DNA of 50,233 nt from Bacteroidales bacterium (lineage in GTDB: Bacteria > Bacteroidota > Bacteroidia > Bacteroidales > Bacteroidaceae). A program made the translations under genes and the position numbers. Positions 1 through 50,233 of the stretch are shown here, in pieces. The stretch spans positions 1 through 50,233 of the forward strand of contig JAAYUD010000095.1 in the NCBI GenBank assembly GCA_012517855.1, given 5' to 3'. The notes beneath the pieces are model-generated. The model had not been told where the DNA came from. It was given only the letters and a program-made list of their open reading frames with translations, and did not search any database. Numbering within the stretch: the stretch's first letter is position 1; the number at the start of each line of letters is the position of its first letter.

Positions 1-1
1 A

Positions 2-1234
2 AAACCCCTTTATTGTGTTATATATTTGCCGAAAATTCATCAAATTAATAACGATATGAAATTAAACATGCAAAACGGCATTGCTGCCGATGGAGTAAAA
101 GAGCCTTTTTTGAAAGGGATCATGGAACGTTTAAAAGTATTTTTAGTAGCGCACTATGACTTTCGTTACAATACCGTGGCGGAGAGGTACGAATGTAGAG
201 CGCGCCAATCGCAACGTGATTTTGTTGAAATGGACCGCCGCGTTCGCAACGATATTGTTCTGTCGGCTTTAGAATCGGGCGTCGACTGTATCGATCGGGA
301 TGTGATGCGCATTATCGAATCTTCATTCACTCCGGCCTATAACCCTATACAGGAGTACATCAACGCCCTTCCCCCGTGGGATGGCAGGGATCGGATTGAA
401 GAATTGGCGGGGCGAATAAGCAGCGACCACTTGTGGAATATGGTCTTTCATCGGTGGCTGTTGGCGGTGGTGGCTCAGTGGATGCAAAAGTGCACCAAAT
501 TCGGCAACAGTATGGTGCCTGTACTGATACATAGACGTCATGGGACGAAGAAATCGTCTTTCTGCCGTATGCTGCTTCCTCCCGTGCTTCGTTCTTATTT
601 TATAGAAGAGTTTGACACCGAATCCAAATCCGCTTCTAAAGTCATGGCGAAGTTTGCCCTTGTTAACTTGGACGAGATTCGTAAGTATTCTCTCTCGCAA
701 ATGGAACGGTTGAAGAATTTGATTCAACTTCCTCAACTAAATATCGCCAAGCCTTATCGTGGAGGTTATCAATACTTCGGCCGGATGGCTTCGTTTATCG
801 GTACTTCCAACCATGCGGATATTCTTACCGATCCGACCGGGAGCCGCCGCTTTTTCCCCATCGAGTTGAAAGACCGTATCGGTAGATTCAAAATCTCGTA
901 CAAACAATTGTATGCACAGCTCAAAACGGAACTGCGCGGTGGCGTCCGTTATTGGTATACCCCTCACGAAGAGGCATTGATTACGGAACGCAATAAACGC
1001 TTTTATCGTCGCCCGCACGAAGAAGGACTTTTCTTCAGTCTGTTCCGTCTTCCTCGTAAGAATGAACAGGCAGAGGAATACAGCATTCATCTCTTGTATG
1101 AGCACATGCGCAAGACCAGTCCGGCTACGATGCGCGACATTTCGATTAATCTGTTCGCCCGCCATTTGGCAATGATCGGAGTAAAAAGCAGACACAGCTA
1201 TTCCGGTTCTGTATATTCGGTCATTCGGTTATGA
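2..1234 (+). CDS. VapE/VirE-like primase-helicase-type protein, C-terminal part (5' end outside window)
   Basis: The reading frame is open to the left edge, so the gene probably begins upstream; a TTG at 26 and an ATG at 55 are the first internal start candidates. The visible ~400 residues resemble the VirE/VapE ATPase region with the DUF3874-type C-terminus seen in Bacteroidales mobile elements: a PPWDGRDRIEEL segment, a P-loop-like RRHGTKKSSF at about 536-562, NLDEI as a Walker B-like segment, and SFIGTSNHADILTDPTGSRRF. The Walker A is not canonical (the usual GxGKS is replaced by TKKSS), although the Lys-Ser pair remains. In related proteins an N-terminal primase-type or BT4734-type domain precedes this part and would lie outside the window. 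Base composition is more GC-rich than the genes that follow. A replication or mobilisation role on an integrated element is inferred from family, not shown here. Confidence 0.7.
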   Translation, partial: KPLYCVIYLPKIHQINNDMKLNMQNGIAADGVKEPFLKGIMERLKVFLVAHYDFRYNTVAERYECRARQSQRDFVEMDRRVRNDIVLSALESGVDCIDRDVMRIIESSFTPAYNPIQEYINALPPWDGRDRIEELAGRISSDHLWNMVFHRWLLAVVAQWMQKCTKFGNSMVPVLIHRRHGTKKSSFCRMLLPPVLRSYFIEEFDTESKSASKVMAKFALVNLDEIRKYSLSQMERLKNLIQLPQLNIAKPYRGGYQYFGRMASFIGTSNHADILTDPTGSRRFFPIELKDRIGRFKISYKQLYAQLKTELRGGVRYWYTPHEEALITERNKRFYRRPHEEGLFFSLFRLPRKNEQAEEYSIHLLYEHMRKTSPATMRDISINLFARHLAMIGVKSRHSYSGSVYSVIRL

Positions 1235-1777
1235 TGGTTGTCCGAGTCGTTATGTCGACAGAAAAACAGTGACAACAGCGGCACTCAACTTTCATAAACA
1301 GCTGTATGACAACTTAATAATGCCTTTTTCAGGTCCCGTTTTAGCCTCTAGCCTTTACAATACGCTGATTGATAGATATTTGACATGACGGATAGGTTTG
1401 CGAAACTTGATTTTCTATTCGAACCTCAGTTGTTTGTGACTACGCACCACGTGAATCTACTAAACGAAGGCTTTCGAAGAGATTGCATTTGGTTCACAGA
1501 AAAGAATGATCTTTAGCCCGTATCATCGAAAAAGTGTTGTATTTACTTATTTGTATCATCGAAAAAGTGTATTTTCGGAAAAATATAGGATATGAAATGA
1601 AAGGCTTTTAGACAACTTAGGGCTTGATAGTAATTCGGCGTTTTGCTATCGTTTAAATATGTCACAGGTGAAGGCTTACGCCATGTGGAGAAGAGGCAAG
1701 TTTGACAAAGGTGCCATTGATAATGTTTTTGAGAATGGAGTCCCTCTCATAGCGGATACTTTTGTTTATAAAAAGAA
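1235..1777. other. Gene-poor interval with an 18-bp direct repeat
   Basis: No convincing gene is seen between the VapE-like gene and the rpsA terminator. The only clear structure is an 18-base direct repeat (GTATCATCGAAAAAGTGT) at 1520-1537 and 1553-1570. A 62-codon frame from 1659 runs into the rpsA terminator and the end of rpsA and is not supported. The interval may be the decayed edge of a mobile element. Confidence 0.4.
1520..1570. repeat. Two copies of an 18-bp direct repeat, 33-bp period
   Basis: The word GTATCATCGAAAAAGTGT occurs at 1520-1537 and identically at 1553-1570, separated by 15 bases. Both copies are followed by T-rich sequence. This could be a pair of protein-binding sites or the remnant of an element end. 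Nothing nearby tells which. Confidence 0.6.
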
Positions 1778-1807
1778 AAGAGGTTGCAAATTGACTTGCA
1801 ACCTCTT
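1772..1807 (-). terminator. Rho-independent terminator of rpsA
   Basis: A perfect 12-bp stem pairs 1778-1789 with 1796-1807 around a 6-base loop. Read on the minus strand it is followed by a T-rich tract (complement of 1771-1779). It lies 27 bases past the rpsA stop codon. Confidence 0.85.
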
Positions 1808-1833
1808 CCGTTCAAATTATAATTCAGTAAAAA

Positions 1834-3732
1834 CTATTCTGCTGTAGCTGTAGCTTCTGTAGCTTCTGCCTTAGGCTCTTCAGATTTTACTTCTTCAGTT
1901 TCTTCGGCTTTCGGTTCAACTTTTTCAGTTTTTGCCACTACCTTAGCTTCTTTTTTGTCTTCATCCATTTTCTCTTTTAAAGCTGCTAATGTATCGATGT
2001 CGCCGAGAGTTGTAGATGCTGCTTGGTTTTGAACCTGAGAATCATCTTTCTTCTTGCGGTTGTTATTCGATTTTTTAACTTGCTTGTCACCACCACCTTT
2101 GGCATCTTCGAAGATGCGGCTGTGTGAGAGGATGATTCTCTTAGAATCTTTGTTGAATTCGATTACTTTGAATTCGAGTTTCTCATCGAGTTGAGCTTGT
2201 GTACCGTCTTCTTTAACCAAATGTTTTGGTGTAGCAAATCCTTCTACGCCATAAGGTAATGCGATAACAGCACCCTTATCGAGCATTTCGATGATTTGTC
2301 CTTCGTGTACTGAACCTACAGTGAAGATGGTCTCGAATACATCCCAAGGATTCTCTTCAAGTTGTTTGTGACCAAGGCTCAAACGACGGTTTTCTTTGTC
2401 TATTTCGAGAACGACAACTTCGATCGGTTCGCCAAGTTTGGTGAATTCAGACGGATGTTTGATTTTCTTTGTCCAAGAAAGATCTGAAATGTGAATCAAG
2501 CCGTCAACACCTTCTTCGATTTCAACAAATACACCGAAATTGGTGAAGTTGCGAACGGTAGCCGTATGTTTCGAATTGACAGGATACTTCTCTTCGATTG
2601 TTTCCCATGGGTCTTGTTTGAGTTGCTTGATGCCGAGAGACATTTTGCGTTCTGAACGATCGAGTGATAATACAACTGCTTCTACTTCGTCGCCCACTTT
2701 CATGAAGTCTTGAGCTACACGAAGGTGTTGTGACCAAGACATTTCGCTTACGTGGATCAATCCTTCTACGCCCGGTGCGATTTCAACAAATGCACCATAA
2801 TCGGCCATAACAACAACTTTTCCTTTGATATGATCGCCGATTTTGAGATTGGGATCAAGAGCATCCCATGGATGCGGAGTGAGTTGTTTCAAACCGAGAG
2901 CGATACGTTTCTTTTCGTCATCGAAATCGAGAATAACAACATTGAGTTTTTGGTCAAGCTGCACTACTTCGTGTGGATCGCTTACACGGCCCCATGACAG
3001 GTCGGTGATGTGAATCAAACCATCTACGCCACCCAAGTCGATGAATACACCGTAAGAGGTAATATTTTTGACAGTTCCCTCGAGGACTTGTCCTTTTTCG
3101 AGTTTGCTGATGATTTCTTTCTTCTGTTGTTCGAGTTCTGCCTCAATAAGAGCTTTGTGAGATACAACAACGTTTTTGTATTCCTGGTTGATTTTAACGA
3201 CTTTGAATTCCATTGTTTTGCCAACGAACATATCGTAATCACGAATAGGTTTAACGTCGATTTGAGAACCGGGTAAGAATGCTTCGATACCGAATACATC
3301 TACAATCATACCGCCTTTTGTACGGCATTTGATGTAACCCTTGATAATCTCTTCGTTAGCAAGTGCGCTGTTTACATGTTCCCAAGAACGAGAAGCACGG
3401 GCTTTGCGGTGAGATAGAGCTAATTGCCCTTTCTTGTCTTCCAGGTTTTCGATGTAGACTTCTACTGTGTCGCCTACTTTCAGATCGGGATTGTAACGGA
3501 ATTCGTTCAATGCAATAACACCATCAGATTTGTAACCGATGTTGACAACAACTTCGCGTTTGTTCATTGTTATTACAGTTCCGTCGACAACTTCGCTGTC
3601 GTTGAGCTTGCTCAGAGTTGAATCGTAAGATTTCTCTTGGTCTTCTATGCTTTTTTCAGCCTGGACTTGACCTTTTTCGTACTCATCCCAATTGAAATCT
3701 TCAAGAGGGGCAATGTTCTTTAAATTCTCCAT
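1834..3732 (-). CDS. rpsA: 30S ribosomal protein S1
   Basis: This 632-residue protein carries six consecutive S1 (OB-fold) RNA-binding domains from about residue 45 to 545, several with the typical GLIHISDLSW / GVFVEIxxGVxGLIH signatures. It ends in a Lys/Glu/Ala-rich, poorly ordered tail that varies between Bacteroidetes. The family binds mRNA at the 30S platform and helps initiation; in Bacteroidetes, which often lack strong Shine-Dalgarno sites, it is thought to be especially important. The start is the ATG on the minus strand at 3732, about 50 bases downstream of a consensus promoter, and a strong terminator follows, so the gene is probably monocistronic. Identification is very secure. 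Confidence 0.97.
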   Translation of the reverse strand: MENLKNIAPLEDFNWDEYEKGQVQAEKSIEDQEKSYDSTLSKLNDSEVVDGTVITMNKREVVVNIGYKSDGVIALNEFRYNPDLKVGDTVEVYIENLEDKKGQLALSHRKARASRSWEHVNSALANEEIIKGYIKCRTKGGMIVDVFGIEAFLPGSQIDVKPIRDYDMFVGKTMEFKVVKINQEYKNVVVSHKALIEAELEQQKKEIISKLEKGQVLEGTVKNITSYGVFIDLGGVDGLIHITDLSWGRVSDPHEVVQLDQKLNVVILDFDDEKKRIALGLKQLTPHPWDALDPNLKIGDHIKGKVVVMADYGAFVEIAPGVEGLIHVSEMSWSQHLRVAQDFMKVGDEVEAVVLSLDRSERKMSLGIKQLKQDPWETIEEKYPVNSKHTATVRNFTNFGVFVEIEEGVDGLIHISDLSWTKKIKHPSEFTKLGEPIEVVVLEIDKENRRLSLGHKQLEENPWDVFETIFTVGSVHEGQIIEMLDKGAVIALPYGVEGFATPKHLVKEDGTQAQLDEKLEFKVIEFNKDSKRIILSHSRIFEDAKGGGDKQVKKSNNNRKKKDDSQVQNQAASTTLGDIDTLAALKEKMDEDKKEAKVVAKTEKVEPKAEETEEVKSEEPKAEATEATATAE

Positions 3733-3785
3733 TAAAATTAATACTTGTTTTTAATTAATTAGTTAGACATTATATAAATCGGGCG

Positions 3786-3817
3786 CAAAGGTACAAGTTA
3801 TTTCTTTATTACCCAAA
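3786..3817 (-). promoter_or_regulatory. Bacteroidetes-type promoter of rpsA
   Basis: Read on the minus strand, TTTG (complement of 3814-3817) is followed after exactly 20 bases by TACCTTTG (complement of 3786-3793). This matches the known Bacteroidetes -33/-7 consensus TTTG-N19-21-TAnnTTTG. Transcription should start near 3780, giving a leader of about 50 bases. Confidence 0.85.
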
Positions 3818-3837
3818 GAAATATACGATTTTATTTC

Positions 3838-4542
3838 TTAATTTTTCAGGTAGTAATTTACGGTGGTCACTACCCTTATCTCTTTTATATAGGGCGTATT
3901 GGCGTCGCGATCTTCAATGGAGAATTGTCCTTGCGAAGCACTTTGTATTTTGCCTAGCTTACTACCGGAGTCGTTAGCAAATTTGTCGGCTACGGCGCGG
4001 GCATTTTTGGTGGCTTCTTCTATCATTTTGGGTTTCAGATTATTGAGGCCTCTGAATGAATAGACTGGATTGTATTGGTAATCGCTTCCGCTTGCTATGG
4101 CAATACCCTGTCGTAGTAATTCGAGTTGCTGAGACATAATTTGCCGAACCTTTTTTATATCCTTGCTGGTTACTGTAATGACTGAAGTGACGTTGTATCG
4201 ATAGGGCGACCGATTGTTGTTGTAGCGATCGGCTTGGAGGTCTATTACTTGTGGCGAGGCAATGTCGATTTCGGCGTTTTGCATGCCTTTTGATTTCAGA
4301 AACCTAACGATGGCTTTGTTTTTGTCTTGAATATTGTTGTAGAGCGCTACCATGTCGTTGCCTACATCTTTGTATGCGATGGGCCATACTACCTTGTCTG
4401 CCATTACTTCTTTTTCGGCAAGTCCTTTGACACTTACAAAACGGTCTTTAAAGGCTACATTGTCTATCCCATTTTTCAGAATAGTTCCCAATAGTGCTAA
4501 GCCTACTGCTAAAATAGCGGCTTCGATTTTGAAATTTTTCAT
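3838..4542 (-). CDS. SIMPL-domain (DUF541) protein
   Basis: The product has 234 residues: an N-terminal hydrophobic segment (about residues 7-25, signal anchor or signal peptide) and then a SIMPL/DUF541 domain. Typical features are FVSVKGLAEKEVMADKVVWPI near the start of the domain, the central VTSVITVTSKDI strand and the terminal VTTVNYYLKN. SIMPL proteins are periplasmic or membrane-anchored beta-rich proteins; some are linked to signalling or oxidative-stress phenotypes, but their biochemical role is not settled. The gene follows DUF5686 on the same strand with a 73-base gap, so co-transcription is possible. A TATCTTTA sequence on the minus strand (complement of 4574-4581) resembles a -7 box and may give it its own promoter. 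Confidence 0.88.
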   Translation of the reverse strand: MKNFKIEAAILAVGLALLGTILKNGIDNVAFKDRFVSVKGLAEKEVMADKVVWPIAYKDVGNDMVALYNNIQDKNKAIVRFLKSKGMQNAEIDIASPQVIDLQADRYNNNRSPYRYNVTSVITVTSKDIKKVRQIMSQQLELLRQGIAIASGSDYQYNPVYSFRGLNNLKPKMIEEATKNARAVADKFANDSGSKLGKIQSASQGQFSIEDRDANTPYIKEIRVVTTVNYYLKN

Positions 4543-4615
4543 GGCAATTATTGTTTAATAGGTTGATATAGGGTAAAGATAAGCAAAATAAATGAATAAA
4601 TGTATTTGTTTGGTA

Positions 4616-6772
4616 TTATTTGTCGAACAATTCGAAGGTGAACTTCATGCCTGTCTCTATAAATTTTTGTTGTTTGAACGAACCGTAGGCTTGAAGATTG
4701 AAATAGTGCGTGCCTACGCCGTATCCTATTTCGTAATATGGTTTCAATTTCGGTGTCGTCAGCAAGTTGAAATAGAAGCGTTCGACTACTATATTTTGCA
4801 TGATTTTGAGGATGCGTGGAATGATGAAAAAGGGTGATTCGTATACTAGATGCATCTGAAAATATTTGCTTGAGGCATTGTACCAATCTGCTCCCAATAG
4901 TTGAAATGAACTGTTTCGCTGGTCGTTCCATTGTTCGGGCAGGTTGTTGCGTGTGAAGTTGAGAAAGTCGATGAAATATAAACTATGCTGATTAGTGTAT
5001 AGACCCGTTCCGATGCGGTAATAAAGTGATTGGAGCAGTCCGAATTGTATCTGGTGCTGCATGTCGAACTCCCACCGTTCGTATCCGCAATTACTCTTCA
5101 GCATGCCTTTGATGCCTCTTTCCCAATCGACACTGAAAGTGGGGAAGGATGATTTGAAGTTGACTTTTCGTTTGCCGCTCATATAGTAATAAAGGGCGGG
5201 GGTCCACTCCAGTCTGATTCGTGGGGCCCAGCTATTGTATGCCAAATGCCTTTCATTTTGAATGGCACCTATCAAATTGGAATGCGGAATGATGGCGGTG
5301 CGTCGGTGACCCGATAAACCTGTGTTGAGTTCCACCCCGTTGAGCAGTTCCAGGCTGTGATAAATTTCAAAATAGTAATCTTTGAACCGATAGACTGATA
5401 ATGGTGACTGAGTGGGGCCTCCGCCGATGGCCGAAAGTATATTGGCACCGTATATCAGATTGCCGTTGCCGGCGTCGATATGTATTGAACCCAACTTGGA
5501 CGGGTTGTAATTGTATTCGGAATTTACTTTCCAATAAAAAAACTTCTCTTTAAAGTTGTAACCGATAGTAGGGGCTATTCGAAGGAGCTTGTCATTGAGA
5601 AAGAGTCTGTTGTATTTGAATGTTTGTTTGTATGCGAAACCGTTGCTTTTGCTGTAACTCATCAGGAAGGGGTTGATAATAGGTGAACAACGGATGCTGC
5701 CGGCATTGTTGAAATTGATGTTATAGCGGTCGAGCAAGAAATCGCCGATCTCTCCCCATAAGATCTTCGATTTGGATTCTTGCAGTTTCAGCTCTTCCTC
5801 TTGGGTTTTTAATGTATCATGAACATTGTATATGCTTTGATCAATGCTATCGAGTGGAATTTGACGAATGTCTTTGAACTTGTTTCTGTCCGAAGAATAT
5901 GACGTCGTGTCGCTACCAAGTATGAACGAATCGCTTAAGTCGTATTTGCTTTTTTTGCGTCGCGGATGATTGAGTCCGCTGAGAGTGATTCCATGATAAG
6001 TAATAGCTGCCAGATAAGAGGCTCTAATCTTATTGCCTAAAAAATGTACTTTTATTGCAAGATTGTAGCGTACAGGCAATAACTCCGCGGCACTTCCCAA
6101 TGCTCCAAATTCTATGTCACTCTCAAAATGGACCAAATCGGAATATCCCGCGAAGCTGAATCGGCGGATGCTCCAGGATTCGTCGCTTACAATCATCGAG
6201 CCGCAAACAAGCTGATCGCTTTTGTGGCGCGGAGTAAAGGATATTTTGTATTGTAGATACCCATTGATGTTATTGATGGAATCGAGTTCGAAGTTATAGT
6301 ATTTTTTCCCGGCGGGGGTGAGCGGAGAGATTATTTTTTGATAGAGCAGCGTGTTTGAATAGATATTGCTGTGAAAATATTCGATCATTGCATCCATTAG
6401 ACTGCTACGGCGTGGAATGGTACCGACACTGGCAATCTTTTTCTGGTCATATATATCGGGGGCGGTATAGTGAACATTCGAATATAGTTCTCGAATGAAT
6501 TGCCGCTCTTTGTTGCGGATATGAAACATAAAAGGAAGGTATCTGAAAAAACAATTCTTTCGATCGATATTCAGTCTTTCTTTCATGTAATAGTCCGCAT
6601 GGTATTCTTTGATAAATTTAGAGTAGGTGGGGGCCTGTTGCAATACCTTGTTGATGATAGTATCTGCATAGTATATCTTGTCCCGATAGGTGATATTTCG
6701 GGGGGCTGCCCAACTTTGTAGGTAGGGGAATGTCAGCATGATATATAATATGATCAGAAGAAATTGTCTCAA
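4616..6772 (-). CDS. DUF5686-family outer-membrane protein
   Basis: The protein is about 720 residues long and resembles the DUF5686 family, which is common and often multi-copy in Bacteroidetes. It has a signal peptide ending near SWAAP, an N-terminal region with the family's typical alternating hydrophobic pattern, and a C-terminal half rich in aromatic beta-strands that ends in phenylalanine-containing FTFELF, as expected for an outer-membrane barrel. The frame extends to an ATG at 6865, but that would overlap the divergent riboswitch promoter and lie upstream of a minus-strand -7 box (complement of 6796-6803). The TTG at 6772 gives a clean signal peptide (MRQFLLIILYIMLTF) and is preferred; ATG 6739 is the alternative. 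Some family members carry an N-terminal carboxypeptidase-regulatory-like domain, which is not obvious here. Function is unknown. Confidence 0.82.
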   Translation of the reverse strand: MRQFLLIILYIMLTFPYLQSWAAPRNITYRDKIYYADTIINKVLQQAPTYSKFIKEYHADYYMKERLNIDRKNCFFRYLPFMFHIRNKERQFIRELYSNVHYTAPDIYDQKKIASVGTIPRRSSLMDAMIEYFHSNIYSNTLLYQKIISPLTPAGKKYYNFELDSINNINGYLQYKISFTPRHKSDQLVCGSMIVSDESWSIRRFSFAGYSDLVHFESDIEFGALGSAAELLPVRYNLAIKVHFLGNKIRASYLAAITYHGITLSGLNHPRRKKSKYDLSDSFILGSDTTSYSSDRNKFKDIRQIPLDSIDQSIYNVHDTLKTQEEELKLQESKSKILWGEIGDFLLDRYNINFNNAGSIRCSPIINPFLMSYSKSNGFAYKQTFKYNRLFLNDKLLRIAPTIGYNFKEKFFYWKVNSEYNYNPSKLGSIHIDAGNGNLIYGANILSAIGGGPTQSPLSVYRFKDYYFEIYHSLELLNGVELNTGLSGHRRTAIIPHSNLIGAIQNERHLAYNSWAPRIRLEWTPALYYYMSGKRKVNFKSSFPTFSVDWERGIKGMLKSNCGYERWEFDMQHQIQFGLLQSLYYRIGTGLYTNQHSLYFIDFLNFTRNNLPEQWNDQRNSSFQLLGADWYNASSKYFQMHLVYESPFFIIPRILKIMQNIVVERFYFNLLTTPKLKPYYEIGYGVGTHYFNLQAYGSFKQQKFIETGMKFTFELFDK

Positions 6773-6795
6773 CGTATTGCAGCTTTTTGTTTTGG

Positions 6796-6803
6796 CAAAT
6801 ATA
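6796..6803 (-). promoter_or_regulatory. Probable -7 box for the DUF5686 gene
   Basis: On the minus strand the sequence TATATTTG matches TAnnTTTG. No clear TTTG is found about 20 bases upstream. Transcription from here would start near 6790 and exclude the farthest upstream start codon of the DUF5686 frame. Confidence 0.45.
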
Positions 6804-6849
6804 CTCAAAAAAATATGAGAAAAAGAATCGAAAATTATAATATTATTGA

Positions 6850-6857
6850 TAACTTTG
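6850..6857 (+). promoter_or_regulatory. -7 box of the cobalamin-uptake operon
   Basis: TAACTTTG matches the Bacteroidetes -7 consensus and lies immediately before the riboswitch, so the transcript would begin near 6864. The -33 region is weak. It is divergent from, and about 50 bases away from, the probable promoter of the DUF5686 gene. Confidence 0.55.
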
Positions 6858-6864
6858 CAGCGCA

Positions 6865-7050
6865 TTGGCTTGCAATCTGCCTTTAATCGGCGGAAAGCAA
6901 TTAAAAGGGAATCAGGTGAGAATCCTGGACAGTCCCGCTGCTGTATGTTCCAATTTTAGTAACAGACAAATCTTTATGCCACTGGATGATCGGTAAATCT
7001 GGGAAGGCGTTTGTTACGGAACGAGTCAGAAAACCTACCATGCAGTTCTT
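6865..7050 (+). promoter_or_regulatory. Adenosylcobalamin (B12) riboswitch
   Basis: The conserved core elements of the cobalamin riboswitch are present in order: AAAAGGGAA and GGTGAGAATCC at 6903-6925, GGACAGTCCCGCTGCTGTA to about 6945, GCCACTGG near 6978, GGGAAGGC at 7001-7008, and the 3' segment GAGTCAGAAAACCTACC around 7024-7040. The element lies about 200 bases upstream of a BtuB-like receptor gene, the expected target. High intracellular cobalamin should switch the operon off. Confidence 0.93.
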
Positions 7051-7190
7051 TAGTTTCACAGCTTTCGATGGAAAAGCGTTGGACGTTCATTGTAATAAAC
7101 TCTTTGTGGTTTATTATCTTATTCATTTCAACCTCTTTTGTCTACGAAAGATGTAGGTTATTGATAAACACTGCCATGTTTATTGAATGC

Positions 7191-7222
7191 ATTATCCGGG
7201 CGAAGTGATTCGGCCGGATAAT
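7191..7222 (+). promoter_or_regulatory. Hairpin between B12 riboswitch and btuB start (possible expression platform)
   Basis: ATTATCCGG at 7191-7199 pairs with CCGGATAAT at 7214-7222, and inside them CGAA (7201-7204) pairs with TTCG (7209-7212) around GTGA. The only break is one G-G opposition. The hairpin ends 20 bases before the btuB ATG. The tract after it is TTTAAAAAA, so it is not a classic terminator. It may act on translation initiation or mRNA stability in concert with the riboswitch. Confidence 0.5.
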
Positions 7223-7242
7223 TTAAAAAAACATTTGTAGGT

Positions 7243-9252
7243 ATGAAAAGATTATGGGTTCTATTTATGGTGCTATGTCCTTTGTTGCTCTTTGCTCAAA
7301 AGCAGAGGGCTGATTCTACTCATACCTATAGCTTACCCGAAGTGATCGTTACCGAAAAATATCAGGTGAGGGATGTGAAGAGCGCCGTTCCGACACAGAG
7401 TTTCTCTTATGAGCAGTTGCAACGACTTGGAGCTTTGCAGTTGTCGGATGTCGTGAAACATTTTGCCGGCGTCAATATCAAGGATTATGGGGGTATAGGC
7501 GGTCTGAAGACAGTATCTATTCGAAGTCTGGGTGCCGAACATACTGCAGTGAGCTATGATGGCGTTACCATAACCGATTATCAGACCGGACAGATTGATA
7601 TAGGAAGATATTCGTTGGAGAATGTAGATCAAGTGTCGTTGAGTATAGGGCAAGACAACAGTATTTTTCAACCTGCACGGCTCTTTGCATCGGCAGGCAT
7701 TTTGAATATATCGACTTTGACTCCTTCTTTCTCGAAAGGACAGTGTTTCAATGGAACGGCTTCTGTGAAAGCCGGTTCGTGGGGGTTGATCAATCCTTCT
7801 TTTCATCTTCAGCAGAAAGCAGGCTCTCGTTGGGCTCTTGCCGAAACCGCCGAATGGATGTCTTCGGACGGACGTTATCCTTTTACATTATATTATACTA
7901 ATCAGGAAGGCAACCTCTCTTCGAAAGAAAAACGTAACAATACAGAAGTACGTAATTTAAGATTGGAGTCCGAACTATTCGGAAATTTTTCCGACAACGA
8001 ACAACTGCGGCTTAAAATTTATTATTATCAGTCTTCTCGAGGACTACCGGGGTCTACTACTTACTATTATAATCATTCGTCACAACATCTGTGGGATAAG
8101 AATTTTTTTGCTCAAAGCCACTATTTGCATGAACTCAATCGACATTGGGTTTTTCAGGCTTCGGCCAAGTGGAATTGGAGCTATCAACACTATTTGGACC
8201 CGGATTATAACAATACGGCAGGTAAAACAGAAAACAGTTATTTTCAGCAAGAGTATTATTTGTCGGCATCGCTGCTTTATCGTTTGTGCGACAGATTGTC
8301 TTTCTCTTTTGCGTCTGATGAGAGTTTGAATCGGCTAAATGCCAACCTGACCGATTTCTCTTTCCCGCAACGTTTTACATGGCTTTCTGTGACAGCTATG
8401 AAGTATGTTGATGCCCATTTTACATTGTCTTCTTCATTATTGTCTACAGTGACTGATGAACATGTGCGTATAGGAGATGCCGGAGCCGGTCATCGTCGTT
8501 TGTCTCCCTTTGCAAGTTTCTCGGTGAAGCCTTTCGATGCTCACGATATTAGATTGCGTTTTTTCTATAAAGATATTTTTCGTCTACCCACTTTTAATGA
8601 TCTTTACTATACTTCGATAGGTAATGTAGACTTGCATCCTGAGAAAACGCGTCAGTTTGATGCCGGTATTACTTATAACAAAGAACATTGGGGTATCGTT
8701 TCGTTGCTTACCGCTTCGGTAGATGCTTATTATAATAAGGTAACCGATAAAATAGTGGCCATTCCTACCAAAAACCTTTTCATCTGGAGCATGACAAACC
8801 TTGGAAAGGTAGACATGCATGGACTTGATGTGAGCGGCGCCATATCGATTGTTCCCTGTAGTGGATGGGGCATTGATTTGTCGGGCAACTATTCATATCT
8901 TAAAGCATTGGATATGACAGATAGTAATGGCAAAACCTATAAACAGCAAATAGCGTATACCCCCCGCATATCGGCTTCGGCACAATGTGCTGTCGTCTCT
9001 CCGTGGGCTACGTTGAGTTATACTTATCTTCACTCTGGCAAACGGTATATGCTCGGTCAAAACATTGCTGCCAACAGATTGAGTGGATACGATGACAGCA
9101 GTATTTCTTTGCGGCGTGTTTTTGTTTATAAAGGCATATCGTGGACTACAGCTGTAGAAATGCTCAATATAATGAATCGAAATTACGAAATTGTGAAGAA
9201 TTTTCCGATGCCGGGGCGTTCGTTTAGAATACAAATAGGAGTAAAACTATGA
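7243..9252 (+). CDS. btuB: TonB-dependent cobalamin receptor, BtuB-like
   Basis: This 669-residue protein begins with a signal peptide (MKRLWVLFMVLCPLLLFAQ). A short periplasmic stretch holding SLPEVIVTEKYQ (TonB-box region) and a plug domain (about 45-165, with IRSLGAEHTAVSYDGV) come next. The remainder is a 22-strand-type barrel ending in SFRIQIGVKL. It lacks the carboxypeptidase-like N-terminal extension of SusC proteins and has the size of BtuB. The riboswitch upstream and the two surface lipoprotein genes downstream make cobamide uptake the likely role; in Bacteroides, BtuB works in a complex with the lipoprotein BtuG. The stop codon overlaps the next ATG (ATGA at 9249-9252), indicating translational coupling. 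Confidence 0.9.
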   Translation: MKRLWVLFMVLCPLLLFAQKQRADSTHTYSLPEVIVTEKYQVRDVKSAVPTQSFSYEQLQRLGALQLSDVVKHFAGVNIKDYGGIGGLKTVSIRSLGAEHTAVSYDGVTITDYQTGQIDIGRYSLENVDQVSLSIGQDNSIFQPARLFASAGILNISTLTPSFSKGQCFNGTASVKAGSWGLINPSFHLQQKAGSRWALAETAEWMSSDGRYPFTLYYTNQEGNLSSKEKRNNTEVRNLRLESELFGNFSDNEQLRLKIYYYQSSRGLPGSTTYYYNHSSQHLWDKNFFAQSHYLHELNRHWVFQASAKWNWSYQHYLDPDYNNTAGKTENSYFQQEYYLSASLLYRLCDRLSFSFASDESLNRLNANLTDFSFPQRFTWLSVTAMKYVDAHFTLSSSLLSTVTDEHVRIGDAGAGHRRLSPFASFSVKPFDAHDIRLRFFYKDIFRLPTFNDLYYTSIGNVDLHPEKTRQFDAGITYNKEHWGIVSLLTASVDAYYNKVTDKIVAIPTKNLFIWSMTNLGKVDMHGLDVSGAISIVPCSGWGIDLSGNYSYLKALDMTDSNGKTYKQQIAYTPRISASAQCAVVSPWATLSYTYLHSGKRYMLGQNIAANRLSGYDDSSISLRRVFVYKGISWTTAVEMLNIMNRNYEIVKNFPMPGRSFRIQIGVKL

Positions 9253-11225
9253 AGATACATGATATAATATATGGTCTATTGCTCTTTTTCTGTTTCGGGG
9301 TAGTGGGATGCGAGGACATGCATGATGTCAGTGTGCCTTCAGATACTGCGGCTGTTGTCCCTGATGGAGAAACGGCCGGATTGTATGTGCTGAATGAAGG
9401 TTTGTTCAATTTGAACAATAGCACGCTGGCGCGCTATTCATATAGGGATGGTTCATTGTCGACCAACTATTTTAGTTCTATCAACAAGAGAGGGTTGGGC
9501 GATACGGCCAATGATATGCAACTTTACGGAAGTAAGCTGTATCTTGTTGTTAATGTGTCGAGCGATGTGGAGGTCGTTGACTTTTCTACGGGCAAATCGC
9601 TTAAACAAATACCACTGCTTGCCGATAACGGTAGTTCAAGACAGCCCCGGTATATCGCATTCGCTAAGGGGTATGCCTATGTCTGCTCTTTCGATGGGAC
9701 AGTTGCTAAAATAGACACTGCTTCTCTGAAAGTGGAAAACGTAATAAAGGTAGGTCGTAATCCTGATGGTATTTGTAGTGCCAACGGCAAACTTTATGTT
9801 TCCAACTCGGGCGGTCTCGATATGGGTGGAGTAGGAGTGGACCATACCGTTTCGGTAATAGATTTGAGCACATTTAAAGAAATAAAGAAAATTACCGTTG
9901 GTCCTGATCCCGGTAAGATAGTGGCTTCGGATGACGGTGGTGTATATGTGGTGACTCGTGGCGAAAATATAAATAAGGGCGACTATCATCTGGTAGCTAT
10001 CAATACTACAACAGACGAAGTAGAGAAAACATACGACGAGAAAGTCCTTAATTTTGCTATATGTGATGATATCGCTTATATGTACCAATACGATTATGCG
10101 ACCTCTTCCTCTTCGATTAAAGTCTTCAATCTAAAGACCGGTACGACGGTGCGCGACAAGTTTATTACCGATGGCACTGTTGTTAAGACGCCTTATGCTA
10201 TTTCGGTGAATCCTTATACGGGTAATGTTTATATATCCGACGCTTTCGACTATATGACTAGCGGCGATTTGCTGTGTTTTAATCCACAGGGAGTATTGCA
10301 ATTTCGAATTAAGAATATAGGTCTTAATCCTAACACCATATTATTCACCGATAAAGTGACTGCCGGAACGGGAGGTTCTACAAGTGGTGGCTTTGACTAT
10401 GCCTATGCAGATACGGTGTTTGAATATTGTCCTGCTCCATGTCAGTATATGAATACTTCCACTACTGCATACAAAGAGGGTTATACGATGGCTGATATTT
10501 TGAAGAATGCTACGGCAAGCATAAAAAATGGATCTACGCTGACGTTGGGCGCCTTTGGCGGATACATTGTGGTTGGTTTCAACCATACAGTTAAACATGT
10601 GCCGGGGAGTTATGATTTTAAGGTATCTGGCAACTCTTATATATCGATGTATGATACGAAGACCGGAAAGCCCGGAGGATCTGCTGAACCTGGTATTGTA
10701 TGGGTCTCACAAGATACTAATGGTAATGGGCTTCCAGATGATGAATGGTATGAATTGGCGGGTAGCGAATATGGCAAAAGTACGGAAACAAGAGATTATA
10801 CTATAACTTATTATCGTCCTTCACCAACGAATGGTGATGTGAAATGGACTGACAATAAAGGCAATTCCGGTTACGTTTATCGTAACGAGTTTCATACCCA
10901 AAGTTCGTATTATCCTGCTTGGATGCCAGATGAAATGAGCTTTAACGGTACTCGATTGGCTGATAATGCTGTAAATGAAGGCGAGAACGGAACCCCGTAT
11001 TGGGTCGGTTATTGTTACGATTGGGGATATGCCGATAACTATCCCAACTCGGCTGAGCAGAGTCAATTTAAAATAGATTGGGCCGTCGATGCAAATGGTA
11101 ATAAAGTGAATCTGAGCGGCATCGATTTTGTGAAAATAACCACAGCAGTGAATCAATCTTGTGGTTGGATGGGCGAAATATCTACGGAAGTACTTGGCGT
11201 GCAGGATTTACATTATACAAAATAA
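9249..11225 (+). CDS. BtuG-like beta-propeller surface lipoprotein with an extra C-terminal domain
   Basis: This is a 658-residue lipoprotein (lipobox VVGC, Cys21). Residues ~45-370 are YncE/DUF5074-like propeller blades: repeated LYVLNEG, VVDFSTGKSLKQI, VIDLSTFKEIKKITVGPDPGKI, VFNLKTGTTV. The rest (~375-658) is a distinct domain containing FGGYIVVGFNHTV, DTNGNGLPDDEWYELAG (an Asp/Asn-rich loop resembling a calcium site) and SCGWMGEISTEVLGVQ. In Bacteroides, BtuG is a seven-bladed propeller lipoprotein that binds B12 at the cell surface and sits on BtuB; the propeller alone would account for it. The second domain has no certain function; accessory cobamide-binding lipoproteins (BtuH) are known, and this may be a fused equivalent, but that is inference. 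Translation overlaps btuB by 4 bases. Confidence 0.8.
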   Translation: MKIHDIIYGLLLFFCFGVVGCEDMHDVSVPSDTAAVVPDGETAGLYVLNEGLFNLNNSTLARYSYRDGSLSTNYFSSINKRGLGDTANDMQLYGSKLYLVVNVSSDVEVVDFSTGKSLKQIPLLADNGSSRQPRYIAFAKGYAYVCSFDGTVAKIDTASLKVENVIKVGRNPDGICSANGKLYVSNSGGLDMGGVGVDHTVSVIDLSTFKEIKKITVGPDPGKIVASDDGGVYVVTRGENINKGDYHLVAINTTTDEVEKTYDEKVLNFAICDDIAYMYQYDYATSSSSIKVFNLKTGTTVRDKFITDGTVVKTPYAISVNPYTGNVYISDAFDYMTSGDLLCFNPQGVLQFRIKNIGLNPNTILFTDKVTAGTGGSTSGGFDYAYADTVFEYCPAPCQYMNTSTTAYKEGYTMADILKNATASIKNGSTLTLGAFGGYIVVGFNHTVKHVPGSYDFKVSGNSYISMYDTKTGKPGGSAEPGIVWVSQDTNGNGLPDDEWYELAGSEYGKSTETRDYTITYYRPSPTNGDVKWTDNKGNSGYVYRNEFHTQSSYYPAWMPDEMSFNGTRLADNAVNEGENGTPYWVGYCYDWGYADNYPNSAEQSQFKIDWAVDANGNKVNLSGIDFVKITTAVNQSCGWMGEISTEVLGVQDLHYTK

Positions 11226-11262
11226 AAATCATTTATAAATATCTTAATTAAAAACGGGAAAA

Positions 11263-11994
11263 ATGAAAAAGTTAAATTACTTATTCTTATTGATCTTTTT
11301 AGCGGCCTTTGCTGCTTGTAGCAATGATGATGATAACAGTGTAAAGGCAAACTTTGAGAACATGCCTGTTACGAACGGCTATTATGTCAATACGGGTGGT
11401 ACATTACAGGGCTTCTATTATTATTCTACTTTTCAAGATAATGACAAACTACTCACTTTTGATTACTATTTGGGAAAATGGGCCGGAGCAACTTTTGCAG
11501 GGTTCACTTATACCAATTCTACCGATACGAAGACGGGAGACAGCCCTGTTTCTGTCTGTGGAAAAGCGAAAATAGGTACGATGTATTTGGTCGGTTATTC
11601 CAACAGTTATACTCCGACCCGTTTCAAAATTAACAATCCTTCTAAATATACCATTAACGGTTGCTGGATATCGAATAGTGTGTATGCTTATAACTGCATG
11701 ACAACCAATAACTATTCGCCTGCTACGAAGTTTAAATCGGGAAGCTATTATAACGTTATCGCTACCGGCTATGCAGCAGATGGAACGACGAGTGTCGGTA
11801 CTGCTTCGATCTACTTAGCAAAGTATTCGAGCGATTCGGACACTCCATCCAAGGATTGGCAATGGTTTGATCTTGGTGCATTGGCAAAGGCTGTGTATGT
11901 TCAGTTTGATGTCGATTCTAGTGATAAAGGACAGAATGGCGTAAATACTTCCACTAATTTCTGTCTGGACGGCATCACCCTTAATCAAAAATAA
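11263..11994 (+). CDS. DUF4465-family lipoprotein of the cobalamin operon
   Basis: This 243-residue lipoprotein (lipobox FAAC, Cys19, followed by an acidic SNDDD stretch typical of surface-exported Bacteroidetes lipoproteins) matches the DUF4465 family: NGYYVNTGGT near the N-terminus, WAGATFAGFTYTN, GCWISNSVYAYNCM, and a terminal FDVDSSDKGQNGVNTSTNFCLDGI. It starts 37 bases after the BtuG-like gene and ends just before a strong terminator, so it is the last gene of the riboswitch-controlled operon. DUF4465 proteins recur in B12-riboswitch loci of Bacteroidetes, which points to cobamide binding or delivery at the surface. That function is inferred from context. Confidence 0.85.
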   Translation: MKKLNYLFLLIFLAAFAACSNDDDNSVKANFENMPVTNGYYVNTGGTLQGFYYYSTFQDNDKLLTFDYYLGKWAGATFAGFTYTNSTDTKTGDSPVSVCGKAKIGTMYLVGYSNSYTPTRFKINNPSKYTINGCWISNSVYAYNCMTTNNYSPATKFKSGSYYNVIATGYAADGTTSVGTASIYLAKYSSDSDTPSKDWQWFDLGALAKAVYVQFDVDSSDKGQNGVNTSTNFCLDGITLNQK

Positions 11995-12008
11995 TTTTTA
12001 GCGTGATA

Positions 12009-12060
12009 AAATCCGCATCAATATTTGGATTAATCAAATATTGATGCGGATTTTTTGTTT
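12009..12060 (+). terminator. Strong terminator of the cobalamin operon
   Basis: A perfect 19-bp stem pairs 12009-12027 with 12035-12053 around a 7-base loop and runs into a T tract (12051-12060). It starts 14 bases after the DUF4465 stop codon. Confidence 0.95.
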
Positions 12061-12156
12061 TATTATAGAATGTCTGTAATGTCATAGAAGATGGATATTG
12101 TATGTTTATGGTGGGGTTGCCACTTTTAATAGGTTATTAAAATAAAGGGACTAATT

Positions 12157-12188
12157 TTTGTTATTGCGCTCATGTTGCATTATCTTTG
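12157..12188 (+). promoter_or_regulatory. Consensus Bacteroidetes promoter of the CvfB-like gene
   Basis: TTTG at 12157-12160 is followed after exactly 20 bases by TATCTTTG at 12181-12188. Transcription should begin near 12195, which fixes the downstream start codon as the ATG at 12218. Confidence 0.85.
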
Positions 12189-12217
12189 TTAGCTGGAAAT
12201 ATAGAAAAATCTCGTTT

Positions 12218-13063
12218 ATGGATATAAAATTAGGAAAGTTCAATCAGTTGGAAGTGGTTAAAGAGGTAGACTTCGGGGTTTATCTTGATGGTGGTGATTC
12301 GGGTGAGATATTACTACCGACAAGGTATGTGCCGGAAGAATGCAAACCGGGAGATCTTTTGAACGTCTTTATATATCTCGATAATGAAGAAAGGCTAATA
12401 GCGACAACGCTCACGCCATTGGCTCAGGTCGGGCAGTTTGCCTATTTGGAGGTAAATTGGGTAAACCAGTACGGAGCTTTTCTCGATTGGGGACTTATGA
12501 AAGATTTATTTGTACCCTTTCGTGAGCAGAAAATGAAAATGCAAGTAGGCAGAAAATACATTGTTTATATCTATATTGACGAGGAAAGTTATCGTATTGT
12601 GGCTAGTGCTAAGGTTGATCGGTACTTGTCAAATCAAATAGCTGAATACCAACCAGGTGAGGAGGTTAATATCCTTATTTGGCAAAAAACCGATTTAGGC
12701 TTTAAGGCTATTATTGATAATAAATTTAGTGGATTGCTTTACGACAGTGAAATATTCACTCCTTTATATACGGGTATGCAATTGAAAGCCTTTGTTAAGC
12801 AGGTGCGGGAGGATGATAAAATTGATTTGATGCTCCAAAAACCCGGGTTTGAGAAAGTGGATAGCTTTGCTGAAGAATTGCTTCAGTATATTAAGGAACA
12901 TGGTGGAACCATTCAATATACTGATAAAAGTAGTGCCGATGAAATCTATGACGTATTTGGAGTCAGTAAGAAAACTTTCAAAAAGGGAATAGGCGAGCTT
13001 TATAAAAAACGTCTTGTAGTACTTGGAGAAAAGAGTATCTCATTGGTGAAATCCCTTAAATAA
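12218..13063 (+). CDS. CvfB-like S1-domain RNA-binding protein
   Basis: The 281-residue product begins MDIKLGKFNQLEVVKEVDFGVYL. An upstream in-frame start at 12158 is excluded because it overlaps the promoter. It has three S1-like OB domains (~residues 1-65, 70-135, 150-215) and a C-terminal winged-helix segment (about 225-281: ADEIYDVFGVSKKTFKKGIGELYKKRLV). This order matches CvfB (conserved virulence factor B), an S1-type RNA-binding protein known from Staphylococcus and widespread in Bacteroidetes under the label S1 RNA-binding domain protein. Its role in this phylum is not defined. The gene is flanked by terminators/promoters and appears to be monocistronic. Confidence 0.88.
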   Translation: MDIKLGKFNQLEVVKEVDFGVYLDGGDSGEILLPTRYVPEECKPGDLLNVFIYLDNEERLIATTLTPLAQVGQFAYLEVNWVNQYGAFLDWGLMKDLFVPFREQKMKMQVGRKYIVYIYIDEESYRIVASAKVDRYLSNQIAEYQPGEEVNILIWQKTDLGFKAIIDNKFSGLLYDSEIFTPLYTGMQLKAFVKQVREDDKIDLMLQKPGFEKVDSFAEELLQYIKEHGGTIQYTDKSSADEIYDVFGVSKKTFKKGIGELYKKRLVVLGEKSISLVKSLK

Positions 13064-13122
13064 TTAGGGAAAATCCTATCTATAAAGAGAGAAAACAATA
13101 GCGTAGGGTGATTTTATTCTTC

Positions 13123-13130
13123 TATCTTTG
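13123..13130 (+). promoter_or_regulatory. -7 box for the Asn-rich protein gene
   Basis: TATCTTTG matches TAnnTTTG. The expected -33 position has no TTTG. The transcript would start near 13137 and give a leader of about 45 bases before the ATG at 13182. Confidence 0.55.
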
Positions 13131-13181
13131 TTGCAATAAAAAGATAAAGTGTATTATACTAACCCTAAAAAAACAACGATT

Positions 13182-14456
13182 ATGAAACGAATATTCATCA
13201 CACTCTTAGCATTGATGGCGATGGTCGGTGCTAGCGCAATGACGGAAAGTAGAGTACGCACTGAAACATTATTTCTGACAGATAAAATGGCGTATGAGTT
13301 GAGATTAAGCAGCTCTCAATATAATGATGTTTATGAAATCAATTATGATTTTATGAGTGCCGTATCCAATATTATGGACGATGTCGTTTATGGTGAAAGC
13401 TGGGCGCTTAATGATTATTATGAAGCTCTTGATATACGTAATGATGATTTGAGGTGGGTTTTGAGTGCTTCACAATATCGTCGTTTTCTGGGAGCGGAAT
13501 ATTTTTGTCGCCCTATTTACCAAACAAATGCTGGATGGGGGTTGAGAATTTATATTACCTATACCAATCCGAATATTTATTATTGTCGTTGGCCCAGTGC
13601 GTATAGGACATACTTTGGTGGGCACTACCGTGGTGGGTTCGATGATACAAGTTACTACCGTTATAGATATTCTCGCGTTTCACATTATAACAGACCTTTC
13701 CGTATGAACGGCGATGGTTATCGTTATAATACCTATGTAAATCGAGATTTTAAAAGATCTGGAGATAACCGCTATTATAATAATCGTAACAGTAACCCGG
13801 GCTTTCATATCGGAAATGATAATTCAGGTAATAATAACCGCGGTAATAGGTATGATAACAACAATAGATATTATAACAACAATAATGTCAATAATAATAA
13901 CAATAATAGGGGCAACGTAAACAATAACATAAATAATAGCAACGTCAATAATACCAATCGCAATTATAATAGGAATAATGGTGGCGGGTATGATAGAAAT
14001 TTGGATACTAATTCTCCTCGTGGCAAGAATGTTGATGTAAATACTAATATTAATACCAATAACAATAATAATAACAACGTCAATAATACCAATCGCAATT
14101 ATAATAGGAATAATGGTGGCGGGTATGATAGAAACGTGGATAGTAATTATCCTCGTGGTAAGAATGTTGATGTAAATACCAATACCAATAACAATAACAA
14201 CGTCAATAATACTAACCGCAATTATAATAGGAATAATGGTAGTGGTTACGATAAAAATGTGGATAATAATTCATCTCGTAATAAAAATGTCGACGTAAAT
14301 AATAACAGTAATAATAATAGTAGCAGAAGAAATTATGATCGTCCGGTCAAGACTCCTAATAATGTTGACCGCCCCGTGCCCGTGTCTTCTCCTAATAAAG
14401 TGGTAACAAAACCTGCTACTCCGACTAAAGACACAGAAAAGCATTCTAGAAGGTAA
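13182..14456 (+). CDS. Secreted Asn-rich repeat protein, function unknown
   Basis: Starting at the ATG at 13182, a signal peptide (MKRIFITLLALMAMVGASA) is obvious; the frame opens farther upstream at 13149. The first ~130 mature residues form an ordered-looking helical and aromatic domain (LTDKMAYELRLSSSQYNDVYEINYDF, LSASQYRRFLGAEYF). It resembles the N-terminal region of many small Bacteroidales secreted proteins with unknown role. From about residue 200 onward the sequence is Asn/Tyr/Arg-rich, with three near-identical repeats of the pattern VNNTNRNYNRNNG-GYD-N-RNKNVDVN, and a short Pro/Thr-rich tail. The repeat part is probably disordered. No family function is recognised. A terminator follows directly. 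Confidence 0.8.
   Translation: MKRIFITLLALMAMVGASAMTESRVRTETLFLTDKMAYELRLSSSQYNDVYEINYDFMSAVSNIMDDVVYGESWALNDYYEALDIRNDDLRWVLSASQYRRFLGAEYFCRPIYQTNAGWGLRIYITYTNPNIYYCRWPSAYRTYFGGHYRGGFDDTSYYRYRYSRVSHYNRPFRMNGDGYRYNTYVNRDFKRSGDNRYYNNRNSNPGFHIGNDNSGNNNRGNRYDNNNRYYNNNNVNNNNNNRGNVNNNINNSNVNNTNRNYNRNNGGGYDRNLDTNSPRGKNVDVNTNINTNNNNNNNVNNTNRNYNRNNGGGYDRNVDSNYPRGKNVDVNTNTNNNNNVNNTNRNYNRNNGSGYDKNVDNNSSRNKNVDVNNNSNNNSSRRNYDRPVKTPNNVDRPVPVSSPNKVVTKPATPTKDTEKHSRR
13941..14300 (+). repeat. Three tandem near-identical repeats inside the Asn-rich gene
   Basis: Copies beginning with AACGTCAATAATAC start at 13941, 14076 and 14199, giving periods of 135 and 123 bases. Both periods are multiples of 3, so reading frame is kept. 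The DNA identity is high, with length variation in the AAT/AAC runs between copies, as expected for slippage or recombination. Confidence 0.85.
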
Positions 14457-14484
14457 TCTCTGGTAAGCTTAAATAAATAGATAT

Positions 14485-14516
14485 CCCCATGCAATGTAAT
14501 GTTGCATGGGGTTTTT
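14485..14516 (+). terminator. Terminator after the Asn-rich protein gene
   Basis: CCCCATGCAA (14485-14494) pairs with TTGCATGGGG (14502-14511), loop of 7 bases, followed by TTTTT. It stands in the 93-base gap between convergent genes. The minus-strand side lacks a T tract, so it serves the plus-strand gene. Confidence 0.85.
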
Positions 14517-14549
14517 GTTGGTTGTGTAAGTTATAAATGAAAACCAATT

Positions 14550-16058
14550 TTATCCGCAATGAAAATAGCGGGTAACTAGTGTTTGTACTTCGTCCGGATT
14601 GTGTTCGATGTCTTCGCGGAGCGAAGAGTCGTTGTAAGATTTCAAATCTTTGATGATACCATCTATCATTGAGGGACTGAATACTCCATATTTTTCGAAA
14701 ACGGCGCGTTGTTTTTCCAAACATTTTGCCGAAGCATAGCAGCTATCTGGTAGTTGGGCTAATGCTTTCAACTTTGCTTCGTTTGCTTTCTCGTGGATAT
14801 TGACGTTTACGTATGTCTTTGTTGCAATTTCGAGCGCGTTAGGTAATTCAAAACCATGGCGGCAAGCAACGCACAATCCTGCAAGTAGTTGGTAGAGATC
14901 TGCCGAACCGTCAGGTGAACGCATTTCAACTGTTTGTTTTTGAGTTGTATCTATGTTACTCCTGTTTTCGAGCGGATTGGCCATTCTGCACATGTCCATT
15001 TTTGAGGACCAGCCTAACGGGACGCGCACTAAAACTGAACGGTTGCGATCGCCCCAACATACGTTAGTCGGAGCCTCTTGATGTGGAACTAAACGGAAGT
15101 AGGATGTGGGGTTTTTGTTGCCGAATGCAGTAATCGATTCTGCCAGTTCCATCATACCGGCTATTGCTGTGCGGGCGGTATCTGATAGCTTGTCATTTTT
15201 GAGCATCTGATTTTTCCCGTCTTTCATTATTCTCATGTGAATGTGTAAGCCAGAGCCTGCTTTGCCTGTTGTAATTTTTGGAGCGAATGTAATATCATAT
15301 CCCATTTGATTGGCCAGATTGCGGATCACCCATTTGGCAAGCATCAATTGATCTGCAGCTTCTTCTACTCGTACCGGAAGAAATTCTATTTCATTCTGTT
15401 CGTATACCAATCCATTGAGAGTGAAATTGCCGACTTCAGAATGACCATATTTAATTTGTCCTCCAGTTAGAGCAATATATGACATACACCGTATACGGAA
15501 TTCATTTGTTTTAGCGTATGGAGCAGATTCGTGATAACCATGTTGATCTGTTGCCGGGAAAAAATGAGTGTCGGGGGCGATAACATAATATTCCAGCTCT
15601 CCCATCGCATGAAATTCCATACCTGTAACTTCGGTAAATGCTTTGCTTGCTTTAGCCAGTGTATGCTCCGGAGCACTCTCAAGTGGTATTCCATCCTTAT
15701 TAAAAAATGAACAAAGCATGGACAATGTTGGTAGTGCGGCAAACGGATCTACAAAAGCAGTACTGAATCGTGGTATGACATACAAATCACTGCTACTTGC
15801 TTCGATAAACGGGAAGAGGCTTGAACCATCTACACGTTCTCCACACGTGAGAATTGTTTCGAGATATGCGAGGTTGGTTATGGCGAAGTTTAATGTTTTG
15901 AGTCTGCCGTCTCCACCCGGATACATGAAGTTGACCATTTCAATATTATTAGCCTGTATAAAGGATATAATGTCGGTCTTAGTAAATTCATTTACTGGTT
16001 TCTGAAGAAATGCCACTACTTTATTAGCATTAAGTTCTAATTCTTTGTTCATAGTCAT
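14550..16058 (-). CDS. glnA: Glutamine synthetase, class I type
   Basis: The 502-residue protein has the type I glutamine synthetase layout: an N-terminal beta-grasp domain (~20-115, with MYPGGDGRLKTLNF and ERVDGSSLFPF) followed by the catalytic domain. Catalytic-domain hallmarks include ELEYYV for metal-binding Glu, the ATP-binding GKAGSGLHIHM segment, NPTSYFRLVPHQEAP and NRSVLVRVPLGW with substrate/ATP-contacting Arg residues, and EMRSPDGSADLY. It would make glutamine from glutamate, ammonia and ATP. A Met two codons in (16052) is an alternative start. Bacteroidales usually also have a type III enzyme, so this may not be the only one. A promoter with a good -7 box lies upstream; no regulator site was recognised. 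A gamma-glutamyl-amine ligase of the same fold cannot be excluded. Confidence 0.88.
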   Translation of the reverse strand: MTMNKELELNANKVVAFLQKPVNEFTKTDIISFIQANNIEMVNFMYPGGDGRLKTLNFAITNLAYLETILTCGERVDGSSLFPFIEASSSDLYVIPRFSTAFVDPFAALPTLSMLCSFFNKDGIPLESAPEHTLAKASKAFTEVTGMEFHAMGELEYYVIAPDTHFFPATDQHGYHESAPYAKTNEFRIRCMSYIALTGGQIKYGHSEVGNFTLNGLVYEQNEIEFLPVRVEEAADQLMLAKWVIRNLANQMGYDITFAPKITTGKAGSGLHIHMRIMKDGKNQMLKNDKLSDTARTAIAGMMELAESITAFGNKNPTSYFRLVPHQEAPTNVCWGDRNRSVLVRVPLGWSSKMDMCRMANPLENRSNIDTTQKQTVEMRSPDGSADLYQLLAGLCVACRHGFELPNALEIATKTYVNVNIHEKANEAKLKALAQLPDSCYASAKCLEKQRAVFEKYGVFSPSMIDGIIKDLKSYNDSSLREDIEHNPDEVQTLVTRYFHCG

Positions 16059-16103
16059 GTTGTTTTTCGTAATTATTCTATGGTTAATGTTATTCTATGA
16101 TCG

Positions 16104-16134
16104 CAAAGATAATGAAATGTTATTGATCTGCAAT
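16104..16134 (-). promoter_or_regulatory. Promoter of the glutamine synthetase gene
   Basis: On the minus strand TATCTTTG (complement of 16104-16111) is preceded, 19 bases upstream, by ATTG (complement of 16131-16134). This fits the Bacteroidetes promoter pattern. The leader before the first ATG is about 40 bases. Confidence 0.7.
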
Positions 16135-16436
16135 TATTATTCAATAATAATTTTGTAAGGCTTTTATGCCTATAATACTTCTTAATTGTTCTATTCACTT
16201 GACAAAATGAAAGTAAATAATGCATTTGATTAATAATATTGACTTTCAATTTAGAAAAGGGATAATCATATCATTATTAGTATTGGAATTTCTGGTACTA
16301 TTAGATTAGTATAATATGGTATAGCTATTGCTTAAAAAATAATATTGAAAAAGTAATATATTGAAGCTTTATAGCCCTTGTTTTTACATAAAATGAATAT
16401 AAAAAGACTCTTGTAACTAAAATATTTTATTATTTT
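16135..16436. other. AT-rich divergent intergenic region
   Basis: Between the glutamine synthetase promoter and the SusC promoter there are about 300 very AT-rich bases with no gene and no clear hairpin. The stretch probably holds regulator sites for the glycan locus, but none is recognisable by eye. Confidence 0.5.
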
Positions 16437-16468
16437 ATTGTTATATTATAAAATAGTATTTATATTTG
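16437..16468 (+). promoter_or_regulatory. Promoter of the first SusCD locus
   Basis: ATTG at 16437-16440 is followed after 20 bases by TATATTTG at 16461-16468. Transcription should start near 16475, giving a leader of about 60 bases before the susC-like ATG at 16535. Confidence 0.65.
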
Positions 16469-16534
16469 TAGGATTATTAAAGCAATTGTGAATTATATAA
16501 TAGTATTAACATCAATCTTAATTTGTAGAAGTCT

Positions 16535-19500
16535 ATGACAAACTTTAATGCATTTAAAAGACCTACACTATTTAAGAAAATTTTTGCGCTCACATTGCTA
16601 GCTTTGTTAATCTCGGTTGGTACGTATGCGCAAAGTTTTATTAAGGGAGTGGTAAGAGACGCTCAGGGAAGTCCTCTTCCGGGTGTCAGTGTGTTGATTA
16701 AAGGTTCCACTGTGAATGGTGGTATGACTGACGTCGATGGCAAGTATAGTGTGAAAGCTTCGTCCAACGATGTATTGGTATTTACTTATATTGGAATGAA
16801 AAAAGTTGAAGTTCCGGTAGGAAGTAAAAAAGTTATTAATGTAACCATGGAAGATAATGTTTCATCTCTAAACGAGGTCGTTGTTGTTGGTTAAGGTACA
16901 GCTAAGAAACAATCATTGACAGGTGCTGTTTCGGCCATTAAAGGAGATGTGCTTTTGGAAGCCCCTTCTACTAATGTCTCCAGTTTGCTCGGTGGTCGTT
17001 TGCCTGGTATATCTTCTGTTCAGGTTTCCGGTGAACCGGGTGACGATCAAGCATTATTGCGCGTTCGTGGTTCGGTGAATGCTGTAACATATATCGTCGA
17101 TGGTATGCCTCGTTCTATTAGTGATGTAGACCCGAACGATATTGAGAGCGTTTCTGTCTTGAAAGATGGCGCTTCGGCTGCTGTTTATGGTTTGAATGCT
17201 GCCGGTGGTGTTGTCATTATTACCACTAAAAAAGGTAAAGAGGGAAAGACAAGTGTTACTTACGATGGTACATTCGGTATTTCTCGTAATGCTAATTTTC
17301 CTAAGTTTATGAATGGTCCTGAATTTGCCGATTATTATAATATGGCAGATATGATGGATAAGCTTTCAAGTTCAGCTATTGCTGCACGAGAAGACTATAC
17401 CCCTATTTATACTCGCAAGAATATTGAAGCAATGCTCAATAATGATCCTAGTGATGGTTGGGATAATGTGGATTATATAAATAAGGTGTTCGGTACAGGC
17501 TTTAATATGAAGCACAATGTTACATTGCAAGGCGGTACTAAAGAGACACATTATTTTGTATCTGCCGGATATATGTATCAGCAAGGTAATATCGAGAATT
17601 TTGATTATCGTCGTTACAATGTCCGTACTAACTTAGATACTAAAATCGGTAAAGATTTTAAATTGACTTTCGGTGCCGTCGGTACTGTTGGGCATCGTCA
17701 AACTCCCGGATTTGCTTCCGGTGGCACAGATGACACATCTGTAGATTCCGAATCGGGCTTTCTCTCCATTGCTCATCAAACGATTATGATGCGCCCTTAT
17801 CTGCCGGAAAAATGGAACGGACTTTATACATCAACTCCTTCTAATAACACAGGTTTGGCCAATAGTCCTTTGGCTGCTATTTACCAATCCGGTTATAAAA
17901 AAACCAGAAGCACTGAGTTGCAAACGAATATGACCTTGGAATATGCCGCTCCTTGGCTTAAAGGATTGAACTTAAAAGCCACTGGCTCTTATGATTACTC
18001 AACGTCCTATAATAAGAACTTGGATACTCCATATAATACGTATACGATGAATACAAGTAATATGGGGAGTTATGTTTTGGCTAATGATCCTCGTGGATAT
18101 ACTGACAATCATTTGGGCGAAGGACAATATACTTCAGAGCAGTTGGTAGGACAACTTAGTGCGCAGTATATTCGTTCGCTTGGTAAAAATAATATCGACG
18201 CCATGGTCTTGTTGGAGGCTCGTGATTTGAAAGTGAATTCATTCGGTGCATACGCCAAAAATATTCCTTTTGCTGAACTACCGGAATTGAGCTATGGTAC
18301 AGCTGCTGATTCTCCTATTTCGGGTTCTAGTGATCATACTCGTAATGCCGGTTATGTATTCCGCTTAAAATATGATTACGATAATACCTATTTGGCCGAA
18401 TTTAGCGGACGTTATGATGGGTCTTATCTTTTTAGTGGTAATGTTTCCGATAAACGTTGGGGTTTTTTCCCCGCTCTATCTTTAGGATGGCGTATTTCGA
18501 ACGAAGCTTTTATGAAAAAGCTGACATTCTTGGATGATTTAAAAATTCGTGCTTCTGTTGGTCTGTTGGGTAATTCTGATGTTCCTGCTTATGCTTATTT
18601 AAGTACTTATGCAATAGGTGGGAAACGTGTTATAGGAGGCTCTACGACCAGTTCGATCTATACATTTGTTATTGCTAATCCTTATCTTACATGGGCTAAA
18701 ACTCGTTCATCAAATGTTGGTTTTGATGCTACATTGTGGGGTGGTAAACTTGGAATAGAATTTGATTATTTCTATAATCTTACTTATGATATTTTGAGTC
18801 CTATGCAAGGAGGTAAGTCTCCTTCTATGGGTGGCTACTTTCAGACTTATGCCAATAACAATCGTTACGACGTGAAAGGGCTTGAGGCTGTATTGACACA
18901 TCGTAATCGTTTCATGGCGCTTGGTAAACTTTTTAATTATAATATAGGTGCTAATGTTACTTACTCTACCAGCCGTTGGTTGCGTTATACTGACAGTGCT
19001 AATGATCCTTCTTGGAGAAAGCGCGTCGGAACTTCCGTAGATGGATATGAGGTATGGGAGGCCAATGGGCTTTTCCGTTCAGAAGATGAAATAACGAAGT
19101 CTGCTTGGTATAATACTCGTCCTAATGTAGGTGATATTAAATATGTAGATAAGAATGGTGACGGTGTTATCAACGAACAAGATAAGGCACGTGTAGGGCG
19201 TACCAATCGTCCTAAGATGACATTTGGTCTTAATCTTGGTGGTTCATGGAATGGATTTGATTGCAATCTTCAATTTACAGGAGGTTTATTCTTTGACGTA
19301 TCACTTACCGGTACTTATTATAATAATTATGATGATAATACGGTATGGACTCAAACATTTAAAGAAGGAGCCAATTCTCCTTTGTGGCTTGTACAGAAGG
19401 CTTGGAGTGTTGACAATCCAAACGGAACATATCCTCGTCTGACTCTTTCTCAAACAGGACATGGTGGTGATAACGGACTGGCATCTACATTCTGGCTTCG

Positions 19501-19726
19501 TAACGGTAATTATGTCCGTTTGAAATCTGCTCAATTAGGTTATTCTTTCCCACAAACATGGATGAGTGCGATTGGTATTCAAAAAGTGCGTTTGTTTGTA
19601 GAAGGTTCCAACCTCTTTACTATTGATAGTTTACCACAAGGTATTGACCCTGAGTCTCCTCGTGTAAACAATGGTTATTATCCGCAGCAAAGAACATTTA
19701 TGGGCGGTGTTTCTATTACATTCTAA
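16535..19726 (+). pseudogene. SusC/RagA-family TonB-dependent transporter interrupted by one in-frame stop
   Basis: The frame encodes a SusC-like receptor of about 1063 codons. It has a signal peptide (to about residue 33, TYAQS), a carboxypeptidase-regulatory-like domain (~35-110, DAQGSPLPGVSVLIKGS), a plug domain and a long barrel ending in RTFMGGVSITF. Codon 120 (16892-16894) is TAA. The frame then continues without any further stop for more than 940 codons. The stop falls in the family motif VVVGYGT, exactly where Tyr is expected (VVVVG-stop-GTAKKQSL), so a single base change from TAT or TAC explains it. As written, translation gives a 119-residue fragment, and internal restart would lack a signal peptide. 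A very recent mutation, a sequencing error or readthrough are all possible. SusC normally imports oligosaccharides together with SusD. Confidence 0.92.
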
Positions 19727-19746
19727 CCATTAATTGTTATAGAATT

Positions 19747-21399
19747 ATGAAAGCAAAATATTTAGGATTATTATTAGTCACTGCATTGACAGGATTCACT
19801 TCTTGCACTGATTATATGAATATGACTCCTACCGATAAAACTTCTGATAAATTGGTATGGAGCAATGAAAACTATGCGAATATGGCTATCAATTATTTTT
19901 ATGCTGATATTCCATATATGGGTAGTTATAACGATTATGAATGTGCTGCTGGTATGACCGAGGGATTGACTGATGAGTTCAAGTACGGTAGCATGAATTA
20001 TAATGCCGAATGTTATATTCCTAGCGAAATCTCTTATGGCGGTTCTACTTTGACAGCTAGTTATGTTGATGTCTATATGGGAGTTTGGGGTACGAACTAT
20101 GAGGAGATTCGCCGTGTAAATGAATCTCTTGCAAATCTAAAAAAGTTTGGCTCTTTTTCAAAACCGGTTACTACACGTCTTACAGCTGAGTTGCGTTTCT
20201 TCCGTGGAATGTATTATTTTGAATTAATGAAACGCTATCATCAGGCTATTCTGTATACAGACGATTTGACACAGATTAATACGAATAAAACGCTCAATGC
20301 AGAAGCGGAGTGTTGGCAATTTATTTATGATGACTTGGAATATGCAGGCGAAAATTTGCAGGTTAGCACTACGCCTAATGGTCGGTTGACTAGCGGAGCT
20401 GCTTATGCACTCCTTTCTCGGGCGATGCTTTATGCTGAGCGTTGGGATGATGCAAAAACAGCAGCCAAGAAGGTAATTGATATGAGTTATTCTTTGACTA
20501 CCAATTATGCTGCGGCTTTTGAAAGTGGAAATAGCGAGGCTATATTCCAATATTCTTATAGTGCATCTGATGGCGTCACTCATAGTTTTGATGGCTTTTA
20601 TGCTCCTGGTGGTGATAGGGCTACTGATGGTAATACAATGACAGGTGGTTTTGGTACTCCTACTCAGGATATGGTAGAAGAATATGAATTGGCAACTGGT
20701 GGTAAACCCGATTGGAGCAAGTGGCACTCTACGAGTGGCGTGTCAGATACACCTCCATATAGCCAGTTGGAACCTCGTTTTGCAGCGACCATATTGTATA
20801 ATGGTTCATCGTGGAAAAATAGGACTATTGAGCCATTCGTAGGAGGTACAGACGGTTGGGCAACTTGGAAAACGGATGCAACACCTAATGGGAAAACGAC
20901 TACTGGCTATTATCTTCGCAAATATGTAGATGAATCTCATCTTTTCACTGTTCGTCAGGCAAGTACTCATTGTTGGATAGCTTTTCGTCTTGCTGAAGTT
21001 TATCTGAATTATGCAGAAGCTTGTTACAAGACAAATGATGCTCCTACAGCTGTTACGTATGTAAATAAGGTACGTAGCAGAGTTGGACTTCCCGGTATAG
21101 GTGACTTGAAAGGTGACAACTTGATGGCTGCTATTCGCCACGAACGTAAAGTGGAATTGGCCTACGAAGGTTTATATTATTGGGATATGCGCCGTTGGGG
21201 ATTATCTCCCACAGCTTTTACCGGCATTCGTCGTCATGGGTTAAAGATTGAGAAGAATCTTGATAATTCATTCACTTACACTTATGTCAATGTGGATACC
21301 GAAAATTTAAATTATCCTGCCAAGATGAATAGATTTCCATTGCCTCAAGATGAAATTAGTAACAACAATCAGGTCTCTCAGTTTACAGAATGGAAATAA
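19747..21399 (+). CDS. SusD/RagB-family surface glycan-binding lipoprotein
   Basis: The 550-residue lipoprotein (lipobox GFTSC, Cys20) has the SusD/RagB layout: N-terminal SusD-like region (CTDYMNMTPTDKTSDKLVWSNENYANMAINYFYADIP), TPR-type helices such as ELRFFRGMYYFELMKRYH and AAYALLSRAMLYAERWDDAKTAAKKVID, and a C-terminal RagB segment with FRLAEVYLNYAEACYKTN, VNKVRSRVGLPG, IRHERKVELAYEGLYYWDMRRWG and NRFPLPQDEI. SusD proteins cap the SusC barrel and bind the substrate glycan. It starts 20 bases after the SusC frame and is clearly in the same operon. It is intact, unlike its SusC partner. Confidence 0.95.
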   Translation: MKAKYLGLLLVTALTGFTSCTDYMNMTPTDKTSDKLVWSNENYANMAINYFYADIPYMGSYNDYECAAGMTEGLTDEFKYGSMNYNAECYIPSEISYGGSTLTASYVDVYMGVWGTNYEEIRRVNESLANLKKFGSFSKPVTTRLTAELRFFRGMYYFELMKRYHQAILYTDDLTQINTNKTLNAEAECWQFIYDDLEYAGENLQVSTTPNGRLTSGAAYALLSRAMLYAERWDDAKTAAKKVIDMSYSLTTNYAAAFESGNSEAIFQYSYSASDGVTHSFDGFYAPGGDRATDGNTMTGGFGTPTQDMVEEYELATGGKPDWSKWHSTSGVSDTPPYSQLEPRFAATILYNGSSWKNRTIEPFVGGTDGWATWKTDATPNGKTTTGYYLRKYVDESHLFTVRQASTHCWIAFRLAEVYLNYAEACYKTNDAPTAVTYVNKVRSRVGLPGIGDLKGDNLMAAIRHERKVELAYEGLYYWDMRRWGLSPTAFTGIRRHGLKIEKNLDNSFTYTYVNVDTENLNYPAKMNRFPLPQDEISNNNQVSQFTEWK

Positions 21400-21420
21400 C
21401 ATATTAAAATGTATATCATT

Positions 21421-23109
21421 ATGAAAAAGTTTCATTTATATATTACTGCGGGCATTATTGCAACCTTCATGCTTACAGGTTGCGAGAGTCCCGATTATGT
21501 TAATCCTACAGCAAATCGCTCGGGAATAACGAGTCTTACTGCATATTTTACTTCGGGTCCTAATACTGGCAAGGAAGCTATTAAATATGATATAAGTAAT
21601 AGTGCAAGTACGACCGATTACGTCATTCCTGTTCCTTGGTATTATCCAGATGAAAGTGATAATACGACAGAGCAGTATATGTCGTCAATGAAGGTTGTTG
21701 CGGTTCTTGAAAATAATTGTCTGATCGATCCGCCTATTACTGTGTTGGATTTGACAAAGAAAAATCAATTTACTTACACAGATCCTGATGGTAGCCAGAA
21801 AAAGATTACTATATCCGGTCAGATGACTAAGTCGGATAAATGCGCAATTAAAGCTTTTATTGCTTCTCCCGGTGATTTAACGGGGGTTATTGACGAGGAT
21901 GCAAAAACGATATCTTTGGTTACAGCTGCCGACTTATCGGAATGTACAGCTGAAGTGACTTTGTCACCGCATGCAACGATCTCTCCTGATCCTGCTACTG
22001 TTCAGAATTTTAATGATGGCTTTCAATTTACTGTAACGGCGGATAATGGAACTTCAAAAGCTGTCTATACGGTAAAGAAGCAAATTCCACCAAAGCTTGT
22101 CAGTGGCTATCGTAAGGGTAGTCAATTAGAAATGTTTTCTACTGATTTAGAGACATTGGGTGTAACAAGTGCAGACGCTATTCATCCTACACTGGCTTGT
22201 ATTGGTAGTTATGTTATTCTTGATCTAGGTGACGGTTCTACTCCACAGTACTTTAAGAAGGCTACCGGAACGAAGGTTGGGACTATTAACTTAGGTAGTG
22301 CCGATGCAAAAGGTTGTGTTACAAGCGATGTAGCTGGTAATATGCTTATTAGTAATTACGCTGTAAATGGTTCTACCCTTAATATCTATAAAACAAATTC
22401 TGTGACTTCAGCTCCTACGTTATTAACCTCTTACGCTAATAATTTGGGCGCCGGATTAGGTTCTCGCGTGCATGTTCAAGGAGATCTAAACGGTGATGCT
22501 ATTATAACGGCTACTGTGGACAATTCTTCTAATTTTATTCGTTGGATTGTCAAGAACGGTTCTGTTGGTTCTCCCGAGAATGTATTAATTAGTGGTTGCC
22601 CCGCTTGGGGAGGTCAAGATTCAAATGCTAGAGTGGTATCCCGTACAAATAATGCTAGTGATGGTTACTTCTTTAGTTATTATCAAGGAGGAGCGGATAT
22701 ACTTTATTCTGCCGGTTCTGATAATGCTGCTGTTGCCAGATTGACTGCAAATAGTAACGGTGCCGCATGGGGATATAACAACAATGCCATTGATACCCGT
22801 TTATTCAATAATGCGAAATACTTAGTCGTTTATGAAATGGGTTATTGGCCAGATTGGGGATTGCCAGGTCATTTATATTTATATAGTGCTGATGATCCTT
22901 CTTCTTTGTCTGGAACTGTTGATGCTAGTTCTTCCTTAAAATATATGTTTACGGTAAAGGATTATACTTCTACTGGTTATGCATCAGACGGACGTTTTGG
23001 AGATGTATTGCTTACTCCTTCTGACGATGGCTATTTTATGTATATGTTCTATGTATCCAATACTCACTTATCATTTGGTGGTATTCAATTTGATTGTATT
23101 GATAAATAA
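21421..23109 (+). CDS. DUF5018-family surface lipoprotein (SusE/F position)
   Basis: The start at 21421 (MKKFHLYITAGIIATFMLTGC) gives a lipobox with Cys21; the frame also has an ATG four codons earlier. The N-terminal ~200 residues match DUF5018: two small beta-sandwich repeats (ISNSASTTDYVIPVPWYYPDE and LSECTAEVTLSPHATISPDPATVQNF). The remaining ~350 residues are beta-rich and propeller-like (VILDLGDGSTPQYFKK, LLISNYAVNGSTLNIYKTN, GDVLLTPSDDGYFMYMFYVS). The gene's place directly after susD suggests a surface glycan-binding protein, as SusE/SusF are in the starch system; this is inferred from position. Which glycan is bound cannot be read from the sequence. Confidence 0.82.
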   Translation: MKKFHLYITAGIIATFMLTGCESPDYVNPTANRSGITSLTAYFTSGPNTGKEAIKYDISNSASTTDYVIPVPWYYPDESDNTTEQYMSSMKVVAVLENNCLIDPPITVLDLTKKNQFTYTDPDGSQKKITISGQMTKSDKCAIKAFIASPGDLTGVIDEDAKTISLVTAADLSECTAEVTLSPHATISPDPATVQNFNDGFQFTVTADNGTSKAVYTVKKQIPPKLVSGYRKGSQLEMFSTDLETLGVTSADAIHPTLACIGSYVILDLGDGSTPQYFKKATGTKVGTINLGSADAKGCVTSDVAGNMLISNYAVNGSTLNIYKTNSVTSAPTLLTSYANNLGAGLGSRVHVQGDLNGDAIITATVDNSSNFIRWIVKNGSVGSPENVLISGCPAWGGQDSNARVVSRTNNASDGYFFSYYQGGADILYSAGSDNAAVARLTANSNGAAWGYNNNAIDTRLFNNAKYLVVYEMGYWPDWGLPGHLYLYSADDPSSLSGTVDASSSLKYMFTVKDYTSTGYASDGRFGDVLLTPSDDGYFMYMFYVSNTHLSFGGIQFDCIDK

Positions 23110-23119
23110 AGTTTAGACT

Positions 23120-24184
23120 ATGAAATCAATTAAGTTATATATCCCGATTTTAATATCGGCTATTGTATTTGCTTTTTCATTTTCTGCATGTGGCGATGGT
23201 ATCAGTCACGAAGATACTTTGGCCAATTGGAAATGGGATAAGGTTGAGGCTAACCCTGCTATTGTAAAGCAGGGTTGGACCAACGTTGACTCTGTGTTCG
23301 GTTCACTACCGGCCTACGTCAATGTCTATTTGTCGCCGGTTAAAGTAACCGATGTTGCTAATGATCATGTTATTGCGTATGTTGCCGTAGCAGATATGAA
23401 ACGTGCAACGTTTGGAGTACTTGGTAATGTAGGCTGGAATGATGCTGCTCAGGGATTTTGTAGCACTAAGCTCAATACACCTACCGAGTTTTATAATAGT
23501 AGTAATGGTTTGATTGTTATTAATGGAGGGTTGTTCTTTGAGGACAAAGGGTTCTATTATTCTCAAAGCTTGATTTACAAAGATGGTACGATGCTCGCTC
23601 CAAATCAAAACTATTATTCGGAGGATTGGACCAATTTCTGGTATCCCACGATTGGGGCGTTTATTCAGAAACCCGATAAGACGTTCTATACTACGTGGAC
23701 ATACTATGCAAGTGACGGTACAGACTATAGTTATGATGCTTGTAAAAAGATTGATTTGACTACTCCAGAGACTTCTGCTCCTGATGCAACCCATCCTTCA
23801 AAAGGAACGGCGCTCAATAATACAAATGTGCTGAATGGTATCGGCGGAGTTAGTGTGCTGTTGCATAATGGGAATATCATGGATACATATAAGGATGAGA
23901 TGCTTGATGTATCCGCCGCTTCTGCTCAACCACGTACGGCTATCGGTTATGATGCTACAAACAATAAATTGATATTTTTTGTTTGTGAAGGTCGCCAGAT
24001 GACAGATGGGGTAGCGGGTCTTACCACTGCTCAAGTTACAACGATACTCAAAGCTTTAGGTTGCTCTGAAGCTCTCAATCTTGATGGTGGTGGTTCTTCT
24101 TGCATGCTTGTCAATGGTAAAGAGACGATCAAACCTTCTGACGGCAAAGAGCGTTCGGTGCTTGATGGATGTTTTATTAAATAA
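23120..24184 (+). CDS. Phosphodiester glycosidase family lipoprotein (NAGPA-like)
   Basis: This 354-residue lipoprotein (lipobox SFSAC, Cys24) shows the phosphodiester glycosidase (NAGPA/DUF2233) fold: GLIVINGGLFF in the first half, PRTAIGYDATNNKLIFFVCEGR, and the hallmark LNLDGGGSS at residues ~319-327 with CMLVNGKE after it. The human relative removes GlcNAc from GlcNAc-1-phospho-6-mannose; bacterial relatives act on sugar-1-phosphodiesters, including some in exopolysaccharides and cell walls. Here the enzyme would act outside the cell or in the periplasm on a phosphodiester-linked sugar released or bound by the SusCD system. It is 10 bases after the DUF5018 gene, in the same operon. The exact sugar is not shown. 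Confidence 0.88.
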   Translation: MKSIKLYIPILISAIVFAFSFSACGDGISHEDTLANWKWDKVEANPAIVKQGWTNVDSVFGSLPAYVNVYLSPVKVTDVANDHVIAYVAVADMKRATFGVLGNVGWNDAAQGFCSTKLNTPTEFYNSSNGLIVINGGLFFEDKGFYYSQSLIYKDGTMLAPNQNYYSEDWTNFWYPTIGAFIQKPDKTFYTTWTYYASDGTDYSYDACKKIDLTTPETSAPDATHPSKGTALNNTNVLNGIGGVSVLLHNGNIMDTYKDEMLDVSAASAQPRTAIGYDATNNKLIFFVCEGRQMTDGVAGLTTAQVTTILKALGCSEALNLDGGGSSCMLVNGKETIKPSDGKERSVLDGCFIK

Positions 24185-24207
24185 ATGTATAGATAGCAAA
24201 GATTTTA

Positions 24208-25596
24208 ATGAATCGTCTATTTCATAATATATTAGTATGGCTTTGCCTTGTGACGGTCTGTTCTTGCAGTAGCGGCAATTCTTCTAGCGAAAATAACGGA
24301 GGAGGAAATAGCGGCGGAACGACAGTTACGGCAAAGCCACGCTATATTTGGATTGATGCAGCTGCCAATTTCTCGGAATTTGCCAATAGTAAGGATAATA
24401 TCCGACGTGATCTGACAAAAGCCAAAGAAGCCGGATTTACGGATGTGGTAGTTGATGTTCGTCCTACAATGGGTGATGTGTTGTTCAAAAGTTCGTATGT
24501 CGATCAAGTAACTAAACTGGATTATTGGGCAAGTGATGGATCATACAAGTTCTTTCAGCGCACTGCTACATGGGATTATTTGCAGGCGTTTATAGATATT
24601 GGACATGAGTTGGGATTAAAGGTTGATGCCGCCATCAATACTTTTGTTGGAGGAAATCTTTATCCTTATGGTTTGGGAGAACAAGGAATGGTATTTCGCG
24701 ATGAAAATAAAAAATCGTGGGTTACGACACTCAATATTCGTAAGGGGCTTACTAACGAAATGGACCTGACAACGACCGATCCGACCGATGCTTATTATTA
24801 TGGTACTAAATTTTTGAATCCATGTAATGATGAGGTTCAACAGTTTGTGCTCAATTTGATAGGCGATCTTTGTCAATATAAGATTGATGCGCTATTTCTT
24901 GACCGCTGTCGCTTTGATGACTTGCAGTCTGATTTCTCAGACGAAACGAAACAAAAGTTTTTAAGTTACATCGGCAAATCGTCAATAAACTTTCCTGCTG
25001 ATATTATGGATCCGGGAACTACTTCGGCGCCTTCTTCACAGTCTCCCTATTTTAAAGATTGGCTGGCTTTTAGAGCTAAGACCATATATGATTTTGTAGG
25101 TAAGGTTGTAGCCAAAGTGCGTAGTATCAATAGCAATATTAAGGTCGGTGCTTATGTGGGTGCTTGGTATTCTACTTATTATCAGGTAGGTGTCAATTGG
25201 GCAAGTCCTAACTATAAGGTGCAAAGCTTTTATCCCCAATGGGCAAATGCCGATTATGCAAAATATGGTTTTGCCAATAAGCTTGATTTCCTTTTGTTGG
25301 GAGCATACGCATCGACAGATGCGGTATATGGATCTACCGAATGGACTATGCAAGGCTTTTGTAAGTTGGCAAAAGATGTATTGAAAGGGGATGTTAAGTT
25401 TGCCGGTGGTCCGGATGTGGGTAATGCTACAGGATTTGAAAAGGGCGGACAAGAGACAGCTGTAACAAACAGCGTCGATGCTTGCATTAACGCAGGGGAT
25501 GGCTATTTCGTTTTCGATATGGTTCATGTGCGCCAATTTAATTATTGGAATGCACTTAAAATAGGTATTGATAAATATTTGAATTCAATTAAATAA
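24208..25596 (+). CDS. GH10-like/GHL10 (DUF187-type) glycoside hydrolase lipoprotein
   Basis: The 462-residue lipoprotein (lipobox TVCSC, Cys20) carries a Ser/Gly/Asn-rich linker and then a TIM-barrel of the glycosyl hydrolase-like 10 family: RYIWIDAAANFSEFANSKDNIRRDLTKAKEAGFTDVVVDVRPT, the central LGLKVDAAINTF, NEMDL near the middle, CQYKIDALFLDRCRFDDLQSDFS after it, and KVGAYVGAWYSTYY. The LFLDRCRFDD segment probably contains catalytic or substrate-binding acids. GHL10 proteins in Bacteroidetes loci are often annotated as alpha-amylase-family or S-layer-related proteins; specificity is variable. Together with the phosphodiester glycosidase and the epimerase it suggests breakdown of an amino-sugar-containing glycan. 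The start is supported by the lipobox. Confidence 0.78.
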   Translation: MNRLFHNILVWLCLVTVCSCSSGNSSSENNGGGNSGGTTVTAKPRYIWIDAAANFSEFANSKDNIRRDLTKAKEAGFTDVVVDVRPTMGDVLFKSSYVDQVTKLDYWASDGSYKFFQRTATWDYLQAFIDIGHELGLKVDAAINTFVGGNLYPYGLGEQGMVFRDENKKSWVTTLNIRKGLTNEMDLTTTDPTDAYYYGTKFLNPCNDEVQQFVLNLIGDLCQYKIDALFLDRCRFDDLQSDFSDETKQKFLSYIGKSSINFPADIMDPGTTSAPSSQSPYFKDWLAFRAKTIYDFVGKVVAKVRSINSNIKVGAYVGAWYSTYYQVGVNWASPNYKVQSFYPQWANADYAKYGFANKLDFLLLGAYASTDAVYGSTEWTMQGFCKLAKDVLKGDVKFAGGPDVGNATGFEKGGQETAVTNSVDACINAGDGYFVFDMVHVRQFNYWNALKIGIDKYLNSIK

Positions 25597-25604
25597 TATT
25601 AAAG

Positions 25605-26789
25605 ATGGATAAGGTAAAGTATTTACAGAATTGGTCGGAGTCATATAAAAAGGACTTAACAGGAAACATTATGCCTTTCTGGATGCAACATGGGTTAGAC
25701 AGAGTCAATGGCGGTGTTTATACATGTTTAGATCGTGACGGTTCTTTAATGGATTCGACCAAATCTGTTTGGTTTCAAGGACGTTTTGCCTTCGTATGCT
25801 CGTATGCCTATAATAATGTTGAGCATAATGAAGACTGGCTGAGAGCTGCTAAGAGTACTATCGATTTTATTGAAGCTCATTGTTTCGATAAAGACGATCA
25901 TATGTTCTTTTCGGTTACAGCAGAGGGTATTCCTCTTCGTAAACGTCGTTATGTGTTTTCTGAGACATTTGCTGCTATTGCGATGTCCGAGTATGCTTTG
26001 GCAACAGGCGATAGCTCTTATGCCGAAAAAGCGTTGAAAGTATTTAAAGATACACTTCGTTTTCTCAATACACCGGGTTTTCTTGAACCTAAGTTTACCG
26101 AAGCTGTCAAGTTGCAGAGTCACTCCATTGTGATGATTTTGATCAATGTCGGCTCTCGTTTACGTACGGTGGTTGATGACCCCACTATTACTCAACAAAT
26201 AGATGAGTCGATAGAAAAACTGCGTAAGTATTTTATGCATCCGGAGTTTAAGGCATTGCTCGAAAGCGTTGGACCGAACGGTGAATTTGTCGACACCAAT
26301 ACAACTCGTACTATTAATCCTGGGCATTGTATCGAAACTGCTTGGTTTCTTATGGAGGAATCGCGTAATCGTAATTGGGACAAGAAAATGCTTGATACGG
26401 CTCTTACAATATTCAACTGGTCTTGGGATTGGGGCTGGGATAAGCAGTATGGCGGTATCATAAACTTCCGTGACTGTAAGAATCTTCCTCCTCAGGATTA
26501 TTCGCAGGATATGAAGTTCTGGTGGCCGCAGTGCGAAGCCATTATTGCATCGCTCTATGCTTATTTGGCTACCGGTGATGATGAATATCTGTATCGTCAT
26601 AAGGTTATAAGTGAGTGGACGTATGCTCATTTCCCCGATGCCGATTTTGGCGAATGGTATGGCTATTTGCATCGTGACGGTACTGTAGCACAAGCTGCCA
26701 AAGGGAACCTTTATAAAGGACCTTTCCATATTCCTCGCATGATGACCAAGTCGTATGCACTTTGCCAAGACATACTGAAGACCTTATAA
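25605..26789 (+). CDS. AGE-family 2-epimerase (N-acylglucosamine 2-epimerase type)
   Basis: The 394-residue cytoplasmic protein has no signal peptide and the (alpha/alpha)6 barrel motifs of N-acylglucosamine 2-epimerases: WFQGRFAFVCSYAYN, the His-containing NPGHCIETAWFLME, KFWWPQCEAIIASLYAY, GEWYGYLHRDG and GNLYKGPFHIPRMM near the C-terminus. The GNLxKGPFHxPR segment favours an N-acetylglucosamine/N-acetylmannosamine 2-epimerase over cellobiose epimerases. It is the last gene of the operon, followed by a terminator, so it probably acts on the imported sugar, turning GlcNAc into ManNAc or the reverse. No sialidase or neuraminate lyase gene is present nearby, so a full sialic-acid route is not seen. 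Confidence 0.85.
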   Translation: MDKVKYLQNWSESYKKDLTGNIMPFWMQHGLDRVNGGVYTCLDRDGSLMDSTKSVWFQGRFAFVCSYAYNNVEHNEDWLRAAKSTIDFIEAHCFDKDDHMFFSVTAEGIPLRKRRYVFSETFAAIAMSEYALATGDSSYAEKALKVFKDTLRFLNTPGFLEPKFTEAVKLQSHSIVMILINVGSRLRTVVDDPTITQQIDESIEKLRKYFMHPEFKALLESVGPNGEFVDTNTTRTINPGHCIETAWFLMEESRNRNWDKKMLDTALTIFNWSWDWGWDKQYGGIINFRDCKNLPPQDYSQDMKFWWPQCEAIIASLYAYLATGDDEYLYRHKVISEWTYAHFPDADFGEWYGYLHRDGTVAQAAKGNLYKGPFHIPRMMTKSYALCQDILKTL

Positions 26790-26811
26790 TATTTTATAGA
26801 TATAATCTGTT

Positions 26812-26846
26812 CGCTGTATCGATTTCTTATCGATACAGCGTTTTTT
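26812..26846 (+). terminator. Terminator of the first SusCD locus
   Basis: CGCTGTATCGAT (26812-26823) pairs perfectly with ATCGATACAGCG (26829-26840) around TTCTT, followed by six T. It lies 22 bases after the epimerase stop codon. Confidence 0.92.
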
Positions 26847-26943
26847 CTTTATATATACCAGTTATTATGCAATGCGTTATTGTGTGGAATCTATTAATGC
26901 CAGAAAAGGATCTGTATGTTCTTTTTTTTATGTCCTTATATAT

Positions 26944-27013
26944 CTTGCGACTCACGCCCGTGAGTCGCAAGTTTCGTCCTTATGTTTTTTCCGACTCACG
27001 GGCGTGAGTCGCA
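26944..27013. repeat. Twin GACTCACG/CGTGAGTC palindromes
   Basis: Two hairpins 44 bases apart share the half-site GACTCACG-CGTGAGTC. The first has loop CC (core 26949-26966) and an outer stem reaching 26944-26971; the second has loop GG (core 26993-27010). The cores are exact reverse complements of each other. They lie in the 500-base gap between the epimerase terminator and the tricorn-type gene. A REP-like repetitive palindrome, a tandem operator or a terminator pair are possible. Confidence 0.75.
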
Positions 27014-27284
27014 AGGTACATCATAACGAAAAAATATTTTTGTCTTCTTTAAATACTAAAGCCTTTGAGTGGATTTTATTCGTTATACTTATCTTTCTTT
27101 TCTCGCTTATGATGAATGGAGCGGTAAGGGGCGCATTTGCTAACCGTTTAGTGATGATGTAAGCAAAATATATTAGTCAAGAGTGTGTGGAAATACAAAA
27201 TAATTTCTAATTTTGTGTGCTATAAATCTAGTAATGAATAATAAACCTTTTTTTTGTAATTGAAATTAAAATAAAAATAAGAGC

Positions 27285-30200
27285 ATGAGGAAATTTCTAT
27301 TCACTTTAGTCGTAATGTGTTGCTTCGCATTACTATGCTTTGCGCAGAATTCACCGCTTTGGTTGCGTCACTGTGCCATCTCGCCCGACGGAGCTGAAAT
27401 AGCTTTTTGTTATAAGGGTGATATTTATATTATTCCTTCTACGGGCGGAAAGGCTCGGCAACTTACATCCAACCCTGCTTACGATACAGCTCCGGTATGG
27501 AGTCCGGATGGTAAAACCATTGCTTTTGCTTCCGATCGATATGGTAGTTTGGATGTTTTCGTTGTCAATAGCAATGGTGGTGAGCCTAAACGCCTGACTA
27601 CATTTACTCGAGCCGAGATACCGTTGGCTTTTAAAAACAGTACGGAGTTGTTGTTTACCGCCAATGAAAAGCCTTCGACAGAAAGTATGCAATTTCCTTC
27701 AGGACAGTTTTCTCAAGTGTATTCTATTGACATTAGTGGTGGTCGCCCTCAAATGGTTGTATCTATGCCTATGGAAGATTTATCTATCAGTAAAGATGGT
27801 CAGACATGGTTGTTTCAAGATAAAAAAGGATACGAAGATACTTTTCGCAAGCACCATACATCGTCTATTACCCGTGATATTTGGTCTTATATCCCTGCAA
27901 CGGGAAAATATCAAAAGTTAACATCGTTTAAGGGTGAAGACCGCACGCCGGTGTGGTGTCCCGATCAACAATCGTTCTATTATTTGAGCGAACAAAATGG
28001 TTCGTTTAATGTTTATAAGAGAGGATTGAGTGATGAAAATGCTACTCAGCTTACTCACTTCAATACTAACCCTGTGCGCTATCTGAGTGCGGGTTCAAAT
28101 GGTTTGATGTGCTTTAGTTATGATGGAGAACTTTATACGATGCGTGAAGGTGGACAACCCGAAAAACTAAATGTACAGATTGTTGCCGATAATGACGAAA
28201 AGGATGTAATCAAGCAAATAAAGGCATCTGGTGCCACCGATATGGCCGTTTCTCCAACCGGTAAGGAAGTCGCTTTTATTCTGAGGGGTGATGTTTATGT
28301 GGCATCGGTAGACTACAAAACGACCAAACAGATAACAGATACTCCAAACCAAGAACGTAATATTGATTTTTCACCTGATGGGCGTAGCCTTGTCTATTCT
28401 TCTGAACGTGCCGGATTGTGGCAGGTTTATCAAACCAGTATCGTCAACAAAGAGGAAAAACAATTTTGTTATGCCACGCAGTTGAAAGAAGAAAATCTGA
28501 CTAATTCGGATAAAACATCTTTTCAGCCGTTGTATAGTCCCGACGGTAAGGAAGTCGCTTTCTTAGAAAACCGCACGACTATTCGTGTGGTAAATTTGAA
28601 GAGCAAGGCAGTGCGTACGGTGATGGATGGTAAATTTGAATATTCTTATTCCGACGGAGATCAGTCGTACGTGTGGAGCCCCGACAGTCGTTGGATTCTG
28701 ACAGATTATATTGGCATCGGAGGATGGAACAATAAAGATATTGCTTTAGTGAAAGCCGATGGTAGTGGTGAAATACACGATTTGACCGAAAGTGGTTATT
28801 CTGATGTAAATCCTAAATGGGTGTTGGGCGGTAAAGCCATGATTTGGCAGAGTGATCGTGCGGGTTATCGCAGTCATGGAAGTTGGGGATCTGAAAGCGA
28901 TGAATACATTATGTTTTTTGATGTTGATGCTTATGATCGTTTTATGATGAATAAAGAAGACTTGGCATTACTCGAAGAGCAGGAAAAAGCCGATAAAGAG
29001 AAGAAAGACAAAGAGGCATCGGCCAAAAAGGGTGACAAGAAAAAGAAAGATGATAAAGACAAGAAGGAGGATAAGGAAGCTGTGAAACCTCTTGTCTTTG
29101 ATTTAGAAAATAGCAAAGATCGTATTGTAAGACTTACAAGCAATTCTTCTTTTCTTGGTGATGCAGTGTTGACACCCAAAGGCGATAAACTCTATTATAT
29201 CACTTCTTTTGAAGATGATGGTGATCTTTGGATGCATGATCTGAAAGAAGATGAAACTAAAGTCGTTCAAAAAGGAGTAGGCTACGGGCAGTTGCTGACA
29301 GACAAAGATGGAAAGAATATCTTTATGATGGGCAAAGGCAGTATGAAGAAAATAGATATTGACGGTAATAAAGTAAAGAACATCCAATTTGAGGCCTTCT
29401 TCAATTATCGTCCTATCCAAGAGCGTACATATATATTCAATCATATTTGGAAACAGGTGAAAGAAAAGTTCTATGATCCTACTATTCGTGGAATTGATTG
29501 GGATGGATACCATAAATCTTATGCCCGTTTCTTGCCCTACATTAACAATAACTATGATTTTCAGGATATGTTGAGCGAGTTCTTAGGCGAACTTAACGGC
29601 TCGCACACCGGTGCCCGTTATTATAGTCCGGGAGCTACATTGAACGATGCTTCGCTTGGCATGTTCTATGATGATACTTATACGGGAGATGGATTGATGG
29701 TCAAGGAAATTATTTCGAAGAGTCCGTTGACACTGAAAAAGAATGATGCGAAGGCCGGATGCATCCTTGAGAAAATAGATGGTATGCCTATTCTGAAAGG
29801 GATGGACTATTATCCGCTACTCGAAGGGAAAACCGGAAGGAAGGTCTTGCTTTCGTTCTATAATCCTCAGGGTGGAAAACGTTTTGATGTCACTATAAAG
29901 GCTATCAGTCTGGGAGCGGAAAATGAATTGCTTTATCATCGTTGGGTAGAACGCAATCGCAAAATGGTTGATGAACTTTCGGGCGGCAAATTGGGATATA
30001 TTCATATCAAAGCAATGGATAGTCCTAGTTTCAGGACGTTGTATAGCGAGTTGCTCGGCAAGTATCGTAATAAAGAAGCTATCATAATAGATACTCGTCA
30101 CAATGGAGGCGGTTGGTTGCATGATGATGTATGCACTTTGTTGAGTGGCAAGGAATATGTTCGCTATACTCCTCGCGGGCAGTATGTCGGTAGCGATCCT

Positions 30201-30542
30201 TATAATAAGTGGACTAAACCCTCTTGTATGCTGATATGCGAAGATAATTACAGCAACGCCCATGGTACGCCTTGGCTCTATAAAGAATTGAAGGTAGGAA
30301 AACTGATTGGCGCACCTGTTCCCGGAACAATGACAGCGGTATGGTGGGAATCGCAAATTGATCCTACTATGGTGTTTGGTATTCCTGAAGTCGGTTCATT
30401 GGATAATCGAGGACACTATTTGGAGAATCAAGAACTAGAACCCGATATCTTGGTGTACGACGATCCGGCAGACTTTCAAAAGGGCAAAGATGCTCAAATT
30501 GAGGCAGCCGTAAAAGAAATGCTTCGAGAAATATCAAAATAG
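27285..30542 (+). CDS. Tricorn-type S41 peptidase
   Basis: The 1085-residue protein has a signal peptide (MRKFLFTLVVMCCFALLCFAQ), PD40/WD40-like blades from ~25 to 560 (SPDGKTIAFASDR, SPDGRSLVYSSER, SPDGKEVAFLENR, SPDSRWILTDY), a Lys/Glu-rich linker at about 563-601 (KEKKDKEASAKKGDKKKKDD), more propeller, then an S41 N-terminal bundle (~700-790), a PDZ-like region and a C-terminal S41 domain. Catalytic candidates are His774 (GSHTG) and Ser990 (EDNYSNAHGTPW), with ELEPD near the end. In archaeal tricorn, peptides enter the propeller and are cleaved by the S41 site; bacterial homologues are large exported peptidases. The long charged linker is unusual for the fold. A periplasmic or surface oligopeptide protease is likely. 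Confidence 0.9.
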   Translation: MRKFLFTLVVMCCFALLCFAQNSPLWLRHCAISPDGAEIAFCYKGDIYIIPSTGGKARQLTSNPAYDTAPVWSPDGKTIAFASDRYGSLDVFVVNSNGGEPKRLTTFTRAEIPLAFKNSTELLFTANEKPSTESMQFPSGQFSQVYSIDISGGRPQMVVSMPMEDLSISKDGQTWLFQDKKGYEDTFRKHHTSSITRDIWSYIPATGKYQKLTSFKGEDRTPVWCPDQQSFYYLSEQNGSFNVYKRGLSDENATQLTHFNTNPVRYLSAGSNGLMCFSYDGELYTMREGGQPEKLNVQIVADNDEKDVIKQIKASGATDMAVSPTGKEVAFILRGDVYVASVDYKTTKQITDTPNQERNIDFSPDGRSLVYSSERAGLWQVYQTSIVNKEEKQFCYATQLKEENLTNSDKTSFQPLYSPDGKEVAFLENRTTIRVVNLKSKAVRTVMDGKFEYSYSDGDQSYVWSPDSRWILTDYIGIGGWNNKDIALVKADGSGEIHDLTESGYSDVNPKWVLGGKAMIWQSDRAGYRSHGSWGSESDEYIMFFDVDAYDRFMMNKEDLALLEEQEKADKEKKDKEASAKKGDKKKKDDKDKKEDKEAVKPLVFDLENSKDRIVRLTSNSSFLGDAVLTPKGDKLYYITSFEDDGDLWMHDLKEDETKVVQKGVGYGQLLTDKDGKNIFMMGKGSMKKIDIDGNKVKNIQFEAFFNYRPIQERTYIFNHIWKQVKEKFYDPTIRGIDWDGYHKSYARFLPYINNNYDFQDMLSEFLGELNGSHTGARYYSPGATLNDASLGMFYDDTYTGDGLMVKEIISKSPLTLKKNDAKAGCILEKIDGMPILKGMDYYPLLEGKTGRKVLLSFYNPQGGKRFDVTIKAISLGAENELLYHRWVERNRKMVDELSGGKLGYIHIKAMDSPSFRTLYSELLGKYRNKEAIIIDTRHNGGGWLHDDVCTLLSGKEYVRYTPRGQYVGSDPYNKWTKPSCMLICEDNYSNAHGTPWLYKELKVGKLIGAPVPGTMTAVWWESQIDPTMVFGIPEVGSLDNRGHYLENQELEPDILVYDDPADFQKGKDAQIEAAVKEMLREISK

Positions 30543-30560
30543 AGCAAATCGAAAATTATT

Positions 30561-30603
30561 ATCCCTGTGCAGATGAACTGTCTTGCACAGGGATCTTTTA
30601 TTT
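30561..30603 (+). terminator. Terminator after the tricorn-type gene
   Basis: ATCCCTGTGCA (30561-30571) pairs with TGCACAGGGAT (30584-30594) around a 12-base loop, followed by CTTTTATTT. It is 19 bases past the stop codon. Confidence 0.85.
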
Positions 30604-30728
30604 ATAAAGCGATATTGTTGAATGTCTTTCCTCACTAACAAAATAATGGCTTTCGATTGTAGTACGTGAATGTGAAAGACGGAACTCTAAAAATTATAAT
30701 TTTGCAATATTCAATCGGGCAAAAATGC

Positions 30729-30736
30729 TATCTTTG
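30729..30736 (+). promoter_or_regulatory. -7 box for the acetyl esterase gene
   Basis: TATCTTTG matches the -7 consensus. The nearest upstream TTTG (30701-30704) is 24 bases away, longer than usual. The first usable ATG (30753) is 17 bases downstream, so the leader is short. Confidence 0.5.
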
Positions 30737-30752
30737 TGGCATTCTATTACAA

Positions 30753-32480
30753 ATGAAGAATGTTATGATAAAAAAAGTCGTATTATTTATATCCAAAATA
30801 GTTTTGTGCGGTTTGTTTTCCTTCTTGTTTATAGAGAACCTATCCGCACAGAATTTATTACCTCTTGATTGGAATATAGCATTTAAAAGTGATGCATGTT
30901 TGTCTACTCGTGGAGCTAAAGCCCATTCGTCAGTATGTACTTTGCTTTCTTGGGAACGGCAAGGGTATTTTGAAGGAGATGGCGATTGCATTCTTTCTGC
31001 GACATTTAATATAAAGGAACTCCAGAAATCATATCTTTTGCTAATGCGCATGCAATGCGAAGTTAGAGATGTTAGGATTAACGGTCATTCTGTTGCCCAA
31101 AATATTAAAAACACTTTTTGGAGTAATCGAGATGCATATTCTACTATTCGTGTACCTAAAAGTATATTGAGAAAGGGGGAGAATCAAATAGTAATAGATT
31201 GTTCTTCTTTGGGCTATACCGGAGGAGTCAGCCATACGATGCTCGTGTTGAAGTCGCTGAATAATAAAATAACGGAAAATGTCCGTCTTTCTTTACCTAC
31301 AGCCGATCACGTTTGTTTGGGTAATAATAGGGTGGTAACGATACATTATCAAACAACTCGCCAAGCAACAATAAGATTCCGAGTAGAAAATGATTTTCAT
31401 CAATCTTATTTGGATAGCATCATCACAGTTTCGCCTCGTGATTCTATAATGAATATTGATTTGAACGAACTCTGTAGTACTCCCGGATTTTATCAAGTGA
31501 CAGCTGTAATGCATGGCGCCGGTTATTCGGGCAATGCTCAATGGATGGCTGTGAAACCCGAAGAAGCGGCTTGCGACAATCGTACCGCTATCGGTTTCGA
31601 AGATTATTGGGCGAAAGCAAAAGCTGAGTTAGCTGCAATAAAACCCGAATTTAAGTTACATAGGATAGATTCACTCTGCCAGAAAAGTAAGCGTGATGTT
31701 TATATTGTAGAGATGCAATCGTTGGGCAATCTGACTGTTAGAGGGTATTACTTTGTCCCTCGTACTGCGGGCAAACATCGTGCGGTGCTTCAGGTTCCCG
31801 GTTACGGCTATGGATTTGAAAACATCGATGGCTTTTTGAATGATGATACAGATAGGGTAGAACTAGCTCTTTGTGTACGTGGACACGGTATCAGTGCAGA
31901 TGTCTTTCATCCCGGTTTTGGTGTTCCGGGAGTATGGGGATATAAGTTGTGCAATAGCGATAGCGTTGCCTATCGTGGTATTTATATGGATTGTGTTCGA
32001 GCCATAGACTTTCTTTGTAGCCGTCCCGAAGTGGATGCGCATCGCATTGGAGTGAAAGGTGGTAGCCAAGGTGGAGGACTTACATTGGCTACGGCAGCAT
32101 TGTGTTCTGATAGAATTGCCGCTTGTGCCTATTTTGATCCATTCCCGTGCGATATGCGTCATCAAATACAAGTCCGCACCATTTGTCAAAGCGAATTGAA
32201 ACGCAATTTGGCATATTATGGTAATCCATGTTCTTATCTTGAAGTGCTTTGCGTACAAGATTTGATAGATACCCGTTCATTTGCATCAAAAATAAAATGT
32301 TCGGTACTTTATACTCCTGCATTATTTGATGACGATTGTCCGGTAGAGGGTGGATTTGCGGCATACAATTTGATAACTTCTCCTAAAGAATATAGAGCGT
32401 TTCCAAACGAAGGACACGTAGAAGGTTTTACACATGAAGCTATGATAATGAGTTGGCTTGATAAGAAATTATCAGAATAA
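30753..32480 (+). CDS. Acetylxylan esterase / cephalosporin-C deacetylase-type alpha/beta hydrolase (CE7-like)
   Basis: The start at 30753 (MKNVMIKKVVLF) follows the promoter; 30765 (MIKKVV) is an alternative, and the frame continues upstream to 30666. After a signal peptide (residues ~1-30, ending NLSAQ) comes a ~250-residue N-terminal region resembling a beta-sandwich. The catalytic domain (~250-575) is an AXE1-type alpha/beta hydrolase: VRGYYFVPRTAGKHRAVLQVPGYG, GVKGGSQGGGL with nucleophile Ser438, a candidate Asp in LFDDDCPVEGG and a candidate His in NEGHVEGF. CE7 enzymes remove acetyl groups from small sugar or xylooligosaccharide esters. No glycan locus is attached, so the substrate remains open. 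The long N-terminal module is an addition to the minimal family. Confidence 0.85.
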   Translation: MKNVMIKKVVLFISKIVLCGLFSFLFIENLSAQNLLPLDWNIAFKSDACLSTRGAKAHSSVCTLLSWERQGYFEGDGDCILSATFNIKELQKSYLLLMRMQCEVRDVRINGHSVAQNIKNTFWSNRDAYSTIRVPKSILRKGENQIVIDCSSLGYTGGVSHTMLVLKSLNNKITENVRLSLPTADHVCLGNNRVVTIHYQTTRQATIRFRVENDFHQSYLDSIITVSPRDSIMNIDLNELCSTPGFYQVTAVMHGAGYSGNAQWMAVKPEEAACDNRTAIGFEDYWAKAKAELAAIKPEFKLHRIDSLCQKSKRDVYIVEMQSLGNLTVRGYYFVPRTAGKHRAVLQVPGYGYGFENIDGFLNDDTDRVELALCVRGHGISADVFHPGFGVPGVWGYKLCNSDSVAYRGIYMDCVRAIDFLCSRPEVDAHRIGVKGGSQGGGLTLATAALCSDRIAACAYFDPFPCDMRHQIQVRTICQSELKRNLAYYGNPCSYLEVLCVQDLIDTRSFASKIKCSVLYTPALFDDDCPVEGGFAAYNLITSPKEYRAFPNEGHVEGFTHEAMIMSWLDKKLSE

Positions 32481-32869
32481 GAAGCCCGTTTATATGATGC
32501 TTCCATCATCTTTTATGAATTTATGATGCTCTTTATGATCTGAATAAGAGGGCTCTTTTGTATTTTGCCATCGATATGAAGTCGTTTATCAAAAGCATTT
32601 TATCTGTTTTGATGTCTGTTATAGCTTTGCACTGGCACAATATAAATATCATGTGTGGACTCTTTTATCATTTAGTAGTAATTGGAGTATTTGTCGGTTC
32701 GGTAATCCCGAACATTCTGGGAAGAAGTTTTGCGAGTTGTCCTTCAAGATCGTTTGCAGGTCGATTGAACGCTATATCGTAAATGATAATAAAGATATTA
32801 GAGTTAGTAGAGATCGTAAAATATGAGTGAAAATAAATGAATTTATTTTCTATTCTCTTCTACTTGCAT
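32481..32869. other. Intergenic interval without a supported gene
   Basis: About 390 bases separate the esterase from the RNase Z promoter. A 74-codon frame (32558-32782) with two hydrophobic stretches is the longest, but has no recognisable family, lipobox or promoter. No strong hairpin with a T tract was seen. Confidence 0.4.
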
Positions 32870-32877
32870 TATCTTTG
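32870..32877 (+). promoter_or_regulatory. -7 box at the RNase Z start
   Basis: TATCTTTG lies only 8 bases upstream of the rnz ATG (32885), so transcription should start within a few bases of the start codon. The -33 region has TTTT rather than TTTG. A leaderless or nearly leaderless mRNA is implied. Confidence 0.6.
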
Positions 32878-32884
32878 CTGAGTA

Positions 32885-33799
32885 ATGGAAAAATTTCAAG
32901 TTCATATATTGGGTTGTGGTTCGGCGCTGCCCACGACGCGTCACTTTTCTTCTTCACAAGTCATTAATTTGCGCGAGAAGCTTTTTATGATAGATTGTGG
33001 TGAAGGAGCGCAACTACAACTACGAAAGTCGAAGTTGAAATTTTCTCGTTTGAATCACATTTTCATTTCTCATCTTCATGGCGATCATGTATTTGGATTG
33101 ATAGGATTGATTTCTACTTTCGGACTGTTGGGACGTACTGCCGAGCTTCATATATTTTCTCCTGCAGGTTTGGAGAAACTTTTTTCTCCTCTGATGGATT
33201 TCTTTTGTTATAAACTTCCGTTTAAAGTGATCTTTCATGAATTTTCTTCTGCCGAATCTGTTATTATATTCGAAGACCGTACCGTTGAGGTTCATACTAT
33301 TCCTCTTTCGCACAGGCTCCCTTGTTGCGGTTTCCTTTTCAAAGAGAAGAAATTGCCAAATCATCTGAAACGGGATATGGCCGATTTTTATCGTGTTTCG
33401 ATGAGTCACTATAATTTAATAAAGAATGGTGCTGATTTTACAACAGATGAAGGCGAAGTAATACCTAATGAACGATTGACTATTCCTTCTTACGATCCAC
33501 GTTCGTATGCTTATTGTTCGGATACTCGCTATGTTCCTAAAATTATTCCGTTGATTGACGGGGTGAATTTGTTGTTTCATGAAGCGACATTTGATGATAA
33601 TGATATTGCTCGGGCAAAAGAGACATATCATTCAACGGCTACTCAGGCTGCGATGATTGCCCGTGATGCTCATGTCGGCCGACTCATTATCGGCCATTTC
33701 TCAGCGCGTTATGAGGATGAAACCCCGTTGCTTAATGAGGCTCAGCAAACTTTCCAGGATACGTTGTTGGCTTATGAAAATATGTGTATCGACGTTTAA
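32885..33799 (+). CDS. rnz: Ribonuclease Z (tRNA 3' endonuclease)
   Basis: The 304-residue protein has the metallo-beta-lactamase fold of RNase Z: GCGSALPTTRHFSSSQVINL at the N-terminus, DCGEGAQLQLRKSKLKFSRLNHIFISHLHGDHVFGL with the zinc motif H63-x-H65-x-D67-H68, the exosite region around residues 160-190, CSDTRY, HEATF and IGHFSARY with further metal ligands. It removes the 3' trailer of tRNA precursors. The length is typical of the short (bacterial) form. It is followed 11 bases later by an L,D-transpeptidase gene, and the two may be co-transcribed. The promoter gives almost no 5' leader. Confidence 0.95.
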   Translation: MEKFQVHILGCGSALPTTRHFSSSQVINLREKLFMIDCGEGAQLQLRKSKLKFSRLNHIFISHLHGDHVFGLIGLISTFGLLGRTAELHIFSPAGLEKLFSPLMDFFCYKLPFKVIFHEFSSAESVIIFEDRTVEVHTIPLSHRLPCCGFLFKEKKLPNHLKRDMADFYRVSMSHYNLIKNGADFTTDEGEVIPNERLTIPSYDPRSYAYCSDTRYVPKIIPLIDGVNLLFHEATFDDNDIARAKETYHSTATQAAMIARDAHVGRLIIGHFSARYEDETPLLNEAQQTFQDTLLAYENMCIDV

Positions 33800-33810
33800 A
33801 ATAATATTGA

Positions 33811-35337
33811 ATGAGAAAAGGCATTATACCATCTATACTACTTTTTGTATCCTTTATGATAATGGCTTTATCTTTTATTTCATGTAAGGGACTGTGGAAA
33901 CATTCGGATATAGATTCTGCTTTTGTTCGTCAAGTTATTACCGATGTCGTATCTGTACGCTATTCTAGTCCGTCTCGTGATTCGGCTATGATAAAATATT
34001 ATAGCGGAGGTGGAGAATTAATTTGGATCTCTGCTGGTGGTGCGAAACGGCAGGCAACTTTTATTCACTTTCTTCGTGATTTAAAACGGCATGGAATTCG
34101 TCCGGAATTGCTGGGCTTAAACAATATATTGGATGCAGAACGAAATTGGCGGCGGTGTGAACCCAATGAAAGTGATCATCGGAATTTATGTGCTGCTCGA
34201 TTGGAATATTTGTTAACTCGAACTTATCTTTGTTATGTTAATGGTTTGCAATATGGTTTTGTGAATCCGGCTCCTATCTATAATAATTTGTATGAAGATT
34301 TGAGTGCATATCCGGATACGGTGGCACCACCTGCCAATCGAAGAAAGAAAATGTTTCATCTATTTAATATTCCATTGAAGCACCCCACAATTAAATTTGA
34401 TTTGGAGATGCTCGAAGGAATAAAGTCACATCCGATTCAAACTCTATCGGATATTCAACCTCGTACTTTATATTACAAAAAGCTTCAAACCGAACTTATT
34501 TTATCACATGACAGACGCAAGTCTGAATGTCTTTGTGCCAATCTGGAGCGAGCTCGTTGGAAATTCCGTCAATTGATGGGGAAGCGTTATGTCTATGTCA
34601 ACACTGCGGCTTTTATGCTCAAGGCTGTTGATCTTGTAAAGGATACTCTTTTTGAGATGAAAATTTGCTGTGGCTCATTTCAGCATAAATCGCCGATGCT
34701 GACTTCGGCGCTTACTTATTTTGAATTGAACCCAACGTGGAAGATTCCACCTAAAATAATTCGCAAAGAGATGATTCCTGCTTTTGTTCGTGATTCTAGT
34801 TATTTTTGTCGCAATAATATTAGGGTTTTCGATAAAGAAGGACATCAATTAAATTCCAGGCGCATCAATTGGTCTAAATTTCTGAAGGGAGGTATCCCTT
34901 TTCGATTGATACAAGACAGTGGTGAAGCAAGCGATTTAGGTCGAATAATTTTTAGGTTTCCAAATCCTTTTTCTGTATATTTGCACGATACTTCTTCTCG
35001 AGGTACATTTGGACGTGAAGAAAGAGGTGTGAGTCATGGATGTATTCGCTTGCAACGTCCGCTCGACTTGGCCTATTTTGTTCTTGGTTATCCGAAAGAA
35101 GAGAAAATGGATCGTATTCGTCTTTCTACTGGCCAGGAACCTCAGACGGAAGAAGGGAAAAAAATAAAGGAGAATGGGTTGAATATGGGGCGCCGTTTTT
35201 ATGGCTTTAATGCCATCCCCTTGTTTATTGACTATCGTACGGTGTATTTGGCTGCCAATCATTCATTGGTGTATTGTAACGATCATTATGGATTTGACAA
35301 ACCGCTTGATAAAGCTATTAATCACTTGAAATACTGA
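33811..35337 (+). CDS. L,D-transpeptidase lipoprotein (YcbB/LdtD-like)
   Basis: This 508-residue protein has an N-terminal lipobox (LSFISC, Cys25). The domain order is a scaffold region (about 60-235), a peptidoglycan-binding-like helical part and a C-terminal YkuD catalytic domain (residues ~285-470). The active-site motif is GVSHGCIRL, with catalytic Cys at about 411. The sequence RYVYVNTAAFMLKAVD is the typical start of the YkuD domain. These enzymes form 3-3 peptidoglycan cross-links or attach proteins to the wall. The gene is sandwiched between rnz and an ECF sigma gene, with gaps of 11 and 5 bases, which suggests that envelope repair is part of a stress-response operon. Confidence 0.9.
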   Translation: MRKGIIPSILLFVSFMIMALSFISCKGLWKHSDIDSAFVRQVITDVVSVRYSSPSRDSAMIKYYSGGGELIWISAGGAKRQATFIHFLRDLKRHGIRPELLGLNNILDAERNWRRCEPNESDHRNLCAARLEYLLTRTYLCYVNGLQYGFVNPAPIYNNLYEDLSAYPDTVAPPANRRKKMFHLFNIPLKHPTIKFDLEMLEGIKSHPIQTLSDIQPRTLYYKKLQTELILSHDRRKSECLCANLERARWKFRQLMGKRYVYVNTAAFMLKAVDLVKDTLFEMKICCGSFQHKSPMLTSALTYFELNPTWKIPPKIIRKEMIPAFVRDSSYFCRNNIRVFDKEGHQLNSRRINWSKFLKGGIPFRLIQDSGEASDLGRIIFRFPNPFSVYLHDTSSRGTFGREERGVSHGCIRLQRPLDLAYFVLGYPKEEKMDRIRLSTGQEPQTEEGKKIKENGLNMGRRFYGFNAIPLFIDYRTVYLAANHSLVYCNDHYGFDKPLDKAINHLKY

Positions 35338-35342
35338 ATAGT

Positions 35343-35903
35343 ATGAGTAAAGTAGTGATGTATAATGAAGAGGAAATATTGAATTTGCTTAAGAATGAAG
35401 AAACTCAACGCAAAGCTTTTACAATGATTGTGGAGCGTTATAAAGAGCAACTTTATTGGCAAATTAGAAGAATTGTGTTATCGCATGATGATGCTAATGA
35501 TATATTGCAAGATACTTTTATTAAAGCTTGGACCAGTATCAACCTCTTCCGCGGTGACGCCAAGATGACTACGTGGCTTTATCGTATCGCTATGAATGAG
35601 TGTATCACTTTTCTTAATAAACAGAAAGCTCAAACAGAATTGAGTCTTGACAATCCAGATGCTGGTATGGTGGACAAACTGGATTGTGATATATATTTCA
35701 ACGGTGATAAGGCACAGCGTTTATTGCAAGAGGCATTGCTGACTTTGCCTGTCAAGCAAAGGATGGTATTTAATATGAAATACTATCAAGAAATGAAATA
35801 TGAAGAGATGTCTGATGTATTCGGTACAACGGTAGGAGCTCTTAAAGCATCTTATTTTCATGCCGTAAAAAAAATACAGAAATATATAGAATTGAACTAT
35901 TAA
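35343..35903 (+). CDS. ECF-family RNA polymerase sigma factor
   Basis: The 186-residue protein has sigma-70 region 2 (about residues 35-95: YWQIRRIVLSHDDANDILQDTFIKAW, then MTTWLYRIAMNECITFLNKQK) and region 4 (about 125-180: LLTLPVKQRMVFNMKYYQEMKYEEMSDVFGTTVGALKASYFHAVKKIQ). It is typical of the extracytoplasmic-function group in Bacteroidetes. It begins 5 bases after the L,D-transpeptidase gene and is followed by a small membrane protein that is probably its regulator. No target promoter can be read here. Confidence 0.93.
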   Translation: MSKVVMYNEEEILNLLKNEETQRKAFTMIVERYKEQLYWQIRRIVLSHDDANDILQDTFIKAWTSINLFRGDAKMTTWLYRIAMNECITFLNKQKAQTELSLDNPDAGMVDKLDCDIYFNGDKAQRLLQEALLTLPVKQRMVFNMKYYQEMKYEEMSDVFGTTVGALKASYFHAVKKIQKYIELNY

Positions 35904-35962
35904 ACCTTTTTAGAAAATATAAGTCTAAACAATATAAAGACGAGAAATTTGAAGTTATAGTC

Positions 35963-36343
35963 ATGAAAGAAGAAAACGAATTACTTAAACTGGTAGGTAA
36001 GGAAAATCCTTTTAAGGTTCCCGAAGACTACTTTGATGATTTCACTACACTATTGATGGACAAACTACCGGAGGCCCCTGAAGCTATAGAAAATATGCCT
36101 GTTACTAAGTGGGTGAAAATCAAACCCTATGTTTATATGGCTGCTATGTTTATAGGGGCTGTATTGATGGTTAAAGCTATTCATTTAGTTGAAGGAGATC
36201 AATCTGCGAAATCGCAGAAGTCTGGTGTTTCAACCGAATTGACCCAAGATAAATATATTGATGAGACTGTAGACGCATCGCGTCTTGATGGTTATCAATT
36301 ATATACTTTTTTGTCTGACGCGAATGAAGAATCTGCTAAATAA
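35963..36343 (+). CDS. Small single-pass membrane protein, probable anti-sigma factor
   Basis: The 126-residue product has a cytoplasmic N-terminal segment (MKEENELLKLVGKENPFKVPEDYFDDFTT), one transmembrane helix near residues 55-70 (YVYMAAMFIGAVLMVKAIH), and a short acidic periplasmic C-terminus. Its place right after an ECF sigma gene is the usual place of an anti-sigma factor, but no zinc-finger (HxxxCxxC) anti-sigma motif is present, so the assignment is from context only. The N-terminal PF.VPE.YF motif recurs in small Bacteroidetes proteins downstream of sigma factors. Confidence 0.65.
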   Translation: MKEENELLKLVGKENPFKVPEDYFDDFTTLLMDKLPEAPEAIENMPVTKWVKIKPYVYMAAMFIGAVLMVKAIHLVEGDQSAKSQKSGVSTELTQDKYIDETVDASRLDGYQLYTFLSDANEESAK

Positions 36344-36351
36344 ATGTAGTC

Positions 36352-36798
36352 ATGAAGAAATATCTTTTATCATTTGTATTGTTTTCGATGCTTGTTCCGT
36401 TCTCTTTTGCTCATGAGGGTGGTCCACGTCTATCTCGTGCTGAATTTAGGGCTAAGTTGCAAGAATTTATTATTCGAGATGCCGGATTGACCGATGATGA
36501 AGCTGCTAAATTCTTTCCAATTTATTTTCAATTGCAGGACCAAAAGCGCGCCATTAACGATAAATCATGGCAGCTCGTTCATCAAGGTGATGTAGAAAAC
36601 CTTTCCGAATCGCAGTATAAAGTGATCCTTGATGGAATATCCAATAATCGTATTGCTATAGAAAAATTGGAGAAAGAATACAATTACCGCTTTCATAAGG
36701 CTATATCTTACAAAAAGATATTACGTATTCATCGTTCTGAAATAAGATTTAATAGATTCTTGATTAGAGAAATGCGCAGCAAACGTGAAGGACGCTAA
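36352..36798 (+). CDS. Spy/CpxP-like periplasmic protein
   Basis: This 148-residue protein has a signal peptide (MKKYLLSFVLFSMLVPFSFA) and a mostly helical mature part with LTDDEAAKFFPIYFQLQDQKRAI and LSESQYKVILDGISNNRIAIEKLEKEYNYRFHKAISYKKILRIHRSEIRFNRFLI. The pattern of short amphipathic helices with an LTxxE / YxxI spacing resembles the LTXXQ-type periplasmic chaperones Spy and CpxP. It begins 8 bases after the membrane protein and ends the stress-type operon. As in the CpxP/Spy families, it may respond to or sense envelope misfolding. This is inferred from size, helical pattern and neighbourhood. Confidence 0.7.
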   Translation: MKKYLLSFVLFSMLVPFSFAHEGGPRLSRAEFRAKLQEFIIRDAGLTDDEAAKFFPIYFQLQDQKRAINDKSWQLVHQGDVENLSESQYKVILDGISNNRIAIEKLEKEYNYRFHKAISYKKILRIHRSEIRFNRFLIREMRSKREGR

Positions 36799-36874
36799 GG
36801 TTATCTTTTTTGCTTTTTGTTGTTATTCTCTGCTTTTAATCTTTTGAGGAGAGAATATCTTTTGAAAGGAACGT

Positions 36875-37210
36875 TTAATCGATGATTTTTTTCAACCATT
36901 GGCAATAGTTCTCTTCCGAATAGATCTCTTGGTTGGTTTTGATTTGTATGTATTCTTTTTCGTTTGTCATTATCATGTTGCCTTTTGCCAATGCATTCAG
37001 TTCGTCGTTGCATATTGTTGACATGGGACTTTTAATGTAACATTCGAAAAGTTCTATTTTTTTGATTATTACAGAAGGCAAGATATATGTTACTAAAAAA
37101 GAAGATAATCCGAATGCATGCCATTTGTTTCCTTCTTTATACAAATTTATTGTAGAACCATCATTTGATGCTTCATTTTGTAATATGGAATCAGGTAATT
37201 TCATAACCAT
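36875..37210 (-). CDS. Small protein of unknown function
   Basis: The 111-residue frame on the minus strand starts MVMKLPDSILQNEASNDGSTINLYKEGNKWHAFGLSSFLVTYI and has no signal peptide or motif that I recognise. The composition, the lack of strong strand bias against it, and the resemblance of its first part to other short Bacteroidales proteins (KLPDS, YKEGNKWHAFGLSS) make it more likely to be real than the overlapping 70-codon frame at 36801-37013. A TATTTTTG sequence on the minus strand (complement of 37304-37311) could be its -7 box. It lies next to an AraC-family regulator on the same strand. Confidence 0.55.
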   Translation of the reverse strand: MVMKLPDSILQNEASNDGSTINLYKEGNKWHAFGLSSFLVTYILPSVIIKKIELFECYIKSPMSTICNDELNALAKGNMIMTNEKEYIQIKTNQEIYSEENYCQWLKKIID

Positions 37211-37345
37211 TCTGTTTTTATGTTAGTATGATGTTTTTGTTAGTAGTATTTCTTATGTTCTGTTTCTCTAATCCTTTGTTTAAAGATTTTTTATTCGATT
37301 TTGCAAAAATATTTATCTCTATATAGATTAAGTTATCATTTTAGT

Positions 37346-38260
37346 TTATATTATTATCACTTTATATATTTTTTTTCGGGGTGGTATATCGTTTGTTATT
37401 TTTTTGTTTTCCAATAATTCCGTCGGTGTACAACCAAAATTGCTTTTGCAAAATCGTGTAAAGTTGCTTGCTGTATCAAACCCCGATTTATACATTAAAG
37501 ATTTTACTGTCATATTCGATTGTGTACTATTGAGCAATATGCATTCTTTTTTCTTGTTGATAATCCATTGTTGGGCGCTAAGACCGAATTCTTTGTTAAA
37601 GCGTTTGTAGAATGTACTTTTAGCAATATGCATCATTGAAGCAAGCTGCTCTATCGTTTTTACTTTCATGTAATTTTCCAATACGAATTTCTTGAAATCC
37701 ATTTTTGCACAGACTGTAGAATAGAATGTTTGTAATATTTCTTCTTTGGTATACAGCTGTCTCAAATATATGAAAAAAAGACCTTTTGCACACCTTTGGT
37801 ATTCTAAACTGTCAAGCCCCATACCTGCTGTTGTAATGACAAGATTTAAGAAGGAATTTAGTGGATTGCGTATTGGTAATGTAGTGAAACTGTATTTGAT
37901 CTTTTCCTTGAGTGGCTCGAGCGATTCAAGAAATGCCGTATCGAAAGAATTGTTCAGACTCTCGTATTTTAAAAAGATAAAATTACAGTCTTCTTCTATT
38001 TCTATTGTTGCTGTCTGATCATGTGATAGAGAGAAAAAACTTTCCAAATAGATGATGTGCTTTTCTTTAAGCTTTTCTTCCAGTCTGCAAGCTCCCTTTA
38101 TTAGAAATATGACATAATTGTATATTCCAACCTCTTTTTCGATTATCAATCCTTTTGAGATTGAGCAATGAATGAATATTGTCTGATAATTCATTTCTTT
38201 ATTGTTCCGAAGGCATTCTTTATTTCCTTCTTGATTAATTCCTCCAAATAATAATTTCAT
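37346..38260 (-). CDS. AraC-family transcriptional regulator
   Basis: The 304-residue protein has an N-terminal domain of ~170 residues without a recognised ligand motif and a C-terminal AraC/XylS double helix-turn-helix (about 195-290): KTIEQLASMMHIAKSTFYKRFNKEFGLSAQQWIINKKKECIL followed by TVKSLMYKSGFDTASNFTRFCKSNFGCTPTELL. The second helix-turn-helix region shows the usual GF-xxxSxFxRxFKxxxGxTPxxxL pattern. The gene is not in an obvious operon with its target; the regulated genes cannot be named. The sequence upstream of it (to 38780) is AT-rich and gene-free. Confidence 0.9.
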   Translation of the reverse strand: MKLLFGGINQEGNKECLRNNKEMNYQTIFIHCSISKGLIIEKEVGIYNYVIFLIKGACRLEEKLKEKHIIYLESFFSLSHDQTATIEIEEDCNFIFLKYESLNNSFDTAFLESLEPLKEKIKYSFTTLPIRNPLNSFLNLVITTAGMGLDSLEYQRCAKGLFFIYLRQLYTKEEILQTFYSTVCAKMDFKKFVLENYMKVKTIEQLASMMHIAKSTFYKRFNKEFGLSAQQWIINKKKECILLNSTQSNMTVKSLMYKSGFDTASNFTRFCKSNFGCTPTELLENKKITNDIPPRKKIYKVIII

Positions 38261-39006
38261 AGCCCAAAAGTCATTATTTATTTATTATTTTATGATAAAA
38301 ATATGTTTTCTCTATTCTTGTGTGTTTATCAATTCGTTTTATTTTATTATCAATAAGTGTATGAACGAAATGATGCATTTCGTTTTTGACATTGTTATAT
38401 GGGCAGGAAAGTTTATTTTTGGTGTGATACTCTTATGGTTCGCAAAATTTATATTATAGCATATTTAGATTAGCAGGTTTCGTCTTTTTGTTTTCAGGTT
38501 ATCATTATGTAGTATATAATACAATAATGTGAGACAATATGGATAAAAAGGATGATATAAATAGTGTCTTTTGCAAGCTATTTTTGATATATTATGATTA
38601 CTGATGAATTTTTATATTTCATATTGATAATGGAATATTGTCGTATGTTACTCTTCAAGAATCTATGTGCACGTCGATTCCTACCAAAATCTTTTGTCCT
38701 TTGAAGCAAATTCTGTTTCTGTGCATAGTGGTACGGTTTTAATTGTTATTTGTATTTTGGGGGTTTACAAATCATAGTATTCAATTATTATCGTGCCTAC
38801 TTTTTTGTCTAAATCCATGAAAAACATTCGAGGGATGCTGTCTCATGGGGGCAGAAAGCCCCCCATGAGACAATTTCCTTTGAAGTTTATTAGTATGGAC
38901 TAGCCACTGTTGGCATATGCAAACATAGTGACTGTTTATCAAAAAGAATCTGTTCGGTATGGTTAAAATAGTATCAGTATCGCCCCAAATATTCATCTCC
39001 AAAAAC
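38261..39006. other. AT-rich gene-free interval up to the IS66 insertion
   Basis: No supported gene lies between the AraC regulator and the IS66 element. The interval is AT-rich and holds one strong GC-rich inverted repeat (38839-38872). A short minus-strand frame of 73 codons overlaps that repeat and is not supported. The 3' end is the target site of the IS66 insertion. Confidence 0.5.
38839..38872. repeat. Strong 13-bp inverted repeat
   Basis: TGTCTCATGGGGG (38839-38851) pairs perfectly with CCCCCATGAGACA (38860-38872) around CAGAAAGC. It is GC-rich in an AT-rich neighbourhood, and no T tract follows immediately on either strand. It may be a transcription end, an element end or a regulator site. 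Confidence 0.7.
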
Positions 39007-39014
39007 GTTCCGAA
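39007..39014. repeat. Left 8-bp target site duplication of the IS66 element
   Basis: GTTCCGAA immediately precedes the left terminal repeat and recurs identically at 41566-41573 beyond the right end. Eight bases is the usual IS66 target duplication, so this is one complete transposition. Confidence 0.95.
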
Positions 39015-39081
39015 GTAAGCGTCTCGGCGATTATGCCTTTTCCGTTTATCTCCGGCTCGTTACCTTTGTGGTGAATTAAAA

Positions 39082-39504
39082 ATGAAATTAGAAATGGTAC
39101 GATCAAAAACGGCAGAAATGCGATTTCGACATTTGTGGGAGATGTTCGGTAAGGAACTCACAGTGAATTATCACTGCAGTTTATCAGAAATTGCGGCTAA
39201 AAACCGTACGGACTTGAATGGGATGCGCAGCTGGATGCTCGACCGTGGGCATTCGGTATCCGGGCTAAAGAAAGAGGTTCTCCATCGCTATTACGGTGGC
39301 TCCATACCCGACGTCAAGGAGGCGGGGCGGATGTTCACACCGATAGTGGCGTCCGGTACCCCGAGAGAGGCGCCTCCATTACAGGGCATCCATATCACCT
39401 TCAACAGCGGTACGAGTGTCACCGTTAAAGCGGCGACTCCCGAGGGTCTAACGGATCTGATTCGGAGTTACGAAAGAATGGAGGGCGAGTCATGTACTCT
39501 TTGA
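39082..39504 (+). CDS. tnpA: IS66 TnpA-type accessory protein
   Basis: The 140-residue product has an N-terminal helix-turn-helix-like part (MRFRHLWEMFGKELTVNYHCSLSEIAAKNRTDLNGMRSWMLDRGHSVSGLKKEV) and a C-terminal tail, as in the first ORF of IS66 elements. The -7-like box TACCTTTG at 39062-39069 lies 12 bases before the ATG. Its last 13 bases overlap tnpB, suggesting translational coupling. Function is not established for the family beyond a need in transposition. Confidence 0.85.
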   Translation: MKLEMVRSKTAEMRFRHLWEMFGKELTVNYHCSLSEIAAKNRTDLNGMRSWMLDRGHSVSGLKKEVLHRYYGGSIPDVKEAGRMFTPIVASGTPREAPPLQGIHITFNSGTSVTVKAATPEGLTDLIRSYERMEGESCTL

Positions 39505-39842
39505 CGTCAAGCAACAAATATTACCTGTATCAAGGGTATGTCCGAATGAATCGGGGTATTGACGGACTTTACAAGATGATACGTTCTGAGATGAAGGAGC
39601 TCTCTCCCGTTTCGGGTGACGCATTCATCTTCTTCGGAAAGAAAAGACAAAGCGTGAAGATACTCAAGTGGGACGGCGACGGTTTTTTGCTGTATTACAA
39701 ACGGCTTGAGGGCGGCAGTTTCGAAGTACCCGTTTTCAACCCGCGTACGGGCAATTACGAGATCGGATGGAACACACTCTCCTTTATTCTCAGCGGAGTG
39801 TCGCTGAAGTCTGTAAGGCTGCGAAAGCGTTTCCGGATATAG
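39492..39842 (+). CDS. tnpB: IS66 Orf2-like accessory protein TnpB
   Basis: The 116-residue product has the IS66 Orf2 (PF05717-type) pattern: MNRGIDGLYKMIRSEM, DAFIFFGKKRQSVKILKWDGDGFLLYYKRLEGG and the C-terminal NPRTGNYEIGWNTLSFILSGV. It is necessary for transposition in studied IS66 members, but its biochemistry is unclear. It overlaps tnpA by 13 bases and ends 87 bases before tnpC. Confidence 0.9.
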   Translation: MYSLTSSNKYYLYQGYVRMNRGIDGLYKMIRSEMKELSPVSGDAFIFFGKKRQSVKILKWDGDGFLLYYKRLEGGSFEVPVFNPRTGNYEIGWNTLSFILSGVSLKSVRLRKRFRI

Positions 39843-39890
39843 CTGAAAGAGCCTGTTTATAGTGGATTAATCACAAATAAAGTCAAGTTT

Positions 39891-39925
39891 TTTGTTTGAT
39901 ATGTCGGTGATTTTTGGTACCTTTG
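39891..39925 (+). promoter_or_regulatory. Promoter within IS66, directly at the tnpC start
   Basis: TTTG at 39895-39898 is followed by 19 bases and then TACCTTTG at 39918-39925. This matches the Bacteroidetes consensus. The tnpC ATG begins only 5 bases after the -7 box, which implies a leaderless or nearly leaderless transposase mRNA. Confidence 0.75.
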
Positions 39926-39929
39926 TACT

Positions 39930-41510
39930 ATGAGAAAGGAAGAGATTGTCGAACTGTTGAAACAGCAAATTAACAGCTATAAAAAGCTGATTGATGATTT
40001 GCGCGAACAAGAGAAAAGACAATCCGAGCAAATTACGGAACTTATAACGGAAGTGGCATCCCTTAGGGAGGCACTCCTTCAGAAAGGTGAATCCCTGAGC
40101 AAACAAAAACGCGTCTGCAAGGGACTGGGCAAACTGATTGCCGTCACATCCGAGAAACAGCTCCCCCCGTCGGGGCTTCTTACAGATGAGGAAAGGCGGC
40201 GGCAGGAAGAGGAAAGAAGCCTTCAGAGGAAGGCCCGGAAGAATAACGGGGCCAGGCGTGACATGCATGCGGACATGGAGGTGGAAGAACACGACATCTA
40301 CCCCGAGCAGGCGGAGTTCGACAGGAACAAGGCTCGGCCGTTGTCGGAGAAGCTGCGTATATCCATTCGTTACGAATGCGTGCCCATGCGTTTCATTAAA
40401 CACGTCTACAAAATCCACTCTTATACACAAGACGGCCGCGTCTATACGGGCAAGACTCCCCCTTCGGCTTTCTTGAACTCCAATTACGACGCCTCCTTTA
40501 TCGCCGGACTGATGGAGCTTCGCTACATACAATCCGTACCGATGGAACGAATCATCGGTTATTTTGAAAGCCATGGCTTCACTCTGAAAAAGCCTACCGC
40601 CCATAAGCTGATTGAAAGAGCGTCCCTGTTGTTGGAGAATCTCTACAAGTGTACCGCACAAACCGTTCTTCGGGATAATTATATCTCCGCCGATGAGACG
40701 TATTACAAAATACTCGTCAGGGGAGAGAACGGCAAGGAAAGCGGAGTCAGAAAAGGGTACCTGTGGGTAATCATCGGAATGAGGAGCAAGCTGTTGTATG
40801 TCCTTTACCGGGACGGTTCACGGTCGGAAGATGTGATTCTGCGAGAGTTGGAAGACTACAGGGGCGTCATACAAAGCGACGGCTACTCTCCCTATCGGAA
40901 ACTTCAAAAAGAAGGTTATCCCCATATCACCCGAATAGCCTGCCTGCAACACGTCAAACGGAAATTTATTGATTGCGGTGAGGACGAAGAGGCAGGAAAG
41001 ATGGTGGGGTTGATCAATAAGCTGTATCATCAGGAGCACAAACATCGAATCGGAGAAAAGAACTGGACGGAAGAGAAGAATCGCAGATTCCGAAACGAAT
41101 ATGCTCCTCCGGTCCTGGAAGAAATAAGGGCGCACCTCGATCGGATAGAATCAGATCCCAGCCTGCTTCCCAAAAGCGAGCTATACGCGGCGGTCGTCTA
41201 TATGAGAAATGAATGGGACGCCATCGAGAACATCTTCAAGCACGGGGCGACAAGGCTGGACAACAATACAGTAGAGCGGATGAACCGCTATTTCTCAATT
41301 TCAAGAAGGAACTCCCTGTTTTTCGGCAGCCATAAAGGTGCCGAAAGGGGGGCCATACTCTACACGCTGGCATTGTCATGTCGCATGAATGGAATAAATC
41401 TGTTCCAATATCTCACCGATATCATCAACACGACAGCAGAGTGGCAGCCCAACACGCCACTGGAAAAATATCGGGAACTACTTCCTGACAGATACAAAAA
41501 CAACGCATAA
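39930..41510 (+). CDS. tnpC: IS66-family DDE transposase
   Basis: The 526-residue protein begins with a coiled-coil region (residues ~1-55, EQEKRQSEQITELITEVASLREALLQKG), then a zinc-binding/HTH-type region and the DDE domain. The three acidic residues are seen in YISADETYYK, GVIQSDGYSPYR and NNTVERMNRYF, and the C-terminal end carries SCRMNGINLFQYL. Everything needed for activity appears present. It has a promoter right at its start codon (39891-39925) and can be expressed apart from tnpA/tnpB. Confidence 0.95.
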   Translation: MRKEEIVELLKQQINSYKKLIDDLREQEKRQSEQITELITEVASLREALLQKGESLSKQKRVCKGLGKLIAVTSEKQLPPSGLLTDEERRRQEEERSLQRKARKNNGARRDMHADMEVEEHDIYPEQAEFDRNKARPLSEKLRISIRYECVPMRFIKHVYKIHSYTQDGRVYTGKTPPSAFLNSNYDASFIAGLMELRYIQSVPMERIIGYFESHGFTLKKPTAHKLIERASLLLENLYKCTAQTVLRDNYISADETYYKILVRGENGKESGVRKGYLWVIIGMRSKLLYVLYRDGSRSEDVILRELEDYRGVIQSDGYSPYRKLQKEGYPHITRIACLQHVKRKFIDCGEDEEAGKMVGLINKLYHQEHKHRIGEKNWTEEKNRRFRNEYAPPVLEEIRAHLDRIESDPSLLPKSELYAAVVYMRNEWDAIENIFKHGATRLDNNTVERMNRYFSISRRNSLFFGSHKGAERGAILYTLALSCRMNGINLFQYLTDIINTTAEWQPNTPLEKYRELLPDRYKNNA

Positions 41511-41565
41511 ATAAAGTATTGTATTTTTTATTTTAATAACAACGCATAATCGCGGAGACGCTTAC

Positions 41566-41573
41566 GTTCCGAA
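41566..41573. repeat. Right 8-bp target site duplication of the IS66 element
   Basis: GTTCCGAA follows directly after the right terminal repeat and equals 39007-39014. Confidence 0.95.
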
Positions 41574-41986
41574 AAAGTGATTCTCGGACACTAGTCTTCC
41601 ATTGACCACTTATATCGCTCATTATCAATATACTTGTATGAAAAATTATAGAACGCTGATTCTCAGCGAGAAGATGTATTTTAAGATGTTCCATTTAGTT
41701 ACATATTGTGTGTATAAGTCTGATAAACAATCGTTAAGCATGACGGGAAGAGGCGCTATAAGTATAATAGAAATAGTAGGGCTGTTCATACTCGCATAAG
41801 TCGTCTTTAAGTATCAGTAAGAATGGATTATTTCAACAGATCTATGTCTTCTTTACCCTCCTAAAACTACATATGTCCCTGAGATCGGTAACGTCCATAC
41901 GTTTTCAAAAAAACTTAAGGACGTCACCAGAAAAACTAACATACGACACCGACGGCCTTATTTTACTTTGCAAAAAAAATCAACCG
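41574..41986. other. Gene-free interval after IS66
   Basis: Nothing convincing is encoded between the right end of IS66 and the 22-bp repeat array. A 65-codon frame (41602-41799) has no family resemblance. One short hairpin, CGCTGA-TTC-TCAGCG (41654-41668), is present. The last part contains an outlying AACTAACA (41934-41941) related to the array. No ECF sigma gene, which usually precedes FecR, remains here. Confidence 0.5.
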
Positions 41987-42116
41987 TATGTTGCTGCGGT
42001 AACTAACGGATGTCGTAGAAGAAACTAACGTTAGTTGTCAGTATAACTTCCGTTAGTTACCGCAGTAACTTCCGTTAGTTATTACAGCGACATACGTTAG
42101 TTTTTTCTTGTGATGA
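41987..42116. repeat. Symmetric array of six 22-bp units with core CGTTAGTT
   Basis: CGTTAGTT starts at 42029, 42051, 42073 and 42095, exactly 22 bases apart. Its reverse complement AACTAACG starts at 42001 and 42023, again 22 apart. The two halves meet in the perfect 14-bp palindrome AACTAACGTTAGTT (42023-42036). In addition CTGCGGTAACTAACGGA (41994-42010) is an exact inverted copy of 42049-42065. Flanking sequences at 41934-41945 and 42142-42153 (AACTAACA / AACTAGCA followed by TACGACA) look like diverged copies. A 22-base period is two helical turns, so all cores lie on one face of the DNA. Operator, iteron or structured RNA are the candidate roles. Confidence 0.8.
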
Positions 42117-42389
42117 AAGATCTTAAAGAAGTCGCCGATAAAACTAGCATACGACAATTCTGTTTATGCCGCAGGTTAGAGAGTCTGATTGATTAAACCT
42201 TCTTACGTTTACAGGTGATCCCTTTGTAAAGGCATAGGCTCCTCAAAATCTATAGTTTTTTATGACGTATTCTTTTATTTTTAGCACTATGATGCTATCT
42301 GAAATTATAAAACATGTTTTATAACATATTAATATATGTGTTATACTTTTCTTTCTATAGGCTATTATATATAAATAAGGAATAAAAAG
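42117..42389. other. Intergenic region upstream of fecR with a 20-bp palindrome
   Basis: After the 22-bp array there is no gene before fecR. A diverged flank copy (42142-42153) and a perfect 20-bp palindrome centred on ACATGT (42305-42324) are present. A weak -7-like TATACTTT begins at 42342. Confidence 0.5.
42305..42324. promoter_or_regulatory. Perfect 20-bp palindrome upstream of fecR
   Basis: TTATAAAACA followed by its exact reverse complement TGTTTTATAA gives a dyad with no spacer, 65 bases before the fecR ATG and just upstream of the probable -7 region. It is a plausible operator for a dimeric repressor. Its AT richness makes chance somewhat more likely than for a GC-rich dyad. Confidence 0.5.
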
Positions 42390-43397
42390 ATGAATAACAT
42401 ATATGATATAAATGACTTGATTCGAAAATATATTTCGAATGTACTGACGACTGACGAGTTGATGGCTCTTAGGCAGGCTGTGCGAGGGAGTAGTGATAAT
42501 GAAATTGCTTCCATGCTTGAAAAAGAGTGGGATTCGTTAAAACAAGTGCAACCTATTGATGAATCAGTTCGCCGGCAGATGTTTGCAAAGATAGAATCTC
42601 AAATTGGTTTGAAACAATATGCTATCAGAAAATTTGGAAGAAATATTTTAAAGTATGCAAGTATTGCTCTTTTATTAATTCTTTCCGCATTGTCGGTTTA
42701 TTTGTTTATAGACAATAGGCAAATGGCTGCTCTCACGACCAATCAAATTTCAGTAAAGACTGCTGAAGGTGAACGAACAACTGTTAGACTTCCGGACGGT
42801 ACGACAGTTCGTCTTAATGGAAAGTCCGAATTGGATTACAAACAAGACTTTGGCTTGAATAACAGACAGGTACAACTCACTGGCGAAGGATTTTTTAGTG
42901 TGGTACATAATGCTGATAAGAAATTTATTGTTAATACGAAGTTTATTGATATAGAGGTTTTTGGTACGCAATTTAATGTGTATTCTTATGAAAATAAAGA
43001 TAAGGTAGAAATGGCATTGGTGAAAGGACATGTCAAAGTAGTAGCCAATCGTCCGCCTTATCAGGTACTAGATGTACACCCTAATCAAAAAATTGTATAT
43101 GAGAAACGCTCAGGTAAAATGCAGCTTGTTGAGACCGACAATCAACTTGAAACGGCATGGATGACCCACGATCTTGTTTTTCATTCGGAACCATTGAAAA
43201 CTGTGTTGGAATGTGTAGGACGTAAGTTCGGTTTATCTATTCATACAGATAAATCTGTCAATTTGAACGATACGTATACCGGTATGTTCGACGAGACTAA
43301 TATTCGTGAAGTGATACAGATTTTGAGTATTCATTATGGATTCAGCTATCAGATTAACGGAAATGCTATTTATATAGAGAGAGCAAAAAGAATATAA
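42390..43397 (+). CDS. FecR-family anti-sigma factor (orphan)
   Basis: The 335-residue protein has a cytoplasmic N-terminal anti-sigma part (MNNIYDINDLIRKYISNVLTTDELMALRQ), one transmembrane helix (~90-107, YASIALLLILSALSVYLF), a periplasmic FecR domain (TAEGERTTVRLPDGTTVRLNGKSELDY and FGTQFNVYSYENKDKVEMALVKGHVKV) and the C-terminal DUF4974 (LVFHSEPLKTVLECVGRKFGLSIH). FecR relays the state of a TonB receptor to an ECF sigma factor. The receptor downstream (SusC with STN domain) is the expected partner, but no sigma factor gene precedes this gene in the window; an IS66 element and a repeat array lie where it would usually be. Confidence 0.93.
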   Translation: MNNIYDINDLIRKYISNVLTTDELMALRQAVRGSSDNEIASMLEKEWDSLKQVQPIDESVRRQMFAKIESQIGLKQYAIRKFGRNILKYASIALLLILSALSVYLFIDNRQMAALTTNQISVKTAEGERTTVRLPDGTTVRLNGKSELDYKQDFGLNNRQVQLTGEGFFSVVHNADKKFIVNTKFIDIEVFGTQFNVYSYENKDKVEMALVKGHVKVVANRPPYQVLDVHPNQKIVYEKRSGKMQLVETDNQLETAWMTHDLVFHSEPLKTVLECVGRKFGLSIHTDKSVNLNDTYTGMFDETNIREVIQILSIHYGFSYQINGNAIYIERAKRI

Positions 43398-43450
43398 TGT
43401 TTAACTAAAAAAGAGGAAATAATAAATGGACTCAACATAACTTGTACAAA

Positions 43451-43481
43451 GTGCCGGAGAATCTGCGAAACTCTCCGACAC
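43451..43481 (+). promoter_or_regulatory. Hairpin in the fecR-susC gap
   Basis: GTGCCGGAGA (43451-43460) pairs with TCTCCGACAC (43472-43481) apart from one C-A opposition, loop of 11 bases. It lies in the 159-base gap before the second SusC and could act as an attenuator or processing site; no T tract follows directly. Confidence 0.45.
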
Positions 43482-43562
43482 CGTTAGTCGATTAAGTTCG
43501 ATAATAGAATAGAGAGATAATATTAATAAACCCAAATCAACCCAATTTTAATCTTAATGAGT

Positions 43563-46500
43563 ATGAAACATGAATTTTCATCATCAAAGAGTAACAAAGA
43601 TAATGGATTAAAATCAATTTTTTGTCTAGTTGTCTTCTTTTTTTTCTTGGCTTCTCCGCTTTTGTTGTATGCTCAGAATGCTAAAATTAATGTCTCTGTA
43701 GAAAATGCTTCGCTTAAGCAATTGTTTGCAATTATTGAAAGACAGACAAAGTATACTTTTTCTTATCGTGATGTCGAAATAGATAGTAAGGAAAGTGTAA
43801 CGCTCAAAGTTAATAAGCAGACTGTTGCAACGGTATTGCGTGATGTTTTGACGTCTCGTCGTTTGCAATATACAATGGTCGGTAATAAAATACTGATCAC
43901 TCCACGTCAAGAAAAAATGATAATGCGTCAGGAAACGCCTAAAAAACGAGTGATCGGTAAAGTGAAAGGAACCATTTATGAGTCAGACGGGCAACCGCTC
44001 ATCGGTGCGACTATACGTGAAGAGGGGACAGGTGTAGGTACCGCTACCGACGTGAATGGCGTTTTCTCTTTGTCCATTGACAAAGAATATACCACGTTGC
44101 TTATCTCTTATATCGGAAAGAAAGATGTGCGTCAACGTGTCAAAATAGGTGCTAATGTTAAAGTGGTGCTTGAAGATGATGTGCAGAATCTCAAGGACGT
44201 CGTTGTTACAGGTTACCAAACAATATCTAAAGAACGTGCTACGGGTTCGTTTACTAAAATCACTACGGATCAACTTGAACAAAAGCGTTATAGTAATTTA
44301 TCGACGATGCTTGAAGGAGAGATTGCCGGTTATAATGCGTCGTCCAATTTGATTCGTGGTACAACAACCATGAATGGTATAACCAATCCGTTGTATGTGA
44401 TTGACGGTTTTCCTATTGAAAGTACTCGCTATGATCAATATGGAAGATTAGAAGAGAGTGTTCCGAACCTTAATTTGGAGGATATTGAAAGTATTACTGT
44501 ATTGAAAGATGCTGCTGCTGCCAGTATTTATGGCGCTCGTGCAGCCAATGGGGTTGTTGTTATCGTCACTAAGAAGGCCAAGAAAAATAAGATTTCAGTT
44601 TCTTTTTCTTCTTCATTGACTCTTCATCCCTATTATTTTTATAAAGGACGTCTGGCCAGTTCGTCTGATATGATTGATTTGGAAAAAGAATGGGCTTCAA
44701 GTAATCCAAATCTTCAAGGAGCTAATGCTGCAACCTACGCACAATCGATACTTGATAACAATGCCTATACAACTCAGGGTATAAAGGCCATCTTGAATTA
44801 TTACGCAGGTAATACGACGAAGAATGTATCCGATGCGACATTGGCCAATTTAGCTTCCCAAGGCTATCATTATTATGATGATGTGGCCAAATATGCAAAG
44901 CGCGATGCGCTTTATCAACAGTATAATTTGGCATTTGGTAAAGCCTCCGATCAAAATAATTTTATGGGTTCGGTATCTTATAGAAATAATAAATTCAACG
45001 ATAAGTATTCCAAAGACAATTCAATTGGCTTTGATTTGAAAAATTCACTTGATATGACATCTTGGTTGAAATTTGATATAGGTACTTATACTTATTTTAA
45101 AAATGCGACTAACCAGACTTTTAATGCGATGAGCCCCGGTTTCACTTATATGCCTTACGATCGTTTGGTAAATGATGATGGCAGCTATTATACTTCTACA
45201 GCTGCATCTAGATTGTCAAAAAGTACGATGTCTATTATTAATAGCAATGGACTATATAATATGGATATTACTCCTTTGGATGAGATTGGTCGTAATTTGA
45301 ATAATTCTCGTGATTTTATTAATCGTGTGTATGGCAAATTGGGCATTACTTTTGCACCTTTTCTAAAATATGATTTGATGTGTCAATATGAATATGCCTA
45401 TGACAAATCGAATACTTTATACGATAAAAATTCTTATTACGTTCGTAACATGGTTAATTCCTATGCAACGGCAGGTATGTCTGGTACTGTATATAACATT
45501 CCTTATGGAAATATTTACTATCGGGAAAATCAGACGTCCAAAGCTTTTACTTTCCGACAACAATTAAATTTTGATCGAACTTTTGCAGAAAAGCATAATG
45601 TTACAGCTCTTTTCGGTCAAGAAGTAAGACAAACTAAGCTGGATTATGATAATAATACGCTCTACAATTATGATCCTGATATGCTTTCGTTTTCTCTAGT
45701 AAATGCTGCAATACTGGCCAATACTTATGGACTCCTAGGAGGCGGCTCATTTGGTCAGAACAATATTGCTTATAATCGTTATACAGATGATCGTTTTATT
45801 TCTTTTTATGGTAATGCGGCTTACTCTTATGACGATAAGTATATGATTACGGGTAGTATACGTTGGGATCGTTCAAATTTGTGGGGTACTAATTCAAAAT
45901 ATCAGAAGAAACCAATCTGGTCATTTGGTGCAGGTTGGAATATTGATCGTGAGTCTTTCTTTAAAGTATCTTGGGTCAATCGTTTGAAACTTCGCTTTTC
46001 TTATGGTATTGGTGGTAATATAGCAAAAAATGCAGCTCCTTACATGACTGCCAGTTATTCGCAAAATGCAGGAGTTAATGCTCTTCAAGGCTATATTGTA
46101 GGCAGACCCAATCCTAATCTCCGTTGGGAAAAAACTGCTACTACTAATATAGGTGTTGATTTTTCACTTTTCAATAACCGATTAAACGGTACTGTCGAAT
46201 ACTATAATAAGATGGGAACCGATCTTTTGGCCAATACGATGGGAGTTCCTACCGAAGGATTCGGATATAACACTTATATGATTAATAATGGCAAAATGAG
46301 AAATCGTGGTGTCGAGATGACTTTGAGTGGAAATATTATTCATAGTCGGAATTTCGACTTTAATGCTACTGCTACATACAGCTATAATAAGAATAAAGTT
46401 GTTTATGTAAACGTCAAAGCTCCGGTTTATTATTTACAATTAGATTATCCTTCTGCTTATCCTATTGTGGGTAATCCTTATGCTTCCGTTTATGCATACA

Positions 46501-47123
46501 AGTGGGCCGGATTAAATAACAAAGGGTTACCTCAAGTTTATGATGGAAGTGGTCAGGCAACTGTTGATGACCCTCAGACTCTTGATGCAATTGTATATGC
46601 CGGTACTACAGAACCCTTGACAAATGCCTCTCTGAACCTGATGTTGCGTTACAAAAGTTTTGATTTTTCTTGCTTATGGGTGTATAGAGGGGGACATAAG
46701 CTTCGTAACACCGATTTGCCTATGTTGTCAAATACATACAATAGTGCTTTAATGGGATATGCTGCTTCATTTGCTCCTGTAAATAAGGCTATTACTAATC
46801 GTTGGAGACAAGCTGGCGATGAATTGAAAACGAATGTCCCGAGGGCACTATTTCCTGAAAATAGTGACTATAATTCGAATAGTTCTACTATATATGGATA
46901 TGCCGATATAAATGTTATTGATGCTTCTAATTTGCGTTTAGCAAATCTCTCTTTGTCTTATTGTTTGCCTTCTCAGTTGTTGCACAAAATTTATCTCAGC
47001 AATGCAAAATTGCAGTTTAATGTAGAAAATGCATTGACAATTGCTAAAAGTAAAGCTGCTAAATATATGGTGGGAGGGTATACGTCACCAAATTATGTAT
47101 GGGGCTTATCATTTGAATTCTAA
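43563..47123 (+). CDS. SusC/RagA-family TonB-dependent transporter with STN domain
   Basis: Read from 43563 (MKHEFSSSK), the product is ~1186 residues. After a signal segment ending LLYAQ it has an STN (secretin and TonB N-terminus short) domain of about 75 residues (NVSVENASLKQLFAIIERQTKYTFSYRDVE), a carboxypeptidase-regulatory-like domain (DGQPLIGATIREEGTGVGTATDVNG), the DVVVTGYQ motif, plug domain with VLKDAAAASIYGARAANGVVVI, and a long barrel ending SPNYVWGLSFEF. The STN domain is the part that signals to FecR-type anti-sigma factors, and FecR is directly upstream. Substrate is not evident. Unlike the first locus, the Tyr in the GY motif is intact. Confidence 0.95.
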   Translation: MKHEFSSSKSNKDNGLKSIFCLVVFFFFLASPLLLYAQNAKINVSVENASLKQLFAIIERQTKYTFSYRDVEIDSKESVTLKVNKQTVATVLRDVLTSRRLQYTMVGNKILITPRQEKMIMRQETPKKRVIGKVKGTIYESDGQPLIGATIREEGTGVGTATDVNGVFSLSIDKEYTTLLISYIGKKDVRQRVKIGANVKVVLEDDVQNLKDVVVTGYQTISKERATGSFTKITTDQLEQKRYSNLSTMLEGEIAGYNASSNLIRGTTTMNGITNPLYVIDGFPIESTRYDQYGRLEESVPNLNLEDIESITVLKDAAAASIYGARAANGVVVIVTKKAKKNKISVSFSSSLTLHPYYFYKGRLASSSDMIDLEKEWASSNPNLQGANAATYAQSILDNNAYTTQGIKAILNYYAGNTTKNVSDATLANLASQGYHYYDDVAKYAKRDALYQQYNLAFGKASDQNNFMGSVSYRNNKFNDKYSKDNSIGFDLKNSLDMTSWLKFDIGTYTYFKNATNQTFNAMSPGFTYMPYDRLVNDDGSYYTSTAASRLSKSTMSIINSNGLYNMDITPLDEIGRNLNNSRDFINRVYGKLGITFAPFLKYDLMCQYEYAYDKSNTLYDKNSYYVRNMVNSYATAGMSGTVYNIPYGNIYYRENQTSKAFTFRQQLNFDRTFAEKHNVTALFGQEVRQTKLDYDNNTLYNYDPDMLSFSLVNAAILANTYGLLGGGSFGQNNIAYNRYTDDRFISFYGNAAYSYDDKYMITGSIRWDRSNLWGTNSKYQKKPIWSFGAGWNIDRESFFKVSWVNRLKLRFSYGIGGNIAKNAAPYMTASYSQNAGVNALQGYIVGRPNPNLRWEKTATTNIGVDFSLFNNRLNGTVEYYNKMGTDLLANTMGVPTEGFGYNTYMINNGKMRNRGVEMTLSGNIIHSRNFDFNATATYSYNKNKVVYVNVKAPVYYLQLDYPSAYPIVGNPYASVYAYKWAGLNNKGLPQVYDGSGQATVDDPQTLDAIVYAGTTEPLTNASLNLMLRYKSFDFSCLWVYRGGHKLRNTDLPMLSNTYNSALMGYAASFAPVNKAITNRWRQAGDELKTNVPRALFPENSDYNSNSSTIYGYADINVIDASNLRLANLSLSYCLPSQLLHKIYLSNAKLQFNVENALTIAKSKAAKYMVGGYTSPNYVWGLSFEF

Positions 47124-47141
47124 TTCTTAATAATATTGACA

Positions 47142-48554
47142 ATGAAAAAGAATATATATATTTATGTCTGTGTAGCATTATTGGGCTTTACCCCTCTGCT
47201 TTCGAGTTGCAGCGGATACTTGGACAATGTTCCTAAGGGACAAAAGATTCCGACTTCACTTACTGATTTTGAAGCATTGCTTCTTAGTGAATATGGCGTT
47301 TTGTGCGAGGATGTTACTCAAGCTGTCATTCTTTTGAACGATAACTACGTTAGTCCTACTTATTTAAGTTATTATCCACTATGGCATGCCAATTACTTTT
47401 GGGATAACACAGCCAATAGGGTAACCCTCAATAAGTCTGATGAGTCAACTTACTATGTCGGATATGGCGCAATATCGACTTGCAATCTCGTTCTTGAAAA
47501 TACCGCTTCTGCCACGAATGCCACCGACCTGCAACGTGCGGTCGTTGCTGCTCAAGCTCGCATTATTCGCGCAATGAATTATTTTATGTTAGTGAATTAT
47601 TATTCTAAAACATATAATGCCTCGACTGCTTCAACAGATGGTGGAGTACCTCTTATCACTAGTGCGCAGGTTGGAGCTTCTTATACTCAACCAAGTGTTA
47701 AAGGTATTTATGATTTCATACTTGATGATATTGCTAAAGCGTTGCCCGATTTGCCGGATAAAGCTGCGACGATTTTACAGGCCAATAAAGCGACCGGCTA
47801 TGCTTTTGCCGCACGAGTTTATCTTCAAATGAGCGATTATACTAATGCTCTTGCTTATGCCAATAAAGCTTTGACTATCAATAATTCGCTTTTCGACTGG
47901 AATGCTTATTATGTCCAATATCAACAGACGTTGGATAATCCGACTAAATATCAGACCATTCCTTCGCCAATGGGATATACTAATGTCGAAAATTATAATT
48001 TTCGTAACGGTCCATCTTCTTATTCTACTTCCGAAAAAACGATTAGAGTGGATCGAGGGGCTAAGTTTGAGGATGGTGATACTCAATTTAAATGTAGATG
48101 GAAATTGCGTACTGTAGGCGATCAGACCTATTATTATGCTAATCTAAGTGGTCGTTTCAATTATGGTGGCATGACTACGACAGAGGTTTATTTGATTAAG
48201 GCCGAGTGTTTGGCTCGCTCCGGTAGTGTATCTGATGCGATGTCTGTATTGAATACAGTTCGTAAAACACGTATTCTTGCTTCTAAATATCAAGACCTAA
48301 CTGCTGCAACAGTACCAGAGGCAATAGACTATATACGTCGTACCAAAGATAACGCACTTATTTTAACGATTGTTCCATTCTGTGACAATCGTCGTTATAA
48401 TCTGGAGACAGCTTATGCTCGAACCTTGACTAAAACAGAGAACGGTACCAATTATTCACTCGCTCCCGATTCTTATATGTGGACAATGCCTTTTCCGCAA
48501 GGGGCTATTGAGAATCATGGAAATGGTACAATTACGCAAAATGTAGATAAATAA
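47142..48554 (+). CDS. SusD/RagB-family lipoprotein
   Basis: The start at 47142 (MKKNIYIYVCVALLGFTPLLSSC) gives a lipobox with Cys23; a start two codons upstream is also open. Of 471 residues, the N-terminal part is CSGYLDNVPKGQKIPTSLTDFEALLLSEYG, followed by TPR-like helices (ARIIRAMNYFMLVNYYSKTYN, AYAFAARVYLQMSDYTNALAYANKALT) and a RagB C-terminus (TEVYLIKAECLARSGSVSDAMSVLNTVRKTRI, NRRYNLETAYARTLT, MPFPQGAIENHG). It pairs with the SusC immediately before. It is shorter than the first locus' SusD, and the C-terminal loop is reduced. The gap to SusC is 18 bases. Confidence 0.93.
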   Translation: MKKNIYIYVCVALLGFTPLLSSCSGYLDNVPKGQKIPTSLTDFEALLLSEYGVLCEDVTQAVILLNDNYVSPTYLSYYPLWHANYFWDNTANRVTLNKSDESTYYVGYGAISTCNLVLENTASATNATDLQRAVVAAQARIIRAMNYFMLVNYYSKTYNASTASTDGGVPLITSAQVGASYTQPSVKGIYDFILDDIAKALPDLPDKAATILQANKATGYAFAARVYLQMSDYTNALAYANKALTINNSLFDWNAYYVQYQQTLDNPTKYQTIPSPMGYTNVENYNFRNGPSSYSTSEKTIRVDRGAKFEDGDTQFKCRWKLRTVGDQTYYYANLSGRFNYGGMTTTEVYLIKAECLARSGSVSDAMSVLNTVRKTRILASKYQDLTAATVPEAIDYIRRTKDNALILTIVPFCDNRRYNLETAYARTLTKTENGTNYSLAPDSYMWTMPFPQGAIENHGNGTITQNVDK

Positions 48555-48573
48555 AAAAGAGTCTTTAATTATA

Positions 48574-48607
48574 ATTTTGCCGTTTCACTTAGGTGTAACG
48601 GCAAAAT
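48574..48607 (+). terminator. Intercistronic hairpin between susD-like and TlpA-like genes
   Basis: Left arm ATTTTGCCGTTTCAC (48574-48588) pairs with GTGTAACGGCAAAAT (48593-48607) across a 4-base loop, with one T-T opposition. No T tract follows, so it is not a standard terminator. It lies between the SusD-like stop and the TlpA-like ATG at 48654 and may set relative expression. Confidence 0.5.
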
Positions 48608-48653
48608 GAATAGATTAAAATTTTTAATTTCAATAAATAATAATCAAGTAAAA

Positions 48654-49811
48654 ATGAAAAAGTTCGTTTATCTTATATGTATAATAGTGCTTGCGACATT
48701 ACCTTGTGCCGCACAAAAAAGCTATATCATTACAGGTCATATTTCGGGGCTGAAAGAGGGTTTGATTGTTCAATTGGTAGAGAAATCTCATGGTAATCAA
48801 AAACCGTTCAATGCGGCTACGGTGCGAGATGGTAAGTTCGTATTTAAAGGTTCGCAGAAAGATCCGCGTGGAGTACTTCTTTTAATCAAAGATAGTTATG
48901 GCTCTTATTCTTTTATTTTGAATAATAGTAAAATTGTCATGACTGGTAAGGCTGTATCTACAAAGGTAGAGGGTAAAGATTCTTATCATTTTGAAATTTT
49001 TACAAAAGGTAGCTCTTTGACCGACCAATATCTGAAAAAGGTTAGTGTTCGTAATGAACTTAATCAAATGTACGATGCAAAGAGTAAGAAATATACCAAT
49101 GTTTGGGATCGTTATTATTCTGCTAGAAACAAGAAGGATACCGTACTTCTCAAACAAATAGAACAAAGTGAGGAATATAAGGCTGCTAATCAGGCCGAAG
49201 CAAATTTCTTTAAAACGGTGGAACAGAAATATAGCCAAGTTGTTCGCGATAATAAAGATTCTTGGTGGGGGCCTTTCTTGATGGTCGATTTATGGAACTA
49301 TTTTGATGAGTCGGCTAAGCCTTTTTATAATCAGTTGAGCACTGTTGCCAAAAACTCTTATTATGGAAAAATGGTTCAGAAAGAATTGTTCCCTACTGAT
49401 TATACCGGTAAACAGGTTCCACAATTTAAACTTAAAGATAACGACGGCAAGCTCGTTTCACTGGCCGAACTTTGTAAAGGTAAGAAGTATGTTATTTTCG
49501 ATTTTTGGGCATCTTGGTGTCATCCCTGCCGTATGGAAATTCCTAATTTCAAGAAACTTTATACGGCCTATGCCGATAAGGGATTGCAAATCATCAGTAT
49601 TTCTATTGATAAGGATGAGTCTGCATGGAAAAAAGCAGTTGCCGAAGAGAAAATGGCTTGGCCAAGTTATCTCGATCGTAGCGAAGTAGCAAGTCTTTAT
49701 AATGTCCGTGCTATTCCTGCTATTTATCTTATAGATGCTCAATGCAAGTTGGTTAGTGATAAATTACGTGGTGAATCTTTAGCCAATAAGTTAGCCGAAT
49801 TATTTAAGTAA
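48654..49811 (+). CDS. TlpA-like thiol-disulfide protein with DUF4369
   Basis: Read from 48654 (MKKFVYLICIIVLATLPCAAQ), the protein has 385 residues with a signal peptide; the frame opens earlier at 48606. Residues ~22-120 look like DUF4369 (ITGHISGLKEGLIVQLVEKSHGNQKPFNAATVRDGKFVFKGS), a helical linker follows, and the C-terminal ~140 residues are an AhpC/TSA-Redoxin (TlpA) domain: KYVIFDFWASWCHPCRMEIPNFKKLY with active-site Cys289 and Cys292, and the cis-Pro loop VRAIPAIYLID. It is exported and tethered or periplasmic, acting as a thiol-disulfide reductase. It is positioned between a SusCD pair and a DsbD-like gene, which would supply its electrons. Confidence 0.92.
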   Translation: MKKFVYLICIIVLATLPCAAQKSYIITGHISGLKEGLIVQLVEKSHGNQKPFNAATVRDGKFVFKGSQKDPRGVLLLIKDSYGSYSFILNNSKIVMTGKAVSTKVEGKDSYHFEIFTKGSSLTDQYLKKVSVRNELNQMYDAKSKKYTNVWDRYYSARNKKDTVLLKQIEQSEEYKAANQAEANFFKTVEQKYSQVVRDNKDSWWGPFLMVDLWNYFDESAKPFYNQLSTVAKNSYYGKMVQKELFPTDYTGKQVPQFKLKDNDGKLVSLAELCKGKKYVIFDFWASWCHPCRMEIPNFKKLYTAYADKGLQIISISIDKDESAWKKAVAEEKMAWPSYLDRSEVASLYNVRAIPAIYLIDAQCKLVSDKLRGESLANKLAELFK

Positions 49812-49856
49812 TTTAATGCATATATAGTATTCGAGATCACTATTATGTTATATTGG

Positions 49857-49886
49857 GGAGACTCTGTCTTTAAAAGGAGTCTCCTC
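49857..49886 (+). terminator. Weak hairpin after the TlpA-like gene
   Basis: GGAGACTC (49857-49864) pairs with GAGTCTCC (49877-49884), loop of 12 bases, followed only by a short T-containing tract. It may be a weak terminator before the next gene. Confidence 0.5.
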
Positions 49887-50099
49887 TTATATAAAATAAT
49901 CTAATATGTTGTCATATTCTTTTGTGCCCTCGGTTATATTATATATTTTTGTCTCACTTGTTTTCATGTATATTCTTTCTGAATTTATCCATAAAAGGAA
50001 GTGCGATTAATGTTTTTTAATAAAAAAAGAGTAACCCTAATGGGGTTTTGGACGTCTTGTAATAAATATATTTGGAAACTTAATTAAAATACTATTTAG

Positions 50100-50233
50100 A
50101 TGAAAAAAGTTCTCACAGTGTTCATCTTGTTGTTGAGTGTTGTTAGTTTGCATGCTCAGATGCAGGATCCTGTCAAATTCAAAGCCGAGCTGAAGAATGT
50201 CAAAGGCGCTGAAGCAGAGATCGTATTCACTGC
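50100..50233 (+). CDS. Start of a DsbD-like protein-disulfide reductase (cut by window end)
   Basis: Only the first 44 codons are visible: MKKVLTVFILLLSVVSLHAQ is a signal peptide and QDPVKFKAELKNVKGAEAEIVF is the usual start of the DsbD alpha-type domain in Bacteroidetes thiol-disulfide interchange proteins. The frame runs off the window. It lies about 290 bases after the TlpA-like gene, and the pairing (DsbD passing electrons to a TlpA-like protein) makes biological sense. Confidence 0.75.
   Translation, partial: MKKVLTVFILLLSVVSLHAQMQDPVKFKAELKNVKGAEAEIVFT

Follow-up and report, generated by a model that had tools for sequence, protein, structure and literature searches.

The window analysed here, the whole stretch of 50,233 nucleotides from a Bacteroidales bacterium of the Bacteroidaceae (contig JAAYUD010000095.1), carried a six-unit palindromic array, designated A, at 41976-42106, the borders of which were set from an alignment of 39 copies. 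The array was located 284 bp ahead of the start codon of a FecR gene, and the proteins encoded beside it were FecR, a SusC-type TonB receptor, a SusD-like protein and a thioredoxin-fold protein. Other features of the window included a cobalamin riboswitch (RF00174, 86.1 bits) at 6848-7056 on the forward strand and AAT-rich tandem repeats with periods of 3-135 at 13845-14317. At 26932-27015, a 44-bp sequence, twice 22 in length and with a GACTCACGCCCGTGAGTC palindrome, was present as two direct repeats, and a related stretch was found at L041.

Each unit of A was a quasi-palindrome of the form AAC-N3-CG-N3-GTT, and the six units followed one another in exact 22-bp steps. Units 1 and 2 were located at 41979-41992 and 42001-42014 (CG centres 41985-41986 and 42007-42008), unit 3 at 42023-42036 was a perfect 14-bp palindrome with its CG at 42029, and units 4, 5 and 6 were located at 42045-42058, 42067-42080 and 42089-42102 (CG centres 42051-42052, 42073-42074 and 42095-42096). 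In the conserved core, A was flanked by an A tract on the left and a T tract on the right. The core CGTTAGTT was verified at 42029, 42051, 42073 and 42095 on the forward strand, and was present in reverse complement at 42001 and 42023. It was counted 6 times in the window compared to 1.44 expected, none of 100 shuffles reached 6, and all six matches, in both orientations, fell inside 102 bp. A preliminary description of this DNA had presented these cores as two sets; their positions were correct, but separate sets could not be maintained, as the centres formed one series of six in 22-bp steps. The 14-bp perfect palindrome claimed in it was exactly 42023-42036, and the inverted pair 41994-42010 and 42049-42065 was complementary at 17 of 17 positions. 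The phasing of the array at two helical turns was borne out by the exact steps. No open reading frame (ORF) of at least 60 aa extended over the array, in agreement with the non-coding nature proposed for it, and a coding array was thus rejected.

The copy in the window was the right end of a composite repeat of about 1 kb, designated E, which was later interrupted by an IS66-family element. Directly left of A, module B, a second dispersed repeat, occupied 41891-41948 with a 58-bp core and a GACGTCC/GGACGTC-type hairpin; copies elsewhere were 87-98% identical to that of the window among the best 40 of 114 candidates scored. The middle region of E was represented by its right part (41574-41890, forward strand), which was continuous with B and A, and the stretch from 41570 or 41580 to 42106 aligned with L010, L015 and others. 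A left remnant of E was recognized by alignment with L010 at about 38932-39006 (forward strand), beyond IS66; in L010 the counterparts of 38933-39007 and 41570-42106 were separated by four bases. The insertion sequence itself, foreign to the repeat, extended from 39015 to 41565 (forward strand) with TnpB at 39492-39842 and TnpC at 39930-41510, and was bordered by two 8-bp copies of its target duplication GTTCCGAA at 39007-39014 and 41566-41573 (forward strand). A second, diverged B-like stretch was located right of A at 42114-42194 (forward strand).

The dispersal of A was determined in the genome of origin (3.64 Mb, 114 contigs, 99.92% complete). A search with 41880-42200 returned 88 matches, counting both strands of the palindrome. 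R1, a sequence model of the array built from 39 copies, was applied with the best 150 of 1161 candidates being scored; it yielded at least 40 full-length copies, a further copy cut off by a contig end and about 12 that were shorter or diverged. The copies were about 131-137 bp in length and were either solitary or built into longer mosaic repeats as one of their modules. Several were located at contig ends, so these repeats probably hinder assembly. For comparison 39 of the 40 full copies were aligned, leaving aside the C33 copy and the truncated C106 copy. In 37 of the 39 aligned copies the array had no length change and every one of the five steps measured 22 bp, and the remaining two had one additional base in the central linker. 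Identity among copies was 96.4% in the AAC/CG/GTT frame, 88.5% in the N3 triplets and 84.2% in the linkers. The ends had the form AAAAA..CGTATGTCGC and GCGACATACG..TTTTT, with the A tract present in 34 and the T tract in 20 of the 39 copies.

About 12 copies of A, including that of the window, formed the right end of the non-coding repeat E, in which module M was followed by a middle part (at least two kinds were seen), by B and by A. Module M was about 410 bp long with inverted ends of its own. M and B were present at many loci without a full A, some of them with an apparently truncated A, and their copy numbers are lower bounds, given that the best 40 of 184 and of 114 candidates were scored, respectively. 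The remaining copies of A were in two other composites or solitary. In a tree of the 39 copies, 2 of 36 inner branches were well supported and no composite type formed a clade, but the types were clustered on it (16 changes compared to a shuffled mean of 21.6; 1 of 200 shuffles as low). These results suggested that A partly travels with its composite and is partly exchanged. As a side observation, M, middle part and B also made up a non-coding repeat of about 830 bp in the same genome, for example at L015:3165-3995 on the minus strand; its places, whole or partial, were 73-93% identical among the best 40 of 184 candidates scored, and this repeat is a bigger puzzle than the array.

The N3 half-site triplets differed between copies as blocks drawn from a small set. 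At the unit centred on 42073, the triplets were TTC|TTA in 22 of the 39 copies and the exact inversion, TAA|GAA, in 10, while the single copies with TAA|TTA and ATA|GAA represented new pairings of known halves. These inverted and re-paired triplets indicated that single units invert and that the CG centre is the point at which halves are exchanged. In the genome G503, the alignment of 13 copies of a four-unit element showed unit 3 inverted in L209, L214 and L215, with a few substitutions; in-place inversion of a single unit was thus found in two lineages. The history of duplication and inversion suggested in the preliminary description was thereby confirmed. Template switching, conversion, a recombinase or recombination between quasi-palindromes may account for both unit inversion and half-site exchange.

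The gene context of the copies was evaluated in 32 of 40 copies (39 full copies and that of C106), the other 8 being at contig edges. Genes were taken as ORFs of at least 120 aa with IS66 genes removed, and the background consisted of 70 gaps on contigs C16 and C70 only (14 convergent, 38 tandem and 18 divergent). The copies of A were in 16 convergent, 15 tandem and 1 divergent gaps. Compared to expectation, convergent gaps were enriched (16 versus 6.4; binomial p 1.4e-4, by gap length 3.7e-5) and divergent gaps depleted (1 versus 8.2; p 0.0017, by gap length 0.013). None of the 40 examined copies was wholly within an ORF of at least 120 aa; a neighbouring ORF overlapped A by 31 bp at L009 and by 9 bp at L019. 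The sole divergent copy was that of the window, between an AraC-type regulator gene and FecR.

An operator array controlling the FecR-SusCD genes would agree with the distance of 284 bp to the FecR start codon, with dyads phased at two turns, and with another copy that precedes a SusC-like gene by 869 bp (L043). Against this stood 21 genes of at least 120 aa whose start faced another copy of A: none encoded FecR and that SusC-like gene was the single one of its kind, while the others included a sigma factor (L018, 972 bp off), an AraC-type regulator (L009), metabolic, restriction, transport and other genes, and two without Pfam match. Moreover, about 40 copies adjoin varied genes, the divergent layout is the single case among 32, and the array belongs to a composite repeat. 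As the copies adjoin unrelated genes and convergent gaps are preferred, nothing links A to the FecR-SusCD locus. The operator reading, which is hardly credible, was rejected on copy number and gene context, and we do not take A for a regulator of FecR-SusCD. Copies of A can be mistaken for operators of an adjoining locus, as in this window.

A as a whole was an imperfect palindrome. The interval 41971-42110 folded as one long hairpin on both strands, with about -55 kcal/mol each (-54.7 and -55.4 kcal/mol by strand, z about -9.3). Together with the A and T tracts, such a hairpin could act as a bidirectional terminator or a stabiliser of mRNA 3' ends. The enrichment in convergent gaps, the depletion in divergent ones, the strong folding of both strands and the frequency of the two tracts all agree with this possibility. 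However, no excess of RNA covariation was found, either in the hairpin of A (88.5% of cells paired versus 88.3% in shuffles) or in the G503 element (81.0 versus 81.8), and the mean fold energy favoured the hairpin weakly, equally low energies being reached by 9 of 200 sets with shuffled columns (13 of 39 rows in each). Copies L040, L025, L021 and L013 adjoin an apparent ordinary GC-rich terminator. Furthermore, the T tract was absent in 12 of 13 aligned G503 elements (present in L210), and the orientation of these elements had no clear bias (4 convergent, 7 tandem and 2 divergent; n = 13). A terminator or stabiliser function of A is improbable on these results.

An amplified gene for a structured non-coding RNA would likewise fold strongly, and a TACTTTGC box 5' of A in the window copy resembles the Bacteroides -7 motif. 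The sequence upstream differed between copies, the compensatory pattern was no better than in shuffles, and an Rfam search over A gave nothing at gathering score, all matches with E ≤ 1 being far below the gathering scores, so that none was credible. An RNA gene of this kind is very improbable. Since 22 bp corresponds to about two turns of B-DNA and also to two turns of A-form RNA, the pitch could be read at the RNA level as well.

Mobility of A was assessed by its ends, by transposase genes and by replicon searches. The Y1/RAYT transposase domain PF01797 had no match in the genome of origin at 99.92% completeness, while the control matched 5 of 14 named genomes. No target duplication was detected at A: repeats of at least 4 nt flanked 14 of 39 copies compared to 17.4 in shuffles, and repeats of at least 6 nt flanked none compared to 2.5. 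The end pattern of A with up to 3 mismatches gave 99 forward and 88 reverse matches (12 and 7 for the reversed-pattern control), and none of the matches listed was traced to a transposase. The iteron reading offered in the preliminary description was not supported, because the 40 copies were scattered over many contigs and were not one or a few origin-linked arrays beside a rep gene. A plasmid or phage origin was rejected as well, as 41880-42200 had no match in plasmids and phages, and an array of the genome G688 had none in plasmids. An exact 20-mer of the A centre was absent from genome_contigs, where the genome of origin itself may be absent. In IMG/VR, the A-centre matches were isolated sites, the B pattern gave none, and the frame pattern was found on 4 contigs, near chance by rough estimate. 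On one of these 4 contigs a short A-like series was seen, at L330:4630-4780 (R1 E 2.6e-6) beside a small terminase gene (Terminase_2), which is perhaps a chance occurrence or a packaging or origin site. An integron attC site was also rejected, in that GTTAGTT does not fit the attC core GTTRRRY.

As no RAYT gene, target duplication, RNA covariation or Rfam match was found, A was taken as a non-autonomous repeat that is handled as DNA. We lean to the view that it is a REPIN/MITE-like palindromic repeat with a fixed 22-bp pitch, for which we infer a mobilising enzyme and a function. The 40 dispersed full-length copies, their mosaics, the unit inversion and the shared pitch argue for such a repeat. 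The lack of a mobilising gene (PF01797) and of target duplication at A, the clustering of composite types on the tree and the many sampled genomes without 22-bp arrays speak against it. A might be multiplied by a trans-acting enzyme, or by replication or recombination on the long hairpin or a cruciform. Reading of successive dyads by a dimeric protein, at intervals of about two turns along the same DNA face, would keep the 22-bp pitch, and the repeat could survive chiefly at sites where its cost is low, namely 3' ends and convergent gaps.

Several known repeat families resemble A in part. The claim that no element of this layout had been described in Bacteroidales has to be withdrawn in part in view of BrickBuilt, an intergenic MITE of Porphyromonas gingivalis with a 23-nt tandem array (PMC4596501); it holds in so far as the main text on BrickBuilt describes no palindrome and reports other ends, while A is palindromic over the whole element. 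Like A, BrickBuilt is a non-coding, multi-copy (19 copies) and lineage-limited element of intergenic regions in Bacteroidales, and like A within E it is a tandem array of near-equal period in a longer repeat, with leader, tail and composites of up to 991 nt (PMC4596501). It differs in its period of 23 rather than 22 nt, in a repeat number that varies, compared to six fixed units, and in its IS5-like GAGACC.. inverted repeats, where A has A and T tracts; neither its 23-nt repeats nor GAGACC-type ends were found in A. In P. gingivalis W83, 22-nt tandem repeats are also reported, at a place that the text leaves unnamed (PMC4596501). REP, REPIN and BIME elements share with A the intergenic high-copy palindromes, inverted hairpin-forming copies and module mosaics (PMC3116915, PMC3733652, PMC6006769), and high-copy extragenic palindromes in inverted arrangement are indeed what A presents. 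REPs accompanied by RAYT transposases are described as 20-40 bp long, whereas A measures 131-137 bp with units at 22-bp pitch and no Y1 gene was found in its genome. As to REPIN tags, GTAG was absent from the ends of A, and CGTC occurred at the right end only when the last triplet was TCT (13 of 39 copies).

PINSR, a 188-bp intergenic repeat of Prevotella intermedia and nigrescens with 177 and 184 copies in two strains, is comparable to A as a probably non-coding, lineage-limited repeat of related Bacteroidales with no known transposase (PMC4755523). By its description it is set apart from A, being presented there without terminal inverted repeats and with no stated 22-bp periodicity (PMC4755523). 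Conventional MITEs are non-coding and dispersed with inverted ends, and A likewise had terminal inverted repeats and, in the window copy, no ORF of at least 60 aa; A differs in that no target duplication was found at it and no parent insertion sequence was identified among the matches listed. Dispersed palindromes shape bacterial chromosomes, and few descriptions from Bacteroidales were found in our literature search. No description of palindrome arrays at 22-bp pitch in this order was found either, which is weak evidence of absence, as the search covered little of the subscription literature.

Among 31 genomes of close relatives only the genome of origin had A, and E was matched in 1 of 301 genomes when the best 2 candidates of each were scored. 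The 30 relatives included no genome of the same genus, and no empty site for A was seen. Across the order, R1 matched 3 of 393 genomes (best 8 candidates scored per genome), namely the genome of origin, G503 and G420, the latter two from other families; with 8 (R1) or 2 (E) candidates scored per genome, weak matches may be missed. The G503 element had four units with AACTACCGGTAGTT dyads, mostly without A/T-tract ends. The pair pattern AAC-N3-CG-N3-GTT-N8-AAC-N3-CG-N3-GTT had 84 matches in the genome of origin and 52 in G503, where they were distributed across many contigs; G553 had one match and the remaining 390 genomes had none, compared to a single match of the reversed control (in G445) in the same 393. 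Among 118 relatives of G503 it was also found in G689 (3), G711 (7, control 1) and G729 (2).

Because G503 and G420 had been picked out by a model of A, only their pitch spectrum, and not their presence, counts as independent evidence. The spectrum was scanned without sequence prior, by palindromes alone, requiring three similar dyads at a pitch of 15-41. For G688-G691, contigs 1-5 were sampled up to 20 kb from the contig start, or completely where shorter, and contigs 1-2 of ten mixed genomes were sampled in like manner; for G503, 140 kb of contig 2 was picked around known matches. At pitch 22, the three-dyad scan gave 4 matches in the genome of origin, 10 in G503, 9 in G420 and 1 each in G688, G689 and G690. 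The sole other pitch with matches was 33 (1, 2 and 1 in the genome of origin, G503 and G420), which is a harmonic of 22. No match was obtained in G691, the ten mixed genomes, or G004 and G008. In a stricter test on pairs of near-perfect palindromes (6 of 7), pitch 22 gave 27 pairs in 140 kb of G503, where the mean of the other pitches was 0.61 (excluding 33 and 44), and 11 pairs in the 400 kb scanned of the genome of origin, compared to an other-pitch mean of 1.32, with no clear excess in G420 (2), G688 (1), G689 (0), G690 (1) and G691 (0). When the pair test was relaxed to 6 of 8, pitch 22 led in the genome of origin (31 versus a mean of 13.2 at other pitches), G503 (46 versus 5.5), G420 (32 versus 12.7) and G688 (11 versus 3.3); in G689 it reached 5, with other pitches averaging 0.7 and peaking at 6, and it did not lead in the mixed set (7 versus 9.2) or in G004 and G008 (18 versus 19.2).

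The sequences of these 22-bp units were mostly unrelated: ATTGCCGATGCGCATCGGCAAT in G688, AAAACCCGTACGGGTTTT in G689, ACTGTCCATGCGCTTCGACAGT in G690, which additionally had AACTCCCGGGAGTT, near the G503 unit, and TTTACATACGTATGTAAA and TTGTGCGATGTACATCGCACAA in G420, which had at least three unit families. In 80 named rpoA loci (231 kb) the scan gave a single match, again at pitch 22, in the MAG Bacteroidaceae RUI360 (L108), with TGAATCGATTCA dyads shortly behind rplQ and its apparent terminator. By inspection of 18 rpoA loci, four 22-bp units, which fell short of the formal scan, were noticed behind rplQ in L120 (MAG Bacteroidaceae RGIG8693). The genome of origin likewise had a copy of A behind rplQ and a terminator, but this gap is about the only one in those loci, and the shared place may be chance. 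RpoA of the genome of origin was 89% identical to that of an uncultured Bacteroides sp. MAG and 88% to those of two Paraprevotella MAGs and MAG RUI360. The arrays of G688, G420, L108 and L120 lacked the AAC-N3-CG-N3-GTT frame, so the frame was rejected as a universal feature while the pitch is shared. The arrays of these other Bacteroidales had about 3-4 palindromic units at 22-bp pitch with other sequences.

The period was kept in the copies and recurred in other genomes, as the preliminary description had asked to be checked; overall, its array was real, non-coding, phased and shaped by duplication and inversion, and its links to FecR-SusCD and to iterons were not supported. Since the pitch is shared despite differing sequences, the arrays point to dispersed palindromic repeats of a kind so far unrecognised and not to a switch of neighbouring genes. 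We tentatively raise the possibility of an undescribed class of Bacteroidales elements set by geometry, with about 3-6 palindromes at 22-bp pitch, sequences largely turning over between species of a genus and single units that flip in place, in which a machine measuring two turns and tolerant of many different dyads, a protein filament or a hairpin-reading recombinase, would copy or maintain the arrays across families. A fixed pitch that outlives the unit sequence is a strong physical clue to the machine handling it, and with it one can test what it is that measures two turns of the helix.

The same geometry could serve chromosome organisation, with a dyad-binding protein of nucleoid or nucleoid-occlusion type polymerising over 4-6 dyads spaced by two turns at scattered anchors. 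At least 40 copies in the genome of origin and the 52 pattern matches over many contigs of G503 would suit such anchors, as would the dyad frame conserved above the linkers and the equal pitch in several lineages. However, the units differ widely among the congeneric G503, G688, G689 and G690 (only G690 also has one near the G503 unit), the three or more unit families of G420 would be surprising under a single conserved binding protein, some of the copies have been truncated or have decayed, and the two sampled members of the same family as the genome of origin had no array in 400 kb. Organising sites are thus an unlikely explanation, and the mobile-type, non-autonomous palindromic repeat is preferred for A. 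Besides these arrays, long 22-bp direct repeats AACAGTCGCGAGTTGACGACTG were observed in G711 (L280, L286); they fit the frame but resemble a plain tandem repeat, and were left uncounted as support.
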